64,000 nucleotides of DNA from Brevibacillus sp. (GTDB taxonomy: Bacteria; Bacillota; Bacilli; Brevibacillales; Brevibacillaceae), in contig JACDOF010000001.1 in assembly GCA_017656235.1 (NCBI GenBank), positions 62,001 to 126,000 of the forward strand, read 5' to 3'. The notes under the pieces are model-generated. The model was not told the origin of the DNA, ran no database searches, and worked only from the letters and a program-made list of their open reading frames with translations. A program made the translations under genes and the position numbers. Shown here in pieces: positions 1 through 64,000 of this stretch; position 1 is the stretch's first letter; the number at the start of each line of letters is the position of its first letter.

Positions 1-645
1 TCCAAAATCGAACAACCCCAACTGTTCAAACAACAAGTTTACGAGGAGATTAAAAACGCGATCATCAATCACCAGATTCTCCCGGGTGAACCGCTGTATG
101 AGCGGAACTTGAGTGAAAGCCTGGGAATCAGCCGTACGCCGATTCGGGAAGCCATTCAGCAGCTGGAACTGGAAGGGTGGGTCAAGTCGATACCGCGAAA
201 GGGCACCTTTGTCAACAACATCTCGGAAAAAGACGTAGAAGAGGTGCTGCAGTTACGCCGTGCGATTGAGGGACTGGTCATGGAACTGCTGATTCCGACG
301 ATTACAGACGAGCAGTTGGAAAAGGTGGAGCAAATCTATTTTTCCCAATCCGCACAGCGGGAGGACAACAAGCGCTTTATCGCCATTGACAAGGATTTCC
401 ATAATTACCTAGCTGAATTGAGCGGGAACAGTCGGGTTGTACAGTTGATGCAGACCATCAGCGATCAGATGCGATGGTTCGGAATTCGCGCCTTGAATCA
501 GTTGGGGCGGGCGGAACAGACGCTGCGGGAACACGAAATGATCCTGACGGCTCTGAAAAAACGCGATCTGGCAGCGGCCAAAGAAGCCATCTTCACCCAT
601 ATTGAACATACGCGAATCGCGGTGCGAAAAAGTCTACAAACGTGA
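1..645 (+). CDS. GntR/FadR-family (FCD) transcriptional regulator, 5' end outside window
   Basis: The reading frame is open from base 1, so the gene starts upstream of the window; the visible part is 214 residues. The N-terminal part is a winged helix-turn-helix (residues such as SESLGISRTPIREAIQQLE are typical of GntR recognition helices), followed by an all-helical FCD ligand-binding domain. These proteins usually repress a neighbouring catabolic operon and are released by a small carboxylate. The DUF2848 gene starts 13 bp after the stop, on the same strand, so it probably regulates the amidase/TRAP operon that follows. The ligand is not evident from the sequence. Confidence 0.85.
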   Translation, partial: SKIEQPQLFKQQVYEEIKNAIINHQILPGEPLYERNLSESLGISRTPIREAIQQLELEGWVKSIPRKGTFVNNISEKDVEEVLQLRRAIEGLVMELLIPTITDEQLEKVEQIYFSQSAQREDNKRFIAIDKDFHNYLAELSGNSRVVQLMQTISDQMRWFGIRALNQLGRAEQTLREHEMILTALKKRDLAAAKEAIFTHIEHTRIAVRKSLQT

Positions 646-658
646 GCAGGAGGACAGC

Positions 659-1345
659 ATGATACACAAAATTGTAAGCGTTCAACCCCGCTGCGGCGAA
701 AGCCAGGAGATGGAGATTCAGATCGAGCGGGTACTTGTCGTCGGGTACGGAGGAAGAGACATGCAGAAAGTCATGGAACATATCCATGAGCTCGCCGAGA
801 TCGGGGTGGCGCCGCCGAGTACCATTCCGGCACTCTACCCGCAGCCGCTCACCGGCTTGTGCTTCGATTCGTCCATTACCGTAAGCGGCAGGCAGACGTC
901 AGGTGAGGCGGAGTACGTTTTGTTTCACAACGGTGAAGAGTGGCTGGTCACGGTTGGCAGCGATCACACAGACCGTCAGGTGGAAAAAGCGGACATCCAG
1001 AAGTCCAAGGAGATTTGTCCCAAACCGCTGGCCAGTACGTTCTGGAGGTTAACGGACCTGGAGGATCACTGGGACCAGTTGATGCTCCGCTGCTGGGTGA
1101 CCGACGCGTCGGGCAGAAGGCTGTATCAAGAGCACGATTTGACCGCTCTGCTTCCGGTCTCGCAGCTGCTGGCCAAGCTGGACGAATTCGGCTGCAAGGA
1201 TTTGAAGAACACAGTGATCTTCTCCGGCACGGTTCCAACGCTGGAGGGGTTCGTTTACGGAGACAGGTATGAGCTGGAACTGGCCGACCCGGTTTTACAG
1301 CGGTCGATTACGATGACTTATTCAGTAGAAGTAAAGGAGGGGTAA
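659..1345 (+). CDS. DUF2848 family protein
   Basis: This is a 228-residue soluble protein with the features of the DUF2848 family: an early VVGYGGRD motif, the segment GVAPPSTIPALY, and a later part rich in beta strands that recalls fumarylacetoacetate-hydrolase-like folds. I chose the ATG at 659 because AGGAGG lies 6-11 bases upstream; the frame extends further 5' only inside the GntR gene. The family has no established reaction that I know of. Its place between a regulator and a nitrilase-family amidase, with 3 bp to the amidase start, suggests a step in degradation of a small carbonyl or amide compound (inference). Confidence 0.8.
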   Translation: MIHKIVSVQPRCGESQEMEIQIERVLVVGYGGRDMQKVMEHIHELAEIGVAPPSTIPALYPQPLTGLCFDSSITVSGRQTSGEAEYVLFHNGEEWLVTVGSDHTDRQVEKADIQKSKEICPKPLASTFWRLTDLEDHWDQLMLRCWVTDASGRRLYQEHDLTALLPVSQLLAKLDEFGCKDLKNTVIFSGTVPTLEGFVYGDRYELELADPVLQRSITMTYSVEVKEG

Positions 1346-1348
1346 TCT

Positions 1349-2131
1349 ATGAAAATCGCGTTGATTCAAATGGATGTGAAGATTGGTGAACCCGAGGTCA
1401 ATTTCGCCCATGCGCAGCGGCTGGTAGAGCAAGCGGCCGCGGGCAAACCCGACCTGATCGTGCTGCCGGAGATGTGGAACACCGGATACGCCTTGGAACA
1501 AGCAAAGGAACTGGCCGACGTGGACGGGCGGCGGACGCGGGAATTGTTTTCCCGATTGGCCCGTGACTGCCAGTCCACCATCGTCGCCGGCAGCGTATTG
1601 TATCGCGATTCGCAAGCAGACGAAATCACCAACACGATGCTGGTATTCAACCGGCAGGGACAGGAAGTGGTTCAGTACAACAAACTTCACCTGTTTCGCC
1701 TGATGGACGAGCACCTGTACCTGACGGCGGGCAACTCCGTTCAAGGGTTTGAACTGGACGGAGTGAGATTTGGCGTGATGATCTGCTACGACCTGCGCTT
1801 CCCGCAGCTTTCCCGCAAGCTGGTGCAGCAAGGAGCCAAGGTGTTGATCAACGTGGCACAGTGGCCGACGGCGCGCGTCGATCATTGGCAGACACTGCTG
1901 CAAGCGCGGGCGATTGAAAACCAGTCGTACATGATCGCGGTGAACCGCTGTGGCGAAAGCCGCGGTACGGCTTTTCCCGGCAGTTCGATGGTGATAGATC
2001 CATGGGGTGAAGTACTTCTGGTCGGAGAGTCGGCAGAAAAAATCTATCACCTCGATATCGACCTCGACCGTGTGGACGAAATTCGCAAACGCATCCCTGT
2101 TTTTGACGATCAGCGATTCGATATCTACTAA
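1349..2131 (+). CDS. Carbon-nitrogen hydrolase (nitrilase superfamily amidase)
   Basis: The 260-residue protein has the complete nitrilase-superfamily catalytic triad: Glu41 in LPEMWNTGY, Lys112 in YNKLHLF and Cys146 in MICYDLRFP. The length and motifs fit the omega-amidase/YafV-like branch, which hydrolyses omega-amides of keto acids or other small amides. It would be cytosolic. An excellent AAAGGAGG site precedes the ATG, and the gene lies 3 bp after the DUF2848 gene, so the two are almost certainly co-transcribed. TRAP transporter genes follow, so its substrate may be an imported amide or its product. The exact substrate cannot be read from the sequence. Confidence 0.9.
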   Translation: MKIALIQMDVKIGEPEVNFAHAQRLVEQAAAGKPDLIVLPEMWNTGYALEQAKELADVDGRRTRELFSRLARDCQSTIVAGSVLYRDSQADEITNTMLVFNRQGQEVVQYNKLHLFRLMDEHLYLTAGNSVQGFELDGVRFGVMICYDLRFPQLSRKLVQQGAKVLINVAQWPTARVDHWQTLLQARAIENQSYMIAVNRCGESRGTAFPGSSMVIDPWGEVLLVGESAEKIYHLDIDLDRVDEIRKRIPVFDDQRFDIY

Positions 2132-2189
2132 GCCGCGTCGTTGATCGAAACATAACTACAATGACAAAGTCAACAGGAGGGTTTTTACG

Positions 2190-3218
2190 ATGAAAAAGAG
2201 GAAATGGTTTTTGCAAGTTCTCAGCGCCGCTTTCTTGCTCGCTTCCCTTGCCGCTTGCGGTAGTGACGGAAACGCGCCGCAAAGCCAGGCGGGTGAACAA
2301 GACAAGGAAGCACTGACCATTAAATTGGCGCACACTGGTTCGGAAGCACACCAGTATCACATCGCTTCGGAGATCTTCAAGAAAGAACTGGAGTCGCTCA
2401 GCGGCAACACCATTCAGGTAAAAATCTTCCCCAGTGCGCAGCTGGGCGGTGAAAAAGATGCGGTTGAGGGTGTCATGAATGGCACGATTGACATGACCAC
2501 CGTGGCCGCCGACAGTTCCCTGGCCAATGTCGTTCCGGAAATGAACGCATTTGGCATCCCGTTCTTGTTCAAGGATGCGAACCACGTCTATGCGGTGCTT
2601 GATGGAGAAATCGGTAAAGAGCTGCTGAAGAAAGTGGACGAAAAGGGCATGAAAGGGCTCGGTTTCTGGGAAGTTGGATTCCGCAACATGACGTCCAAGG
2701 ACAAGCCAATCGAAAAACCGGAAGACCTGCAGGGCATGAAAATGCGGGTACAACCAGCACCGGTATGGCAGGAATTCATGAAAAGCCTGGGGGCCAATCC
2801 AACTCCTGTGCAATTTAGCGAGCTGTACAGCGCGCTGGAACAAGGGGTGGTAGATGGCCAGGAAAACCCCATTGCAACGCTGATGTCGATGAAGTTCTAT
2901 GAAGTGCAGAAGCAGGTTGCTTTAACGGCACACACCTATACGCCTGCGGCCGTACTGATGAGCAATAAAATGTACAATTCGTTGAGCGATGAGCAGAAAA
3001 AATGGGTGGAGGAAGCCGTCCAAAAAGCGACCCAGGAACAGCGCAAAGTACTGGCGGAAAATGAGGCCAAAGCACTGGAAGAACTGAAACAAAATGGTGT
3101 GAACGTCACTCAGCCGGACCGTGAAGCGTTCGCGGAAGCAACCAAAGACGTTTACAAAGCAGTTGCTGACAAGGTACCACAAGAGTTGATCGACAAAATG
3201 AAGGCAGCAGCGAAGTAA
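2190..3218 (+). CDS. TRAP transporter substrate-binding lipoprotein, DctP family (TRAP 1)
   Basis: This 342-residue secreted binding protein has a lipoprotein signal with the lipobox LAAC (Cys23), so it is anchored outside the membrane. The DctP fold is recognised by the block around GMKMRV, whose Arg186 normally makes a salt bridge to the substrate carboxylate, and by the block GVVDGQENP. It captures an organic acid or zwitterion for the two membrane subunits that follow. A perfect hairpin (3225-3249) lies between it and the small permease gene, which would let the binding protein be made in excess over the membrane parts. Confidence 0.93.
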   Translation: MKKRKWFLQVLSAAFLLASLAACGSDGNAPQSQAGEQDKEALTIKLAHTGSEAHQYHIASEIFKKELESLSGNTIQVKIFPSAQLGGEKDAVEGVMNGTIDMTTVAADSSLANVVPEMNAFGIPFLFKDANHVYAVLDGEIGKELLKKVDEKGMKGLGFWEVGFRNMTSKDKPIEKPEDLQGMKMRVQPAPVWQEFMKSLGANPTPVQFSELYSALEQGVVDGQENPIATLMSMKFYEVQKQVALTAHTYTPAAVLMSNKMYNSLSDEQKKWVEEAVQKATQEQRKVLAENEAKALEELKQNGVNVTQPDREAFAEATKDVYKAVADKVPQELIDKMKAAAK

Positions 3219-3224
3219 CCATGG

Positions 3225-3252
3225 ACAAGGACTGCTCTGCAGTCCTTGTTTT
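3225..3252 (+). terminator. Hairpin between dctP and dctQ of TRAP 1
   Basis: An 11-bp perfect stem (3225-3235 with 3239-3249) closes a 3-base loop and is followed by a short T-run. It is too close to the next gene to be a full operon end. It more likely acts as a partial terminator or a 3' stabiliser for the binding-protein message. Confidence 0.7.
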
Positions 3253-3272
3253 ACGATGCGGGGGGAGTCAGG

Positions 3273-3734
3273 ATGAAGGTAGCCAAAAACTGGTTGGAAT
3301 TGCTGACAGGCTTTAGTTTAGTGATCCTTGTACTCGCTACGTTTTTACAGGTTGTGTTCCGATTCTTGTTGAAAATACCTGCTCCGTGGACGGAAGAAGT
3401 GACGCGTATCGCCTTTGCCTATCTGGTGTTTTTCGGCGCTGCGCTTGGCGCAAAGTACCAACGTCACCTCAGCGTCGATGTCCTGACGACAGTACCGGCC
3501 GCGGTGCGCAAATGGGTGGTGGCCCTGGGCTACCTGTTGAGCATTTTGTTCGTGGCTGTTTTTGCCTACTTTGGCTGGGTTCATACCGTCAACTCCAGCA
3601 TCCAAACAACGCCGACGCTGGAGATCTCCCTGTCCTATCTCTATATGGTCATGCCGCTTTCCGGGATTATCATCATCTACTACCTGATCAAAAACATGAT
3701 GCTTGAGTGGCAGGGAAGGGATGTGAACAACTGA
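3273..3734 (+). CDS. TRAP transporter small permease, DctQ family (TRAP 1)
   Basis: A 153-residue membrane protein with four predicted transmembrane helices and the DctQ hallmarks: R-F near the end of helix 1, the segment PWTEEVTR before helix 2 and GAALGAKYQRH after it. It pairs with the DctM subunit and carries no transport pore of its own. I chose the ATG at 3273, with GGGGGAG upstream, over an in-frame start 27 bases earlier that would overlap the hairpin. The stop codon overlaps the next start (TGATG), so translation is coupled to dctM. Confidence 0.9.
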   Translation: MKVAKNWLELLTGFSLVILVLATFLQVVFRFLLKIPAPWTEEVTRIAFAYLVFFGAALGAKYQRHLSVDVLTTVPAAVRKWVVALGYLLSILFVAVFAYFGWVHTVNSSIQTTPTLEISLSYLYMVMPLSGIIIIYYLIKNMMLEWQGRDVNN

Positions 3735-5008
3735 TGCTGTGGCTGATTGCCGTCATGTTTGTTTTGTTCCTGTTTCGGATCCCGATCGCCTTTGGGATCG
3801 GAATCACCTCCCTGCTCGGATTGTGGCTGAGCGGCACGGACCTGGTTGTTATCGCCCAGAAGTCGTTTTCCGGAATCGATTCGTTTGCCTTGGTGGCCAT
3901 CCCGCTGTTTGTACTGGCGGGAGAAATCATGACCGCAGGCGGTATTTCCAAGCGACTGGTCGATTTCGCCTCACTGCTGGTCGGACACCTGCCAGCCGGG
4001 TTGGCGATGGTGGTCATCCTGGCCTGTACCTTTTTTTCAGCTATCTCCGGGTCGGCGATCGCCGACGCTGCCGCCATTGGCGGAATTCTCATTCCAGCGA
4101 TGATCAAACAGGGATATGACCGCCGTTTCGCTTCGACGCTGGTTGCTTCCGCTTCCACCATCGGACCGGTGATTCCTCCTTCGATCCCGTTGATCCTGTA
4201 CGGGGTGATGGCAAGTGTTTCGATTGGTGATTTGTTCCTGGCCGGTTTGGGCCCGGGACTCTTGATGGCCGTCGCCCTGATGGTTTACGTGTATTACTAC
4301 GGCCTAAAACACAACATCAAAGGGCGGGAGAAAAGAGCCACCTTCCAAGAAGTGGCGGCGGGGGTCAAAGATGCGTTTTTGGCACTGCTGCTGCCGGTCA
4401 TCATCATCGGCGGATTCCGCACCGGCGTCTTTACTGCGACGGAGTCGGGCGTGATTGCCGTTGTGTACGCTCTCGTGGTGGGAGCCTTTGTCTACCGTGA
4501 GCTGAAGTGGAGAGCACTGCCCAAAATCATTGTGGAGACGGTGGTCAGCTCCGCCACCATCCTGTTTGTGATTGCCAATGCGACCCTGTTTACCTGGCTG
4601 CTCTCCTATCACGAAATACCGGGCAAGCTGGGGGAAATGGTCTCCTCGATCTCGTCGGAACCGTGGGTGCTGCTTCTCATCATCAACGTCGTGCTGTTAA
4701 TCGCAGGTTCATTTATCGATACCATCAGTGCGCTAACCATCTTTACACCGTTGTTCCTGCCGCTTGTTCTGGAGGCGGGTATTGACCCTGTCCACTTCGG
4801 CGTGATGTTGACGGTGAACCTGACAATCGGCATGATTACACCTCCGCTGGGGGTATGCTTGTTTGTCACATCAGCCATTGCCAAGACGAATCTGGCAGAG
4901 ATGGTAAAACCGCTTATGCCGATGCTGGTCACGTTACTTGCCGTTCTGGCTTTGGTCACTTATTGGCCTGATTTGAGTATGTTCCTGCCGAATCTGTTAA
5001 GAGAATGA
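3734..5008 (+). CDS. TRAP transporter large permease, DctM family (TRAP 1)
   Basis: A 424-residue protein with about a dozen hydrophobic helices and typical DctM blocks, such as the ISGSAIADAAAIGG region in the first half and the NLTIGMITPPLGVCLF region near the end. This is the sodium-coupled transport subunit of the TRAP system. I chose the ATG at 3734, which overlaps the dctQ stop by one base. The operon ends here: a long imperfect hairpin at 5115-5161 separates it from the convergent PucR gene. The substrate is unknown; the neighbouring amidase and DUF2848 genes suggest a small carboxylate or amide. Confidence 0.93.
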   Translation: MLWLIAVMFVLFLFRIPIAFGIGITSLLGLWLSGTDLVVIAQKSFSGIDSFALVAIPLFVLAGEIMTAGGISKRLVDFASLLVGHLPAGLAMVVILACTFFSAISGSAIADAAAIGGILIPAMIKQGYDRRFASTLVASASTIGPVIPPSIPLILYGVMASVSIGDLFLAGLGPGLLMAVALMVYVYYYGLKHNIKGREKRATFQEVAAGVKDAFLALLLPVIIIGGFRTGVFTATESGVIAVVYALVVGAFVYRELKWRALPKIIVETVVSSATILFVIANATLFTWLLSYHEIPGKLGEMVSSISSEPWVLLLIINVVLLIAGSFIDTISALTIFTPLFLPLVLEAGIDPVHFGVMLTVNLTIGMITPPLGVCLFVTSAIAKTNLAEMVKPLMPMLVTLLAVLALVTYWPDLSMFLPNLLRE

Positions 5009-5114
5009 CCGTGCTGTTCGATTCTCGAATGGGGATAAACGCTCGTACTGTGTACTGCGCAGAGGAGAAAATGTCGTATCCCGCAAGAAGTCAGGAAAAA
5101 CAGAATGTTTCACG

Positions 5115-5165
5115 ACATGGCGATCACTTCTCGATACGCAATCGGGGAGTGGTCGCCATGTTTGT
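5115..5165. terminator. Bidirectional terminator between TRAP 1 and the convergent pucR gene
   Basis: The arms 5115-5128 and 5148-5161 pair over 14 positions with one G-T type mismatch, followed by a T-rich tail on the plus strand (TTTGTTT). It lies between two converging genes, so it can serve both. Confidence 0.7.
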
Positions 5166-5178
5166 TTGCATAAAGCTG

Positions 5179-6897
5179 TTACGTCATGTCGAACGAGATG
5201 TTGTGTTCATCAGCAACTCCGGCTGTCCAAAGTTTTGCCGTCAGTTCGATTAAAAACAGGTCATCCGGATCGGTCAGCGAACGGCCGGTAAGCGATTCGA
5301 TTTTCTTTAAACGGTAGAGCAGCGACTGTCGATGAAGATTGAGAGCACGTGCCGTTTGACTTACATTGCCGTGGTTGCGAATGTACGTCGTTAACGTATG
5401 CAGCAATTCCATGCCGCGGTTTTTGTCATGTTCAAAAAGTTTTCCGATCGTTTGAAGCGTGAGCTCGCGCAGTTCTTCATGGTGGATAAGGGTGCGCAAA
5501 ATGCGGTAAATGCCGGTCTCGGCGTAAGTGGTGACAGCACCGTCGCCCTTTTGGCGCGTCCCAATCTCAAGAGCGGTGCGTGCGTCGTGGTAGCTCGCCT
5601 GGAATGAATCTTCTCCGGTGTGAACTTCACCAATCCCCCACGACATAACGAGATCCGGAAGATACTGCTTGATCTTCTGGTTAACACGCTCGATATAGTC
5701 GCGGGCTTGTCTGCCGGCCTGATCGGCGTCTGCTTCGTAATACACGACAAACTCATTTCGCTGGAAGGTGATCATGATCTTTTTGTTTGCGGTTTTGGCT
5801 GTTTGCGCCATCATCTCTTCCAGGTACGTTGTTACCTCCTGGACCCAGCTCTCAAAAGAGATGTGGTCGTTTTTTTGCTTTTTGTAAACAACGCGCAGGT
5901 TGGTTGGCACGCCGATCAGGCACACGTAAGTGGCATGCATGTCATACCCGAACGATTTGGCACGGATCAGCACCTGTTCCCAGGAGTCAAACTCCCCTTT
6001 GGCCAGACTCCATACAAAATCACCGCGAAGGCGCATTTCTGTCTCCATAATCGCTGTTTCCCGTTGGAACCAAAGCGCCGAGGCCATGGCGGCCTTTTCG
6101 ATCAGGTGTATCATCGCCATGCGCAGCAGCGTTTCCACATTCGTATCAGGGGGAAAGGCGATCACCAAATAGCCCTGGATCTGGTTGGCGGAACGAATGG
6201 CGAACAGCGCGATCAAATGGTTTTCGATCAGGCAGCTTTTCAGCTCGTGCTGTGTGTAGGAATCATGCAGCGTTGTCGGATTCCATAGAAGCAGATCCGG
6301 GTGCTTCTCCAAAGTCCGGTACCATTGCTTGGTGAGAAGACTGGCCTTGCTGCTCTCCCCCTTGATGCCGCCGTGCTGATCTATGATCACAACGGGGTGG
6401 TCAATTTTCTGCTGAAGAGCTTGGGCCACAGCGGAAAAATCTTTTCCATGCAAAAACAAATGCAAGATGATCTGCTGCATTTCTTCCGACTGTTCCAGTA
6501 TCCGGTGCTGCCAATTGTTTATTTCGTGCAGCACGGCATGTGTGATATCGGAAAAACGGACTTCCCACGGTATCTCAATGATCGGGAAGCCCTGTTCAGA
6601 TGCAAATGCAATCACTTCTGCCGGCACTTCCCGGACGTAGTGCCCTTTGGCCAGAACCAGTGCCGCCGCTTCCGAGCGGATGATATCCTGTACAAACTGT
6701 TTTAATAACGCAGCATCATGACCGCAACCGATGGCTGTGCTGAGTACCAACTCGTTTTTGCGCACGAAATTTTCAACTGGAATCTCAATTACCGAAACCC
6801 ATTCGACCGGTCGATGCTGTATCGTATGTGCTGCTGAACAGACTTTGGCTGAATTCATTTCAGGAAGTTCCAGTATCTCTTTCAAGGTACACCCCAT
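5179..6897 (-). CDS. PucR-family transcriptional regulator (ectoine island)
   Basis: This 572-residue protein has an N-terminal PucR sensor domain (starting GCTLKEILELPEM), a central region with a GGDEF-like fold common in this family, and a C-terminal PucR helix-turn-helix (NHGNVSQTARALNLHRQSLLYRLKKIE). Family members activate or repress purine, amino acid or osmolyte catabolism. I chose the ATG at 6897, preceded by GGTGGGG, over an in-frame start 30 bases upstream. It lies 31 bp behind the EutB-like gene on the same strand and is likely co-transcribed with it. It is the best candidate regulator of the divergent island, a role filled by EnuR-type regulators in Proteobacteria (inference). Confidence 0.88.
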   Translation of the reverse strand: MGCTLKEILELPEMNSAKVCSAAHTIQHRPVEWVSVIEIPVENFVRKNELVLSTAIGCGHDAALLKQFVQDIIRSEAAALVLAKGHYVREVPAEVIAFASEQGFPIIEIPWEVRFSDITHAVLHEINNWQHRILEQSEEMQQIILHLFLHGKDFSAVAQALQQKIDHPVVIIDQHGGIKGESSKASLLTKQWYRTLEKHPDLLLWNPTTLHDSYTQHELKSCLIENHLIALFAIRSANQIQGYLVIAFPPDTNVETLLRMAMIHLIEKAAMASALWFQRETAIMETEMRLRGDFVWSLAKGEFDSWEQVLIRAKSFGYDMHATYVCLIGVPTNLRVVYKKQKNDHISFESWVQEVTTYLEEMMAQTAKTANKKIMITFQRNEFVVYYEADADQAGRQARDYIERVNQKIKQYLPDLVMSWGIGEVHTGEDSFQASYHDARTALEIGTRQKGDGAVTTYAETGIYRILRTLIHHEELRELTLQTIGKLFEHDKNRGMELLHTLTTYIRNHGNVSQTARALNLHRQSLLYRLKKIESLTGRSLTDPDDLFLIELTAKLWTAGVADEHNISFDMT

Positions 6898-6928
6898 CAA
6901 GCACACCCCACCATTGTCAAGCACCACG

Positions 6929-7933
6929 TTATGAAGTTTGCTGGTTTGCGTATTTTTCGGCTATCTCCATGACCAGGGACAAATCAACGTTGCAGCCGCT
7001 CATGATGCAGGCGACATGTTCCCCCGGCTGAACGATTCCGTGTTCACGAATCGCGGCTATGCATGTTGCTGCTGCTCCTTCCACAATCATTCGGTGATTT
7101 TCCAGCATATACGCCATGCCTTTGGCAATTTCTTCTTCGGACACGAGGTACACTTCATCCATAAGCTGCTTTGTCATCTGAAACGTGTATTGATTTTCAA
7201 GGCCGATACCGCCAAGCAGGCTGTCGGCAAGCGTATCTTCTTCTGGAAGCAGAAGAGGTTTGCCGGCTTTCAAACTCTCATACATCACGGCTGCTTTTTT
7301 CATGGAAACCCCGATAACCTTTATCTTCGGATCGATTGACTTGACAGCGAGGGCAATCCCGCTAAGCAGTCCGCCGCCGGAGAGCGGGATAATGATTTTG
7401 TCGAGGCGCGGCAGGTCTTCAATGATTTCCAGGCCAATCGTGCCTTGTCCGCTAATGACATGCGGGTCATCAAAGGGATCGATGATCGTGAGGCCCTGTT
7501 CGCTTTGCAGTTTCCTGCAGTGATCGCTGGCTTCATCCTGGCTTTGACCGATAATCTCAACGCGCGCATGGTAGCGGCGAATGCGCTCCACTTTTGCTTT
7601 GGGTACACGATTGGAAATGCAGATCGCTGCAGGAATCCCCAGTGTATTTGCCACGAACGCTACGGCAAGTCCGTGGTTTCCGGTGGAAAACGTGGTCACG
7701 CCCCGTTGGCGTTCTTCAACCGTCAAAGAGAGTATCTTGTTTGCCGCCCCACGTACTTTAAATGCGCCAATGTCCTGCAGGTTCTCCAGTTTCAGGTGAA
7801 TGGAAGCTCCGGTATCCGCCGATAGGGCATGGGAAAAGACGAGGGGGGTTCTTCTGACGATGCGGTTTATTCTGGTTCGTGCTTCGTAAATATCCCGGAT
7901 CGAGAGCGTTTTGTGAGCGAAAGTTGCTGGCAT
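6929..7933 (-). CDS. eutB: Threonine dehydratase-like PLP enzyme, EutB type
   Basis: A 334-residue fold-type II PLP enzyme. Lys59 in AFKVRGA is the Schiff-base lysine and the SGGGLLSG loop binds the PLP phosphate. The length matches catabolic threonine/serine dehydratases without an ACT domain, and also EutB, the hydroxyectoine-utilisation dehydratase. I favour EutB because EutC-like and ectoine-hydrolase genes lie in the divergent operon. It would act on a hydroxylated diaminobutyrate intermediate, releasing water and ammonia. A strong AAGGAGG site precedes the ATG. A plain threonine or serine dehydratase remains possible, so the symbol rests on context. Confidence 0.75.
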   Translation of the reverse strand: MPATFAHKTLSIRDIYEARTRINRIVRRTPLVFSHALSADTGASIHLKLENLQDIGAFKVRGAANKILSLTVEERQRGVTTFSTGNHGLAVAFVANTLGIPAAICISNRVPKAKVERIRRYHARVEIIGQSQDEASDHCRKLQSEQGLTIIDPFDDPHVISGQGTIGLEIIEDLPRLDKIIIPLSGGGLLSGIALAVKSIDPKIKVIGVSMKKAAVMYESLKAGKPLLLPEEDTLADSLLGGIGLENQYTFQMTKQLMDEVYLVSEEEIAKGMAYMLENHRMIVEGAAATCIAAIREHGIVQPGEHVACIMSGCNVDLSLVMEIAEKYANQQTS

Positions 7934-8306
7934 GTCGGATATCCTCCTTATAGTCGGGTATCAACACGGCAAGAATAAGTGGGAATTTACAGTATACAGA
8001 AAAAATAATAAAAAATGCAAAAATTTACGCGGCATTATTGCACGAGCACACATTCTTTCCTATTTTATAGAGCGGAATAACGGGAGAATTATGTTTGTAT
8101 CAAGAAGACAGGGGCCAGGGCAGACTTTTTTGCATTATACATAACGGTCACATTATCGTCAATTGTATAGATTGCAAAAAAGGAAAGGGGCCATCTTCAT
8201 ACATTTTATACATTGCGGAAAGGGACGTGTTTGTTTAACTTTTTGAATACATACATTATTAAACAATTTCAAAAAATTTGAACGATCGTCACGGGAGGCC
8301 GCGTCC
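7934..8306. promoter_or_regulatory. Divergent control region of the ectoine island
   Basis: This 373-bp AT-rich gap separates the minus-strand eutB-pucR pair from the plus-strand catabolic operon. It holds repeated TATACATT/ATACATT words, including TTGCATTATACATAACGG near 8130, and the element at 8165-8218 that recurs upstream of the second ectoine hydrolase. I cannot fix a -35/-10 pair with confidence, but it must hold promoters for both directions and probably the PucR operator. Confidence 0.65.
8165..8218 (+). promoter_or_regulatory. Shared upstream element, copy 1
   Basis: This stretch begins GTATAGATTGCA, continues with an A-rich run and CTTCATACATTTTATACATT, and ends GCGG. The same order of words is found at 15757-15813 in front of the second ectoine hydrolase. 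Two copies at the heads of two transcription units of the same island suggest a common operator or promoter. Confidence 0.6.
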
Positions 8307-9035
8307 ATGATCTACAAAGCAAGAAAGGGTCAAGTCAATTACGGTGAATCGATCGGCATCATTCTGTTGGATACGTTTACCCCATTTATTCCAGGAGATG
8401 TAGGAAACGCAACCACGTACTCCTATCCGGTCCGTTACAAAACCATAAAAGGATTCACATTAGACAAAATGTATGGAATGGACTATGGGTTTATCGAAGC
8501 GTTCAAAGAGGCCGGCAGAGAGTTGGTACAAGACGGCGTTCGTGCGATAACGGGAGATTGCGGTTACATGGCATTGTTTCAGGAGGAATTGGCGAACGAC
8601 CTTGAAGTTCCGGTATTTATGTCCAGCTTGCTGCAGATTCCGTTCATCTCCCGCATCTTGGGCAATGGCGAAAAAGTGGGGATTATCTGTGCCAACTCCA
8701 AAGTCCTGGATGAATCTTTGCTGCGAGCTGTCGGTGTCACCACTGAGCCGTATGCGATCATCGGGTTGGAAAACAAAGAATATTTCTACAAAGGCGTGAT
8801 TGAAGAAGTAGGCGAATTGCATGCTGACAAAGTGGAAAGGGAAGTTGTGGAAGCAGCCGTAGAATTGGTCCGGCAAGATCCAAAAGTAAAAGCGATCCTG
8901 TTGGAGTGCAGTGTACTTCCGCCGTATGCGGCAGCTGTACAGGAAGCGGTTAACCTGCCCGTTTTTGACTTCATCACCATGATCGATTATGTGCACAGTG
9001 CGGTGGTGAAAAAGAGATACCATGGTTTCATGTAA
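8307..9035 (+). CDS. Aspartate/glutamate racemase superfamily protein (EutA-like by context)
   Basis: A 242-residue protein with two widely spaced cysteines typical of the Asp/Glu/hydantoin racemase and arylmalonate decarboxylase superfamily: Cys85 in TGDCGYM and Cys201 in LLECSVLPPY. It starts its transcription unit, with GGGAGG ahead of the ATG. Proteobacterial hydroxyectoine clusters carry EutA of the same superfamily, so a role in handling a chiral hydroxy or amino intermediate is plausible. The N-terminal half (GIILLDTFTPFIPGDVGN) looks more like the uncharacterised racemase group than EutA proper, so I give no symbol. Its end overlaps the next start by 14 bp. Confidence 0.8.
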   Translation: MIYKARKGQVNYGESIGIILLDTFTPFIPGDVGNATTYSYPVRYKTIKGFTLDKMYGMDYGFIEAFKEAGRELVQDGVRAITGDCGYMALFQEELANDLEVPVFMSSLLQIPFISRILGNGEKVGIICANSKVLDESLLRAVGVTTEPYAIIGLENKEYFYKGVIEEVGELHADKVEREVVEAAVELVRQDPKVKAILLECSVLPPYAAAVQEAVNLPVFDFITMIDYVHSAVVKKRYHGFM

Positions 9036-10755
9036 TGTACGGAACGTCGATACCGCGGAAACAGAGATTTTGGTAGTGGGTTCTGGAGCTGCGGGTCTGT
9101 CAGCTGCGGTTCATGCGGCAGTTGGCGGCGCCAAGGTACTTGTCATCGACAAGGGAATGGTGGGAAGAAGCGGATCCACCGTATCGGCCGTGCAGTCTGC
9201 TGCCGCCGGAAAATGGTCAAGCCCGGAAGACAGCGTGGAAGCCTACTACAATGACATCATTGTGTCGGGGAAAGGGTTAAGCAATCCTGAGCTGGTTCGA
9301 ACGTTCGTTCAATACCTGGAGCGATTGATTGATCAACTTGTCAGCTGGGGATTCAAAATCGACTCCGACGCAAATGGAAGTGTTCTCCGCACAGACGCGT
9401 CCGGACATGCATGGAACCGATCGATCAGTGCCGGCAAAGGGCATACCGGCCTTGCCCTTTTAAAAACCCTCATACGTCAAGCCAATCAACTGTCGAACAT
9501 TGCGGTTTTGCCTTTTACCATGTGCGTTCGCCTGCACGTTCACCGTGATCAGATAAGTGGTGCCCTCGTATTCGATCTCATCGAAAACCGTTTTCTCTTT
9601 ATTCGCTGCAAATCGCTTATTCTGGCTGCCGGTGGAGCAGGTCAATTGTATCAAGTTACGACCAATCCCGTGCAATCAACTGCCGATGGCTTTGCGCTTG
9701 CCTTGAAAGCAAACGTTTCACTCATCGACATGGAGCAGGTGCAGTTTTACCCTACCAGTTTGGCTGTCCCACATTTTGTAAAAGGATACTGTTTAAGTTT
9801 TTATCATTTGTCCAAGCTCTACAACTCCAGAAAAGAGCGATTCATGCAAAAATACGACCCCGTCAAACTGGAAAACGTTCCGCGAGATGCGATTTGTTAT
9901 GCAATAGCCAGAGAAATCATGGAAAATCGCGGCTCGGCAAATGGGGGCCTGTTTCTTGACGCGACGGAACACGTGGACAAAGTGAAAGCAGCCTTTCCGC
10001 ACGAATACCGCTTTTTGCAAAAAGTGGGGATCGATCTGGCTGCTGATCAGGTGGAAGTCGCTCCCGCAGCACACTTTATGATGGGCGGAGCGCTGATCAA
10101 TTCATCAGCCATGAGCAATATCGAACAGCTGTATGTCATTGGCGAAACAGCCGGAGGGCTGCACGGCGGGAATCGCCTGGCCAATAATGCGCTGCCCGAA
10201 TGTCTGGTATTTGGTGCGATAGCGGCGGAATCCGCCTCCCGCTATGCTGCGGCAGCCAAATCGTACAACGACATGGATGAAAAGGAATTGATCGCTGCCG
10301 TCCATCGTTACGGCTCGATCATATGCGGAAACGGCGCAGGACAGCAGCGCTCGACCCGGCCTTACGAGTTCAAAAAGCAGCTGCAGCAAACCATGACGAA
10401 ACATGCCTCCATCTTACGGGAGCGGAATGGATTGCTAAAGGCGGAAAAACATCTCCGTTCCTTGACTGAAGATTTTGAACATATTGCCGTGATGGGGTTC
10501 CCAAACAAATTGTCAAGAGACATTCAGGAAATGTTTGAAGCAGAAAACATGTTGTTGACATCGCGCGCGATTATCGCTGCGGCGCTGGCCAGAGAAGAGA
10601 CGAGAGGCGCCCATGTCCGTCTGGACTTTCCGAACCGTTCACCAACGCTGAGCCGAATGGTGATTCAGCACGTGGGCGGTACGCTTCACGTTGAAAGACA
10701 GTCACTGCGGGGGGTGCAGCTGGATGAAGGTGATGGTGGCCAGGTCGGCGGATAA
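9022..10755 (+). CDS. FAD-dependent oxidoreductase, succinate dehydrogenase/L-aspartate oxidase flavoprotein type
   Basis: A 577-residue flavoprotein with an N-terminal dinucleotide-binding motif (VVGSGAAGLSAAVHAA), a substrate-side capping domain and the late FAD motif LHGGNRLANNALPECLVFG, as in SdhA, FrdA and NadB. Its end overlaps the gene for a small [2Fe-2S] protein, so the two probably form a complex that oxidises a carboxylic acid and passes electrons to a carrier. I see no membrane anchor gene nearby. The substrate is unknown. Within the ectoine island, an oxidation of a hydroxy or amino acid intermediate is possible (inference). The start has only a weak ribosome site and overlaps the racemase gene, consistent with coupled translation. 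Confidence 0.85.
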   Translation: MVSCNVRNVDTAETEILVVGSGAAGLSAAVHAAVGGAKVLVIDKGMVGRSGSTVSAVQSAAAGKWSSPEDSVEAYYNDIIVSGKGLSNPELVRTFVQYLERLIDQLVSWGFKIDSDANGSVLRTDASGHAWNRSISAGKGHTGLALLKTLIRQANQLSNIAVLPFTMCVRLHVHRDQISGALVFDLIENRFLFIRCKSLILAAGGAGQLYQVTTNPVQSTADGFALALKANVSLIDMEQVQFYPTSLAVPHFVKGYCLSFYHLSKLYNSRKERFMQKYDPVKLENVPRDAICYAIAREIMENRGSANGGLFLDATEHVDKVKAAFPHEYRFLQKVGIDLAADQVEVAPAAHFMMGGALINSSAMSNIEQLYVIGETAGGLHGGNRLANNALPECLVFGAIAAESASRYAAAAKSYNDMDEKELIAAVHRYGSIICGNGAGQQRSTRPYEFKKQLQQTMTKHASILRERNGLLKAEKHLRSLTEDFEHIAVMGFPNKLSRDIQEMFEAENMLLTSRAIIAAALAREETRGAHVRLDFPNRSPTLSRMVIQHVGGTLHVERQSLRGVQLDEGDGGQVGG

Positions 10756-11020
10756 AGGGAACGTGCTGCAAACGTTTGAGATTTGTGCATCAAAGGAACA
10801 AACGGTTGTTGAAATACTGGAAACCATTCAGCGGCAGTACGATCCGACGGTTGCTTTCTCTTATTCCTGCCGCAGCGGATTGTGCGGGACATGCATCATG
10901 CTGATTAACGGAAAGCCGGCGCTTGGTTGTTTGACCAAACTATCGGGGGAGCAGGAGGAGACAATAACACTCCGGCCGCTGCCTGGAAAGACCTTGATCA
11001 GCGACCTGGTTGTCACCTGA
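10724..11020 (+). CDS. [2Fe-2S] ferredoxin-like protein, SdhB N-terminal-domain type
   Basis: A 98-residue protein with the plant-type/SdhB-type [2Fe-2S] ligands: Cys49, Cys54, Cys57 (CRSGLCGTC) and Cys69. It matches only the N-terminal domain of succinate dehydrogenase iron-sulfur subunits; the C-terminal domain with the [4Fe-4S] and [3Fe-4S] clusters is absent. The ATG at 10724 has a G-rich ribosome site and overlaps the flavoprotein gene by 32 bp. It is the likely electron acceptor of that flavoprotein. The next carrier in the chain is not encoded in the window. Confidence 0.85.
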   Translation: MKVMVARSADKGNVLQTFEICASKEQTVVEILETIQRQYDPTVAFSYSCRSGLCGTCIMLINGKPALGCLTKLSGEQEETITLRPLPGKTLISDLVVT

Positions 11021-11046
11021 AAGAGCTGCAAAAAGGGGGGAATTCC

Positions 11047-11595
11047 TTGAACCTGTTGGCCAAAATCAATGCTGCGGTTGAAAAAGCAGAGAAGTTTGTC
11101 ATTTCCGTGTCTGTGATCATCATGGCGGTTCTGTTGATTGGTAACGTGATCATGCGCGTCATCGTGAACGACAGTTGGGCCTTTACCGACGAAGTTGGAC
11201 GGTTTCTGGTGGTCACAATGACGTTTATCGGTTCGGCATATGCCGCTCGCATCGGCAGACATATTCGTATGTCGGCGATTTACGACATGCTCCCGGCTCG
11301 GGTGCGCCGTGTCCTGATGACGCTGATCAGTTTCGTTACCGCGCTCGGTTTGTTTGTGGTGACGTATTACTGCTTCGAGTACGTACAGTTTCTCTATGAA
11401 AGCGGCCGTGTCAGCAACTCGCTGCGCATTCCCATGTACCTGGTGATGATTTTTGTTCCAATCGGAATGTTTTTGATGAGTGTTCAGTACCTGCTCACGG
11501 CTGTGACCAATCTGGTCAGGAAAGACGGACCGTACGTTTCTCCCCTTAAGAAAGACACCGAAGCGGAAGATTCTGATCAACTGTACAGTGCGTAA
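11047..11595 (+). CDS. TRAP transporter small permease, DctQ family (TRAP 2)
   Basis: A 182-residue membrane protein with four helices and the DctQ blocks NVIMRVIVNDSWAFTDEVGRF and AARIGRHIRM split around helix 2. The start is a TTG at 11047 with AAAGGGGGG upstream; longer in-frame extensions would run into the ferredoxin gene. It sits between the redox pair and the dctM gene. In this TRAP system the binding-protein gene comes last (Q-M-P), unlike TRAP 1 and TRAP 3 (P-Q-M). Its position directly upstream of the ectoine hydrolases makes ectoine or hydroxyectoine the likely substrate, as for TeaABC/UehABC (inference). Confidence 0.88.
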   Translation: MNLLAKINAAVEKAEKFVISVSVIIMAVLLIGNVIMRVIVNDSWAFTDEVGRFLVVTMTFIGSAYAARIGRHIRMSAIYDMLPARVRRVLMTLISFVTALGLFVVTYYCFEYVQFLYESGRVSNSLRIPMYLVMIFVPIGMFLMSVQYLLTAVTNLVRKDGPYVSPLKKDTEAEDSDQLYSA

Positions 11596-11612
11596 ACAAG
11601 GAGGTGAGAGAA

Positions 11613-12884
11613 ATGGTAGGCATCCTGGGCATCACGCTCTTTTCGCTCCTGTTGATCGGCTTTCCGATCATCATGCCGCTGATGGCATCAGCCATAATTC
11701 TGTTGTACATGTTCATGCCTTCCGTCAACACATCCATCTTTGCCCAACAGCTGATTCAAGGGATCGATTCCTATGTCCTGGTATGTATCCCCATGTTCAT
11801 TTTCGCGGCGGAAATCATGTCAAAAGGTCAAACGGCCGACCGGCTGGTTAACTTCGTTCAGGCCTTTATCGGACATGTTCGCGGTGGACTGGCGATGACA
11901 ACGGTAGGGGCATGTGCGGCCTTCGGGTCGATTTCTGGTTCCACGCAGGCGACCGTTGCCGCAATTGGGAAACCGATGCGCGGCCGTATGTTAAAGGCGG
12001 GGTACCGCGACAACGACATTATGGCGCTCATCGTCAATGCGGCGGATACGGCGATCTTGATTCCGCCCAGTTCGGTCATGATCATGTACGGCGTTATTAC
12101 CAAGGTAAGTATCGGCGATTTGTTTATCTCCGGTATTGTACCCGGTTTGCTCATTGTGCTGCTGTTCTCGATCTACTGTTATTTTGATGCGAAGCGGAAA
12201 AACGTGCCCGTGACGGAAAAAGCAAGATGGGCGGAGCGCAGGAAGGCGACAAAAGAGGCGCTCCTTCCATTCGGATTTCCGGTTCTGATTCTTGGCGGCA
12301 TTTACTCCGGAATACTTAGTCCGGTCGAAGCTTCCGCGGCATCCGTGCTGTATGCCTTGCTTCTCGAACTCTACATTTTCCGTTCCATCAAGGCTGCCGA
12401 CCTGTACAAACTGGCCCTCAACACAGGGGTCGTATCAGGAGTGGTTTTCTTACTCGTGGCAGCGGGACAAGTGTTTTCGTGGGTGTTGTCTTACGCGCGC
12501 ATTCCCCAGGAATTGACGGCCTCACTGCTTGGCGATAACCCGTCCGCGCTGCTGGTGTTGATTGTGGTCAACATCGTTTTGTTTATCGGGTGCATGTTCG
12601 TCGACTCACTGGTGGTAATCACGATTGTCGTTCCCATTTTCTTTCCTATTGCCATGCAGGCGGGAATTGATCCGATTTACCTCGGCGTTATTGTCACCAT
12701 GCAAGCGGCCATTGGAGCGGCGACCCCGCCATTCGGCGCCGACCTGTTTACTGCCACTGCGGTATTTAACAAGCGTTATGTCGATATCGTCAAAGGGACG
12801 CCCCCCTACATTCTCATCCTGCTGTTAATCGTTGTGCTGATGACGGCGTTCCCGCAGCTCGGCATGGTGTACAAATACCTATGA
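11613..12884 (+). CDS. TRAP transporter large permease, DctM family (TRAP 2)
   Basis: A 423-residue polytopic membrane protein of the DctM family, with the FGSISGSTQATVAAIGKP block in the first half and TMQAAIGAATPPFGADLF near the C-terminus. It forms the ion-coupled translocation path. The ATG at 11613 is preceded by an excellent AAGGAGGTGAG site; a GTG nine bases earlier lies inside that site and is rejected. A second strong site (AGAAGGAGGTGA, near 12915) follows the stop but opens only a ten-codon frame, so it may be a relic or a leader before the binding-protein gene. Confidence 0.92.
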   Translation: MVGILGITLFSLLLIGFPIIMPLMASAIILLYMFMPSVNTSIFAQQLIQGIDSYVLVCIPMFIFAAEIMSKGQTADRLVNFVQAFIGHVRGGLAMTTVGACAAFGSISGSTQATVAAIGKPMRGRMLKAGYRDNDIMALIVNAADTAILIPPSSVMIMYGVITKVSIGDLFISGIVPGLLIVLLFSIYCYFDAKRKNVPVTEKARWAERRKATKEALLPFGFPVLILGGIYSGILSPVEASAASVLYALLLELYIFRSIKAADLYKLALNTGVVSGVVFLLVAAGQVFSWVLSYARIPQELTASLLGDNPSALLVLIVVNIVLFIGCMFVDSLVVITIVVPIFFPIAMQAGIDPIYLGVIVTMQAAIGAATPPFGADLFTATAVFNKRYVDIVKGTPPYILILLLIVVLMTAFPQLGMVYKYL

Positions 12885-13004
12885 CTGAGCAGATTGTGAT
12901 GTTGCCCCGATGAGAAGGAGGTGAACGGAAAAAGAAAAAGGGGGTTTCCATAGATACAGATCAGTCTTTCACACGTGCACAACATGATAAGGGGGAATCA
13001 AGAA

Positions 13005-14090
13005 ATGAAAAAGTTGAAAACACTTCTGGTACTCTTTTTGGTCCTCGGTCTAGCAATTGTTGGTGCAGCATGTTCTTCAGGGTCAAACAATGCGGACGGC
13101 ACTGAGCAAAATGGAAACACCGCTGGAAGCGAAGAAAAAATCGAGATCAAGTTTGCGCACGAAGAAGCGGAAACCGACCTGCAAGGAATGTACGCAAACA
13201 AGTTCAAAGAGATTCTGGAAGCAAAAACGAATGGGAAAGTAGAAGTTAAGATATATCCGGTTGGAACGTTGGGAACCGACCTGAACATAGCGGAACAACT
13301 GCAGCAAGGCGTTGTTCAATTCGCAATTTCTTCCCCCGGGACGACAGGCAGCATCGTTCCCGAAGCGCAGATCGTGGCATTGAAGTTCCTGTTCTCCGAC
13401 GATCCGAAAGTCAACTACAAAGTGCTGACAGAGGGAAAAGCGTTCAACGAAATGATCGCAGGCGAATACGAGAAGCACAACATGAAAGTGCTGCACTTCT
13501 GGCCTGAAGGCTTCAATAGCTGGACCTCCAACAAGGTGATCAAAACGCCGGATGATTTGAAAGGCTACAAGATGAGAACCCAAACGTCACCGCTGATGGT
13601 CAAATCTTATGAAGTGTTTGGTGCAAACCCGACTCCGCTGGACTTTTCCGAGGTTTACACCGGTTTGCAGTTGGGGACGATTGACGGACAGGAAAACCCC
13701 AACTTCTTTATCGAGAGTACGAATCTGTACGAGGTCCAAAAGTACCTGATCAACGCGCGCCACTCCATATACGTCACCTCGACGGTCGCCAACAAGGAGT
13801 ATTACGACTCGCTGCCGGATGACGTCAGGAAAGCGGTTGAAGAAACCATCAATGAACTGAAGCCGTACGCATTCGAAATCGAGCAGAAGGCAAACAACGA
13901 AGCACTTGAGCGGATGAAGGCCACCGGCAAGATCGAAGTGATCGAACTGGATGAATCCGCACGGGCCAAGTTTAAGGAGTTAAGCGTACCGGCTCACCAG
14001 CTGTACGTAGAAACGGCTGGCGGGAAAGCGCAAGAAATTCTGGACACATTGAAAAAAGAAATCGAAGAAGCTGAAAAAGAAGCGAAATAA
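13005..14090 (+). CDS. TRAP transporter substrate-binding lipoprotein, DctP family (TRAP 2, probable ectoine binding)
   Basis: A 361-residue lipoprotein with Cys23 in the lipobox GAAC. DctP hallmarks include GYKMRTQTSP, carrying the conserved substrate Arg, and GTIDGQENPNFF. It is the last gene of TRAP 2, and the first ectoine hydrolase follows 128 bp downstream. I therefore infer a TeaA/UehA-like role in binding ectoine or hydroxyectoine. The aromatic cage residues of those proteins cannot be assigned by eye, so specificity is unproved. I chose the ATG at 13005 with GGGGGAA upstream. A perfect 13-bp hairpin (14108-14146) follows the stop. Confidence 0.88.
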   Translation: MKKLKTLLVLFLVLGLAIVGAACSSGSNNADGTEQNGNTAGSEEKIEIKFAHEEAETDLQGMYANKFKEILEAKTNGKVEVKIYPVGTLGTDLNIAEQLQQGVVQFAISSPGTTGSIVPEAQIVALKFLFSDDPKVNYKVLTEGKAFNEMIAGEYEKHNMKVLHFWPEGFNSWTSNKVIKTPDDLKGYKMRTQTSPLMVKSYEVFGANPTPLDFSEVYTGLQLGTIDGQENPNFFIESTNLYEVQKYLINARHSIYVTSTVANKEYYDSLPDDVRKAVEETINELKPYAFEIEQKANNEALERMKATGKIEVIELDESARAKFKELSVPAHQLYVETAGGKAQEILDTLKKEIEEAEKEAK

Positions 14091-14107
14091 CCAACAAGCG
14101 ACTGTTC

Positions 14108-14146
14108 AACATCAGTCAGGGACTTGAACCGTTCCTGACTGATGTT
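14108..14146 (+). terminator. Perfect 13-bp hairpin behind the TRAP 2 binding-protein gene
   Basis: Arms 14108-14120 and 14134-14146 are perfectly complementary with a 13-base loop. No T-run follows, so it is more likely an mRNA-stabilising or processing structure than a terminator. It separates the abundant binding-protein message from the downstream enzymes. Confidence 0.6.
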
Positions 14147-14218
14147 CACGGTCAGCCATCGGAAAGCATCCATCTTGGGAAGCGGTTCCCTAGCACGTGT
14201 AAGTGGGAGGTGTACAAT

Positions 14219-15400
14219 ATGGCAACTCCAGAATTGTCATTTGACATTGCGGAATACAAGGAACGGCTGCGCAAAACAAAAATTCGCATGGAACAAGAGG
14301 GAATTGAGGTCCTCCTCGTTACAGACCCGGCAAACATGTGTTATCTAAGCGGCTATGACGGTTGGTCTTTCTATGTGCACCAAATGCTTGTCGTGTTTGG
14401 CGATGAAGAGCAGCCGGTATGGATTGGCCGAAAAATGGATGCGAAGGCGGCGGAATTCACCACATGGCTCAGCCATGAAAACATTCTCTATTATTCTGAC
14501 GACTATGTTCAATCGAAGATCAAACACCCGATGGATTTTGTGTGCGACTTCCTTAAGGAAAAAGGACGGGCCAACAAAACCATCGGTGTCGAGATGGATA
14601 ACTACTACTTTACTGCCCAGTGTTATGTGAGCCTGATGAAAGGCCTCCCTAACAGCAGGCTGGTTGATGCCACTTCACTTGTCAACTGGGTGCGTGTGAT
14701 TAAATCCGACCGGGAAATTGAGCTGATGAAGCGGGCAGCCAAGCTGGTGGAGAAGGCCATGCAATCAGGGATTGACAAAATAAACGCGGGTGTTCGCGAG
14801 TGTGATGTCGTGGCGGACATTTACCATGCGGAGATTACCGGGACAGAAGAGTTCGGGGGAGATTATCCCGCCATCGTTCCCCTTCTGCCTGCCGGTGAAA
14901 AGACCAGTACGCCGCACATCACCTGGTCAGATAATCGCTACAAAGAGGGAGACCTTGTCATTTTGGAGCTGGCAGGGTGCTGCAAGCGCTATCATTCTCC
15001 CATGGCTCGTACCGTATCGATTGGAAAGCCCTCGCAGAGAGTCCTCGATTTAACAGAGGCGGTTGTGGAAGGGATTAACGCCGCATTAGACGCGGTAAAA
15101 CCGGGTGTAACGGCGGAAGAAGTGGAGGCGGTCTGGCGGAGCACAATCGCGAAACACGGCTTCGTAAAAGATTCGCGGATTGGATACTCCACAGGCTTGA
15201 ACTACCCGCCGGACTGGGGGGAGCATACGATCAGCCTGCGTCAGGGAGACAAGACCGTGCTTCAACCGAATATGACCATTCACATGATACCGGGAATCTG
15301 GCAGGACAACTACGGCGTGGAAATCAGCGAAACGTTCCGCGTGACGGAAAACGGATGCGAAACATTAGCGAACTTCCCGCGCCAGTTGTTTGTCAAGTAA
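14219..15400 (+). CDS. doeA: Ectoine hydrolase, M24 creatinase-like family (first copy)
   Basis: A 393-residue protein with the layout of DoeA/EutD: a creatinase-like N-domain and an M24 pita-bread C-domain. Diagnostic segments I recognise from ectoine hydrolases are NMCYLSGYDGWSFYVHQ, GVEMDNYYFTA, LVNWVRVIKSDREIE and GGDYPAIVPLLP. The enzyme opens the ectoine ring to N-acetyl-2,4-diaminobutyrate. It follows the TRAP 2 operon and precedes a broken MFS fragment and a second full copy at 15893. I chose the ATG at 14219, with GGGAGGTG upstream. By eye it is very similar to the second copy along the whole length. EutD is the alternative symbol. Confidence 0.87.
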   Translation: MATPELSFDIAEYKERLRKTKIRMEQEGIEVLLVTDPANMCYLSGYDGWSFYVHQMLVVFGDEEQPVWIGRKMDAKAAEFTTWLSHENILYYSDDYVQSKIKHPMDFVCDFLKEKGRANKTIGVEMDNYYFTAQCYVSLMKGLPNSRLVDATSLVNWVRVIKSDREIELMKRAAKLVEKAMQSGIDKINAGVRECDVVADIYHAEITGTEEFGGDYPAIVPLLPAGEKTSTPHITWSDNRYKEGDLVILELAGCCKRYHSPMARTVSIGKPSQRVLDLTEAVVEGINAALDAVKPGVTAEEVEAVWRSTIAKHGFVKDSRIGYSTGLNYPPDWGEHTISLRQGDKTVLQPNMTIHMIPGIWQDNYGVEISETFRVTENGCETLANFPRQLFVK

Positions 15401-15406
15401 AAGGTC

Positions 15407-15751
15407 ATGTTTCTCATCAGCCTGATTGCAGCCGTATCCGCCATCAGTCGTGTCAAACACTCGTTTTCCCGCTCCATTAAACACACCACCTCTGTGCGGG
15501 AACTGTTTGGCGAGATAAAAAAAATTTGGCCAATCGCCTATCTCGGATTTGCCTATTCCGGGTTTTTGTTTACAGTGTGGGCGTTTTTATCATTGTTCGC
15601 GCAGCACTTCGCCATCAACTTGCTCGGAATCGGCATTTTATATGCCTTGTTTTGGTGCTGTCGCCTTGTATCATTTTTGTTCATTGATTTCTTGGCGTTC
15701 AGCTACCAGCGCAAATGCGTGCTCATGGCAGGAGCATGCCTGACGATGTAA
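15407..15751 (+). pseudogene. Fragment of an MFS transporter
   Basis: This open stretch of about 114 codons encodes a polar segment (REFLFGEIKK-like) followed by three hydrophobic helices. The layout recalls the region around helices 7-9 of a major facilitator protein after its central loop. There is no N-terminal half and the frame stops early, at 15749-15751. It begins 6 bp after the first ectoine hydrolase with no clear ribosome site. I read it as the remnant of a transporter gene caught between the tandem hydrolase copies. A small membrane protein cannot be fully excluded. Confidence 0.5.
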
Positions 15752-15756
15752 CGGAC

Positions 15757-15813
15757 GTATAGGTTGCACAAAAAGGTTTGTTCCAACTTCATACATGTTG
15801 AACATTGTTGCGG
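15757..15813 (+). promoter_or_regulatory. Shared upstream element, copy 2
   Basis: The stretch starts GTATAGGTTGCAC, continues AAAAAGG and ACTTCATACATGTTGAACATT, and ends GCGG. The same order of words, with matching spacing apart from small gaps, is seen at 8165-8218 in front of the racemase-like gene. Here it precedes the second ectoine hydrolase by about 80 bp, which suggests a separate promoter under the same regulator. Confidence 0.6.
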
Positions 15814-15892
15814 TATCCCCACTTTTTTTATGATGCGAATAAGGCAGTGGAATCCATCAGTCGTGTAATTGTCATCTCGAGGAGGAAACCCA

Positions 15893-17077
15893 ATGGCGAT
15901 TGCGGAGTTGAATTTTGACATTTCAGAATACCGGCAAAGGCTGCAAAAAACAAAACAGCGCATGGAACAGGCCGGGATCGAAGTGCTGATCGTGAGCGAT
16001 CCGGGGAATATGAATTACCTCACGGGTTACGATGGTTGGTCATTCTATGTTCATCAATGTCTCGTGGTGTTCATTGATGAAGACCAGCCGCTTTGGATCG
16101 GGCGTGGTCAGGACGCAAAGGCTGCCGAATTCACCACGTGGCTGCACAAGGATAACATCATTCCGTATGCAGACGATTACGTTCAGTCCACCGTAAAGCA
16201 TCCCATGGATTTTGTCAGCGACATCATCAAGAGCAAAGGGAAAGCGGGCAATACGGTGGGGGTTGAGATGGACAGCTACTATTTTACGGCCAAGTGTATG
16301 GAAAGCCTGCAAAAAGGACTGCCCAACAGCTCATTCGTTGACGCAACCTCGCTCGTCAACTGGGTCCGCATCATCAAGTCCGAGCGGGAAATCGAGTTCA
16401 TGCGAAGAGCGGGCAAGATTATGGAAAAAGCGATGCAGGTCGGTCTCGATTCGATTGAGCCAGGCATACGCGAGTGCGATGTGGTGTCCAAGATTTATGA
16501 AGCACAGATCCGCGGGACGGACTCGTTTGGGGGCGATTATCCGGCGATCGTACCGCTGCTGCCAGCGGGGGAAAAGACGAGTACACCGCACATTACCTGG
16601 TCGGACAATCGCTACAAACAAGGAGACCTTGTCATTCTGGAACTGGCCGGATGCTATAAACGTTATCACGCACCGATGGCCCGCACCCTTTCACTGGGCA
16701 CACCATCACAAAAAGTGCTCGATTTGGCGGAAGCTGTCCTTGAAGGTATCGCGGAAGCACTTGCAGTCGTAAAGCCGGGTGTCACTGCCGAAGAGGTGGA
16801 AGAAGCGTGGCGAAAATCGATCAGCAAGCGGGGATTTGTGAAGGATTCGCGGATCGGATACTCCATCGGTTTAAACTACCCTCCGGATTGGGGCGAGCAC
16901 ACCGTAAGCCTGCGCCAGGGAGACAAGACGGTGCTTCAAACCAACATGACCCTTCACATGATCCCGGGCATCTGGCAGGACAACTACGGGGTGGAAATCA
17001 GCGAAGCGTTCCGTGTAACGGAAAACGGCTGCGAGCCGCTGTATGATTTTCCCCGCCAGCTTTTCATAAAGGATTGA
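15893..17077 (+). CDS. doeA: Ectoine hydrolase, M24 creatinase-like family (second copy)
   Basis: A 394-residue paralogue of the protein at 14219, with the same diagnostic blocks (NMNYLTGYDGWSFYVHQ, GVEMDSYYFTA, LVNWVRIIKSEREIE, GGDYPAIVPLLP). The copy keeps all conserved segments, so both look functional. A GAGGAGG site precedes the ATG at 15893. It carries its own upstream element and leads directly into eutC. Two copies may divide the work between ectoine and hydroxyectoine, or simply raise dosage (inference). No DoeB/EutE-type (aspartoacylase-like) deacetylase gene accompanies either copy. Confidence 0.88.
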   Translation: MAIAELNFDISEYRQRLQKTKQRMEQAGIEVLIVSDPGNMNYLTGYDGWSFYVHQCLVVFIDEDQPLWIGRGQDAKAAEFTTWLHKDNIIPYADDYVQSTVKHPMDFVSDIIKSKGKAGNTVGVEMDSYYFTAKCMESLQKGLPNSSFVDATSLVNWVRIIKSEREIEFMRRAGKIMEKAMQVGLDSIEPGIRECDVVSKIYEAQIRGTDSFGGDYPAIVPLLPAGEKTSTPHITWSDNRYKQGDLVILELAGCYKRYHAPMARTLSLGTPSQKVLDLAEAVLEGIAEALAVVKPGVTAEEVEEAWRKSISKRGFVKDSRIGYSIGLNYPPDWGEHTVSLRQGDKTVLQTNMTLHMIPGIWQDNYGVEISEAFRVTENGCEPLYDFPRQLFIKD

Positions 17078-17128
17078 GAGGTCCAATCGCCGCATCTTCG
17101 GGAGCTCAAAGGGGAAAGGAGGCTGTCC

Positions 17129-18106
17129 ATGCTTATCTTTCGGGAACAAGAGATTCGCCAATACATCGACATCGATCTGGAGGCCATATCCGTCGTTGAA
17201 CAAGGCTTTACCAGCTTGTCGAACAAAGAAGTGAGCATGCCGCCGATCATGCGCATTGACGTGTCTGAGTACAACGGCGAAGTGGATGTAAAGACGGCCT
17301 ATATCAAAGGGCTGGAGATGTTTTGCATCAAAATCTCTTCCGGTTTCTTCGATAACCATAAGCTCGGGCTGCCGAGTGGCAGCGGCATGATGCTGCTGGT
17401 TAGCTCCAAAACCGGCATTCCACAGGCCGTTCTTTTGGATAACGGCTATCTGACCGATGTTCGCACCGCAGCGGCCGGCGCGATTGCGTCCAAGTATTTG
17501 GCGCCGCAGAACATCGAGACAGCGGGTGTGATCGGGGCCGGTTCTCAGGCGAAATGGCAGATGAGGGCACTCAGCAAAGTGCGTCCTGTACAAAAGATCA
17601 TGGTCTATGCACGAAACGAGGAGCGCCTCGCTGAGTTTGTCCAAACGATGAAGCAGGAACTGGATGTCAATGTGATTGTGGCCAAAAGTGCCGAGGAAGT
17701 GGTGAAAGAAAGCAACGTGGTCGTGACCACAACACCCGCCACCTCGCCGGTGATCAAAGCGGAATGGCTGCATCCCGGTCTGCATATAACGGCGATGGGT
17801 TCTGATGCCGAACATAAGCAGGAACTGGAACCAGAGGTACTAAAGCGGGCAGATGTCTACGTTTGCGATTCCGCTGCACAGGTTGCGCGTCTAGGTGAAC
17901 TGCACCACGCCATTGATGCGGGTGTGATGAACATGGCGGATGCCAACATCGAGCTTGGTGACATAACGGCTGGCAAAAAAAGAGGCCGGGAACACGAGCA
18001 GCAAATCACCGTTTGCGATTTAACAGGTACGGGCGTGCAGGACACCGTCATCGCCCTGCATGCCTACAAAACACTGGTCAAGAATGGATTGGGATTGGAA
18101 TTGTAA
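17129..18106 (+). CDS. eutC: Ornithine cyclodeaminase/mu-crystallin family protein, EutC type
   Basis: A 325-residue protein with the family's Rossmann NAD-binding site (GVIGAGSQAKWQMRALSKV, around residue 132) and the conserved blocks KISSGFFDN, GYLTDVRTAAAGAIASKYL and DLTGTGVQDTVIALHA. EutC proteins of hydroxyectoine clusters belong to this family and work with EutB on the hydroxylated branch of the pathway. The AAAGGAGG site and ATG are clear. It lies 51 bp behind the second ectoine hydrolase in the same unit. Ornithine cyclodeaminase or alanine dehydrogenase activity remains possible from sequence alone. Confidence 0.82.
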   Translation: MLIFREQEIRQYIDIDLEAISVVEQGFTSLSNKEVSMPPIMRIDVSEYNGEVDVKTAYIKGLEMFCIKISSGFFDNHKLGLPSGSGMMLLVSSKTGIPQAVLLDNGYLTDVRTAAAGAIASKYLAPQNIETAGVIGAGSQAKWQMRALSKVRPVQKIMVYARNEERLAEFVQTMKQELDVNVIVAKSAEEVVKESNVVVTTTPATSPVIKAEWLHPGLHITAMGSDAEHKQELEPEVLKRADVYVCDSAAQVARLGELHHAIDAGVMNMADANIELGDITAGKKRGREHEQQITVCDLTGTGVQDTVIALHAYKTLVKNGLGLEL

Positions 18107-18118
18107 TGCGAACAGCAA

Positions 18119-18135
18119 CTTCACCTCCGGTGAAG
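18119..18135 (+). other. Short hairpin behind eutC
   Basis: A 7-bp perfect inverted repeat with a 3-base loop (CTTCACC, TCC, GGTGAAG) follows the eutC stop. No T-run is present. It may be a processing or stabilising site between eutC and the next gene. Confidence 0.4.
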
Positions 18136-18184
18136 CTTTCAGGAGATACAGCTCTATCACGTATTGGCAAAGGAGATGTTTACA

Positions 18185-19432
18185 GTGAGGGTACGTGCAG
18201 AAAACAACGTGAACAAGGTGTTTGATCGCAACGAAACGATCGGCACACGCGCAGTATGGGCGGGCGAAGGTGAATACCTGGTAGAAGGTGCGACTCAGGT
18301 ACCTGTTGTGCACAGCGTCTCGTTCGGATATGACGACATCGACTACTGGCTGGAAGTCGCTCTGGAAAAGAAACCGGGGCACATCTACAGCCGCAACACG
18401 AACCCAACGGTTCGCGCATTTGAAGAGAAGGTTCGCATCCTGGAAGGAGGAGAAGCAGCGACCAGCTTTTCTACCGGGATGGCAGCCATCAGTGGAACAT
18501 TGTTCACCCTTTTGTCTCCTGGTGATCGGGTTGTAACCATTAAAGACACGTACGGCGGAACCAACAAAATCTTTACCGAATTCCTGCCACGATTCAACAT
18601 CAACGTACAGCTCTGCGACACGACAGACCACGACCAGATTGAAGCAGAGATTCGCAAGGGGGCCAAAGTTGTATACCTGGAAAGCCCAACGAACCCCACG
18701 GTAAAAATTACTGACCTGGAGCGGCTGATTCGTGCCGGTCACGAAGTGGGCGCCGTCTGCGTGGTTGACAATACGTTCGCGACACCAATCAACCAAAACC
18801 CGATTGCACTGGGTGCAGACATCGTGATCCACAGCGCAACCAAATTCCTGGGCGGTCATGCCGATGCATTGGGCGGCGTGGCGGTAGGTCGCAAGGACTT
18901 GATCAAGAAGATCTATCACTTCCGTGAAATCAACGGGGCAGCGCTTGACCCAATGGCGGCCTACCTGCTGCTTCGCGGGATGAAGACGCTGCACCTGCGC
19001 ATCAAGCAGCAAAGCGAAAGCGCGATGAAGATCGCCCGTTTCCTGCAAACACAACCACTTGTAGCCCAAGTGTTCTATCCCGGTTTGGAAACCCATGTCC
19101 ACCACGACATCGCGAAAAAACAAATGAAAATGTTCGGGGGCATGTTGAGCTTCAGCCTGAAGGGAGACATTGACGCAGTCCGCCACTTCCTGCCCAAACT
19201 GAAATACGCTCACCTGGCAGCCAACCTTGGTGCCGTGGAGACGGTTGTCGGGCCTGCCCGAACGACCAGCCACGTAGAATGTACGCCGGAAGAGCGGGCC
19301 GCAATGGGAATTCCGGAAAGCTTGATCCGGTACTCCGTCGGCATTGAAGATACCCAGGACTTGATCAACGACTTGCAGCAGGCATTCGATTACCTCGCTC
19401 AGCAGATGCCGGAATTGCTTCAAACGAAGTAA
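18185..19432 (+). CDS. Cystathionine synthase/lyase family PLP enzyme
   Basis: A 415-residue fold-type I PLP enzyme of the Cys/Met metabolism family. Signature blocks include YSRNTNPTVRAFEEKV, the PLP stacking region TYGGTNKIF, VVDNTFATP and the Schiff-base lysine in HSATKFLGGHADALGG. The family covers cystathionine gamma-synthase, gamma-lyases and related replacement enzymes. I chose the GTG at 18185, nine bases after AAGGAG; an ATG directly abutting that site is too close. In this island it could eliminate or replace the gamma group of diaminobutyrate or act on homoserine (inference). A role in ordinary methionine synthesis is the alternative. A 13-bp hairpin follows. Confidence 0.85.
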   Translation: MRVRAENNVNKVFDRNETIGTRAVWAGEGEYLVEGATQVPVVHSVSFGYDDIDYWLEVALEKKPGHIYSRNTNPTVRAFEEKVRILEGGEAATSFSTGMAAISGTLFTLLSPGDRVVTIKDTYGGTNKIFTEFLPRFNINVQLCDTTDHDQIEAEIRKGAKVVYLESPTNPTVKITDLERLIRAGHEVGAVCVVDNTFATPINQNPIALGADIVIHSATKFLGGHADALGGVAVGRKDLIKKIYHFREINGAALDPMAAYLLLRGMKTLHLRIKQQSESAMKIARFLQTQPLVAQVFYPGLETHVHHDIAKKQMKMFGGMLSFSLKGDIDAVRHFLPKLKYAHLAANLGAVETVVGPARTTSHVECTPEERAAMGIPESLIRYSVGIEDTQDLINDLQQAFDYLAQQMPELLQTK

Positions 19433-19440
19433 TGCGCATT

Positions 19441-19470
19441 CCATGGAGATGTCCCCCGACATCTCCATGG
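19441..19470 (+). other. Perfect 13-bp hairpin between the PLP enzyme and M20 genes
   Basis: Arms 19441-19453 and 19458-19470 are fully complementary with a 4-C loop. A pyrimidine-rich tail (CTCTCCTTTCC) follows rather than a T-run. It could be a weak terminator or an RNA processing site within the operon. Confidence 0.55.
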
Positions 19471-19531
19471 CTCTCCTTTCCCAGAAAAATAAATGATAAA
19501 AGAGTCAATCGCAGGAACAGAGGTGGAGCGG

Positions 19532-20740
19532 ATGACGGTCAAAAATGAGACGATGGCTGCAAGAGCGGAAGAGATATTCCCTTTATTGCAGCAATGGCGG
19601 AGACATCTCCATCAGTTTCCAGAGTTGAGTTTTGAGGAATATGAAACGGCCAAGTTTGTCGTGGAACAACTGAGCCAAATGCCCGGCATGCACATCCAGA
19701 CAGGTATCGCCAAAACGGGTGTGGTCGGCACATTGTCAACCGGCAGCGGTCCCACGATCGCGATTCGTGCGGATATGGACGCCCTGCCGATTACAGAAAA
19801 GTCAGACCAGCCTTATTGTTCAAAAAATAACGGAGTCATGCATGCTTGCGGGCATGACGCTCATACGACGATTCTACTTGGCGCGGCCAAACTGTTAAGT
19901 GAACAAATGGCGGAAGGCAAACTGCAGGGTACGGTGAAATTCCTTTTTCAGCCGGCTGAAGAAAACGCGGACGATAAAGGGCTGACCGGCGCTCCCTACA
20001 TGATCCGCGAAGGGGTGTTGGACGGCGTCCATGCCGTCATCGCCCTGCACATGAATCCGGAGAATCCTTACGGAGAGGTACTTGTGCATGACGGATACAG
20101 CATGGCCAACGTCGATACCTTCCAGGCAACGGTCATGGGTAGGGGCGGACATTGCGCCTACCCACACCTCGGCTCTGACCCGATCTGGATGCTCGGGCCG
20201 GTCTTTCAGGCCTTGCATGGAATCGTCGCGCGACGTGTATCACCGCTTGAACCAGCAGTCATCAGCATCGGGTGTGTAGAAGCCGGTTCAACCTTCAACG
20301 TGATACCGACCGAAGCGACAGTGAAAGGGACCCTTCGCAGCTATGATCCGGCCATTCGTGAACTGCTCATTTCCGAATTGGAAAAGGCGTTCAGCATCGT
20401 CAAAAATCTGGGCGGAAATTACACGCTTCATGTTGTGCGGGGGGAACCTGCGTTGAATAATGATCCCCGAATCAATGGCTGGTTTCGCCAAACCATAGCG
20501 GAATTATGGCCGGAATGCAAGATTATCTCGCGGCCTTTCGGGTTGGGAGGCGAAGACTTCGGCTGGATGACCCATATTGTACCAGGGGCCATGATTTTCC
20601 TGGGGGCGGCAACACCTGACGGCATCATCCGTGACTTGCACACGCCGATTTTTGACATCGACGAACGCGCTTTGTCGATGGGGGCAGCCATATTTGCAGA
20701 TACAGCGAGCAAGTTCCTGCAAGGTATTTATCAGCTCTAG
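19532..20740 (+). CDS. M20 family amidohydrolase, candidate N-acetyl-diaminobutyrate deacetylase
   Basis: A 402-residue metallohydrolase of the M20D (aminoacylase/hippurate hydrolase) group with the metal-binding blocks RADMDALPI, MHACGHDAHTTILLG and FQPAEENAD, and the late FGLGGEDFGWM motif. The ATG at 19532 has AGGTGGAG upstream. Ectoine degradation needs removal of the acetyl group from N-acetyl-diaminobutyrate, and the canonical EutE/DoeB enzyme (aspartoacylase-like) is not in the window. This gene is the obvious non-homologous candidate (inference). M20D enzymes deacetylate many N-acyl amino acids, so other substrates are possible. Confidence 0.82.
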   Translation: MTVKNETMAARAEEIFPLLQQWRRHLHQFPELSFEEYETAKFVVEQLSQMPGMHIQTGIAKTGVVGTLSTGSGPTIAIRADMDALPITEKSDQPYCSKNNGVMHACGHDAHTTILLGAAKLLSEQMAEGKLQGTVKFLFQPAEENADDKGLTGAPYMIREGVLDGVHAVIALHMNPENPYGEVLVHDGYSMANVDTFQATVMGRGGHCAYPHLGSDPIWMLGPVFQALHGIVARRVSPLEPAVISIGCVEAGSTFNVIPTEATVKGTLRSYDPAIRELLISELEKAFSIVKNLGGNYTLHVVRGEPALNNDPRINGWFRQTIAELWPECKIISRPFGLGGEDFGWMTHIVPGAMIFLGAATPDGIIRDLHTPIFDIDERALSMGAAIFADTASKFLQGIYQL

Positions 20741-20752
20741 AAGGTGGTTCAC

Positions 20753-21793
20753 ATGGCACACAAATTAGCGTTAATCGGTTTTGGCGTAGTAGGACAGGGA
20801 TTGGCAGAAATACTTGTCAACAAGAAAGAAGAGCTGAAAACGCGGTATGGTTTCGAAGGGAAAATCGTAGCCATCTCCGACTTGCACAAAGGTTCCTTGT
20901 ATGATCCCAACGGTTTGGACATTGAGACCTTGCTTTCCATCGTACGCGAAACCGGTAAAATCGACAGTTATCCGGACACCCCGACGCTCGTACGCGGTTG
21001 GGACAGTTTCAAGACGATTTGTCAATCGAATGCGGATACCGTCGTCGAAGTGTCCTATACCGACGTGAAGACGGGACAGCCGGCAATCGATCATTGCAAA
21101 GCGGCTTTTGAAAGCGGAAAACATGTGGTCATGAGCAATAAAGGACCGGTCGCTCTGGCATATCAGGAACTGTCGGAATTGGCCAGGAAGCACAACGTTC
21201 GCTGGGGCTTCGAAGGCTCTGTGATGAGCGGTACCCCGACGATCCGGCTGCCGCTTGCCTGCCTGGCAGGCAATGAGATTCGTGAAGTGAAAGGGATCCT
21301 GAACGGTACGACCAACTTCATTCTGACCAAGATGGAAGAAGGCATGACGTATGAAGACGCCCTGTCGGAAGCGCAGCGTCTCGGATATGCCGAAGCAGAT
21401 CCGACAGCCGATGTCGAAGGGTTTGACGCGCTGTATAAAATCGTGATCTTGGCGAATGTGATCATGGGCGTTCCGTTGAAGCGTGAAGATGTCTCCCGTC
21501 AAGGAATTACCGCCCTTACACCGGAAGATATTGCCCAGGCCAAAGCGGAAAACAAGCGTTGGAAGCTCATCGCCCGCGCAAAAAAAGAAGGAGACAAAGT
21601 GGTTGCAAGCATCGCCCCGGAAAAAGTGCCGTTAACGGATGCTCTGGCTGGAATAACGGGGGCGACCAATGCCATTACGTATGACTGCGATCTGGCCGGT
21701 CCGATTACGGTTGTCGGAGCAGGTGCAGGGAAAACCGAAACAGGGTACTCGATTTTGATCGATTTGATCAACATCTCTCGAGGGCAAATCTAA
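20753..21793 (+). CDS. hom: Homoserine dehydrogenase
   Basis: A 346-residue NAD(P)-dependent dehydrogenase with an N-terminal Rossmann motif (LIGFGVVGQGLAEIL), the conserved VVMSNKGP segment, the catalytic-domain block ILNGTTNFILTKME and GYAEADPTADVEG. No ACT domain follows, so feedback control by threonine is not expected. It converts aspartate semialdehyde and homoserine. As an island member it may consume semialdehyde formed from diaminobutyrate, or act on a hydroxylated analogue (inference). AAGGTGG lies ahead of the ATG at 20753, 12 bp after the M20 stop. Confidence 0.88.
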   Translation: MAHKLALIGFGVVGQGLAEILVNKKEELKTRYGFEGKIVAISDLHKGSLYDPNGLDIETLLSIVRETGKIDSYPDTPTLVRGWDSFKTICQSNADTVVEVSYTDVKTGQPAIDHCKAAFESGKHVVMSNKGPVALAYQELSELARKHNVRWGFEGSVMSGTPTIRLPLACLAGNEIREVKGILNGTTNFILTKMEEGMTYEDALSEAQRLGYAEADPTADVEGFDALYKIVILANVIMGVPLKREDVSRQGITALTPEDIAQAKAENKRWKLIARAKKEGDKVVASIAPEKVPLTDALAGITGATNAITYDCDLAGPITVVGAGAGKTETGYSILIDLINISRGQI

Positions 21794-21813
21794 TGCGCGA
21801 AGGTGGTGCCAAC

Positions 21814-23256
21814 ATGATGCTGCTTGAAAAAAAGAAGATGAAGATGTACGTAGCTGGCGAGTGGGTGGAGCGTGACAGGGAAATCGACGTGCACGACCCG
21901 CAAGACAACAGCGTAATCGCCACGGTTCCCGCAGCTACAGCGGAAGACGTCAAACGCGCAATTGAATTGGCCAAGGAAGGGAAAGAAATCGCAGCGAATA
22001 TGCCCGTACACGAACGCATTGCGGTATTGAATCGTGCGGCAGACTACATTCAAGAACACGCCGAACTGTTTGCGACGACGATTGCCCGCGAAGGAAGCAA
22101 AACGATTCGCGAAGCGCGAAAAGAAGTAAGGCGCTGTATCGAAACCATCAGGATCAGTGCGGAAGAAGCGCGCCGCATCAACGGTGAAACGATCCCGTTT
22201 GACCAAATGCCCGGCAGCGAAAACCGCATCGGCTATTACTACCGTTTTCCAATCGGAATCATCGCCGCGATCACCCCCTTCAACGATCCCCTGAACCTCG
22301 TGGCACACAAAGTAGGACCAGCGATCGCATCGGGAAATGCCATCATCGTAAAACCGGCCACCGTTACACCACTGAGCGCTTTACTTCTGGCTGAAGCCTT
22401 CCATGCTGCGGAATTGCCGGCCAAGGTGCTGTCCGTCATTACCGGCTACGGCAGTGAAATCGGTGATACTCTCGTAACAGATCCGGCGATACGCATGGTG
22501 TCCTTTACCGGTGGGGTTGAAGCCGGGAAAGAGGTCGCACAAAAAGCTGGATTAAAGAAAATTGGCATGGAGCTTGGTTCCAACTCGCCGGTAATTGTGT
22601 TAAAGGACGCGGATTTGACAGACGCGGTGGAAAGCACCGTGTCCGGCGCGTTCTGGGCAGCCGGTCAAAACTGTCTCGGTGTGCAGCGCGTATACATTGA
22701 AAAGGACATATTCGATACCTTTACAGAACGGTTCGTGGCGCGAACAAGGAAGTACGTGGTTGGCGACAAGCTGAATGAACAGACGGACATGGGGCCGCTG
22801 ATCACGGAAAAAGAAGCGATTCGCGTGGAGCAATGGGTAAATGAGGCGGTTGGCAAAGGGGCGAAGCTTTTGTGCGGCGGCAAACGCAATGGCGCTTTCT
22901 ATGAACCAACGGTTCTCATCGATGTGCCCGCAAGTGCCAGGATCTACCGGGAAGAAATATTTGGTCCGGTGGTTTGCTTGTACCCGGTCACCGATCTCGA
23001 AGAAGCGATACAGAAATCGAATGACGTTCAGTACGGGCTGCAGGCAGGCATTTTTACCAACGACTTGCCCAAAGCGTTCGCAGCAGTGCTCAAGTTGGAT
23101 GTCGGCGGCGTCATGGTCAATGACAGCAGCGATTACCGGATTGACGGCATGCCGTTTGGCGGTGTGAAGCAGTCCGGGTTAGGCCGGGAAGGGATCCGGT
23201 TTGCCATTCAGGAAATGACGGAACCAAAGGTTGTATGTTTCCGTTTCAACAAGTAG
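21814..23256 (+). CDS. NAD(P)-dependent aldehyde dehydrogenase, candidate aspartate-semialdehyde oxidiser (DoeC-like)
   Basis: A 480-residue ALDH with the catalytic Cys in AAGQNCLGVQR (about residue 285), the general-base Glu in MELGSNSPVIVL, the cofactor block VSFTGGVEAGKEVA and the late EEIFGPVVCL. It is the last gene of the island and closes with a terminator at 23279-23323. In proteobacterial ectoine clusters, DoeC or Ssd oxidises aspartate semialdehyde to aspartate, so that role fits the context. The family is broad and the call on substrate is inference. I chose the ATG at 21814 after AAGGTGG; an ATG 21 bases earlier overlaps the hom stop. Confidence 0.85.
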   Translation: MMLLEKKKMKMYVAGEWVERDREIDVHDPQDNSVIATVPAATAEDVKRAIELAKEGKEIAANMPVHERIAVLNRAADYIQEHAELFATTIAREGSKTIREARKEVRRCIETIRISAEEARRINGETIPFDQMPGSENRIGYYYRFPIGIIAAITPFNDPLNLVAHKVGPAIASGNAIIVKPATVTPLSALLLAEAFHAAELPAKVLSVITGYGSEIGDTLVTDPAIRMVSFTGGVEAGKEVAQKAGLKKIGMELGSNSPVIVLKDADLTDAVESTVSGAFWAAGQNCLGVQRVYIEKDIFDTFTERFVARTRKYVVGDKLNEQTDMGPLITEKEAIRVEQWVNEAVGKGAKLLCGGKRNGAFYEPTVLIDVPASARIYREEIFGPVVCLYPVTDLEEAIQKSNDVQYGLQAGIFTNDLPKAFAAVLKLDVGGVMVNDSSDYRIDGMPFGGVKQSGLGREGIRFAIQEMTEPKVVCFRFNK

Positions 23257-23278
23257 GAACAAGAAGTGGGAACGAGTT

Positions 23279-23323
23279 AAAGCACACTCCCTGTGGCCAA
23301 GAAACACATGAGTGTGCTTTTTT
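23279..23323 (+). terminator. Terminator of the ectoine island
   Basis: An 11-bp stem (23279-23289 with 23310-23320) closes a 20-base loop and runs into six T residues. It lies 22 bp behind the aldehyde dehydrogenase stop. Confidence 0.85.
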
Positions 23324-23415
23324 CGTACGCAGAGCGGGAGGATGGCGGTTTCCTCCTTGCGTGAGCAGATTTTTCTCGTTTTTTCGGTTATGATGGGATT
23401 AGGAGGGATGAGCCC

Positions 23416-24090
23416 ATGTGCGGACGTTTTTCCCTGGTTACCGAAGTGGACAAATTACGGAAGCGGTTTTTTCTGGATGAGATCACGTTCGATCTTCAAC
23501 CGCGGTACAACATTGCGCCGGGGCAGCCAGTGCCCGCCATCATCGCGGACCGCGGCAGGAGGCGCATCGGTCAGCTGAAGTGGGGGCTGGTGCCGTCATG
23601 GGCGAAGGACGGGAAGATCGGGTACAAGATGATCAACGCCCGCGCGGAAACACTTGGGGAAAAGCCGGCGTTTCGCAACCTGATTGCCCGAAAACGGTGC
23701 ATTATTCCCGCCGATGGTTTTTATGAGTGGAAGCGGGAGGGGAAAGGCAAACAGCCGATGAGGATTACGCTTTCGGACGGAAATCCGTTTGCCTTTGCCG
23801 GTCTCTACGACACCTGGATCTCACCGGATGGACAGAAAGTTTCAACCTGTACCATCATCACCACACGACCCAATGAGCTGGTCGCCCGCATTCACGATCG
23901 GATGCCGGTGATTCTGCGGCCAGAAGACGAGGAGGTTTGGCTCGACCGGGATCGCTGCGACCCTGATCTCATCCGAACGCTGCTGGTTCCGTACGATGCG
24001 GCGGCAATGCGAGCCTATCCCGTGCCTTCTCTGGTTGGTAATCCTCAAAATGACATCCCGGAGTGCATAGAAGAAGCAGGGTGGCAGTAG
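23416..24090 (+). CDS. SOS response-associated peptidase (SRAP/YedK/HMCES family)
   Basis: A 224-residue SRAP protein. Cys2, exposed after Met removal (MCGRFSL), is the residue that crosslinks abasic sites in single-stranded DNA. Other family blocks are RYNIAPGQPVPAI, WGLVPSWAKD, INARAETL, CIIPADGFYEWK and the late HDRMPVIL. It protects abasic sites and can self-release. It stands alone between two operons, with AGGAGGGATG at the start and its own terminator at 24114. I see no LexA-type box in front of it. Confidence 0.93.
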   Translation: MCGRFSLVTEVDKLRKRFFLDEITFDLQPRYNIAPGQPVPAIIADRGRRRIGQLKWGLVPSWAKDGKIGYKMINARAETLGEKPAFRNLIARKRCIIPADGFYEWKREGKGKQPMRITLSDGNPFAFAGLYDTWISPDGQKVSTCTIITTRPNELVARIHDRMPVILRPEDEEVWLDRDRCDPDLIRTLLVPYDAAAMRAYPVPSLVGNPQNDIPECIEEAGWQ

Positions 24091-24113
24091 AAGCCGTTTT
24101 GTCAGCCAGCGTA

Positions 24114-24145
24114 GTGGGTAACCGTAAGCGGGTTACCCACTTTTT
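24114..24145 (+). terminator. Terminator behind the SRAP gene
   Basis: A 10-bp perfect stem (24114-24123 with 24131-24140), a 7-base loop and a run of five T residues. Confidence 0.85.
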
Positions 24146-24588
24146 CTGTTTTCGAACTAGCCAAAAAGACTAAAAATTCAAGTTGATTTTATGGGTAAAG
24201 ACATAGTCGTCCCATTTCTTAACCGTTATAATAGATTTCAATAGGTGTTAGCATACGTCACATAGCTGGATTCGCTCGCGGATCTCTATCAGTACCTTCC
24301 CGGAAATGCAGATACAGCGGCTCTCTTATTGTTATTCTTTTCAAAAAATTTTAAAGGTAGTTTATTTGAATTAATATCTGTTAAAATGGGAAATGAATTT
24401 TCGGGACGATTCCGCAAGATTTCACGCAAGTCAGCAATGTCCATTCCTTCCCATTCCGAAAAGCAGCACGGAAGAAATAGTTTTATGCACAAATAAAACC
24501 GGGTAAGTAACAATGGGGAGTATGGAACAGGCAAACATTCCTATGCTTTGCTAAACCATTTCCTTGAATAAGCAGAAGGAGGATTGGC
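24146..24588 (+). promoter_or_regulatory. Non-coding leader region of TRAP 3
   Basis: About 440 bp without a supported gene. It is clearly more AT-rich than its flanks. A TATAAT at 24227-24232 could be a -10 box, but the -35 position is poor. A second AT-rich patch lies near 24340-24390. It probably carries the promoter and operator of the operon that begins at 24589. I recognise no riboswitch. Confidence 0.45.
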
Positions 24589-25680
24589 ATGAGAAGAGAG
24601 AAAAAGAAGGGAATGCTGTATCTCATTGCTGTTCTTTGCATCGGAATGGCAATGATCGTGGCAGCGTGTGGAGGAGGAAACCAGACCTCTACTGGCGGCA
24701 CCGCCGCTGATCAGGAGCAGGGTGCGACGAATGAAACCAGTCAACCGGCAGAGAAGAAGGTTATTCGTTTGAGCCACAACATGCCCACTGACAGCGGAGT
24801 GGACAAAGCCGCCAACAAGTTCAAGGAAATCGTGGAAAGCCGCAGCAATGGTGCGCTGACAGTAGAAGTGTTCGCCAACTCCGTACTGGGCTCGATGAGG
24901 GAGCAGACGGAAGCTGTCCAGTTTGGTTCTGCGGAAATGACGATTCAACCGATTGCCACCATTACGCCCTTTGTCAACGACGTGCAAATCGTGGACTTCC
25001 CGTTCCTGTGGCCGAACGAAGAAGTTCTCTGGAAAGTGCTGGACGGCGATGCGGGCAAGATGATGCTGGAATCGATGGAGGCGGCCGGCTTCAAGGGACT
25101 GGGCTTCTGGGCTGGCGGCTTTAAATCGATTACCGGCAACAAACCGTTTACCAGTCCGGATGATTTGAAAGGGGTTAAAATGCGGGTGATTCCGTCTCCG
25201 CTGCTGATTGCGCAGTATGAAGCATGGGGAGCCAACCCGGTACCGGTCGATTTTGCCGAACTGTACAACGCGCTGCAGCAGGGAGTGGTAGATGCGCAGG
25301 AGAATCCCCTGGAGACCATTTACCTGCAGAAGTACTATGAGGTGCAAAGTCACTTGAGCGTGGCCAACCAGGGATATCTCGCCTACCTTTCCGTGATGAA
25401 CAAAAACTTCTTCGACAGTTTGTCTCCTGAACAGCAGCAGATTGTCATCGACGCGGAAAAGGAAGCAAGAGAAATGGAACGTCAGCTGGCAAAAGAGGCC
25501 GAAGCTGATTATCTGAAGAAACTGGAAGAAGCGGGCATGCAAGTGACCGTTCTGACAGATGAACAAAAGGCCGCTTTCCGTGAACTCTCCCTGCCGGTGC
25601 ATCAAGAGTTCAGCAAGACGGATCGCCAGAAAGAAATCCTGCAGGCTGTCTACAAAGCCGTTGAGGAAGCTCAAAAGTAA
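24589..25680 (+). CDS. TRAP transporter substrate-binding lipoprotein, DctP family (TRAP 3)
   Basis: A 363-residue lipoprotein with Cys27 in the lipobox VAAC. DctP blocks are present: GVKMRVIPSPL with the conserved Arg, and GVVDAQENPLETIY. The AAGGAGGA site precedes the ATG. It leads a P-Q-M TRAP operon. A hairpin terminator at 25694-25734 lies before dctQ, so most transcripts should carry only this gene. The operon is followed by a PucR regulator and PyrK/PyrD-like, carbamoyl-hydrolase and dihydroorotase-like genes. A carboxylated cyclic ureide such as orotate or dihydroorotate is therefore a reasonable substrate guess (inference). Confidence 0.93.
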   Translation: MRREKKKGMLYLIAVLCIGMAMIVAACGGGNQTSTGGTAADQEQGATNETSQPAEKKVIRLSHNMPTDSGVDKAANKFKEIVESRSNGALTVEVFANSVLGSMREQTEAVQFGSAEMTIQPIATITPFVNDVQIVDFPFLWPNEEVLWKVLDGDAGKMMLESMEAAGFKGLGFWAGGFKSITGNKPFTSPDDLKGVKMRVIPSPLLIAQYEAWGANPVPVDFAELYNALQQGVVDAQENPLETIYLQKYYEVQSHLSVANQGYLAYLSVMNKNFFDSLSPEQQQIVIDAEKEAREMERQLAKEAEADYLKKLEEAGMQVTVLTDEQKAAFRELSLPVHQEFSKTDRQKEILQAVYKAVEEAQK

Positions 25681-25693
25681 ACAGAGTTGATCT

Positions 25694-25734
25694 AAAAAAA
25701 GAGTTAGTGATTCTTTCAAACTAACTCTTTTTTT
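25694..25734 (+). terminator. Attenuating terminator between dctP and dctQ of TRAP 3
   Basis: Arms 25694-25708 and 25720-25734 pair over 15 bp with an 11-base loop, and seven T residues form the 3' arm end. It is a textbook intrinsic terminator placed inside the operon, expected to favour expression of the binding protein. Confidence 0.85.
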
Positions 25735-25755
25735 AAATCGTTGGGGGGAGGAACA

Positions 25756-26253
25756 ATGTTAAAGGTATTAAACAAAATCGAAAATATTTTTGTGGTCGTC
25801 ACCATTTTCCTGGCCACCGTTCTCGTATTTGTCAATGTCGTCCTGCGCGCTTTTGGCGCGGGGACGACCTGGTCCGAAGAGCTGATTCGCTATTTGATCA
25901 TCTGGCTTACCTTTATTGGCGGGAGCATCTGTGTCAGAAAAGGGGAGCATGTCGGGATTGAACTGCTTCCGGAGTTTCTTCCCAATCGGTTCAAACGGGT
26001 GCTGCGCATCATCGTGAACGTCATTGTCATTTCATTTTTGCTCTTTCTCCTCAAATACAGCGTCGAACTGACTCAGTTTAACTTCCAAACCGGACAAACC
26101 GCCCCAGCGTTGGGGATACCGATGTATATCGTATATTTGTGCCTGCCGATTGGCGCCCTTTTGATGATAATCCGCTATGCGGCGGATATTGTGGAGGCGT
26201 GGAGAAACACGCAAGAGGCTGACCATGACATGAACGGGAAAGAAGGTGAATGA
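25756..26253 (+). CDS. TRAP transporter small permease, DctQ family (TRAP 3)
   Basis: A 165-residue protein with four membrane helices and the DctQ blocks NVVLRAFGAGTTWSEELIRY and GSICVRKGEHVGIELL. A strong GGGGGGAGG site precedes the ATG at 25756. Its stop is one base upstream of the GTG start chosen for dctM. It completes the membrane part of TRAP 3 with DctM. Confidence 0.9.
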   Translation: MLKVLNKIENIFVVVTIFLATVLVFVNVVLRAFGAGTTWSEELIRYLIIWLTFIGGSICVRKGEHVGIELLPEFLPNRFKRVLRIIVNVIVISFLLFLLKYSVELTQFNFQTGQTAPALGIPMYIVYLCLPIGALLMIIRYAADIVEAWRNTQEADHDMNGKEGE

Positions 26254-26254
26254 C

Positions 26255-27535
26255 GTGACGCTATTCCTTATTGTCCTTTTATTTGTCCTGCTATTGATCA
26301 GTGTTCCCATCTTTGCCGCTGTCTCCTTTTCCACTTCGCTTGCGATGATGCTGTTTACCGACACCAACCCGTTGATCATGGTACAGCGTCTGTTTGGCGG
26401 GATCGACAGGTTTACGTTGATGTCCATGCCGTTTTTTATTTTGGCAGCCAATGCGATGGATGTGGGCGGGCTGTCCTCCCGGATCTTGCGGTGGGCCCGA
26501 GCGCTTGTCGGCCATATTAGCGGCGGGGTGGCGATGACAACGCATGTGGCGTCGATGTTCTTCGGTTCTCTGTCAGGTTCGTCGCCTGCCACTGTAATCG
26601 CGATCGGGAAGATCATGTATCCGGAGCTTTTGCGCCAGGGATATTCCAAAAACTTTGCCAGCGGCTTGATCACGTCCACAGGCTCCATTTCGCTGATTAT
26701 TCCGCCAAGTCTTACCTTGATTATTTATGCCACCGTCACCAATACTTCGGTCGGGGCGCTGTTCATGGCTGGATTGACAGCGGGGATCGTGTTTGGGTGT
26801 GTGGGCCTCCTTTACATCTGGTTGTACGCCAAAATGAACAAGCTGCCCCGTCAGGAGCGGGCTCCCTTGCCGGAGCTTTGGGAGAGCACGAAGAGTGCCA
26901 GCTGGGCATTGCTGGTGCCCATCATTATTCTGGGTGGAATTTATCTCGGTGTGTTTACAGCTACGGAAGCTGCCGGTGTCTCCGCCATTTATGCCATCTT
27001 CATCGGAATGTTTGTATACAGGGAGATTGATTTGAAAAAATTGTATCAGCTGTGTCTCTCTTCGGCTGTCACATCCGCCCAGGTGATGATCCTGGTAGCT
27101 GCGGCCTCCACTTTTGGGTGGCTGTTGACGGTGGGCCAGGTACCGCAGTCCCTTGCCCATTTTTTAACTGAAAACTTTACGACTACGTGGTCGTTCCTGT
27201 TGTTTCTCAATGTTCTTCTCCTGCTTGTCGGCATGTTCATGGAGGGGACGTCCGCCATCGTCATCCTGGCGCCCCTGCTCTATCCTGCTGCCGTCGCGAT
27301 GGGGATTGACCCGATTCACCTGGGGATTTTGATTATTACCAACATGGCGATTGGCATGTATACGCCGCCGTTTGGGCTGAACATCTTCGTCGCCAACAGC
27401 ATAACCAAGATGAAGATGGTCGAATCGATTCCAGGAATTACCCGGTTTTTGCTTGTTTCCCTGATTGCTCTGCTCCTGATCACGTACGTCCCGCAAATCA
27501 GCACGTTTTTGCCTAATTTGGTGTACGGGACTTGA
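26255..27535 (+). CDS. TRAP transporter large permease, DctM family (TRAP 3)
   Basis: A 426-residue polytopic protein with DctM blocks GSLSGSSPATVIAIGKI and NMAIGMYTPPFGLNIF. I chose the GTG at 26255 (AGAAGGTG upstream); a GTG nine bases earlier in the same frame lies inside that site. It is the ion-coupled transport subunit. A hairpin at 27594-27629 follows before the pucR gene. Confidence 0.92.
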   Translation: MTLFLIVLLFVLLLISVPIFAAVSFSTSLAMMLFTDTNPLIMVQRLFGGIDRFTLMSMPFFILAANAMDVGGLSSRILRWARALVGHISGGVAMTTHVASMFFGSLSGSSPATVIAIGKIMYPELLRQGYSKNFASGLITSTGSISLIIPPSLTLIIYATVTNTSVGALFMAGLTAGIVFGCVGLLYIWLYAKMNKLPRQERAPLPELWESTKSASWALLVPIIILGGIYLGVFTATEAAGVSAIYAIFIGMFVYREIDLKKLYQLCLSSAVTSAQVMILVAAASTFGWLLTVGQVPQSLAHFLTENFTTTWSFLLFLNVLLLLVGMFMEGTSAIVILAPLLYPAAVAMGIDPIHLGILIITNMAIGMYTPPFGLNIFVANSITKMKMVESIPGITRFLLVSLIALLLITYVPQISTFLPNLVYGT

Positions 27536-27593
27536 AATGATGAATATTGCTCATGTGAAAAAAGAGAAAAGGGATTTCGCTCTTGATTGTTGA

Positions 27594-27629
27594 AAAGCTC
27601 AAGGAAAACTGTCGTTTTTCTTGAGCTTT
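27594..27629 (+). terminator. Hairpin between TRAP 3 and pucR
   Basis: Arms 27594-27609 and 27614-27629 pair almost perfectly over 16 positions around a 4-base loop. T residues lie in the 3' arm, but no long T-run follows. It probably reduces read-through into the regulator gene. Confidence 0.6.
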
Positions 27630-27679
27630 CCATTATGTAGAGGGGGGGAGGCATCAGTGGGGTAAGTGTAAAGGAAGCC

Positions 27680-29299
27680 ATGTCCATCGGGGGGTTGACC
27701 AAGTGCAGGATCGTCGCTGGAGAGCAGGGAGTGGATCGGCAGATCAAGCATGTAACGGTGATGGAGGTGCCGGATACGATCCAGTGGTTGAAGGGACAGG
27801 ATTTGCTGTTAACCAGCCTGTACCCGATCAAAGACGACCTGGAGGCGCAGCAAAAGCTGGTGAGCCAGTTGAGCGAAAAAGGCAGCGCCGCGTTGGCCAT
27901 CAAAACGCACCGCTTTGTTGACCAGGTTCCGGAAGTGATTGTGGAAGAAGCCAATCGCTTGCATTTCCCCGTTATTGAAATCGAACGGGAAATCTCCTAT
28001 TTGGACATTATTACGCCGTTGATGAATGTAATATTGGAGAACACCGCGCCCAAACAGGAAGATTATGGGGAACTGCTGCAGTGGATCACCGAACTGGCTT
28101 TAGGGGGAAAAGGGCTGGATGCGCTCGTTCAGGCATTGGACAAGGTGATGGAAAACCTGGTGACACTGGAGGCCGAACTGCCGTTCATCGAAGTCCCCGA
28201 TATACCGCATGAAATCACGCCGCTGACAGGAAGGCAGATCAATGAACTGCGCAAGTCGAAGCGCCCCCTGCGCATGGTCAGAAAGCTGAACGGTCAGAAC
28301 ACGCCGTGTATCGTCAGTCCCTTGATGTTGAACGAAGAAATAAACGGTTACATCACCTGTTGGCAGACGACGCGCGAGTTCCGCAAAATCGACTTTGATG
28401 TGTTGGAAAGAGCGATTCCCTTGTTTGCCCTGGAGTTTCTCAAAGTCAAGACGAAAATTGACGTGGAGCAGAAGTACAGGAATGACTTTTTATCAGAAGT
28501 GCTTCTCGGAAATATCAAAGGGGAACAAGAAGTCATTGAAAAAGCAAAAATCTACGGTTGGGATCTGTCCAGGGACTACCAGGTGATGGTGCTGGACGTG
28601 GATCAGTTTTCCTCCGTTGTGGAAGCGTACAAGTACGATGAAGTGATGATTCAGGAATTTAAGCGGAACCTCGTCGGGATTGTGGAGAACGCGGTAAAAA
28701 AAATGGAGCCGTCGTCCATCGTCGCCTTCTGGAGTGACAAGATCGTTGTTCTCTTTCCCATCAGCGTCCACATCGGATGCGAAAATATGAAAGAACACTT
28801 TTTGCGCACGGCCAACCAGTTGAAGCGGGACCTGCAAAGACACATTTCAGAAGTGACGTTCACGATCGGGATTGGCCGCTTCTATCAGGGGTTGGCGGGA
28901 ATCCATCAAGGATATAAAGATGCGCTTCAATCCATTCAGGTAGGCCGGAAAACATGGGGGAGGGACAGCGTCATCCATTTCGACTTCCTGGGGATTTACC
29001 GAATACTGGGGCAGTTTCACAATGACAAGGAACTGCTCGCCCTCTACCAGGAAACCATCGGGAAGTTGGAAGAGTATGATCAAAACCATCATGCCAGCCT
29101 GACGGAAACACTTCAGCAGTATTTTGCGTACGGCGGGCTGACAGAAACGGCGGAAAAGCTGTTCATTCATGTCAATACGTTGAAATATCGCTTGCGAAAG
29201 ATTGAACAGCTAACAGGTTTTCAGCTCAATGATGCTGAAGGCCGATTCAATCTGTATCTGGGGCTCAAACTGAAAGCAATGCTGCGAAACCGGTTGTGA
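27680..29299 (+). CDS. PucR-family transcriptional regulator (cyclic-ureide operon)
   Basis: A protein of 539 residues from the ATG at 27680. It has an N-terminal PucR domain (SIGGLTKCRIVAGEQGVDRQ), a central region and a C-terminal helix-turn-helix (GLTETAEKLFIHVNTLKYRLRKIEQLTG). PucR itself controls purine/ureide catabolism, which fits the genes downstream. The start is uncertain: family members usually begin a few residues earlier with a V-K-E-A motif. Here that motif is in frame (codons 27662-27679) but has no start codon. A GTG at 27657, well placed behind the G-rich ribosome site, is one base out of frame. See the finding on this point. Confidence 0.88.
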   Translation: MSIGGLTKCRIVAGEQGVDRQIKHVTVMEVPDTIQWLKGQDLLLTSLYPIKDDLEAQQKLVSQLSEKGSAALAIKTHRFVDQVPEVIVEEANRLHFPVIEIEREISYLDIITPLMNVILENTAPKQEDYGELLQWITELALGGKGLDALVQALDKVMENLVTLEAELPFIEVPDIPHEITPLTGRQINELRKSKRPLRMVRKLNGQNTPCIVSPLMLNEEINGYITCWQTTREFRKIDFDVLERAIPLFALEFLKVKTKIDVEQKYRNDFLSEVLLGNIKGEQEVIEKAKIYGWDLSRDYQVMVLDVDQFSSVVEAYKYDEVMIQEFKRNLVGIVENAVKKMEPSSIVAFWSDKIVVLFPISVHIGCENMKEHFLRTANQLKRDLQRHISEVTFTIGIGRFYQGLAGIHQGYKDALQSIQVGRKTWGRDSVIHFDFLGIYRILGQFHNDKELLALYQETIGKLEEYDQNHHASLTETLQQYFAYGGLTETAEKLFIHVNTLKYRLRKIEQLTGFQLNDAEGRFNLYLGLKLKAMLRNRL

Positions 29300-29668
29300 T
29301 CCGCCGCACATTGCTGCAGATGAGCTGAATTCCCGGCAATCAGGGTAGTAGGCACGCTTCTGAAAAGACGGTCACTTGACTCCAAGTAAGGTGGGGCGGT
29401 GACCGTTTTTTATTCATACCACCAATAAAACAGGCGTGTATTTGTCTTAACCGATGAAGAACTTCCAGCCGCCAACCAGTATAATTTCTAGTAAACCACA
29501 GCTTCACATGAAGGGGACAGATCGTTCATTGCCGTTCCGACTGGCCGATTTGCCTTGTCGTGATGATACGGACAAGAGACTTGGAAGACAAACGCACGAC
29601 GAGACGAAGGGGAAGAGGGGTTTGAACCAAGCGGACATGATCGCCAATTACTGACGGAGGAGAACATC
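29300..29668 (+). promoter_or_regulatory. Gap with terminator before the pyrK-like gene
   Basis: This 369-bp gap holds the pucR terminator (29368-29411) and then about 250 bp with a TATAAT at 29480-29485 that could be a -10 box. Its -35 partner is weak. Short open frames here lack ribosome sites and family features, so I do not call a gene. Confidence 0.45.
29368..29411 (+). terminator. Terminator behind the second pucR gene
   Basis: An 8-bp perfect stem (29368-29375 with 29399-29406) with a 23-base loop, followed by T residues to 29411. Confidence 0.7.
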
Positions 29669-30454
29669 ATGAAAGCAGTACGACTTCAGGTTATAAGCAA
29701 TAAGCAGGTGAGTCAGCGTTACTGGCATATGGTCGTTGACTCGTCCCTGCTTGGCGAGACCGTAATGCCGGGACAATTTTTTCACATCAGGTGTGCGGAT
29801 GAGTATTACCCCTTTTTGCGCCGGCCGCTAAGCATTTACCGAATCAACAAAAGGGAGCAAACGCTCGAATTTTTGTATCTGGTAAAAGGGCTGGGGACCA
29901 AACGCATGACAGAGATTGCTCCCGGGGCCGAGGTGGACGTATTTGGCCCGTTGGGAAAAGGATTTACCTTGCACGACAGTTGGGACACCATCCTCTTGTT
30001 GGCCAGGGGAGTGGGGATTGCAACGCTTGCTGCCTTGGCTCAAGAAGCGGCCGAAAAGGGGATTCGCTGTGTTGCCGTTTTAAGCGCAAGGTCGCGTAAT
30101 GATTTGTTGGCGACCGAGACCTTGCAAGGTTTTGGCGCTGAAGTGTACAAAGTGACCGAAGAAGAAGGAACCAGTGACGTTGAACATGTACGGGAGATCA
30201 TCCATGCGATCATGGCGAAGAACGACATAAAAGCAGCGTATGTGTGCGGTTCCAAACGGCTTTCCTTGCTGCTTAAAGAGATTGTGCGGGAAAAGCGGAT
30301 TCCTGCAGAAATTGCCCTGGAGGAGCATATGGGGTGCGCAATGGGAGTCTGTTTCGCTTGCGTTTGTGATCTTCAGGAAGAAGAGGGGCTTCGTACCGTC
30401 AGAGTGTGCCGGGAAGGCCCGGTGTTTCCATTGGAAAAGGTTGTGATTCCATGA
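29669..30454 (+). CDS. PyrK-like electron transfer flavoprotein with [2Fe-2S] cluster
   Basis: A 261-residue homologue of dihydroorotate dehydrogenase electron-transfer subunit PyrK. It has an N-terminal FAD domain (RRPLSIYRIN), an NAD-binding domain and the C-terminal cysteine cluster in GCAMGVCFACVCDLQ with a last Cys in VRVCREGP. PyrK links NAD(H) to class 1B dihydroorotate dehydrogenase. It overlaps the PyrD-like gene by ATGA. These genes sit with a TRAP transporter, a PucR regulator and hydrolases rather than with pyrimidine synthesis genes, so a catabolic paralogue is likely (inference). Confidence 0.88.
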   Translation: MKAVRLQVISNKQVSQRYWHMVVDSSLLGETVMPGQFFHIRCADEYYPFLRRPLSIYRINKREQTLEFLYLVKGLGTKRMTEIAPGAEVDVFGPLGKGFTLHDSWDTILLLARGVGIATLAALAQEAAEKGIRCVAVLSARSRNDLLATETLQGFGAEVYKVTEEEGTSDVEHVREIIHAIMAKNDIKAAYVCGSKRLSLLLKEIVREKRIPAEIALEEHMGCAMGVCFACVCDLQEEEGLRTVRVCREGPVFPLEKVVIP

Positions 30455-31371
30455 GTGTGACGTTCAACTTGGAGGTATCGATTGGCAAGCTGCGCTTAAA
30501 AAATCCGATCATGCCCGCCTCTGGTGCTTTCGGGGAAGACATGGAAGAGGTCATTGACTTCAATCGGTTGGGAGCGGTCGTGCCCAAAAGCATTACCAAA
30601 TATCCGAGAAGAGGAAATGCCACGCCCCGGGTTTGTGAGACACCGGCTGGCATGATCAATTCCATCGGCATTCAGAGCAAAGGCCTGGAGTACTATTTGG
30701 CCAAAACACTTCCCTACTATACCAAATACGAAACGCCCTTGATCTCCAGTATTTCCGCGGACTCGATTGACGAGTTTGCGGAAATGGCCGAAATCATCGC
30801 CAGAGAAGAGGTTGTCAAGGCACTCGAGTTAAACATCTCCTGTCCCAATCTGAAAGGAAACGGCGTCGCTTTCGGGATGGACGCCGACATCACTCATCAG
30901 TTGATTCGCAAGGTAAGGACGGTGACAGACAAACCGATCATCGCCAAACTGACTCCGAATGTAACGAGAATCCAGGATATTGCGATTGCTGCGGAGGAAG
31001 CAGGAGCTGACGGTTTGAACGTGGCCAACACCATCCTGGCGATGGCGATTGATGTCCATACGCGCAAGCCGAAGATCGGCAACGTCATGGGCGGCATCTC
31101 GGGACCTGCCATCAAGCCGATCATTGTCCGCATGATCTATCAGGTGCATCAGGTGTGCAAACTGCCGATCATCGGATGCGGCGGGGTAATGACGGGAGAA
31201 GATGCAATTGAAATGATGCTGGCCGGGGCCACCGCGGTCCAGGTCGGGACGGCCAACTTTATCAATCCCACGGCGATGCTGGATATTCTCGAAGAGATCA
31301 AAGCGTATATGAAGACGTATCAGATCCAGAACATCACCGACATCATCGGCCAGGTGAAGATTGACGCTTAA
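30451..31371 (+). CDS. Dihydroorotate dehydrogenase-like protein, class 1B (PyrD-like)
   Basis: A 306-residue FMN enzyme of the dihydroorotate dehydrogenase family. Seen are NPIMPASGAFG, the substrate-binding NSIGIQSKG, the catalytic-loop Cys in ELNISCPN, KLTPNVT and the FMN-phosphate block GCGGVMTGEDAIEMMLAGA. The start ATG overlaps the PyrK-like stop, as in a two-subunit class 1B enzyme. In the biosynthetic direction it oxidises dihydroorotate. Beside a dihydroorotase-like and a carbamoyl-amino-acid hydrolase gene it may instead reduce orotate for breakdown, as described for anaerobic orotate fermenters. Dihydropyrimidine dehydrogenase activity is the alternative. Confidence 0.88.
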   Translation: MSVTFNLEVSIGKLRLKNPIMPASGAFGEDMEEVIDFNRLGAVVPKSITKYPRRGNATPRVCETPAGMINSIGIQSKGLEYYLAKTLPYYTKYETPLISSISADSIDEFAEMAEIIAREEVVKALELNISCPNLKGNGVAFGMDADITHQLIRKVRTVTDKPIIAKLTPNVTRIQDIAIAAEEAGADGLNVANTILAMAIDVHTRKPKIGNVMGGISGPAIKPIIVRMIYQVHQVCKLPIIGCGGVMTGEDAIEMMLAGATAVQVGTANFINPTAMLDILEEIKAYMKTYQIQNITDIIGQVKIDA

Positions 31372-31424
31372 AAGAGAGTTTCCGGGAGAATACGTGAGAG
31401 GGAAGGGGAAGGAGGGAGAGGCAT

Positions 31425-32681
31425 ATGAACGTCTCACGCATGGAACAGACTTTGCAAGAAATAAATCGCATCGGCCGGTCGACAAGGGGAATGATCCGGC
31501 TGGCCTACTCGCCGGAAGAACAGGCGGCACGAGACTATTTGGTTACGCTATGTAAACAGGCTGGTCTGCAGGTGAGAATAGACGCATGCGGCAACGTCAT
31601 CGCTCGCAGGGAAGGTCGGAATCCCGAGCTTCCCGCTGTGGCCTGCGGGTCCCATCTGGATACGGTGATTCAGGGCGGCAGATTTGACGGCACAATGGGT
31701 GTCGTCGCCGCGTTGGAGGTGGTCCGCAGCCTGAACGACAAGGGGATCGAGACGGAGCATCCCATCGAAATCATATGCTTTGCCTGTGAGGAATCCTCTC
31801 GTTTTGGTGTTTCCACAATCGGCAGCAAGGCAATGGCCGGGCTGTTGAAAAAAGAGCAGATCGCCCACTTGCGAGATAAAGACGGCGTTTCCATTCAAGA
31901 GGCATTTGCGGCATGTTCCCTTGACTTTTCGCAGATCGAACAGGCTGCGCGGAGGAAAGAGGAACTGCGCGTATTTTTTGAGCTGCATATCGAACAGGGG
32001 CCCGTCCTCGAACAAGAGCGAAAGCAAATTGGCATCGTGAACGGGATTGCTGCGCCTACCAGGCTGCAGGTAGTTGTACAAGGGAAAGCGTCGCACTCCG
32101 GTACGACTCCGATGCACCTGCGCAAGGATGCCCTGGCCGGGGCCGCAGAGATCGTTCTTGAGCTGGAACTGGCGGCAAAAGAAGAGGCGCATCACGGAAC
32201 GGTTGCCACCATTGGCGTCTGTGAAGTGAAGCCTGGTGCCATGAATGTGATCCCCGATTCGGTGGAATTAAAAGTGGATATTCGCGGTTGTTCTCCAGCA
32301 TCCAAGGCAGTCGTGTTGAAAAAGCTGATGTATGCGTTTGAAGCGGTCAAGGAGGAACGTGGGTTGGAGATTGACTGGCACCTGCTCAGTGAAGAACATC
32401 CGGTTCATCTCGATCCGGCCGTAGCCGCATCGATCGCGGATAGCTGTGAAAAACTGGGGTTCTCTTATCTTCACATGAGCAGTGGAGCGGGACATGACGC
32501 GATGAATATGGCCAAGCTGTGTCCGACAGGCCTGATCTTTGTTCCCTCAACCGATGGACTTAGTCATCATCCGGATGAGTATACGGCGATGGAGGATATT
32601 GCAGCAGGAGTTGCCTTGCTGGAAGAAGAGATCATGAAATGGTCAGGTGCGCACGTGAAAGAGAAAGTGGGAAAGGGCTGA
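31425..32681 (+). CDS. Zn-dependent N-carbamoyl-L-amino-acid/allantoate amidohydrolase (M20 family)
   Basis: A 418-residue M20-type hydrolase of the allantoate amidohydrolase/beta-ureidopropionase/N-carbamoyl-amino-acid hydrolase group. Metal and substrate blocks are GSHLDTVIQGGRFDG, CFACEESSRFG, FELHIEQGPVLE and SSGAGHDAMNMA. It hydrolyses an N-carbamoyl group to CO2, ammonia and a free amino acid. Next to a dihydroorotase-like gene, N-carbamoyl-aspartate is a natural substrate (ureidosuccinase, inference). AGGAGGGAGAGG precedes the ATG, and the stop overlaps the next start by one base (TGATG). Confidence 0.9.
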   Translation: MNVSRMEQTLQEINRIGRSTRGMIRLAYSPEEQAARDYLVTLCKQAGLQVRIDACGNVIARREGRNPELPAVACGSHLDTVIQGGRFDGTMGVVAALEVVRSLNDKGIETEHPIEIICFACEESSRFGVSTIGSKAMAGLLKKEQIAHLRDKDGVSIQEAFAACSLDFSQIEQAARRKEELRVFFELHIEQGPVLEQERKQIGIVNGIAAPTRLQVVVQGKASHSGTTPMHLRKDALAGAAEIVLELELAAKEEAHHGTVATIGVCEVKPGAMNVIPDSVELKVDIRGCSPASKAVVLKKLMYAFEAVKEERGLEIDWHLLSEEHPVHLDPAVAASIADSCEKLGFSYLHMSSGAGHDAMNMAKLCPTGLIFVPSTDGLSHHPDEYTAMEDIAAGVALLEEEIMKWSGAHVKEKVGKG

Positions 32682-34078
32682 TGCAAGTGCAGTGGGACCA
32701 CGTGATTCGCAATGGCATGATTGTTACGACTGACCAGATTTTCCAGGCGCATGTCTATGTGAAAGATGGAAAAATTGCGGCTGTCACGGCTGAAGCATTG
32801 GGCGGAACGGCGCGGGAAGAGACGGACGCTTCCGGGTGCTACGTCCTGCCCGGCCTGATCGATGTACACGTCCATTCCCGCGATCCGGGGGCGACACACA
32901 AGGAAGACTTTTTTCACTCCACGCAGGCGGCGGCAGCCGGCGGGATTACCACCATTTTTGAAATGCCGAATACCAATCCGCCGCTGAATAATGTGGAAAA
33001 CTTCCACAGACAGGTAAAAAACCTGCAGGAAAAGGCACACGTCGATTTTGGCATCTGGGCGATCTGCCTTGGGCATCTCAACCTGCGGGATATTCAGGCC
33101 CTGCATGAAGCAGGTGTGATCGGGTTTAAGTTTTTCTGGGGATATGCAGTGAACAGCAAAACCTATCAGCTTGTTTACAACTACAAGGTGGGCATGGAAG
33201 ATGTCATCCCTCCATTTACGGACGGGGAAGTGCTTGAGATCTTCCGGGAAGTGGCCAAGACCGGACAGATTTTGGCCATTCATGCCGAGAGCAGCGATAT
33301 CATCCACCATTTGACGAAACAGGTGGAGCGGAGCGGACGGCGTGATTACGAGGCATTCCTGGAAGCACGCCCCAATCTGGCAGAAGTGGTCACGGTCCAG
33401 ACAGGTATCGCCTTTGCCAAACATACCGGCGCACGCCTGCACATTCTGCACGTCAGCACAGGTGAAGCGGTTGATCTGGTGAAACAAGCCCAGGCCGAAG
33501 GCTATCCGGTTACGGCAGAGACATGTCCGCACTATCTGTTTCTCAGCAACGAAGACTACCCCAGGATTGGTCCGGCCATGAAAGTGTATCCGACTGTCAA
33601 GTATAAGAAAGATCAGGAGCGTTTGTGGCGCGGCATTGCGGAAGGCGTGGTCTCTGTCGTCTGCTCCGACCACGCGCCGCACACGGAGGAGGAAAAAGAC
33701 GGCGATCTCTGGTCGATCCCTGCCGGCATGTGCGGGGTGGAGACGCTTGCACCACTGCTGTTGAACGCCGTTCATGAAAAGAAGCTGACCCTGCAGCAAG
33801 TCGTCGCGGTCCTGTCCGAGAATCCAGCCAAACTGTTTGGCATCTACCCGCAAAAAGGTTCGCTGCAGGTAGGAACAGATGCCGACATTACGATTGTCGA
33901 CATGGAAAAGCGCTACACAATCAACCGGGAAAACCTGCGCAGCAAAAGCAAAATCACAGCGTTTGACGGCTTTTCAGGCACCGGCATGCCGGTAGCCACG
34001 ATCGTGCGCGGCCAAACCGTGATGAAAGACGGAGTCATCATCGGCTCTCCAGTTGGCCGTCTGGTTACTCCTCTGTAA
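32681..34078 (+). CDS. Dihydroorotase/allantoinase family cyclic amidohydrolase
   Basis: A 465-residue metal-dependent amidohydrolase. Seen are the metal-binding HVHSRDPG, MPNTNPP, a lysine in GFKFFWGY at the position that is carbamylated in allantoinases and hydantoinases, HAES, ILHVST and the late CSDHAPH. The family opens cyclic ureides: dihydroorotate, allantoin, hydantoins or dihydropyrimidines. Coupled one base behind the carbamoyl hydrolase, it gives the two hydrolytic steps of a ureide pathway in one unit. The presence of PyrD/PyrK homologues favours dihydroorotate. Allantoin is the main alternative, but no other purine genes are nearby. Confidence 0.88.
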   Translation: MQVQWDHVIRNGMIVTTDQIFQAHVYVKDGKIAAVTAEALGGTAREETDASGCYVLPGLIDVHVHSRDPGATHKEDFFHSTQAAAAGGITTIFEMPNTNPPLNNVENFHRQVKNLQEKAHVDFGIWAICLGHLNLRDIQALHEAGVIGFKFFWGYAVNSKTYQLVYNYKVGMEDVIPPFTDGEVLEIFREVAKTGQILAIHAESSDIIHHLTKQVERSGRRDYEAFLEARPNLAEVVTVQTGIAFAKHTGARLHILHVSTGEAVDLVKQAQAEGYPVTAETCPHYLFLSNEDYPRIGPAMKVYPTVKYKKDQERLWRGIAEGVVSVVCSDHAPHTEEEKDGDLWSIPAGMCGVETLAPLLLNAVHEKKLTLQQVVAVLSENPAKLFGIYPQKGSLQVGTDADITIVDMEKRYTINRENLRSKSKITAFDGFSGTGMPVATIVRGQTVMKDGVIIGSPVGRLVTPL

Positions 34079-34183
34079 ATCATCTATAATGAGAGAGGAG
34101 ACCAAGTGTGCACAAGCGGCGACGGCTTTGCGGCCACGTGGCAGCTCCCTGTCGCCGACATCTGGGGAAGGGTGATGGCTTGC

Positions 34184-34390
34184 ATGGATCGAGTGCATAG
34201 GGTTAAGATCGTGTCCGAGCTATTTGACTTGCTGAACGTGTATTCCTTTAAACGGGATCAACCGATTGATGAGGATACGGCCAATTTTTTTGAAAAAGTG
34301 AAACATTGCTGTGATTTGCTGGAGCTGGATTACGATGCGTTTAAAAAAGAGTTTGGATTAATGGATTCCCAAGATTTTTCAGGAAAATGA
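34184..34390 (+). CDS. Small hypothetical protein (68 residues)
   Basis: A short acidic, probably helical protein without cysteine pairs or membrane segments (MDRVHRVKIVSELFDLL at the start). I do not recognise a family. I chose the ATG at 34184, about nine bases behind GGAAGGG; an ATG nine bases earlier is also possible. It is the last plus-strand gene before a bidirectional terminator. Confidence 0.5.
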   Translation: MDRVHRVKIVSELFDLLNVYSFKRDQPIDEDTANFFEKVKHCCDLLELDYDAFKKEFGLMDSQDFSGK

Positions 34391-34394
34391 CTCA

Positions 34395-34419
34395 GAGCAC
34401 CCATGCGGGTGCTCTTTTT
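34395..34419. terminator. Bidirectional terminator
   Basis: An 8-bp perfect GC-rich stem (34395-34402 with 34407-34414), a 4-base loop and five T residues. It separates the small gene from the convergent sigma-54 activator gene, whose stop codon touches its end. Confidence 0.85.
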
Positions 34420-36236
34420 CATCTGAACAGATGGCCGTCATTAACCCGATCCCCTGTCTGACGCGGATAAAGCAGATTGTACTTCTTCAGTTTGTAATTG
34501 AGATTTTGGCGTGAAATGCCCAGCCGCTCACTTGCTTTGGTGATATTCCCCCGTGCCTCCTGCAGGGCTTGTTCGATCAAGTGCCGCTCCAACTGTTCGA
34601 TTTGCTCCGGCAGCGTACCGGTGAGGCGGGCAGGTGATTTTATTGGCGGCTGTGTCTGCACCTGCTGGATCATTTTGCTTTTGAGCGCAGGCGGCAAGTG
34701 GTTGATCGTAATGAATGCTTCGTCGTAGACCAGATTGAGGGCTCCCTCCAGGGTGTGCTCCAGCTGCCGGACATTTCCCGGCCAGTGATACTGGAGGAAA
34801 AACTGATAAACGTCAGGGTCCAACCCTTTCACGTCCACGTCAAGGGCTCTGGCGTGTTTTTTGAGAAAGTAGTCGATCAGCACGGGGATATCTTCTTTCC
34901 GACTGTTGAGCGGGGGGATGACAATATGGACCACACTGAGCCGATAGTACAAATCCTCCCTCAGTCTCCCCTTGGCGATGGCGTCCAGTGGATCTTCGTT
35001 TATCGTCGCGATAACCCGCACATCCACATCGACCACTTTGGACGATCCCAACCGCTGCGTTTTCCGTTCCTGCAGCACTCGCAGCAGTTTGGCCTGCAAG
35101 TCGGTTCCCATCGAGTTGATTTCATCCAACAGCAGCGTTCCGCCGTGTGCCTGTTCAAACAAACCGGCTCGGTCCACCGCTCCGGTGAAGCTCCCCACTG
35201 TTGTGCCAAACAGCAATCCTTCCAGCAGGGACTCCGGCAGAGCTGCACAGTTTTGGGCGATGAACGGTTTATGTTTGCGCGGACTCTCGTTATGAATGCT
35301 TTGCGCAAACATTTCTTTGCCTGTTCCCGTTTCTCCAACAATCAGAATGTTGGATCGTGAACGTGCGGCCCGTCTCGCTTGCTCTACGGTATGCGCCATC
35401 TCCCGGCTCTTATAGACGATGTCGGAGAACAGAAACCGCGTGCTGCTGTTTTTTACGGCGGCTGAAGGTTTCTCTGTCCCTTCTGTGACGTTCTGCTTTT
35501 GCAGATGCATGATCGTTTCGGTCAGCTTTTTTTGTTCGGTGATGTCCTTGGCGATTTCCATCGCTCCCACCTTTTTGGGTCCAAGGAAGAGCGGAATCGT
35601 GCGTGACAGGGTGGTAACCGCTTTTCCGTTGCGGGTAAAGTGTGTTTCCCGTTGGCTTAATGTCTTACCCGTTTTGAAAGCTGTCAGCAGCGTACTGGCA
35701 GTCTCATCCAATGACCAGACTTCCGTTACCCGTCTGCCCCTTACCGCTTCCGGTTCCAACACGTCAATCTCTCCCATTTTCCGATTGTAAAAAAGAATCT
35801 TTCCCTGCTGGTCAATGACGCAAATCCCTTCATCGAGCTGGTCAAGCATCGTATCGTACAAGTGATTGATTTCGTTCATCTGCTGAAGCTGCTGGTGAAG
35901 CAGTTGGATCTGCGTGATGTTTTTCAAGATCAGCAGCAAAAAAACGCAATCTTCAGATATTTTGACCGGCAGGATGTTGGCGATCAACTGCTGTGTTCCG
36001 AGAGAGAGCGCAATCCCTGTTTTGCTGGTTCGGGTCTGACAGCATTTTTTCAGTTCCTCCGAGGGGATCAGTTCGAAGATGGAACTGCCCAGAAGTTTGC
36101 CCGGATCGGATGAGAACAAGCGGCGCGCGGAGCGGTTTAATGAGAGAACCTCCCCCTGGATATCAGTAAGAATCATGCTGTCGAAACAGGAATGCCACAC
36201 TTCCTGAAGTTTGAGGGCAGGAATGGCGTCGAACAA
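34419..36236 (-). CDS. Sigma-54-dependent activator with PAS sensor domains
   Basis: A 605-residue enhancer-binding protein of the RocR/LevR-like kind. Two PAS-type sensor domains occupy roughly residues 10-110 and 125-235. The AAA+ domain follows, with Walker A GETGTGKE, the sigma-54 contact loop GSFTGA and Walker B TLLLDEI. A C-terminal Fis-type helix-turn-helix ends it (NITKASERLGISRQNLNYKLKKY). The start is a TTG at 36236 behind GGAGGTGAT. It faces a sigma-54 promoter at 36498-36515 and a palindrome at 36418-36433, and should activate the amidohydrolase-permease-glutamine synthetase operon in response to a small ligand. Confidence 0.93.
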   Translation of the reverse strand: MFDAIPALKLQEVWHSCFDSMILTDIQGEVLSLNRSARRLFSSDPGKLLGSSIFELIPSEELKKCCQTRTSKTGIALSLGTQQLIANILPVKISEDCVFLLLILKNITQIQLLHQQLQQMNEINHLYDTMLDQLDEGICVIDQQGKILFYNRKMGEIDVLEPEAVRGRRVTEVWSLDETASTLLTAFKTGKTLSQRETHFTRNGKAVTTLSRTIPLFLGPKKVGAMEIAKDITEQKKLTETIMHLQKQNVTEGTEKPSAAVKNSSTRFLFSDIVYKSREMAHTVEQARRAARSRSNILIVGETGTGKEMFAQSIHNESPRKHKPFIAQNCAALPESLLEGLLFGTTVGSFTGAVDRAGLFEQAHGGTLLLDEINSMGTDLQAKLLRVLQERKTQRLGSSKVVDVDVRVIATINEDPLDAIAKGRLREDLYYRLSVVHIVIPPLNSRKEDIPVLIDYFLKKHARALDVDVKGLDPDVYQFFLQYHWPGNVRQLEHTLEGALNLVYDEAFITINHLPPALKSKMIQQVQTQPPIKSPARLTGTLPEQIEQLERHLIEQALQEARGNITKASERLGISRQNLNYKLKKYNLLYPRQTGDRVNDGHLFR

Positions 36237-36417
36237 CGAGTATCACCTCCGCATCGCAAAAAAAATAAGAAAAATATTTTTCGGTACAGGGGTGGGAGAG
36301 TGCTGCTTTCTGCTTTCATCATACCAAGCAATTGGGCTGACGAGAAGAGCTTTGTTTGGTAGAGGTAAGGGAGTGAAGTTGTAAGGGGAAAAAATATTGC
36401 GAAAAAAATCTTTCGTT

Positions 36418-36433
36418 TGCAAAATATTTTGCA
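36418..36433. promoter_or_regulatory. Probable upstream activating site for the sigma-54 activator
   Basis: The perfect 16-bp palindrome TGCAAAATATTTTGCA is centred about 100 bp upstream of the expected transcription start. A half-site TGCAAAAT lies at 36446-36453. The position is typical for an enhancer-binding protein site, and the activator gene is divergent and adjacent. Confidence 0.7.
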
Positions 36434-36497
36434 TTTTCTTGATACTGCAAAATGGGATGAGATGAGAGAATGCTTGGACGATTCCTGAAATAGGTGG

Positions 36498-36515
36498 TTG
36501 GCATCAATATTGCTT
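36498..36515 (+). promoter_or_regulatory. Sigma-54 promoter (-24/-12)
   Basis: TTGGCATCAATATTGCTT matches the consensus TGGCAC-N5-TTGCW, with GG at 36500-36501 and GC at 36512-36513, exactly 12 bases apart. Transcription would start near 36525, just ahead of the gene at 36553. Confidence 0.88.
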
Positions 36516-36552
36516 GTAAACGGGTGACAAATATCGAACAAGGGGGTCATTC

Positions 36553-37704
36553 ATGTCACACGTATCGTTACAGGATGTGCAGGTCGTGGATGTGCACTGC
36601 CACCCGTATGTGGCCAATGAGGAGCCGTACCGTCCGGAGGAATTTGTGCGCAAGCTGTCGCTGGCGGTTATCCCGTTCCTGCCGGCACCATCTTCCCACT
36701 CCGGTCGAAAGCCGTTTCCGGGTACGAACATGTGGATGCAAATCCTGATCAACCGGCTCGCCCGATATTTTGGTTGTGACCCGACTGTGGAGGAGGTGGT
36801 TCGCCAGCGCAACGAGCGGGCGGAAGACTTCCGTCAGTATACGCGGGCGCTGTTTCAAGACGCCCGGATTAGCGGTCTGGTCGTGGATTTTGGTTACCCC
36901 GTGCCGATGCTTGACAAAAAAGCGTACGCAGACTTGTGCGGGGCGAGAATCTGGGAGGTTTACCGAATTGAGCCGGTGATGGTGCGGCTGCGTACAGAAA
37001 CGGCCAGTTTTGGTGAGTTCCTGGAGCGTTTCCGGGCTGATCTAAGGGCTGCCCTGAAGCGGGAAGAGGTAATCGGGCTCAAGTCGATTATCGCTTATCG
37101 CAGCGGACTTCAGATCGGGGAGAAAGATGAAGCCGCGGCCAGTGAGCAGTGGCCGTTGTTTCAGGCTAATGAGCGGGCGGAAGTGAAGGCGATCCGTGAC
37201 TACTGTCTGCACGTAGCGCTGGAAGAATGCACGGAGGCGGACAAGGCGATGCATATCCACACCGGAATCGGCGACGGCGATGTGGTGCTGCCGAAAGCCA
37301 GTCCCGGCTTCCTGCTTTCACTTTTGCGGGACAAAAAATACGTGGAAACCAAAGTGCATCTGGTCCACGGCGGTTACCCGTGGATCGAAGAAGCTGCGTT
37401 TATCGTCAGCGTCCTGCCCCGGGTTTATCTCGATGTTTCTTTGCAGAATCCGTTTGCCGGTCACGGTGTGCGGCGCATTCTTTCGCAGGTGTTTGAATTT
37501 GCGCCTTTTGACAAGGTGATGTACGGTTCCGATGCGTTTACCGTACCGGAGATGAACTGGTTGGGCGTGCACTTGTTCAAGGAATGTTTTGAACGGCTGC
37601 TAAACGAGTGGGTTGCCGCTGATTACATGGATGCCGAGACGGCGCGCTGTATCGGTGAGATGGTCCTGTACGGCAATTTTCAGCGCGTATACCAAGTCAG
37701 CTAA
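36553..37704 (+). CDS. Amidohydrolase, FluG N-terminal-domain type
   Basis: A 383-residue metal-dependent amidohydrolase of the PF04909-like type, with VVDVHCHPYV near the N-terminus, MHIHTGIGDGD in the middle and LVHGGYPW and MYGSDAF further on. This is the module found fused in front of a glutamine-synthetase module in FluG and nodulin-like proteins; here the two modules are separate genes of one operon. A role in releasing a gamma-glutamyl or related amide is plausible. It is the first gene behind the sigma-54 promoter; AAGGGGG precedes the ATG. Confidence 0.82.
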   Translation: MSHVSLQDVQVVDVHCHPYVANEEPYRPEEFVRKLSLAVIPFLPAPSSHSGRKPFPGTNMWMQILINRLARYFGCDPTVEEVVRQRNERAEDFRQYTRALFQDARISGLVVDFGYPVPMLDKKAYADLCGARIWEVYRIEPVMVRLRTETASFGEFLERFRADLRAALKREEVIGLKSIIAYRSGLQIGEKDEAAASEQWPLFQANERAEVKAIRDYCLHVALEECTEADKAMHIHTGIGDGDVVLPKASPGFLLSLLRDKKYVETKVHLVHGGYPWIEEAAFIVSVLPRVYLDVSLQNPFAGHGVRRILSQVFEFAPFDKVMYGSDAFTVPEMNWLGVHLFKECFERLLNEWVAADYMDAETARCIGEMVLYGNFQRVYQVS

Positions 37705-37716
37705 GGAGGGCGGAAC

Positions 37717-39084
37717 ATGAGCGACAAGAAAGACATGTTGGCATTGGCTCCGGAGCGAAAACTGGGCTACCGGCACATCTGGGCCCTGGGGGTAGGAGCG
37801 GTTATCGGAGATGGCATCTTCCTTCTGATGGGACAGGGAATCGCAACGGCGGGTCCAGGAGCAATCCTGGCCTATCTGGTGGCAGGGCTTTCCCAACTGT
37901 TCTTGATGCTCTCTCTCGGGGAGATGGCAGTCGGTATGCCCAATGCCGGCGCAATGTCCTTGTGGGTGGAGCGCATGATGGGGCGTTGGTGGGGGTTCTT
38001 GTCCGGCTTCACGTTTGCGGTCGGCTGGGTCATTGCCGGCGGCAGTACCGGACTTGCGCTGGGGAAGATCACGATGTGGTTTTTTCCGCAGTTGGAAGGA
38101 GAGGGGTGGGTTGTGGCCTTTTCCGTCTTCTTTCTGACGTTGTTTGCACTCCTCAATATTCTCGGAACCGAAATTGCGGCCAGAACCCAACTATACCTGG
38201 TCCTGATCATGACAGCTGTGATGGCGATCTTTTCACTAGTCGGGTTAAAAGATTTGCAGCCCGCCAACTTTGCGCCGCTCTTTCCATACGGGTTGGAAGG
38301 CTTTTGGGCGGCTATACCTCTGGGAACCTATGCTTACCTGGGAGCAGTTACGCTGGCAACAGCCGGAGGTGAGTGCAAAAACCCGCGTGATTTGCCAAGA
38401 GCGCTGATCTGGTCAAGCATCACCTTTCTCGTGCTCTATTCATTGGCCCAAATTACCCTGCAGGGGCTCATTCCATGGGATCAGATTTCGATGGATGATT
38501 CTCCGTTTACGCAAGCTGCGGGTCAGGTGTTCGGTTTTGCGGGCGCATTCGTTATGAACCTGACGGCCTGGATCGCCGCCGCCACCTGTATCCTGATGGG
38601 GACGCTGTACGCATCCTCACGCATCTTTTTCGCCCAGGCCCGGGAAGGTTATCTGCCGTCGTTTTTCGGCTACCTGCACCCCAGGACGAAGACACCGGTT
38701 TACGGAATCATCGCGGTCTGGGCATGCTCTGTCGGTATGGTCGTGCTGGGCATCGTGAACCCCGACCTGTTGTACGTGGAACTTTCGACGCAGTTGGTGC
38801 TCGCCTGGATGGTCTCCTGGTCGCTCGCGTTGATTGCCTCCCTGCTCTATCGCAGGCATCACAAGCAGGAAGTGGCCAGTCTGCCGTGGCGGCAGCCGCT
38901 CTACCCGCTGTTTCCGGTACTGGGGTTCATCGGGATCGGCATCATTTGTTATGGAACATTTGTCGGCACGCCGATGTCGCTCGTCCGCGGGGCGATCTGG
39001 ATGGGGATTTTGTACCTGTTGTTCAAGCGATTCAGCAAGGCACAACCACAGAACGTTTCTAATGCGCAAGCAGACCGTTCATAA
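37717..39084 (+). CDS. APC-family amino acid/polyamine permease
   Basis: A 455-residue membrane protein with about 12 helices and the APC-type first-helix motif GVGAVIGDGIFLLMGQG. It lies 12 bp after the amidohydrolase gene with AAGGAGG at the start. It probably imports the amine or amino acid that the rest of the operon degrades. The substrate cannot be told from sequence. Confidence 0.88.
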   Translation: MSDKKDMLALAPERKLGYRHIWALGVGAVIGDGIFLLMGQGIATAGPGAILAYLVAGLSQLFLMLSLGEMAVGMPNAGAMSLWVERMMGRWWGFLSGFTFAVGWVIAGGSTGLALGKITMWFFPQLEGEGWVVAFSVFFLTLFALLNILGTEIAARTQLYLVLIMTAVMAIFSLVGLKDLQPANFAPLFPYGLEGFWAAIPLGTYAYLGAVTLATAGGECKNPRDLPRALIWSSITFLVLYSLAQITLQGLIPWDQISMDDSPFTQAAGQVFGFAGAFVMNLTAWIAAATCILMGTLYASSRIFFAQAREGYLPSFFGYLHPRTKTPVYGIIAVWACSVGMVVLGIVNPDLLYVELSTQLVLAWMVSWSLALIASLLYRRHHKQEVASLPWRQPLYPLFPVLGFIGIGIICYGTFVGTPMSLVRGAIWMGILYLLFKRFSKAQPQNVSNAQADRS

Positions 39085-39141
39085 ACACATCGAACATGGC
39101 GGAGGCAATCTGCGCAGTAGTGGCTGGGAAGGGGAAACGGG

Positions 39142-40341
39142 ATGAAAGCGAGCGAGAAACTGGTATTGAGCGAAGCGTTTGTCCGCAGACTGACGGAAAT
39201 CCGTCAGCAGCTGCACATGTATCCGGAACTGTCTTTTCAAGAGTACAAAACTTGTGAAACGGTCACAGCCTGCCTGACGGAGTGGGGGATTCCATACCGG
39301 CGGGTTGGAGAGACGGGAGTCGTTGTGGAGATTGTCGGAGAGCGGGGAGAGGGGCTTGCGATCGGACTGCGCGCAGATATGGATGCGCTTCCCATCCAGG
39401 AGCAGACGGGGCTTCCCTTTTCCTCTCGACATCCGGGCGTGATGCATGCCTGCGGACATGACGGACACACCGTCATCTTGCTTGGAACCGCCCGCGAACT
39501 GTTTCAACGCCGGCGGGATCTTCGCGGCCGGGTTCGCTGTATCTTTCAGCCGGGAGAGGAGGCAAACGGTGCTGCCAAGCGGCTGATCAGCCAGGGAGTG
39601 CTGGACAATCCTCGTCTGGACGTGATGCTCGCCCTGCACTTGTGGCCTCACTTGCCGTTTGGAACAGTGGGTGTAAGGTACGGAGCAATGACCGCCTCTT
39701 GTGACGATTTTACCATCGAAATCGTCGGCAGAGGGGGACACGGCGCCCGCCCTCATCAAGGCGTTGACGCCATTGCAGTGGCCGTACAAGTCTTACAGGC
39801 CATCTCCTTTCTGGTCACCAAGGAGAACAATCCGACCGAACCGGTGATTGTTCATGTCGGACAAATCCAGGGAGGGGAGGCAAGCAACATCATCGCGGAC
39901 CGCGTCATCCTGAGAGGAACCGTGCGGGCCGTAGCCGTCGAGACCAGGCAGAAGGTGAAGGAACGGCTGGTCGAACTGGTCGCAGGTGTCGCACGGTCGC
40001 ACGGAGCACGCGCCAGCGTCAGTTATACGGACGGCATCCCGCCCGTGATCAACGATGAGCGGTTGACTCAATGTGTAGAAAAAAGTGCGCAAGAATTGCT
40101 GGGTATAGATGCGGTACACCTGCTGCAGGCGCCTTCGATGGGAGCGGATGACTTTGGCGATTTTGCCGATCTGGTGCCGAGCACTTACTTCCGCCTGGGC
40201 ATCCGCAAGGCGGATACACCGTGCTATGACCTGCATCATCCGCAGTTTAGCTTTGATGACGCCATTCTGCCGCTGGGTGTCAAACTGCTGACCTGGACCG
40301 TCCTGAGCAGGCTGCAAAAAAGGAGTGTTGAGGAGCTATGA
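39142..40341 (+). CDS. M20 family amidohydrolase
   Basis: A 399-residue M20D metallohydrolase with RADMDALPIQEQTG, MHACGHDGHTVILLG, FQPGEEANGA and the late MGADDFGDFA. The group removes acyl groups from amino acids or amines. It is co-transcribed with the permease and the glutamine-synthetase-like gene; its stop overlaps the next ATG by one base. It may hydrolyse an N-acyl or gamma-glutamyl intermediate (inference). It is distinct from the M20 genes at 19532 and 61094. Confidence 0.87.
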   Translation: MKASEKLVLSEAFVRRLTEIRQQLHMYPELSFQEYKTCETVTACLTEWGIPYRRVGETGVVVEIVGERGEGLAIGLRADMDALPIQEQTGLPFSSRHPGVMHACGHDGHTVILLGTARELFQRRRDLRGRVRCIFQPGEEANGAAKRLISQGVLDNPRLDVMLALHLWPHLPFGTVGVRYGAMTASCDDFTIEIVGRGGHGARPHQGVDAIAVAVQVLQAISFLVTKENNPTEPVIVHVGQIQGGEASNIIADRVILRGTVRAVAVETRQKVKERLVELVAGVARSHGARASVSYTDGIPPVINDERLTQCVEKSAQELLGIDAVHLLQAPSMGADDFGDFADLVPSTYFRLGIRKADTPCYDLHHPQFSFDDAILPLGVKLLTWTVLSRLQKRSVEEL

Positions 40342-41684
40342 TGACAAAAGAACAGGTGCTGGAAACAGTCGAAAAAGAGAACATCGAATTTATCCGGGTT
40401 GAGTTTCTGGATTACGCGGGGGTCACAAGGGGAAGAACCGTACGCCCAGCCCAACTGAAAGAAGCGATGGAGCGCGGGATTAACTTCAGTACGGCGATCA
40501 TGAGCTTCGACTGTTTTGACGAGTACATTCCCAATCCCGGTTACGGACCGAATGACGGTGATTTTTTTGCGGTTCCCGATCCGGCGACGTTTGCCATCGT
40601 CCCCTATCGGAAAAAAACAGCGCGCATGCTGTGCGACCTGGTAGACGTTCACGGTGAACCGTGGCAGGGGTGCCCGCGCAGCGCACTGAAACGTTTGCTT
40701 AAGGAAGTGGAGTCGTTAATCGGAGGAAAACTGTACTTGGCATTTGAACAGGAGGCCTACCTGTTGAAAGAAAGTGAAAACGGTCTTTTGCCCGCCGATC
40801 CCAGTCACTGTTTCTCCACTGATGGCGTCGACATTCAGGAGGCGTTCATCCAGGAATTCGTCTACGCGCTGGAGGCGATGGGGGTCAAGACGGAACAAAT
40901 CTCCAGCGAATACGGACCCGGACAGCTGGAGATCAATCTGAAGTACGCGCCGGCTTTAAAGGCCACTGACGACCAGGTCACGTTTGCCCACCTGTACAAG
41001 CAGATAGCGAGGGACCACGGGATGATCGGGACCCTGATGCCCAAACCCTTTTCGCACCTGGCCGGCAGCGGACTGCACGTACACATCAGTCTGTACGACG
41101 AATCTGGCGAAAACCTGTTTGAAGATACCGCCGACGAGCGCGGGTTGGATCTGTCTGAAAAAGCGTATCACTTTATCGGCGGCCTGTTAAGACACGGTGC
41201 TTCTCTGGTGGCAATTGGCGCCCCGAGTATCAATTCGTACAAAAGAATGCAGCCAGGGTCGTGGGCACCAGCCCATATTTGCTACGGTGCCGGCAATCGC
41301 TCGGTGCTGGTGCGCATCCCGGAGAAGCGAAGGGCCAGAAGGTTCGAATACCGTGGTGCAGATGGAACCTGCAACCCATACCTGCTTTCAGCCTGTTTGG
41401 TCGCTGCTGGTCTTCACGGAATCCAGCACCGCATGGATCCGGGCGAGCCGATCGATGGGGACGTCAGCAAGATGAGCGAGATCGAGTTGAAGGAAAGAGG
41501 CATTTTCTGGGTTCCGCGAAACCTGTACGAAGCGATTAACCGTTTGGCGGAAGATACGATTCTGGCGGAGACGATTGGCCGCTCGATCTGGGAAGAGTTC
41601 ATCAAGATCAAGCGGACCGAATGGGACAAATACTGTCTGTACGTAAGCGACTGGGAACGAAAGTTGTTTTCATCCAGATTTTAA
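40341..41684 (+). CDS. Glutamine synthetase-like gamma-glutamyl-amine ligase
   Basis: A 447-residue glutamine-synthetase-fold protein. Seen are the catalytic block LYLAFEQEAYLL, the ATP/glutamate block GSGLHVHISLYD and KRRARRFEYRGADGTCNPYL. The N-terminal part (FIRVEFLDYAGVTRGRTV) fits the gamma-glutamylpolyamine synthetase/FluG group, not the housekeeping GlnA. Such enzymes attach glutamate to an amine as the first step of its breakdown. I chose the ATG at 40341, five bases after AGGAG; another ATG lies 3 bases upstream. Sigma-54 control fits a nitrogen-scavenging role. Confidence 0.85.
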   Translation: MTKEQVLETVEKENIEFIRVEFLDYAGVTRGRTVRPAQLKEAMERGINFSTAIMSFDCFDEYIPNPGYGPNDGDFFAVPDPATFAIVPYRKKTARMLCDLVDVHGEPWQGCPRSALKRLLKEVESLIGGKLYLAFEQEAYLLKESENGLLPADPSHCFSTDGVDIQEAFIQEFVYALEAMGVKTEQISSEYGPGQLEINLKYAPALKATDDQVTFAHLYKQIARDHGMIGTLMPKPFSHLAGSGLHVHISLYDESGENLFEDTADERGLDLSEKAYHFIGGLLRHGASLVAIGAPSINSYKRMQPGSWAPAHICYGAGNRSVLVRIPEKRRARRFEYRGADGTCNPYLLSACLVAAGLHGIQHRMDPGEPIDGDVSKMSEIELKERGIFWVPRNLYEAINRLAEDTILAETIGRSIWEEFIKIKRTEWDKYCLYVSDWERKLFSSRF

Positions 41685-41711
41685 CGCAGTGTGGACGAGC
41701 ACACAAACCTG

Positions 41712-41746
41712 CCATCGTTCGGACTCTGACCGGGCGATGGTTTTTT
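41712..41746 (+). terminator. Terminator of the sigma-54 operon
   Basis: A stem formed by CCATCG (41712-41717) and CGATGG (41735-41740), probably extended inward, is followed by six T residues. Confidence 0.75.
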
Positions 41747-41868
41747 GTCGCTCGTCAGCAGGCGACTTGCAGCAGATATATATTTTGAATCATTCGATTA
41801 GTAAATAAAGAGGGAATATTCATAAAGAAGGAGAAGTAGTTACGAAATCAACAAAAGGAGGGGTTCAG

Positions 41869-43479
41869 GTGTTTAAGGAAGAGAAGCCGGCAGTTGAGCA
41901 AGTTGCGTTGAAAATACCTGATTATTACAATTTTGCGGCACAGGTTGATGAATACGCACAGGCTCATCCCGACAAGGCTGCGCTGATCGTGGCAAGCGAG
42001 GAGGACTCATCCATCACATTGACCTATGCCGAATTGGCCGCTTACTCCAGCCGTATCGCCCATGCACTGCATTCGCTCGGCATTGAGCGTGGAGACAAGG
42101 TACTGGTGCTGGTGCCGAGAGGGCAGGAGGCCTACGGAATTTACCTGGCCCTGCTCAAGCTTGGTGCCGTGGTGATGCCTGGTTCGGAGATGCTGAGAAG
42201 TAAGGATATCGAATACCGCGTCAATCATGCCGGTGCCAAGGCGGTGATCGGTTTTTCCGGTGTGATTGGCGAGGTGGACGCGATACGCTCCACATGTCCG
42301 ACACTGCGTCAATTCATCGCCTGCGCTGCCGAGGCAGAAGGCTGGCTTTCACTGGAAGGGCTGCTGGAACACGCGGACGACACGTTTCCCAACGCCAACA
42401 CTCGTTCCGATGAACTGGCCTTTTTATCCTATACATCGGGGACGACAGGCGGACCGAAAGGGGTCATGCACGTGCACGGCTGGCCGCTGGCCCATTTGGC
42501 GGTGGCAGCGACGCACTGGCTGGACGTGCAGGAAGACGATCTTGTTTGGGCTACCGCCGGACCCGGCTGGGCCAAGTGGGTCTGGAGCCCGTTCGTCTCC
42601 GTGCTGGGCAGAGGGGCTGCCGCCTTCGTGTATCGAGGCAGGTTCTCCCCGGAAACGTACCTGAAGCTGCTGGAACAGTACCCGATCTCGGTTCTCTGTG
42701 CGACTCCCACCGAATACCGGCTGATGGCCAAGGTCTCTGATCTGGAACGATTCCGTTTGAAAGCGCTTCGCTCGGCCTGCTCCGCCGGAGAGCCGCTGAA
42801 CCGGGAGGTGATCGACAGGTTCCGGCGGGTGTTTGGCGTGACGGTGCGGGACGGGTACGGACAAACGGAAAATACCCTGCTCGTCGGCACCTTCGTCGGA
42901 ATGGAACCGCGTCCTGGCTCGATGGGCCGCCCTTCTCCCGTGGTAAAAGTGGCCATCATTGATGAAGCGGGGAATCCGCTGCCGACTGGAGAGGTCGGCG
43001 ACATCGCCATTGACCGGAACATGGTAGCGCTGTTCAAAGGTTATTGGAATGATCCGGAGCGAACAGCCCGTGCCTTTCGCGGCGACTGGTACGTGACCGG
43101 AGATCAGGGGCGGATGGATGAAGACGGCTACATCTGGTTTGAGGGGCGTGCCGACGATATCATTATCTCCGGTGGCTATACCATCGGACCATTCGAGGTG
43201 GAAGACGCGCTGGTGAAGCACCCGGCTGTCGCCGAGTGTGCAGCCGTAGCCAGTCCCGATCCGGAGCGTGGACACGTGGTCAAAGCATTTGTGGTGCTGA
43301 AAAAAGGGCACACTGGCTCCGAAGAGCTTGTACGCGAGCTGCAGGACCACGTAAAACAGCTAACGGCTCCGTACAAATACCCGCGAAAGGTGGAGTTTGT
43401 GGCCGACTTGCCCAAAACCACTTCCGGCAAAATCCGCCGCGTGGTGCTCAGACAGTGGGAAAACGAACAGAAAGCGTGA
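41869..43479 (+). CDS. Acyl-CoA synthetase (AMP-forming), medium-chain type
   Basis: A 536-residue ANL-superfamily adenylating enzyme. Seen are the P-loop-like SYTSGTTGGPKG, the A5 motif DGYGQTENTLL, the A7-A8 region WYVTGDQGRMDEDGYIW and the C-terminal catalytic lysine in KTTSGKIRR. The layout fits medium-chain acyl-CoA synthetases (ACSM-like). The start is a GTG at 41869 behind AAAGGAGGGG. It is a single-gene unit, and a copy of the dispersed repeat begins within a few bases of its stop codon. Its acid substrate is unknown. Confidence 0.9.
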   Translation: MFKEEKPAVEQVALKIPDYYNFAAQVDEYAQAHPDKAALIVASEEDSSITLTYAELAAYSSRIAHALHSLGIERGDKVLVLVPRGQEAYGIYLALLKLGAVVMPGSEMLRSKDIEYRVNHAGAKAVIGFSGVIGEVDAIRSTCPTLRQFIACAAEAEGWLSLEGLLEHADDTFPNANTRSDELAFLSYTSGTTGGPKGVMHVHGWPLAHLAVAATHWLDVQEDDLVWATAGPGWAKWVWSPFVSVLGRGAAAFVYRGRFSPETYLKLLEQYPISVLCATPTEYRLMAKVSDLERFRLKALRSACSAGEPLNREVIDRFRRVFGVTVRDGYGQTENTLLVGTFVGMEPRPGSMGRPSPVVKVAIIDEAGNPLPTGEVGDIAIDRNMVALFKGYWNDPERTARAFRGDWYVTGDQGRMDEDGYIWFEGRADDIIISGGYTIGPFEVEDALVKHPAVAECAAVASPDPERGHVVKAFVVLKKGHTGSEELVRELQDHVKQLTAPYKYPRKVEFVADLPKTTSGKIRRVVLRQWENEQKA

Positions 43480-43485
43480 TCACCA

Positions 43486-43925
43486 GCAAAGAAGCAGTCC
43501 AGGATCGCTCCACAGGGGCAGCGGCAAAACGATGTCCCGCAGCGACGTGATGCTGTTGCCGCTGCGATTTCCCTGCGGATACGCCGTTTCGCCGGCAGGT
43601 TGGCCAAACCCGTTCGCTGGCGAAAAAACGCCCACACTCCGTCCCATGCGAGAGCTTTGAAACTGGGTCAGCACCGTTTGCTGTCCTTTTTACCCCAAGA
43701 TGCGCTCGACATTCTTCAAATTGAATCCAAAGCGAGTTCGGACAGGAGAGCAGCCATTTTCCGAATGAACGACTTTGCCAACCTGCCAAGCGGAGCAAGA
43801 CCGAAGCGGAGGCATACGGGCTCAACCTGGACAAACGGCGCAGCAGCGCTGCTTTTGCGCCCGTCCGCTTCGGGAGAGCGACGCGGACAGTTCGGCTCCG
43901 TGAAGAGGAAAATGGCTGCTTTTCC
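43486..43925 (+). repeat. Dispersed intergenic repeat, copy A (most complete)
   Basis: This stretch of about 440 bp shares its left part (about 43486-43755) with the inverted copy C near 62.3-62.7 kb, and its right part (about 43641-43925) with copy B near 57.3-57.6 kb. It is full of inverted repeats, for example GCAGCGGCAA with TTGCCGCTGC, and TTCGCCGGC with GCTGGCGAA. Open frames across it have no ribosome sites. It looks like a structured, non-coding or non-autonomous element. Confidence 0.8.
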
Positions 43926-44007
43926 CTATCCAGACACCCTTTGTCTACACGCTGAGAGGGAGGCGGGTGCCGCCCTCATTTTTGTTTTAGGGAAAGAGAA
44001 GAGAGCC

Positions 44008-44037
44008 TTGACACTGACAAGCGGGCAGGGGTATAGT
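44008..44037 (+). promoter_or_regulatory. Sigma-A promoter of the ribose operon
   Basis: TTGACA (44008-44013) and TATAGT (44032-44037) are separated by 18 bp. The expected start near 44044 lies just ahead of the first operator. Confidence 0.75.
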
Positions 44038-44052
44038 AGAGACATCAGATAG

Positions 44053-44064
44053 GTAACCGGTTAC
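44053..44064. promoter_or_regulatory. RbsR/CcpA-type operator, copy 1
   Basis: The perfect palindrome GTAACCGGTTAC lies about ten bases after the expected transcription start. It has a LacI-family operator shape and also fits the cre consensus for CcpA. Confidence 0.8.
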
Positions 44065-44108
44065 ATATAATGATTATCAGGTTTGTACATTATTTTTTTG
44101 TCTGATGT

Positions 44109-44120
44109 GTAACCGGTTAC
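44109..44120. promoter_or_regulatory. RbsR/CcpA-type operator, copy 2
   Basis: A second identical palindrome, here within TGTAACCGGTTACA. The two centres are 56 bp apart, suitable for DNA looping by a repressor tetramer or pairs of dimers. It overlaps the leader right before rbsR. Confidence 0.8.
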
Positions 44121-44134
44121 ATATGGACGTGGTG

Positions 44135-45148
44135 ATGAAAGGAATGGCGACGATTCGCGATGTGGCCAAGCTGGCCGGAGTATCGGTGGCAACTGTCTCC
44201 AGAGTACTGAACAAAAACGGCTATGTGAACAAGGAAACGGAACAAAAAGTGGTAAAGGCAATGCAGCAGCTCCAGTACGAGCCAAATGCGGTCGCCAGAG
44301 GACTGGCCGGAAAGCAGACGGGGACGATCGCCTTGATCTTGCCGGACATCTCCAATCCGTTTTTCCCGGAGCTGGCCAGAGGGATCGAAGATGCTGCCCA
44401 GCGTTTGGGGTTTACTGTGATTTTGTGCAATTCCGACGATCAGGGGCAGAAGGAGAAGTCGTACATCGAGGTGCTCCGGAAAAAGTACGTGGATGGCATC
44501 ATCTTTGCTTCCAACACGCTTGGTCAGGAAGAGGTTGTCCAAATGAAGCAAAGCAGCCTGCCGTTCGTGATTCTTGACCGCGCTGTGGCCAACCAGGTGT
44601 GCACCGTGATTCGATGCAACAACTACGAAGGGGCCAAAATGGCTGTGCAGCACCTGCTCGACATCGGCTGCCAGAAGATTGCCCACATCTATGGGCCGCA
44701 AGAGCTGATCACCGCCAGAGAGCGCTTGCGCGGCTATGAGGAGACGGTCAAGGGCTTTCCATGGTATTCTCCCAGCCTGATGGTCCCCGGATCTTTCCGC
44801 TTTGACGGGGGATTGCAGGCAGTCGAGGAACTGCTTCGTTTACATCCTGATGTCGACGGCATCTTTGCCGGCAACGACCTGATGGCGCTGGGCGTGCTGA
44901 AGGGATTGAAGCGAAAGGGAATTGCCGTACCGGATCAAATCGCCGTTTGTGGGTTCGACGGCATCTCGCTAACCGAGATCGCCGAACCGGAGCTGACCAC
45001 GGTTGCCCAGCCCATTTACGAAATGGGGGCGATGGCCGCCGAGGTCCTGATCAAAAAGATTAAAACCGGTGATACCAATCCAGGCTTGTTCGAGTTGGAG
45101 GTCCGGTTGATTCAACGGGATTCAACGAGAAAGAGGGTGAGAGGATGA
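44135..45148 (+). CDS. rbsR: LacI-family ribose operon repressor
   Basis: A protein of 337 residues from this start. The LacI helix-turn-helix is clear (ATIRDVAKLAGVSVATVSRV), followed by a periplasmic-binding-protein-like core (ALILPDISNPFFPELARGIE, FAGNDLMALGVLKGL). It is the first gene of the rbs operon and should bind the two palindromes upstream and respond to ribose. The start is unclear: ATGs at 44123, 44135 and 44144 are in frame and none has a well-spaced ribosome site. The third would give the commonest N-terminus. The end overlaps rbsK by ATGA. Confidence 0.9.
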   Translation: MKGMATIRDVAKLAGVSVATVSRVLNKNGYVNKETEQKVVKAMQQLQYEPNAVARGLAGKQTGTIALILPDISNPFFPELARGIEDAAQRLGFTVILCNSDDQGQKEKSYIEVLRKKYVDGIIFASNTLGQEEVVQMKQSSLPFVILDRAVANQVCTVIRCNNYEGAKMAVQHLLDIGCQKIAHIYGPQELITARERLRGYEETVKGFPWYSPSLMVPGSFRFDGGLQAVEELLRLHPDVDGIFAGNDLMALGVLKGLKRKGIAVPDQIAVCGFDGISLTEIAEPELTTVAQPIYEMGAMAAEVLIKKIKTGDTNPGLFELEVRLIQRDSTRKRVRG

Positions 45149-46074
45149 ACGCAGGTCCCCGCATTGTTGTCGTGGGCAGCGTCAATATGGATATTGTGGT
45201 GGAGGCAGAGCGGCCGCCGAAGATGGGGGAAACCGTATCTGGCAGCAATGCCCATTTCATCCCCGGGGGGAAAGGGGCCAACCAGGCCGTGGCCGCTGTC
45301 AGGCTGGGCGCTGAGACAGCCATGATCGGTGCCATTGGTGACGACGCTTTTGGCAGCCAACTGCTGCAGGCTCTCCGGCAGGAGGGCGTCGACACCAGTG
45401 CCCTGAAAATTGTGGAAGGTACTCCGACTGGGATTGCGTCCATCCTGCTTTCGCAGGGGGACAACTGTATCGTCGTGGTTCCGGGAGCCAACGCTCGCTG
45501 TCGTTCGGAAGATATCGATGCCCATCAATCGCTGATCCAGGCCGCTGACGTCATGCTGCTGCAGCTGGAGATCCCGCTGGAAACCGTGGTGTATGCGGCT
45601 GAGGCGGCCAAGCGGCATGGAAAGCGGGTCATCCTGAATCCCGCTCCCGCCCGGGAACTGCCTGATCGGCTGCTGGCCAACGTAGATGTAATCATTCCCA
45701 ATCAGTCGGAACTGGCGCTACTGTCCGGGGTGGATGCGTCTGATGAGCGGCACTTGGAAACAGCGATGAGGGCCTTGTTGGACAGAGGGGTGGAGACGGT
45801 AATCACGACACTTGGCGCGAAGGGGTCCGCCTTTCTGACGAAGGCCGGAGGGCTTCAGGTCGTGCCCGGCTGCAGCGTGCCGGTGGTGGATACCACCGGT
45901 GCCGGCGACTCCTTCAACGCTGCCGTCGCATACTCGCTTGCAACGGGGAAAACCGTGGCCGAGGCAGTATCTTTTGCCAACAAAGCAGCCGCTTTGGCCG
46001 TGACCAAACTGGGGGCACAGCAGGGGATGCCCACAAGAGAAGAAGTGGAACAGTTTCAACAGAAGCAAGGGTGA
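45145..46074 (+). CDS. rbsK: Ribokinase
   Basis: A 309-residue PfkB-family sugar kinase. Seen are the N-terminal VVVGSVNMDIVV, the GG motif block FIPGGKGANQAVAA and the C-terminal anion-hole and catalytic base in VVDTTGAGDSFNAAVAY. It phosphorylates ribose to ribose 5-phosphate after import by RbsACB. Its start overlaps the rbsR stop and its stop nearly meets rbsD, so translation is coupled. Confidence 0.95.
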   Translation: MNAGPRIVVVGSVNMDIVVEAERPPKMGETVSGSNAHFIPGGKGANQAVAAVRLGAETAMIGAIGDDAFGSQLLQALRQEGVDTSALKIVEGTPTGIASILLSQGDNCIVVVPGANARCRSEDIDAHQSLIQAADVMLLQLEIPLETVVYAAEAAKRHGKRVILNPAPARELPDRLLANVDVIIPNQSELALLSGVDASDERHLETAMRALLDRGVETVITTLGAKGSAFLTKAGGLQVVPGCSVPVVDTTGAGDSFNAAVAYSLATGKTVAEAVSFANKAAALAVTKLGAQQGMPTREEVEQFQQKQG

Positions 46075-46079
46075 AAACA

Positions 46080-46475
46080 GTGAAAAAAATAGGAATCTTG
46101 AACAGTGAAATCTCCAGCGTTATCAGCGAATTGGGCCATACGGATCTAATCGTCATCTGCGATGCGGGCCTGCCGATTCCTTCACATGTGAAGCGGATCG
46201 ATCTCGCCCTTACCCCGGGGACGCCATCGTTTTTGGAGACCCTTGCCGCCGTACTCACGGAGATGCAGGTGGAGAAAGCGTATTGGGCCCACGAGGCAAA
46301 GGAGAAAAACGGCCTGCTGCTGCAAAGCGGCCAGGAATTGCTGCAGGGCGCAGAACAGAAATTTGTCTCTCACGTCGACTTGAAAGAGATGACCAAGCAA
46401 GCCAGGGCGGTCATACGCACCGGAGAATGTACGCCATATGCCAACGTGATCCTGCAGTCAGGCGTTATCTTCTGA
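46080..46475 (+). CDS. rbsD: D-ribose pyranase
   Basis: A 131-residue protein with the RbsD N-terminus KKIGILNSEISSVISELGHTD, the block VICDAGLPIP and the C-terminal RTGECTPYANVIL with the conserved catalytic region. It interconverts pyranose and furanose forms of ribose. I chose the GTG at 46080, six bases after AGGGTGA, which gives the usual length; a GTG nine bases earlier overlaps the rbsK stop. Confidence 0.93.
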   Translation: MKKIGILNSEISSVISELGHTDLIVICDAGLPIPSHVKRIDLALTPGTPSFLETLAAVLTEMQVEKAYWAHEAKEKNGLLLQSGQELLQGAEQKFVSHVDLKEMTKQARAVIRTGECTPYANVILQSGVIF

Positions 46476-46491
46476 AAAAGGGGGGAGGATC

Positions 46492-48000
46492 GTGACACAA
46501 TACCTCTTGGAAATGAAGGGGATCAGCAAATCATTTGCCGGTGTAAACGTCCTTCAAAACGTTCAGTTTACGCTGATGCGCGGTGAAGTACATGCCTTGA
46601 TGGGCGAAAACGGAGCGGGCAAATCCACCCTGATGAAGATTCTGGGCGGCATCTACAGTCGTGACAGCGGTTCGATTGAGGTAAAGGGAGAAGCTGTCCC
46701 CAACATGACGACGTCTGCTGCCGCCAGGTTGGGAATTGCCATCATCCATCAAGAGCTAAACCTGGTCTCCGATCTAAGCGTGGCCGAAAACATTTTTCTT
46801 GGTCGGGAATACCGGCTAAAGGGGACGCCGTTTGTCAACTGGCCGCGGATGCGAAAAGAAGCAGGCCGCGCGTTGGCACAGTTGGGTATCGAGATTGATC
46901 CCGATAGGCCGGTCGGGCAGCTTTCGGTCGGGCAGCAGCAGATGGTGGAGATCGCCAAGGCGCTGTCCATGCAGGCGGACATCCTGGTCCTGGACGAACC
47001 GACCGCCGCGCTGACCAACCGCGAGATTGACGCACTTTTTCAAGTAATCGCTTCGCTGAAGAAAAAAGGTGTCGGCATGATTTACATCTCTCATCGCATG
47101 GAAGAGATTTTTCAAATTTGCGACAGGATTACCGTGCTGCGCGACGGGCAGTATGTGGGAACAAAACAAGCCCGGGAAACGAACATGGACGAACTGGTCC
47201 GCATGATGGTAGGGCGGGAGATCACGGAGAGGTTTCCCAAAGTGAAGGTGGACCCCGGCCCGGAAAGGATACGAGTGGAAAATCTTTCGGTAAAGGGAAA
47301 ACTGCGCAACATTTCGCTCTCTGTTCGCAGCGGAGAAATTCTCGGCGTTGCCGGGCTGATGGGGGCCGGCCGCACGGAACTGGCCCGAGCCCTCTTTGGT
47401 GTCGAACCTCTGGAGCATGGGCGAATCTACGTCGACGACCGGCAGGTAACCATCAGGCGGCCGATCGATGCGATCAACGCCGGTATCGCCTTGGTGACGG
47501 AAAATCGCAAGGAGGAAGGCCTGGTGCTCTCCTTATCCATTCGGGAAAACCTGGCGCTGCCGAACCTCGGTTCCCTGTCCGCATACGGGTTTGTCAAGGG
47601 CGGAGAAGAAAGTCGACTGACCGAGCACACAATCAGGCAGTTGTCCATCAAAACGACGGATGGGGAGAAAACCGTCGGTTCACTCAGCGGCGGTAATCAG
47701 CAAAAGGTGGTAATCGGCAAATGGTTGGCGACCCGTCCCAAAATCCTGATCCTGGACGAACCGACAAGGGGCGTGGACATCGGCGCGAAAAAGGAACTGT
47801 ACGAGTTGATGAACCGGCTGGTTCAAGAGGGCGTGGCCATTATCATGATCTCGTCGGAACTGCCCGAAGTGCTGGGGATGAGCGACCGGATTATCGTGAT
47901 GCACGAGGGCCGTGTCACGGGTGAGTTCTTGCGGGAAGAAGCGACACAGGAAAACATTATGTACGCTGCGTCGGGAGGAGGGAAGCTCAATGCAAGCTGA
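46492..48000 (+). CDS. rbsA: Ribose ABC transporter ATPase
   Basis: A 502-residue protein with two fused ABC domains, as in all sugar importers of this class. The first domain has Walker [10 protein letters not shown] and signature LSVGQQQM. The second has a degenerate Walker A region ([10 protein letters not shown]) and signature LSGGNQQK. It drives ribose import with RbsC and RbsB. The start is a GTG at 46492 with GGGGGGAGG. The end overlaps rbsC by 11 bp. Confidence 0.95.
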
Positions 48001-48946
48001 TCGGCTCGCTTTTTGGAAACAGGGAGGAAACATCCTGCAGCGGATGGGACCGTTTTTAGGGCTGGTGCTGATCGTGGTCGTCCTCAGCTTTCTCAGCGAC
48101 AACTTTTTGACGATCAGCAACATTTTCAATGTGCTGCGGCAAATATCCATCAATGCCCTGATCGCCTTCGGCATGACCTTTGTGATTCTGACCGGCGGCA
48201 TCGACTTGTCTGTGGGCTCCATTCTGGCGCTGTCTGCCGCATTGACGGCCGGACTGATGACCGGCGGTACGGATCCGGTTCTGGCCGTACTCGCGGGGCT
48301 TGCCGCCGGGGGACTGATGGGCGCGGCCAACGGAATTCTGATCGCCAAAGGAAAGGTGGCTCCGTTTATCGCCACCCTGGCGACGATGACCCTGTTTCGC
48401 GGCTTGACGCTGGTCTATACCGAAGGAAGGCCGATCACCGGGCTTCCTGATGGCTTTGCGATGATTGGCAAAGGGTTCTTTCTGGAGATCCCCATGCCGG
48501 TCATCTGGATGCTGATCTCTTTTGTCATCTTGTGGATCATCCTCAGGTATTCCACCTTCGGCCGGCATGTCTATGCCCTGGGGAGCAATGAGGAGGCGAC
48601 CAGACTTTCCGGCATCAACACCGGCCGAGTAAAGATTTGGGTGTACGCGCTCAGCGGCTTTTTTGCCGCACTCAGCGGCATCATCCTGACTTCCCGGCTC
48701 AACTCTGCACAACCGACAGCCGGCACCTCCTACGAACTGGATGCGATTGCAGCAGTCGTACTGGGCGGTACCAGTCTGGCCGGCGGAAAAGGTTGGATCG
48801 CAGGGACGCTGATTGGGGCGATGATTATTGGCGTGTTGGATAACGGTCTCAATCTGCTCAACGTCTCTTCCTTTTACCAGCTTGTCGTAAAAGGTGGAGT
48901 GATTCTGTTGGCGGTATTGCTGGACCGATCCAAAATAAACAAGTAG
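47990..48946 (+). CDS. rbsC: Ribose ABC transporter permease
   Basis: A 318-residue membrane protein with about ten helices and the BPD_transp_2 features [21 protein letters not shown] and [11 protein letters not shown]. It forms the membrane channel of the ribose importer. I chose the ATG at 47990, behind GGGAGGAGGG inside the end of rbsA; longer in-frame starts lie inside rbsA without ribosome sites. Confidence 0.94.
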
Positions 48947-48969
48947 CAAGTGCAGAAGGGGGAAAAAAG

Positions 48970-49917
48970 ATGAAAAAGTTGTGGAAACTTGGATTGGCTT
49001 CGCTGCTTTTGTTGGGAGCTCTGGCCGGCTGCTCGACCGAGTCCAGCCTGGAATCCGGCAGTGATGCCAAACCACAGGGAGAAGAAACCAAAGCGGACAA
49101 GGTAACCATTGGCTTGGCGATTTCCACCCTGAACAACCCGTTCTTTGTCACCTTGAAGGAGGGGGCGGAAAAAGCGGCAAATGAAGCTGGTGTTGATTTG
49201 ATTGTCGTGGATGCACAGGACGACACGGCCAAACAGATCAGCGGCGTGGAAGACCTGATCCAGCAAAAGGTCGATGTGATTTTGATCAACCCGACCGATG
49301 GCGCGGCCATCGTAACGGCGGTAGAATCGGCCAACAAGGCCAATATTCCGGTTATTACCGTGGACCGTTCGGCAGAAGGGGGCGAAGTGGCTGCCCATAT
49401 TGCCTCTGACAACGTGAAAGGCGGTTTGTTGGCAGGCGAGTACATCATCCAGAAGCTGGGCATGAAGGGGAATATCGTGGAACTGGAAGGCATCCCGGGA
49501 ACCTCGGCGGCCCGTGACCGCGGCAAAGGGTTCCACTCCGCCGTTGACGGCCATGAAGGGATCAAAGTGGTGGCGCAGCAGCCGGCTGACTTTGACCGCG
49601 CAAAGGGCCTGAGCGTGATGGAGAACATTCTCCAGGCACAGCAGGACATTCAGGCTGTCTTTGCCCACAATGACGAGATGGCCTTGGGCGCTCTGCAGGC
49701 GATCGAGGCAGCAGGGTTAACGGACGTGCTGGTGGTTGGTTTTGACGCCACGGATGACGCCGTGAAAGCAGTGAATGAAGGGAAAATGGCGGCCACCGTT
49801 GCCCAGAAACCCGGCTTGATCGGGGAAACGGCGGTTAAAACGGCGATCCAGGTAAGCAAAGGGGAAAAAGTGGAAGAGTTTATTCCGGTTGAACTGGAAC
49901 TGGTGACGAAGCAGTAA
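48970..49917 (+). CDS. rbsB: Ribose-binding lipoprotein
   Basis: A 315-residue binding protein with a lipoprotein signal (lipobox LAGC) and the sugar-binding fold of the RbsB group: TIGLAISTLNNPFFVTLKEG, INPTDGAAIVTAVESANKA, TVDRSAEGGEVAAHIASDN and AVFAHNDEMALGALQAIEA. It is the last gene of the operon. The terminator at 49932-49964 follows directly. Confidence 0.94.
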   Translation: MKKLWKLGLASLLLLGALAGCSTESSLESGSDAKPQGEETKADKVTIGLAISTLNNPFFVTLKEGAEKAANEAGVDLIVVDAQDDTAKQISGVEDLIQQKVDVILINPTDGAAIVTAVESANKANIPVITVDRSAEGGEVAAHIASDNVKGGLLAGEYIIQKLGMKGNIVELEGIPGTSAARDRGKGFHSAVDGHEGIKVVAQQPADFDRAKGLSVMENILQAQQDIQAVFAHNDEMALGALQAIEAAGLTDVLVVGFDATDDAVKAVNEGKMAATVAQKPGLIGETAVKTAIQVSKGEKVEEFIPVELELVTKQ

Positions 49918-49931
49918 AACTGCCGATCTGG

Positions 49932-49964
49932 GGAAAAGCGGGCTGATGGCCCGCTTTTCCTTTT
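49932..49964 (+). terminator. Terminator of the ribose operon
   Basis: A 12-bp perfect stem (49932-49943 with 49949-49960), a 5-base loop and a T-run. Confidence 0.88.
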
Positions 49965-50123
49965 ATTACCTGGCACACATAACATGATTTATTGCAAACT
50001 GCTGTACCATGCTTTAAACCCTGACAGGCTTTCCAGGACCTCATACATGATTTGATCTTTTACAGAAGACGCATGTAGCGATGGTCGTTCCAAACACGCT
50101 TGGGTGTTCGCCAGGTTTTTTCA

Positions 50124-50152
50124 TTTACATACCGAACGTGTATTCTTACAAT
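50124..50152 (+). promoter_or_regulatory. mrfAB promoter overlapping a LexA-like box
   Basis: TTTACA (50124-50129) and TACAAT (50147-50152) are 17 bp apart. CGAACGTGTATTC at 50133-50145, inside the spacer, matches the Gram-positive LexA consensus CGAACRNRYGTTC at all but one position. A repressor there would block the promoter. Confidence 0.6.
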
Positions 50153-50177
50153 AGTGGAAGGAAAGAAGGTGATGACG

Positions 50178-52460
50178 ATGAAACAAAAGCGGCAGATCGC
50201 CGAGGTACTGGAACGGCTGAAATCAGACGAACGGTTCGGCAAGCAGATTGTCCACTGGCAGACGATTCCGCCGCGAGAGGCGCGATTGGCTCCATTTCCC
50301 GACGATCTCGATCAGCGCATCCGGCAGACCCTGTCCAAACGGGGAATCAACTCGCTGTACATCCACCAGGCGACGGCGTATCGACTCGTACGGGAGGGAA
50401 AGCACATCGTGGCGGTGACGCCTACCGCTTCCGGAAAGAGTTTGTGTTACCATCTGCCGATCTTGCAGGCGCTGGCCGAAGAGCCGCAGGTACGCGCACT
50501 CTATTTGTTTCCGACGAAGGCTTTGGCGCAGGATCAGAAGAGCGAACTGGTGGCATGGACCGATGAGATGGGACTGCCGATCAAAACGGAGACTTATGAC
50601 GGCGATACCCCGGCCAGCATTCGGCAGGTGGTCCGCCAGGCAGGCAGCATCGTCATTACCAACCCGGATATGCTTCATTCCGCCATTCTGCCTCATCACA
50701 CCAAGTGGGTTTCTTTTTTTGAACATCTGCGCTATGTGGTAATCGACGAACTGCACACCTATCGGGGCGTGTTTGGGAGCCATGTGGCCAATGTCATCCG
50801 CCGCCTGAAACGGATCTGCGCTTTTTACGGGAGCAGCCCGCAGTTTATCTGCACTTCCGCCACCATCGCCAATCCCAAGGAGTTGGGCGAGCGTCTGACG
50901 GAGGAAGAGATGGTTCTGGTTGACGACAATGGTGCGCCTTCCGGACGCAAACACTTTCTGTTTTACAATCCCCCCGTTGTCAACCGTCAGCTTAACATCC
51001 GCCGCAGTGCCACGCTGGAGGCGCGTGATGTGGCGGCTGCCTTTCTGACCAGCGGGATTCAGACCATCTTGTTTGCGCGCAGCCGGGTACGGGTGGAGAT
51101 TTTGCTTACGTATCTGCAGGAGTTGATCAAAAAGAAGGTGGGGGCGAAGACCATCCAGGGCTATCGCGGCGGTTACCTGCCCAGTCAGCGGCGGGCGATA
51201 GAACGCGGGCTCAGGAACGGCGAGATTCTCGGTGTTGTCAGCACCAACGCGCTGGAATTGGGGGTGGACATCGGTCAGCTGCAAGCCTGCGTGATCACCG
51301 GTTATCCCGGTTCCATCGCCAGTGTGTGGCAGCAGGCGGGACGTGCCGGCAGACGTCAGGACGAATCGGTCGTCGTGCTGGTCGGCAGTTCGTCACCGCT
51401 GGATCAGTACGTGCTTCAGCATCCCGAGTACTTTTTCGGGCAAAGTCCCGAAGCGGCGCGGATCAACCCGGACAATCTGATCATTCTGGTCGATCATCTC
51501 AAGTGTGCTGCGTTCGAGCTTCCTTTCAGGGAAGGGGAGCGATTTGGCCGTGCCGAAGTGACGGAGATTCTGCAGTTCCTGACGGACGAACAGATTCTTC
51601 ATCACGCCAGAGGGAAGTGGTTCTGGATGAATGAATCGTTCCCCGCTCACGAAATCAGTCTGCGCTCCGCTTCTCAGGAAAATGTGGTGATTATTGACAT
51701 CAGTGAACAGGGAAATGAACGCGTGATCGGGGAGATGGACCGCTTCAGTTCGCTCACGCTGCTGCACGAAGAGGCGATTTACCTGCATCAGGGCGTCCAG
51801 TATCAGGTGGAGAAACTGGACTATGCGGAAAAGAAAGCGTATGTGCGGGAAGTACAGGTTGATTATTACACCGACGCCAATCTGGCGGTGCAGTTGAAAG
51901 TTCTCGAACAGGAGGAATCGGTTGGCGGGGAGCAGGTGGAATACGCCTACGGCGAAGTGTCTGTCCATGCCATGGCAACCATCTTTAAAAAGATCAAGTT
52001 TGAAACGCACGAAAACATCGGCTCGGGTCCGATTCACCTGCCGGAAGAGGAGCTGCATACCAATGCCGCGTGGATCAGTTTCCGCGAAACGCTGCTGACT
52101 AAAATGGGCAAGGCGGAAGCGGAACGGGGGTTGGCAGGATTGGCTTACGTCCTTAAGCACGTCGCACCGCTGTTTGTGATGTGTGACCCGCAGGATCTGC
52201 ACGTCGTCGCGCAGCGAAAAGCGGTCCATTCCGGTGAACCGACCATCTTTCTCTACGATCGTTACCCGGGGGGAATCGGTTTGAGCGAGCAGGTCTTTCA
52301 GGAGATGCCCACCATTCTGGCCGAGGCGGAAAAGCTGATCTGCTCCTGTCCGTGTGAAAAAGGGTGTCCCTCCTGTACCGGTGCTTCGGAAGAGGGAGAA
52401 AAAGAACTGGCCCTGACCTTGCTCAGAGCTGCATGGGGAGGAAGCCTGCATGTCTCTTAA
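50178..52460 (+). CDS. mrfA: DEAD/DEAH-box helicase of the mitomycin repair pair (MrfA/YprA)
   Basis: A 760-residue superfamily 2 helicase. Seen are motif I TPTASGKSLCYHLP, motif II VVIDELHTYRG, the SAT motif CTSATIANP, motif VI QQAGRAGRR and the C-terminal DUF1998 zinc region with four cysteines in CSCPCEKGCPSC. In Bacillus subtilis MrfA acts with MrfB to remove mitomycin-C adducts without UvrABC. I chose the ATG at 50178, six bases after AAGGTG; an ATG six bases earlier is also possible. The end overlaps mrfB by 11 bp. Confidence 0.92.
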   Translation: MKQKRQIAEVLERLKSDERFGKQIVHWQTIPPREARLAPFPDDLDQRIRQTLSKRGINSLYIHQATAYRLVREGKHIVAVTPTASGKSLCYHLPILQALAEEPQVRALYLFPTKALAQDQKSELVAWTDEMGLPIKTETYDGDTPASIRQVVRQAGSIVITNPDMLHSAILPHHTKWVSFFEHLRYVVIDELHTYRGVFGSHVANVIRRLKRICAFYGSSPQFICTSATIANPKELGERLTEEEMVLVDDNGAPSGRKHFLFYNPPVVNRQLNIRRSATLEARDVAAAFLTSGIQTILFARSRVRVEILLTYLQELIKKKVGAKTIQGYRGGYLPSQRRAIERGLRNGEILGVVSTNALELGVDIGQLQACVITGYPGSIASVWQQAGRAGRRQDESVVVLVGSSSPLDQYVLQHPEYFFGQSPEAARINPDNLIILVDHLKCAAFELPFREGERFGRAEVTEILQFLTDEQILHHARGKWFWMNESFPAHEISLRSASQENVVIIDISEQGNERVIGEMDRFSSLTLLHEEAIYLHQGVQYQVEKLDYAEKKAYVREVQVDYYTDANLAVQLKVLEQEESVGGEQVEYAYGEVSVHAMATIFKKIKFETHENIGSGPIHLPEEELHTNAAWISFRETLLTKMGKAEAERGLAGLAYVLKHVAPLFVMCDPQDLHVVAQRKAVHSGEPTIFLYDRYPGGIGLSEQVFQEMPTILAEAEKLICSCPCEKGCPSCTGASEEGEKELALTLLRAAWGGSLHVS

Positions 52461-53805
52461 AGCAAAACTGCAGCGCCTCAAAGGACATCTTACCCGGGAG
52501 GTGAAGCAGGCAGCGGAGGCCGTACCGCAAGAATGGCAGCAGGAACCAGGAAGTGCCAACCGGACGGGCCTGCCTGTTGAGTCGACTGTTGAGTCAACCA
52601 CAGTCGAACGCATGTCGGACGGGTCCATACCGTTTCTCCCCGAATGGACAGCACTTGCGGCAAGACCGTATATCTACCATGACCGGTACGTGATGGTACG
52701 TGAGGTGCGCTATCCTCTTTCACAGCGGCACGGACGGTACCGGTTTGCACAGCTGTACGAGGTGATCGAGGACTGGGAACGGGCTTCGGCAGACCATCCG
52801 TTATCGGCGGCAAATCTTGCGGCTGACGCACTGCTGTTCTTTGATACGGAGACGACGGGGCTAAATGGAGGAGTGGGCAATACCGTCTTTCTACTTGGCT
52901 ACAGTCGGGTTGAAGGGGATGAGGTGATTGTCCGCCAGCATTTCCTGGCTGCGCCCGATGCGGAGGTCGCGCTGTATCAGTCGTTTCTCGATTCGGTCAG
53001 GGAATTCAGCCATCTCGTTACGTTTAACGGCAAAGCGTTTGACTGGCCCCAGGTGAAAACGAGGCATACCTTGATTCGGGACGAGGTTCCCCAACTGCCG
53101 GCGTTTGGTCATCTCGATTTGCTGCACGGGGCAAGACGTTTGTGGAAGCACCACCTCCCGTCCTGCCGTCTGTCGTTGATTGAGCAGCAGAAGCTGGGCG
53201 TGTGGCGAGAAGAAGATGTGCCGGGGTACATGGCGCCGCTCGCCTACTTCGACTACCTGAACGAGCGGGACCCCCGCCTGATACAAGGAGTGCTGAAGCA
53301 CAATGAAAGGGATGTGCTGTCACTGATCACACTGTACATTCATCTTTCCAAGCTGCTGCTTGCGCACGAATCTTCCGCTGTCTCACCCGAGGAGCTGTTT
53401 GAGACTGCCCGCTGGTACGAAGCGCTCGGCCAGTGGGAGCGGGCCATCCAGCGGTACCGGGCCGTTGCGGAAAGCTGTACCGGGAGTGGAACGCAGGTAG
53501 GGGTAAACGCGCTGATCGCACTGGGCCATCTCTACAAAAAACAGAAAAAGTGGCAGCAGGCGATCAGCATCTGGGAGCAGTGCATGGCCACATGTTCCTA
53601 TTTGCCGGAAGAGGTGTATCTGGAAGCGGCCAAAATCTGCGAACACCAGCTAAAAGATTATGAGAAAGCGCTCCACTATGCCAAGCAGGCCTTGTCGCTG
53701 CGGAAGAAAAAAAGCAGCCTGCTGCGGCACAAGTTCAGCGCAGAGCTGGCCGCCTACCAAAAACGAATCGAACGTCTGGAACAGAAGCTGTTCAGATTGG
53801 TGTAG
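52450..53805 (+). CDS. mrfB: DEDDh-type exonuclease of the mitomycin repair pair (MrfB/YprB)
   Basis: A 451-residue protein with an RNase H-like exonuclease domain: FFDTETTGLNGG (first Asp and Glu), VTFNGKAFDWP and HNERDVLSL (last catalytic residues). A C-terminal helical, TPR-like region spans roughly residues 310-450. A polar N-terminal tail of about 80 residues precedes the catalytic domain. It overlaps mrfA by 11 bp, as expected for partners. The reaction is nucleolytic processing of mitomycin-damaged DNA. Confidence 0.92.
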   Translation: MSLKAKLQRLKGHLTREVKQAAEAVPQEWQQEPGSANRTGLPVESTVESTTVERMSDGSIPFLPEWTALAARPYIYHDRYVMVREVRYPLSQRHGRYRFAQLYEVIEDWERASADHPLSAANLAADALLFFDTETTGLNGGVGNTVFLLGYSRVEGDEVIVRQHFLAAPDAEVALYQSFLDSVREFSHLVTFNGKAFDWPQVKTRHTLIRDEVPQLPAFGHLDLLHGARRLWKHHLPSCRLSLIEQQKLGVWREEDVPGYMAPLAYFDYLNERDPRLIQGVLKHNERDVLSLITLYIHLSKLLLAHESSAVSPEELFETARWYEALGQWERAIQRYRAVAESCTGSGTQVGVNALIALGHLYKKQKKWQQAISIWEQCMATCSYLPEEVYLEAAKICEHQLKDYEKALHYAKQALSLRKKKSSLLRHKFSAELAAYQKRIERLEQKLFRLV

Positions 53806-53813
53806 CTTCAGGT

Positions 53814-53969
53814 CTACTCTTCGTTCCAGGGGACGGGACGGGCGGAGGGAATGGGATACTGCCCGTCTTCTTCAGCCGTTGGCATTTTCGATTTGTCGAT
53901 CGAACCAACCGGGACGCCCCGCTCAACGCTGTAGATGACGTCGGCTTGTTTTCCTTCTTGGTTTGGCAT
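53814..53969 (-). CDS. Small hypothetical protein (51 residues)
   Basis: A short frame with a very good GAGGAGGTGA site ahead of its ATG at 53969. It encodes a hydrophilic protein beginning MPNQEGKQADVIYSVERG and ending in a proline-rich tail (PIPSARPVPWNEE). I do not recognise the family. It converges with mrfB and ends nine bases after the mrfB stop. Confidence 0.65.
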   Translation of the reverse strand: MPNQEGKQADVIYSVERGVPVGSIDKSKMPTAEEDGQYPIPSARPVPWNEE

Positions 53970-54085
53970 GGACCTGCTTCACCTCCTCGATTACTGGAGA
54001 GGGGGTTCTCCTCCATATCCAGCACTTGTGAATAAAATCTGGTTTGCAGGGAAAGGCTAGGGGTAGCGTACTATCCCCCTACTTT

Positions 54086-54112
54086 CCCCTCGCGTTAGCG
54101 GGGGATTTTTCT
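54086..54112 (+). terminator. GC-rich hairpin with T-run
   Basis: CCCCTCGC and GCGGGGG pair around a GTTA loop and are followed by ATTTTTCTTTT. It is a terminator-like structure with no clear gene immediately upstream on the plus strand. It may be left over from the lost 5' part of the adjacent ATPase region. Confidence 0.55.
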
Positions 54113-54113
54113 T

Positions 54114-54440
54114 TTGCCATTAGGAGCTGTCATCGGCACCAGCAGCGTAACGTTTTTCGTCGGGGAAAACGGATCGGGCAAGTCCACTTTGCTGGAGGGG
54201 ATCGCCCGCCAGTGTGGGTTTCCCCTGGGCGGGGGCGGTCGCTATAACCATTACGACCTGCATAAGGCTGAGTCCACTCTCGGTGAGTACTTGCGCCTCT
54301 CCTGGCTGCCGAAAGTGACGGATATTGACCAGGTATCCGGTGACTACCGGGCTTACGGCGGCAAGTCGCTGCTTGAACAATCGCATGGAGAGTCGTTTCT
54401 TTCGTTGTTCCTGCACCGCTTCGGAAGAAAAGGCATTTAC
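54114..54440 (+). pseudogene. Remnant of an AAA-family ATPase
   Basis: The frame encodes the N-terminal core of a small SMC/ABC-like AAA ATPase: SVTFFVGENGSGKSTLLEGIA (Walker A region, split here for length), a GRYNHYDLH segment and GGKSLLEQSHGESFLSLFL, which is the signature region. The expected Walker B (LLDEPE) should follow HRFGRKGIY but is missing; the sequence turns into unrelated frame after about 54440. The true N-terminus is also absent. I read it as a decayed fragment. A lipoprotein nuclease gene follows. Confidence 0.65.
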
Positions 54441-54523
54441 CCGACAGTTCCTGGAAAACCAAGGAATTGTTCGAAGAGTCATGACTTCAGATGTCGAACC
54501 AGCGGAAAAGAGGTGTCCATGTC

Positions 54524-55357
54524 ATGTCAGCTTGGAAAAGAACCGCAGCCGTCACCATCGCTGGTTTGTTTGTTCTGCTGTTGATGGGATGCGGAGGGCA
54601 GCCATCCCTCGTAACCGATAGGGAGAAGGAACCAGCAGGTCAGACGGCAATAGAACGCGATGATTTGTCTCATCCCGAACGATTGCAGGCGGAACTGGTG
54701 GAGGTGATCGACGGAGATACGATCAAAGTCAATATCGACGGCAAAGAGGAGACTGTTCGACTCCTGTTGATCGACACACCGGAACTGCACCACCCGCGAC
54801 ATGGGGAGCAGCCGTTTGGCAAAGAAGCCAAAGCGTTCGTGGTTGAACTGCTCGAGGGCGCGACCGTGGAGTTGGAACAAGATGTCACCAATGGCCCGGA
54901 CAAGTACGGGCGGCTGCTGTACTACGTCTATGCCAACGGTGTCTCAGTACAGGAACAGCTTTTGCAGCAGGGATTGGCCCGCGTCGCCTACATCTACGTG
55001 CCCAATGTGAAGTACGTGGACCGTTACCGCGCCATACAAGAGCAAGCGCAAAAGGAAGGGGTGGGAATCTGGTCGATCGAAGACTATGCCCGCGATGACG
55101 GGTATCACGTCGAAGCAGTTCCGCCCGATTTTGCTCCTGGGAAAAACCCGTCGAAAATACAACAGCCGCAGACACAGCCAAACCCATCATCCGTGCACCC
55201 GGCACTGCGTTACGATCCTGCTGGTCCGGATCGTGATTGCGCTGACTTCGCCACACAGGAGGAAGCACAAGCGTTTTTTGAGGCGGCTGGCGGTCCCGCT
55301 GAAGATCCTCATCGCCTGGATCGGGATCGTGACGGGCTGGCTTGTGAGCAGAACTAA
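54524..55357 (+). CDS. Secreted thermonuclease-like lipoprotein with Excalibur domain
   Basis: A 277-residue protein with a lipoprotein signal (LLLMGC), a staphylococcal-nuclease domain (VIDGDTIKVNIDG, VRLLLIDTPEL, DKYGRLLYYVY) and a C-terminal calcium-binding Excalibur motif (DRDCADFATQEEAQAFF and DRDRDGLACE). It should degrade extracellular nucleic acids while attached to the membrane. I chose the ATG at 54524, nine bases behind AAGAGGTG; an ATG at 54491 lacks a ribosome site. Confidence 0.9.
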   Translation: MSAWKRTAAVTIAGLFVLLLMGCGGQPSLVTDREKEPAGQTAIERDDLSHPERLQAELVEVIDGDTIKVNIDGKEETVRLLLIDTPELHHPRHGEQPFGKEAKAFVVELLEGATVELEQDVTNGPDKYGRLLYYVYANGVSVQEQLLQQGLARVAYIYVPNVKYVDRYRAIQEQAQKEGVGIWSIEDYARDDGYHVEAVPPDFAPGKNPSKIQQPQTQPNPSSVHPALRYDPAGPDRDCADFATQEEAQAFFEAAGGPAEDPHRLDRDRDGLACEQN

Positions 55358-55378
55358 ACAAGAATGCGCCTGGCCACC

Positions 55379-55612
55379 TTACCAGTACGCATCCCAGTAA
55401 AATTGATCCATCTCTTCTTTTACCGCTTCTTTTTCTTCCAGAAGTACCCGGCGAATCAGCTCCCAATCGGGCGTGTCCCGATCCACGCGCACATTGCGCG
55501 CATCCAGAATGTTTTCGATGACTTCCCAATCATCCGGAGAATCATAACGATCCCTTCCTCCACCAATCAGCCTGATGTCGTGCAAGAGTTGTCTGATCTC
55601 TTCCGGGATCAT
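55379..55612 (-). CDS. Small hypothetical acidic protein (77 residues)
   Basis: A soluble, charged protein beginning MIPEEIRQLLHDIRLIGG and ending DQFYWDAYW. GGAAGGAG lies eight bases before the ATG, which supports it as a real gene. It converges with the nuclease gene. I do not recognise the family; no catalytic motif is seen. Confidence 0.65.
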   Translation of the reverse strand: MIPEEIRQLLHDIRLIGGGRDRYDSPDDWEVIENILDARNVRVDRDTPDWELIRRVLLEEKEAVKEEMDQFYWDAYW

Positions 55613-55825
55613 CCCATCGACTCCTTCCTCAATGCTCTCGTTTTAAGCATGTCCGATCCGATGGCAAATATCCGAACAAAAGGAACCACGTATGGGAACA
55701 TCACTTCTGGTTTCGCTGACTGCGCCGCAGGAACGAGATGCAGAGGCAGTCGGAAGAAAAGCGCTGAAACAGAAAGCGTGCAGGACTGATGCTCAGTACC
55801 TGCACGCTTTTGTTCAATCCATGCA

Positions 55826-55960
55826 CTATTTAAAACGGGCCATCTGGGATATTTCTGCAAAGATTTCGACCACTGCCTTTAGTCCCTCCGCAGTTTGAAA
55901 AGCAAAGAGCGGTAAGCTCACGAAGGCGATCAGCGCCTCTCCAATGTATTTGAACAGCAC
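55826..55960 (-). CDS. Possible small membrane-associated peptide (44 residues)
   Basis: A short frame starting with GTG at 55960 behind GGGGGAGAA encodes a mostly hydrophobic peptide (LFKYIGEALIAFVSLPLFAF, then an amphipathic helix). The composition fits a small membrane peptide. Short length and lack of a known family keep confidence low. Confidence 0.4.
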   Translation of the reverse strand: MLFKYIGEALIAFVSLPLFAFQTAEGLKAVVEIFAEISQMARFK

Positions 55961-56008
55961 GCTGCATTCTCCCCCTTCCGAATTGTATGTCAATCACATG
56001 ATTGTATG

Positions 56009-56293
56009 TCAATCAGAGGGAAGGGTAAGATGCGCATTTTCACCGTCTTCCTCTGGTCCAAGCTTTCTGTGCGGGAGGTTGAGAGAGCTGACGGGTATTC
56101 CTGTTTCTGGGTAACATTCAATCCGCAAGGGGTTGATGTTGGCCGTTCTGAGTTTGGCCGCAGGCAGCTGTATGCGAAACAGGCCGGGAACAGTACAGGG
56201 GCCCATGGAACGAACAGTGCCAAAAACCCCTGCAAGAACGGTCAACAAGCAGGAGAGTTCGTAATATTCAAGCGCTGAGAACAGCTCTTCCAC
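56009..56293 (-). CDS. Hypothetical protein (94 residues)
   Basis: From a GTG at 56293, after GGAGGGA, the frame encodes a protein with a hydrophobic N-terminal segment (YYELSCLLTVLAGVFGTV) and a polar C-terminal half. No family is recognised. Overlapping frames on both strands are open here, so the choice is uncertain. Confidence 0.35.
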   Translation of the reverse strand: MEELFSALEYYELSCLLTVLAGVFGTVRSMGPCTVPGLFRIQLPAAKLRTANINPLRIECYPETGIPVSSLNLPHRKLGPEEDGENAHLTLPSD

Positions 56294-56386
56294 AGCCAGA
56301 TCCCTCCCTTTTCTCCCCATTGTATCGAAAGACGAGTTTCATCTGCAATCCAAGGATGACACAGTATAAAGAACGGTAAAACCTGT

Positions 56387-56424
56387 CACTGCCCTTGCGT
56401 TCGTCGGTGAGTGCAAGGGCAGTG
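56387..56424. terminator. Perfect 12-bp hairpin
   Basis: CACTGCCCTTGC at 56387-56398 pairs fully with GCAAGGGCAGTG at 56413-56424 around a 14-base loop. No T-run follows on either strand. It lies downstream of the minus-strand coiled-coil gene and may end its message. Confidence 0.5.
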
Positions 56425-56482
56425 TCTAGCGGGGAGTATCAACCTTCCGATGGTCTGAAAAGAGGTCAGGTTACGCGAGGGT

Positions 56483-56722
56483 TTAATGTGTAAGTGGTCT
56501 TTCCGTGTCCATTGCTTGCTGCTCATGAATGGCAACGTTTACCTGGCTGAGCATCTTTTTCATCTTGTCGCATTCCACCTGATAATCTTTGATGATCCGG
56601 TTCAGGATGTCGATTGAATCGGTTAGTTCCTGCCTTTCACTTATGTAGTCGATCGCACGCCGCAGGTGGGCGATTTTGTTCTCCGCCTCCTTCAACCGGT
56701 CGGCGAGGTGTAGTGCGTTCAC
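56483..56722 (-). CDS. Small coiled-coil protein (79 residues)
   Basis: A fully helical, charged sequence (ADRLKEAENKIAHLRRAI, then DILNRIIKDYQVECDKMKKM) with heptad-like hydrophobic spacing. The GTG start at 56722 has an excellent AAAAGGAGGG site. It has no signal peptide or membrane segment. The family is unknown to me. Confidence 0.65.
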   Translation of the reverse strand: MNALHLADRLKEAENKIAHLRRAIDYISERQELTDSIDILNRIIKDYQVECDKMKKMLSQVNVAIHEQQAMDTERPLTH

Positions 56723-56912
56723 CCTGAATCCCTCCTTTTGTTTTGGTTTATTTTGTCCAAACCACCGGGGATTCTATGTCTATGACTGACAAAAACCGTG
56801 TTGATCCAAAGAAACTGACCGGCTGCTCACCAAAGGGGGTATAGTTGTTTCCGCCTGTCGAAGAATAGGTAAGGAGGAATCAGCCGATCACAAACAGATG
56901 GGGGAGTGCCGA

Positions 56913-57170
56913 ATGTTTGGAAGATACAGCCTGTACTTTACCGCGTTTGCCGTGGTGGTATGTTTGCTCAGCCTGATGGGAGTGGAATTGGGGCATGCGA
57001 TATTGTACCTGACCAGTCCCACCAGTTGGGTTCTTGAGATCTTTTACGACAGGATGTCGGTCCCGGCCAAGATGGGGTGGATTTACCTTACCACCATCGT
57101 TTTTTGGTACGGAGTGGGCCGCTTGACTGATTATCTGGTGGCGAAACAGGCCAGTCAAGAGACCGATTAA
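56913..57170 (+). CDS. Small membrane protein (85 residues)
   Basis: It has an N-terminal hydrophobic helix (YFTAFAVVVCLLSLMGVEL) and a second one in the C-terminal half (IYLTTIVFWYGVGRLTDYL). I chose the ATG at 56913 behind GGGGGAG. No family is recognised. It is a single gene lying before repeat copy B. Confidence 0.6.
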   Translation: MFGRYSLYFTAFAVVVCLLSLMGVELGHAILYLTSPTSWVLEIFYDRMSVPAKMGWIYLTTIVFWYGVGRLTDYLVAKQASQETD

Positions 57171-57330
57171 GGATGTGTGTATAACAAGCGCGGCCTGGGT
57201 AATCTTCCTTCCTGCATGCCGCCCTGTCTGCAGCGGAGACTCCCGGTTTACTGGATATCTGCGGTGAAAGGAATGTTATCAAGGATGGCTGGATGATTCT
57301 GTTGAGCGGAGATGCCCGTTGGCCAAGGCT

Positions 57331-57630
57331 TCATGCGAGAGCTTTGAAACTCGATCAGCACCGTTTGCTGTCCTGTTTACCCCAAGATGCGCTCGACATC
57401 CTTCAGATTGAATCCAAAGCGAGTTCTGACAGGAGAGCGGCCATTTTCCGCACGAACGACTTTGCCAACCTTCCAAGCGGAGCAAGACCGAAGCGGAGGC
57501 ATACGGGCTCAACCTGGACAAACGGCGAAGCATCGCAGCTTTTGCGCCCCCCCGCTTCGGGAGAGCGACGCGGACAGTCCGGCTCCATTGGGGGTTGGCA
57601 ACGGAGTGAAGCGGAAAATGGCTGCTTCTC
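57331..57630 (+). repeat. Dispersed intergenic repeat, copy B (right part)
   Basis: From CATGCGAGAGCTTTGAAACT onward this stretch matches copy A (43641-43925) nearly base for base, apart from a 13-base or so insertion near 57590. The left 150 bp of copy A is not present. The 635-bp gap 57171-57805 contains this copy and, to its right, a minus-strand open stretch (57618-57769) that may be a cut-off gene fragment. I see nothing else there. Confidence 0.78.
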
Positions 57631-57805
57631 CGAAGAACAGAGGGCGAATCTTCGCGTAGAGATGAAGCGGAATGCGCGGCAGCACGATGGCCAACTCGCC
57701 TTCCGCCAGCGGCAGTTCGCCCCCGGCCGATTCAATTCGGTACGCACGCTCCTTGTTTTCCAGAGCCACTCATCACAACATTCGGGTTCCATTCGCGTGT
57801 TTTCG

Positions 57806-58678
57806 CTAGCTGTGCTTCTCCTTTTCCTGTGAGGCAAAGATGTCGACGCCCAGGCCGCGCAGAACCTCTATCGCATCTCTAAGCGGCAGACGAGGGAGAC
57901 GGAATTCGTCAGCCAGCACCTGCTGTATTTCTTCACAGGTTCCCAGCACGATCTGCGAATCGCTTCCATCCTCGTAGCGGATCGTAAAAATGTTGTTTGT
58001 CAGCGAAAGACTGCGCCGTTTGTCCAGCTGAAACAGTTGACAGCGAAGCAGTGACATGAATGGCGCTCCCGGCTGGTTGGATTGCTCGATGATCGGCGCA
58101 AAGTCTGCGAGCGATTTCTTTTCATCGGGATGAAACACCCATTGATTGCTGATCAGTTCGTTGCGGCGGTAGCGGAGATAACGATAATACCCGGGCTGCT
58201 TTTGATCGGGTATGATTCGAACCTGCTCGCTGCCGAATGACGAAAGATTTTGTCGATCGTGTTCAAAACGGACCGGTTTAAACAGCGGAGCAGCAGAACC
58301 GCAATCCACATAAACCCGCTCTCCGGGAAGATCGGGAAGCGTAACCAGTATGGCCATGTGATCATTGCCCAGAAGCGTATAATCGCACTGAAACCCCAAC
58401 GCTTTCAACAGCAGCAGCAAGCGAGAGTTCAATGTATAACAGGTTCCGCCAAAATCGTAGCGGAAGATGTTTTCCACGTACAGTTCCACGGGCGGCAAGG
58501 AAGAACCGGTGTGCCGCCGACTGCGGTAATAGATCAGCTTGCTGATGTTTTCAAAAGGGATTGTGACCAGATGTGCACGACAGATCGCGTGCAAAAAGGC
58601 AAATGAAGGAGGGGCTGGAGAAAGCTCCAGACGATCCAGGTATCGCCATACCCAGGTAGGAAACTGACTGTGATTCAT
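57806..58678 (-). CDS. Arylamine N-acetyltransferase family protein
   Basis: A 290-residue NAT-fold protein with the catalytic triad blocks: Cys in FGGTCYTLN, His in LGNDHMAIL and Asp in VYVDCGSAAP. The early PFENISKL is also typical. It transfers acetyl from acetyl-CoA to arylamines or a related amide-forming substrate. I chose the ATG at 58678 behind GAGGGATTGC; a longer in-frame extension has no ribosome site and would cross the dapH promoter. Confidence 0.88.
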   Translation of the reverse strand: MNHSQFPTWVWRYLDRLELSPAPPSFAFLHAICRAHLVTIPFENISKLIYYRSRRHTGSSLPPVELYVENIFRYDFGGTCYTLNSRLLLLLKALGFQCDYTLLGNDHMAILVTLPDLPGERVYVDCGSAAPLFKPVRFEHDRQNLSSFGSEQVRIIPDQKQPGYYRYLRYRRNELISNQWVFHPDEKKSLADFAPIIEQSNQPGAPFMSLLRCQLFQLDKRRSLSLTNNIFTIRYEDGSDSQIVLGTCEEIQQVLADEFRLPRLPLRDAIEVLRGLGVDIFASQEKEKHS

Positions 58679-58785
58679 GAGGCAATCCCTCCATCTTTTC
58701 TTTTCATTATACAACTTACCGCCAAGTTGTGGCGCGAGAGTCGGACGCGGATGGTTCAGATGGACGAGAACGAGTCCCTCTGCTG

Positions 58786-58814
58786 TTGTCTCCGTCAGTG
58801 GAATCTGGTAGAGT
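58786..58814 (+). promoter_or_regulatory. Promoter of the dapH operon
   Basis: TTGTCT (58786-58791) and TAGAGT (58809-58814) are separated by exactly 17 bp. The expected start near 58821 lies just upstream of the lysine riboswitch. Confidence 0.55.
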
Positions 58815-58835
58815 AAAAACAATTACATATCGTCA

Positions 58836-59030
58836 TGAAATTAGAGGTGCGCTGCGGATCAGTATTTCTTGTGCCTTAAGGGAGATGGGGGTCCTGGCAA
58901 AGAAAGAAAGGCCAATGCGCCGAAGTTTGTCCGGCCCCCCATGCCGCACAAGCTGGGGTGTGCGTGAACAACGTACATCCTGTCATGAAAGGGAACCTTT
59001 CGTGGAGCGCTATTTCATTGGTGACCCCCC
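58836..59030 (+). ncRNA. Lysine riboswitch (L box)
   Basis: Conserved L-box pieces occur in order: GAGGTGCG near 58844, AGTA at 58861, AAGGGAGA near 58878, GCGCCGAAG near 58917, GGGGTG near 58955, CTGTCATGAAAGG near 58980 and the closing CGTGGAGCGCTATTTC near 59001. A terminator follows at 59054. When lysine is bound, transcription of dapH and the genes behind it should stop there. This fits lysine feedback on the diaminopimelate branch. Confidence 0.9.
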
Positions 59031-59053
59031 GGCTTTTTCGGCCGGCAAACATC

Positions 59054-59087
59054 CGCAATGAGAGGCGAGCCGCTCATTGCGTTTTTT
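59054..59087 (+). terminator. Riboswitch-controlled terminator
   Basis: The 9-bp perfect stem CGCAATGAG/CTCATTGCG (59054-59062 with 59073-59081) and six T residues form the expression platform of the lysine riboswitch. Confidence 0.88.
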
Positions 59088-59144
59088 ATAAATCACCGTT
59101 CATGACGATTGGAAAAGCTATCAAGCACACAGGAGGAATCAGGC

Positions 59145-59855
59145 ATGAACATGATGGATGCCAACGAAATCATCAAATTTATTCAAACGAGTGAAAAGAA
59201 AACACCGGTTAAGGTGCACATCAAAGGAAATCTGGAGGGCATTGATTTTGGCCCCTCAACCAAAGCGTTTCTTGCCGGCAGCGTCGGGATTCTGTTCGGC
59301 GAGTGGAAAGAGATTCAACCCGTACTGGAAGCGAACAAGGACAAGATCGAAGACTACGTCGTGGAAAGCGACCGCCGCAATTCCGCCATTCCGCTGCTCG
59401 ACACAAAAAATCTGCAGGCACGGATCGAACCAGGCGCCATTATCCGCGACCAGGTCTCCATCGGCAAGAACGCCGTCATCATGATGGGAGCGGTCATCAA
59501 TATCGGGGCGGTCATCGGTGAAGGTACGATGATCGACATGAACGTCGTCGTCGGTGGACGAGGCACGATCGGCAACAACTGCCACATTGGAGCGGGTGCG
59601 GTCATCGCCGGCGTAATCGAACCCCCATCGGCCACCCCTGTCATCATCGAAGATGATGTGGTCATTGGCGCCAACGCCGTGATTTTGGAGGGCGTGCGCG
59701 TAGGGAAAGGATCGGTCGTCGCTGCCGGTGCCGTCGTCATCGAAGACGTTCCGCCAAATGTGGTCGTAGCCGGTACGCCGGCGCGTGTGATCAAGCAAAT
59801 CGACGAGAAGACCAAGGCAAAAACGGAGATTAAACAAGAACTGCGCCAACTGTAA
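59145..59855 (+). CDS. dapH: Tetrahydrodipicolinate N-acetyltransferase
   Basis: A 236-residue left-handed beta-helix acetyltransferase. The N-terminal domain ([20 protein letters not shown]) and hexapeptide repeats ([20 protein letters not shown] and further) match DapH. It acetylates tetrahydrodipicolinate, the first step of the acetylase branch towards meso-diaminopimelate and lysine. AGGAGGAA precedes the ATG at 59145. Control by the upstream lysine riboswitch supports the assignment. Confidence 0.95.
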
Positions 59856-59879
59856 TCGACCCGCGGAGGAGGAGCAACT

Positions 59880-61097
59880 TTGGAGGACTGGTGTTCGCTT
59901 GATCAGAAATACCTGATGTCCACCTACAACCGGCTGCCAATCGCCATTGCAAAAGGAGAAGGCAACTATTTGTACGATACGGAGGGGAAAGCCTACCTGG
60001 ACTTGTTTACCGGTCTGGCCGTCAACCTGCTGGGCCATTCCCATCCGGCGATTGTAAAGAGCTTGCAAAAACAGGGATCGGCATTCCTGCACATTTCCAA
60101 CATCTTTTTAAACACGCCGGCCATTCGACTGGCTCAACGGCTGGTTGAGCGCACGATTCCAGGCAAAGTGTTTTTCACCAACTCCGGTACGGAGGCGACG
60201 GAAGCGGCGATCAAGCTGATCCACAGATGGATCACCCGGGAGGGGCAGGAGAGAGCGGGCATCGCCGTACTAAAGAACAGCTTTCACGGACGCACCCTGG
60301 GTGCCCTTCGCCTGACCCGGCAGCCTCGTGTCTACCAGGATTTTCCCACTCCGGACATTCCCGTCTACGAACTGGAGGCCAACGACCTGGGGCAGCTTGA
60401 GCAGGTTTGTCGGGACAAGCGGCCAGTCGCCATGATCATGGAGCCGGTGCTTGGTTCCGGCGGGATCGTTCCGCTCACTGAGGAGTATCTGCGCCAGGCG
60501 GAGCGAATCTGCCGTGCGGAAGGGATGCTGCTCGTGATGGACGAGATCCAAACCGGCTTTGGCCGGACCGGAGAACTGTTTGCCTACCAACACGCGCACA
60601 TCCAACCTGACCTGATCTTGTTTGCCAAAGGAGTAGGCGGCGGTTTGCCGCTTGGCGGGATCATTGCCGGCGAAAAGCTGATGGATCTCTTTCAGCCGGG
60701 CGACCACGGCAGTACCTTCGCGCCATCTCCGCTTAGTGCCGCTCTGGGGAACACGGTACTTGACGTGCTGGAAGAAGAGGGATTCCGCCAGCACATGGAA
60801 CGCTCCTCGGCATATCTGTGGACATCGCTCGAGCGGCTTGCCGCCGAACGGCCCGGCCTATACCGAGAGGTGCGGGGCAAAGGATTGATGATCGGCATTG
60901 TGATGAATGCTTCTGCCGAAGAAGTCAGCACGCTGCAGAAACAACTGTTGGCAGACGGCGTTTTGGTCGATGTCACCCAGCGAACGATCGTACGCCTGCT
61001 GCCTCCGCTGACGATCCGGCAGCCGGAGATTGACCGCTTTATTGAGACGTTTCGCCGGGCGGCGGCCAAACTGGATCAGAAAGGAACAGGACGATGA
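59880..61097 (+). CDS. Class III aminotransferase, probable N-acetyl-LL-diaminopimelate aminotransferase
   Basis: A 405-residue fold-type I PLP enzyme of the acetylornithine aminotransferase group. Seen are [41 protein letters not shown] and the Schiff-base lysine in [14 protein letters not shown]. It sits between dapH and dapL, so it should make N-acetyl-LL-diaminopimelate; in Bacillus that step is done by PatA of another aminotransferase class. The start is a TTG at 59880 behind GGAGGAGG. Acetylornithine aminotransferase activity is the alternative. Confidence 0.85.
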
Positions 61098-62224
61098 CGG
61101 TGGCAAAATTTGTACAAATCCGGCGTGATCTGCACCAAATTCCAGAACCGGGGTTTCAGGAGGTTAAAACACAGCGGTACCTGCTGGACTACCTCTCCAC
61201 CCTGCCGGCAGAGCGTTTGGAAGTCAGAACGTGGCGTACCGGAATTCTCGTGAAAGTGCACGGGACCGATCCCAAGCGGATGCTGGCCTGGCGAGCTGAT
61301 ATGGATGGGCTGCCCATCACGGAAGAGACCACCTATTCGTTTCGGTCCACCCATCCGGGATACATGCACGCTTGCGGCCATGATCTGCACATGGCAATTG
61401 CACTGGGCATTCTCAGCCACTTTGTGTATTCTCCCATAGAAGACGACCTGTTGTTCCTGTTTCAGCCGGCAGAAGAAGGGCCGGGAGGGGCGCAGCCAAT
61501 GCTTGCCAGCGAGGAGTTTGCCGCCTGGCGCCCCGATGCCATTTTTGCCCTGCACATTGCCCCCGAATATCCGGTCGGCACGATTGCGATCCGACCAGGC
61601 GTGCTGTTTGCCAACACGTCCGAACTATTTGTGGAGCTCACTGGGCAGGGAGGGCATGCCGCCTATCCGCACAAGGCCAATGACATGGTGGTAGCGGCCA
61701 GTCATTTGGTGACCCAATTGCAGACGATTGTCGCGCGCAACGTCGATCCCCTCGATTCGGCCGTGATTACGATCGGACGAATCGAAGGTGGCACTAGACA
61801 AAACATCATCGCAGAAAAAGCGCGGATTGAAGGAACGATTCGCACGATGTCAATGGAGGCGATGACCAGGGTAAAGGAGAGAATCGAGTCTCTGGTTCGC
61901 GGGATTGAGTACGGCTTCTCCTGTCAGGCAGCAATTGATTACGGCTGTTCATACTGTCAGGTGTACAATGATCCGGTGCTGACCGACCAGTTTATGCAGT
62001 GGGCGCGCAAACAGGACGACATTCGACTGGTGGAGTGCAGTGCGGCCATGACCGGGGAAGACTTTGGCTACTTTCTGGCGGAGATTCCCGGGTTTCTGTT
62101 TTGGCTCGGTGCCGAAACCCCCTACGGATTGCATCACGCCAAAATCGAACCGAGTGAAAAGGCGATAGACGTGGCCATACGACTGGTGACGAGTTACTTC
62201 ACCTGGATATCGTCACAGCGTTGA
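61094..62224 (+). CDS. dapL: N-acetyldiaminopimelate deacetylase
   Basis: A 376-residue M20D hydrolase with [59 protein letters not shown] and [10 protein letters not shown]. The length and the [11 protein letters not shown] start match the YkuR/DapL deacetylase that finishes the acetylase branch. It overlaps the aminotransferase by ATGA. It is last in the lysine-riboswitch operon; a small hairpin lies behind it at 62303-62321. Confidence 0.92.
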
Positions 62225-62300
62225 CGGGGGTACGTTTCGGACCGTCTCGGAAAGACAGGTCAAGCCCTGTTCCCGCCGCTCCTTTTGCATACAACAGACA

Positions 62301-62322
62301 AAGGCATCCGCACCGGATGCCT
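62301..62322. repeat. 22-bp hairpin repeat, left of copy C
   Basis: A stem of GGCATCCG and CGGATGCC with a 3-base loop. It is identical to 62698-62719 on the other side of the repeat. It could be the terminator of dapL, though no T-run follows. Confidence 0.65.
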
Positions 62323-62329
62323 CAGCATG

Positions 62330-62691
62330 TTGACAAAGGCGTTTTGATAGGAAAATGGCGCTCTCCTGTCAGAACTCGCTTTGTATTGATTCTGAAGTAT
62401 GTATCGGCACTTCGGGCAAACAGGGGACATAGGGTGCCGAGAGTGAGTTTCAAAGCTTTCGCATGGGACGAGTGCGGGCGTTTTTCGCCAGCGAGCGGTT
62501 TGGCCAACCTGCCAGCGAAACGACGTATCCGCAGGGAATTTGCAGCGGCAACAGCATCACGACGGCAGCGGGCGGCGTTTTGCCGCTGCCCCTGCGGATC
62601 GTCGTGAAGCGGTCCTGGACTGCTTCGTCGCTGGTTGGCCACCAGGAGTGAGCGCGAAAAACACCCACTCGTATTCACGACACTTTGTCAG
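62330..62691 (-). repeat. Dispersed intergenic repeat, copy C (inverted, left part)
   Basis: On the minus strand, this stretch matches copy A from about 43486 to 43755. Its ends carry short inverted repeats, TTGACAAAG (62330-62338) and CTTTGTCAG (62683-62691), differing at one position. The unit is flanked by two identical 22-bp hairpin sequences at 62301-62322 and 62698-62719. It lies in a 691-bp gap between dapL and the exported protein gene. Confidence 0.78.
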
Positions 62692-62697
62692 CAATCT

Positions 62698-62719
62698 AAG
62701 GCATCCGCACCGGATGCCT
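62698..62719. repeat. 22-bp hairpin repeat, right of copy C
   Basis: An exact second copy of 62301-62322. The pair brackets the repeat element as direct repeats. Confidence 0.65.
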
Positions 62720-62724
62720 GTTCT

Positions 62725-62776
62725 TGTGGATAAGTTTTTGGTTGCTGCAGGGATGAGCTGTGGATACTGTGGATAG
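62725..62776 (-). promoter_or_regulatory. Cluster of three DnaA boxes
   Basis: TGTGGATAA (62725-62733) is a perfect DnaA box. TGTGGATAC (62759-62767) and TGTGGATAG (62768-62776) differ at the last base only and are directly adjacent. All three point the same way, and an AT-rich tract (GAAAAAATATAT) follows. Confidence 0.6.
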
Positions 62777-62847
62777 TGTTGAAAAAATATATCGGAAGTC
62801 CCACAACTATTCCCGGTTTCGCGCGTATAAACAAAGAGAACATGTAC

Positions 62848-62882
62848 GAGGGTTTAGCATGCAGGCATACGCTGAAACCCTC
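62848..62882 (+). other. Stem-loop in the leader of the exported-protein gene
   Basis: GAGGGTTTAGC pairs with GCTGAAACCCTC with one mismatch or bulge, about 35 bases before the ATG at 62916. It may shape translation or transcript stability. Confidence 0.4.
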
Positions 62883-62915
62883 CGCTTCGGAATTCTGCAT
62901 TTGGAGGAACTCGCC

Positions 62916-63509
62916 ATGAGGAAGAAAGCGCTGGGAGCCCTCACTGCCTTGATGATAGCCGGCTTGACGACGACAGCAAACGGAGACGGCATCGTGAAAG
63001 TGTCGATTGGCGGCGAAGTGCTTGGAGTGGATCTGCCGGCCTCAACTGTTCGTTCCGTTCAGGAAGTCGTGAGCAAAATGGGCGGATTTTCTGTTTACGA
63101 TAAAGAGGCAGGAAAACTATCGGTAGAGAAACCGGATGTCAATATCCTGATTGTAGAAGCAATCCAGAAAACGGCCAAAGGCGATATTGTATTCAGCAAT
63201 CCGATCGAGGGATGGCTGGACAAGGACATTCCGCGTAATTTTGGCGTTTTCGTGGAGGTTGACAACGCTCCCCCCTCGAAAGAATTAACCCTGAAACTGG
63301 TGTTGGTCGGACCGGACGGGAAAATCGTGGACGCCAAAGATCCGCGTAAGTTTGACACCAGTAACAAGCGAAGCTTTTATATTTCTCAACCGTTTATTTC
63401 CACAAAACTTGATCAATACGGCACGTACAAGGTGCAGTTGTTTATGAAGCGGGATGAAGTGTCTCCGTTTGTCATCGTTGGAGAAAATAGGTTTACGGTT
63501 GGAAGGTAA
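62916..63509 (+). CDS. Exported hypothetical protein (197 residues)
   Basis: It has an N-terminal signal peptide (MRKKALGALTALMIAGLTT, then an ANG-type cleavage region) and a beta-rich mature part. The segment EVVSKMGGFSVYDKEAGKLSVEKPDVNIL recalls copper-amine-oxidase N-domain-like modules of Firmicute envelope proteins; this match is weak. TTGGAGGA precedes the ATG at 62916. Function is unknown. Its upstream region carries the DnaA boxes. Confidence 0.75.
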   Translation: MRKKALGALTALMIAGLTTTANGDGIVKVSIGGEVLGVDLPASTVRSVQEVVSKMGGFSVYDKEAGKLSVEKPDVNILIVEAIQKTAKGDIVFSNPIEGWLDKDIPRNFGVFVEVDNAPPSKELTLKLVLVGPDGKIVDAKDPRKFDTSNKRSFYISQPFISTKLDQYGTYKVQLFMKRDEVSPFVIVGENRFTVGR

Positions 63510-63523
63510 TCGGCTGACAACGG

Positions 63524-63552
63524 TTTCATCGGCTGCTGATCCGTGGTATAAT
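63524..63552 (+). promoter_or_regulatory. Extended -10 promoter of the DUF4912 gene
   Basis: TATAAT (63547-63552) has an upstream TG (63544-63545) and a weak TTTCAT -35 (63524-63529) at 17 bp. Transcription would start about 36 bases before the ATG at 63595. Confidence 0.6.
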
Positions 63553-63594
63553 GTAGGGGAAAGGATTTATCTTGGAAAGGAAAGATGAAGGCGA

Positions 63595-63957
63595 ATGAAG
63601 AAAAATCCCGCGCGATCATCGACAGATGAGGGCCCGAGTATACGGATCACTTGGCGAGACGATCAGTCAATCGTGGCCAAGTGGGAGATGACCGACGATT
63701 TCAGGCAGGTTGTAGAGCAGCATTTTTCGATGCCGTTTTCGGAACTGCCGCTGGTGTTGAGGCTGTACGACGTGACGGATCGGGGAGAGATTCGGGAAGA
63801 TGGGACCGACCTCTACACTGACTTTGACATCAACCATCTCTCGTCCGAATGGATTCTCTACGGCGTCTCTGCTGGTTTGACGTACCGGGTTGATCTTGGA
63901 ATTCGCATGCTGGACGGAAGATTTTATTCGCTGACGCGTTCTGAAGCAATTTCGTAA
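63595..63957 (+). CDS. DUF4912 domain protein
   Basis: A 120-residue protein with the DUF4912 features IRITWRDDQSIVAKWEM, LVLRLYDVTD and WILYGVSAGLTYRVDLGI, where the tyrosine- and glycine-rich end is typical. The family is found in Firmicutes and cyanobacteria without a settled role. It stands alone behind its own promoter. The last 43 bp of the window hold nothing I can call. Confidence 0.85.
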   Translation: MKKNPARSSTDEGPSIRITWRDDQSIVAKWEMTDDFRQVVEQHFSMPFSELPLVLRLYDVTDRGEIREDGTDLYTDFDINHLSSEWILYGVSAGLTYRVDLGIRMLDGRFYSLTRSEAIS

Positions 63958-64000
63958 TCCTGCATGACCACTACCTTACAGAAGCAATACTGGCAGGCTC

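Follow-up and report, generated by a model that had tools for sequence, protein, structure and literature searches.

A two-box element ahead of two units of a Brevibacillus ectoine utilisation island, a candidate operator for a PucR-type activator

The window analyzed here, i.e., the whole stretch of 64,000 nucleotides from Brevibacillus sp., contains a gene island which is, as judged from sequence, an ectoine/hydroxyectoine utilisation cluster. The regulator encoded at 5179 is of the PucR type (PF07905, E 4e-32; PF13556, E 2e-20; GGDEF_2, E 1e-13) and, with a gap of only 2 nt to eutB, presumably shares one transcript with it. Two hydrolases of the EutD family are present, with TIGR02993 as best hit and scores below its cut-off (535.5 bits for the second one, against a cut-off of 613), while EutC scored above the cut-off of NF006141. 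Among the other island genes are those for a FAD protein with its 2Fe-2S partner, TRAP transporters, an M20 amidohydrolase and a cystathionine-synthase-like PLP enzyme (NF006097), as well as a homoserine dehydrogenase and an aldehyde dehydrogenase, whose labels come from reading of the sequence. No EnuR-type protein was found among the scanned cluster proteins. The features considered below are the following:

5179..6927, minus strand, pucR, encoding the presumed binding protein (PucR domain, GGDEF-like and HTH_30; Pfam)
6929..7933, minus strand, eutB (NCBIfam NF005680, above cut-off), next to pucR on its upstream side
8134..8162, minus strand, predicted divergent eutB-pucR promoter, -35 TTGACG (8162-8157), 17 nt, -10 TATAAT (8139-8134)
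8158..8181, plus strand, site 1 box A region (upstream), containing TCAATTGTATAGATTGCAAAAAA; box A matrix, 6.9 bits at 8167
8191..8215, plus strand, site 1 box B (promoter-proximal), CCATCTTCATACATTTTATACATTG, with TTCATACA at 8196; 13.7 bits
8307..9035, plus strand, eutA-like gene of the Asp/Glu racemase family, first of the site 1 unit (Pfam PF01177, NCBIfam NF005679)
15756..15776, plus strand, site 2 box A (upstream), CGTATAGGTTGCACAAAAAGG; box A matrix, 5.0 bits
15783..15807, plus strand, site 2 box B (promoter-proximal), CCAACTTCATACATGTTGAACATTG, with TTCATACA at 15788; 16.5 bits
15805-15810, plus strand, putative weak -35 of site 2, TTGTTG, overlapping the end of box B
15829..15834, plus strand, putative -10 hexamer of site 2, TATGAT, at +41 from TTCATACA
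15893..17077, plus strand, second eutD (ectoine hydrolase family), first of the site 2 unit (TIGR02993 best hit, 535.5 bits)

A common element ahead of eutA and of the second eutD had been described by a sequence-only reading of the window, as the words GTATAG-TTGCA, an A-run, CTTCATACAT, an ACATT and a final GCGG, and all of them were indeed found at both places and in this order, the first one as GTATAG-A/G-TTGCA. The terminal GCGG, however, should be removed from the element, since the sister species keeps the remainder at both places without it, which makes the GCGG a coincidence. The presence of a shared element at both sites is confirmed. The gap between eutB and eutA and the gap before the second eutD gave a local alignment score of 52, which was reached by none of 2000 dinucleotide-preserving shuffles of these gaps (mean 27.8, sd 4.7, maximum 47). 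In the 3.6-Mb genome, GTATAGNTTGCA without mismatch occurs just at the two sites, as does an exact TTCATACANNTTNNACATTG, for which tolerating up to two mismatches added one further place (control, 0). Our gene calls agree with the units assigned by that reading: site 1 heads the racemase-flavoprotein-TRAP unit, i.e., eutA, flavoprotein, 2Fe-2S and TRAP genes, and site 2 heads the second eutD, preceded by a ribosome site AGGAGG from 15880, with eutC and the genes behind it (eutD-eutC-PLP enzyme-M20-homoserine dehydrogenase-aldehyde dehydrogenase). A sigma-54 promoter, suggested by TTGCA, was rejected by inspection because the GG/GC spacing does not fit.

PucR orthologues were then collected in relatives and in 80 named loci, and nearly all of them adjoin eutB, eutD or the PLP-enzyme gene. 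An expectation-maximisation motif search, run on 175 non-redundant upstream gaps from random-position seeds and without the two described sites as seeds, converged on TTCATACAATTTGGCGAATG, which is box B. The box recovered from the related Bacillota loci, TTCATACAnTTTGGCGGATG, is accompanied upstream, at a fixed distance, by a weaker box AAWTTGACTAAAA. Alignment of 66 non-redundant sites from other genera gave the upstream AAWTTGACTAAAA, the box RAAAnTTCATACAnTTTKGCGGATG and then a -10 hexamer. In the training loci, and hence in-sample, sites of at least 14 bits occurred at 1.48 per kb in upstream gaps vs. 0.009 per kb elsewhere, and the box faced an island gene in 86 of 93 loci (eutD 64, PLP enzyme 19, M20 3, eutB 2, eutA 1, eutC 1). 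The variant present in the window is not unique to it, since TTCATACATTTTATACATTA, which differs from site 1 by one base, is present in G385, a distant genome. The Bacillus subtilis PucR box, reported by Beier in 2002 and with the presumed consensus WWWCNTTGGTTAA, would have just TTGG-N2-AA in common with box B.

The two window sites were scored with the matrix made from the 66 sites of other genera, from which the window and the sister species had been excluded. Scanning the 64-kb window ranked 15783 first (16.5 bits) and 8191 second (13.7 bits), followed by a third-best match of 9.9 bits inside eutA. The best score in 200 shuffled windows averaged 7.6; none of them reached 16.5 and three reached 13.7, a value that no second-best match attained. 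These copies in the genus of the window are modest when compared with scores of up to 34 elsewhere, and in the whole genome the two sites ranked first and third with the model of other genera. An 18.9-bit match of the short box lies elsewhere in the genome, ahead of an unrelated gene, possibly spoVG; sequence alone would therefore not single out both sites without their context, and own-genome matches of similar score in unrelated places were left out of the regulon. In the sister species (G002), each of the two elements is retained at its position and stands out as a conserved island in sequence that hardly aligns otherwise, with boxes A and B of site 1 (box B at L049:11088) as well as box A of site 2 conserved. 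Two readings of the element scored alike, i.e., one inverted repeat with a gap of 14, or two direct quasi-palindromes 33 nt apart.

TATAAT-like hexamers were found at +41 in 59% and at +40 in 39% of the 66 aligned sites, with mostly 2-15% at other offsets, while the same alignment showed no conserved -35. Box B ends at +19 and the -10 peak stands at +40/+41 in these relatives, an arrangement that site 2 matches exactly, whereas in site 1 the conserved offset of +41 shows no recognisable -10. A -10 at constant distance after the box, combined with the lack of a good -35, corresponds to the geometry of an activator. Assuming a transcription start some 7 nt past the -10, box B would extend from about -53 to -34 and box A from about -79 to -67. 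On the other side of site 1, TTGACG-17-TATAAT on the minus strand reads into eutB-pucR with 11 of 12 consensus matches, and the -35 of this promoter reaches into the outer end of the box A region. The same geometry occurs in L049, L052, L053 and L067, where the -35 starts at offset -33 or -34, and in five loci the divergent promoter adjoins box A. Self-alignment had also suggested a third and inverted copy of the entire element at 8096-8150, for which the box matrices gave no support; what lies there is the predicted divergent eutB-pucR promoter. The succession of a strong regulator promoter, the element and a -35-poor catabolic promoter is the layout expected of an autoregulated activator.

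Because the loci had been gathered by PucR homology, co-occurrence of box and regulator is partly built into them, and genomes outside the training set were used for this comparison. All 13 held-out PucR-bearing genomes had a box of at least 14.1 bits beside eutD or pucR, at sites absent from the training loci and with at most 63% identity over 90 nt to any training site, except for G391 (84%). Instead, no box was found near eutD in any of the six genomes with eutD and without a PucR orthologue (G001, G092, G196, G206, G236, G242), so that 13/13 vs. 0/6 gives a Fisher p of 3.7e-5, ignoring shared ancestry. G001, which belongs to the genus of the window, keeps the eutB, eutD, eutC, PLP-enzyme and M20 genes along with TRAP fragments; pucR, eutA and the flavoprotein gene were lost, and the box is gone too. 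Conversely, four genomes with pucR and without eutD (G006, G010, G037, G038) retain a box ahead of the PLP-enzyme unit. Whole-genome scans of 199 and 398 genomes, in which many positives are training genomes so that the negatives carry the information, gave matches of at least 22 bits almost only in PucR-bearing genomes, the sole exception being G199, without a PucR orthologue (23.2 bits). Hence, the box tracks the pucR orthologue rather than eutD.

From these observations, the element is most probably the operator of the PucR-type protein at 5179, which would bind it and activate both ectoine-breakdown units. The proposal of the sequence-only reading that it serves PucR as operator, or else is a shared promoter, gains support from conservation beside eutD or the first catabolic gene in Bacillota, from its placement at -35-poor promoters and from its association with pucR. 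In the proposed mechanism, the protein, signalled by an ectoine-derived metabolite, would occupy two quasi-palindromic boxes, a strong one (box B) that adjoins the -35 position on its upstream side and a weaker one (box A) some three turns of the helix farther away. Once bound, it would recruit RNA polymerase to promoters having a good -10 and no good -35, and eutA-FAD-TRAP at site 1 as well as eutD2-eutC and the later enzymes at site 2 would be switched on. The near-consensus divergent promoter adjoining the upstream box suggests autoregulation of pucR: as the outer box abuts the -35 hexamer of this promoter, PucR binding would probably limit or tune its own synthesis.

Other explanations of the element have to be considered. 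A different, unlinked regulator, e.g., a global nitrogen or carbon one, might bind it, its link to pucR arising only through the shared cluster. We infer PucR as the binding partner, and some of the eutD genomes without PucR (G092, G196) have few other genes of the cluster, so that the absence of the box could there reflect the absence of the whole unit. Such a regulator nevertheless appears improbable, because genomes with pucR and no eutD do have the box, the congener having eutD, eutC and the following genes but not pucR lacks it, and almost no PucR-less genome contains a strong match. It may also be asked whether PucR acts at these sites as a repressor. Box B touches the -35 position, and B. 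subtilis PucR can do either, activating or repressing according to where its box lies (PMC10242094, citing Beier 2002). However, the targets combine a good -10, no good -35 and a box just upstream, which is the layout of an activator, and the other PucR-type regulators studied are activators (PMC7652997), which makes repression an unlikely mode of action here.

That the similarity only reflects a promoter recently duplicated together with eutD, and has no regulatory meaning, is very hard to maintain. In the genus of the window, box A takes a private form (TATAGnTTGCA) and its spacing is, at both sites, 24 nt, 1 nt above that of other genera; because this form and the extra base are common to both, one site may be a copy of the other. 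Yet dozens of other genera have conserved the box, and so has the sister species at both positions, in a gap that otherwise hardly aligns. Duplication only, which the sequence-only reading had named as fatal to its proposal, is accordingly excluded: as a full explanation it is already refuted, and by its distribution the element is far older than any copying between the two sites. The two arms can partly pair, which might suggest a structured leader RNA or a riboswitch, but the element stands upstream of the -10 and hence would not be part of the mRNA, and 24 kb gave no Rfam match, leaving this last explanation a negligible probability.

In Corynebacterium glutamicum, gabTDP is under the PucR-type activator GabR, whose operator consists of a pair of 21-bp inverted repeats; located within -87 to -23, they directly precede the -35, and strong binding requires both of them (PMC7652997). 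The window resembles this system in having a PucR-family regulator near its target operon and two inverted-repeat boxes of about 21 bp just upstream of the -35, a likeness of layout. In contrast, GabR controls a GABA pathway and has no GGDEF-like domain as the window protein does, and its binding is proven, whereas that of the window protein is predicted. AdeR and PutR of B. subtilis are described as PucR-type activators with inverted-repeat sites of 24 and 17 bp (reviewed in PMC7652997), and these sites lie upstream of amino-acid catabolic genes. The window protein scored 78.7 bits against AdeR, whose cut-off is 700. PucR of B. subtilis is of the same family as the window regulator; the position of its box relative to the -35 decides between activation and repression (PMC10242094), and the box is reported not to be palindromic (PMC7652997). 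In Ruegeria pomeroyi, the same pathway is controlled by EnuR, which is instead a repressor of the MocR/GabR type with predicted operators overlapping the core promoter (PMC8739950), and a search for its homologues among Bacillota gave none (PMC13188858). The latter survey, of 2026, reported putative Gram-positive ectoine-degradation clusters with a pucR gene as possible regulator of unknown role; their gene neighbourhood is that of the window, while operator, motif and mechanism are absent from its text, as is the term 'binding site'.

No description of this operator was found in the literature searched, so that, as far as searched, it would be a new operator for a PucR-type activator. The element provides a candidate binding site for PucR of the Gram-positive ectoine clusters, together with its layout and a list of targets, and the question of how Gram-positive bacteria control ectoine consumption becomes testable. 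With somewhat less assurance, we lean toward a wider role, in which Gram-positive bacteria would have, in the PucR-type protein, an activator dedicated to the catabolism and uptake of ectoine, and its two-box operator would be conserved from Brevibacillaceae to Clostridia. The inducer may then be a downstream metabolite, such as diaminobutyrate or the acetylated form of it, instead of ectoine, since the PLP-enzyme unit has boxes ahead of it in genomes lacking eutD as well. Acetyl-diaminobutyrate derivatives are the inducers of EnuR in other bacteria (PMC8739950), and we would guess, by analogy, that they induce PucR too. Besides, the motif could be used to annotate the regulon across Bacillota, uptake genes included: extra boxes were found ahead of an ehuB-like transporter gene split by a stop (G305) and of an amino-acid ABC system (G323), and further ones ahead of permeases in G006 and several loci.

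Between the first eutD gene and the operator copy preceding the second eutD (site 2), one open reading frame was found:

15407-15751, ORF of 114 aa, without any Pfam match

In the sister species, the two eutD genes are separated by only about 150 nt, so the ORF is an insertion or a gene remnant. An eroded ectoine island was observed in the congener G001 (L182, 7284-14711), from which pucR, eutA, the flavoprotein gene and the operator are absent and in which the TRAP genes are reduced to fragments, while eutB, eutD, eutC and the genes for the PLP-enzyme and the M20 protein are still present.

Within one genus, the pucR orthologues of two species carry in-frame stops (L033 and L232, in genomes G075 and G220), one TAA in one and two TAG in the other, and the operator remains recognisable at both loci despite these stops. 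Besides, four loci (L077, L054, L061 and L062) combine pucR, a PLP-enzyme gene and the operator without eutD. Genes for homoserine dehydrogenase and ALDH also occur in three of them, and such loci could possibly encode a pathway for diaminobutyrate or homoserine.

An operator box also lies upstream of an ehuB-like gene for an ectoine-binding protein, whose reading frame is interrupted by a stop codon (L276:3025-3905). In the window's own genome, a box match of 18.9 bits (L187, G000:C11:78609), flanked by a RidA-like gene on one side and a probable spoVG on the other, is probably due to chance.
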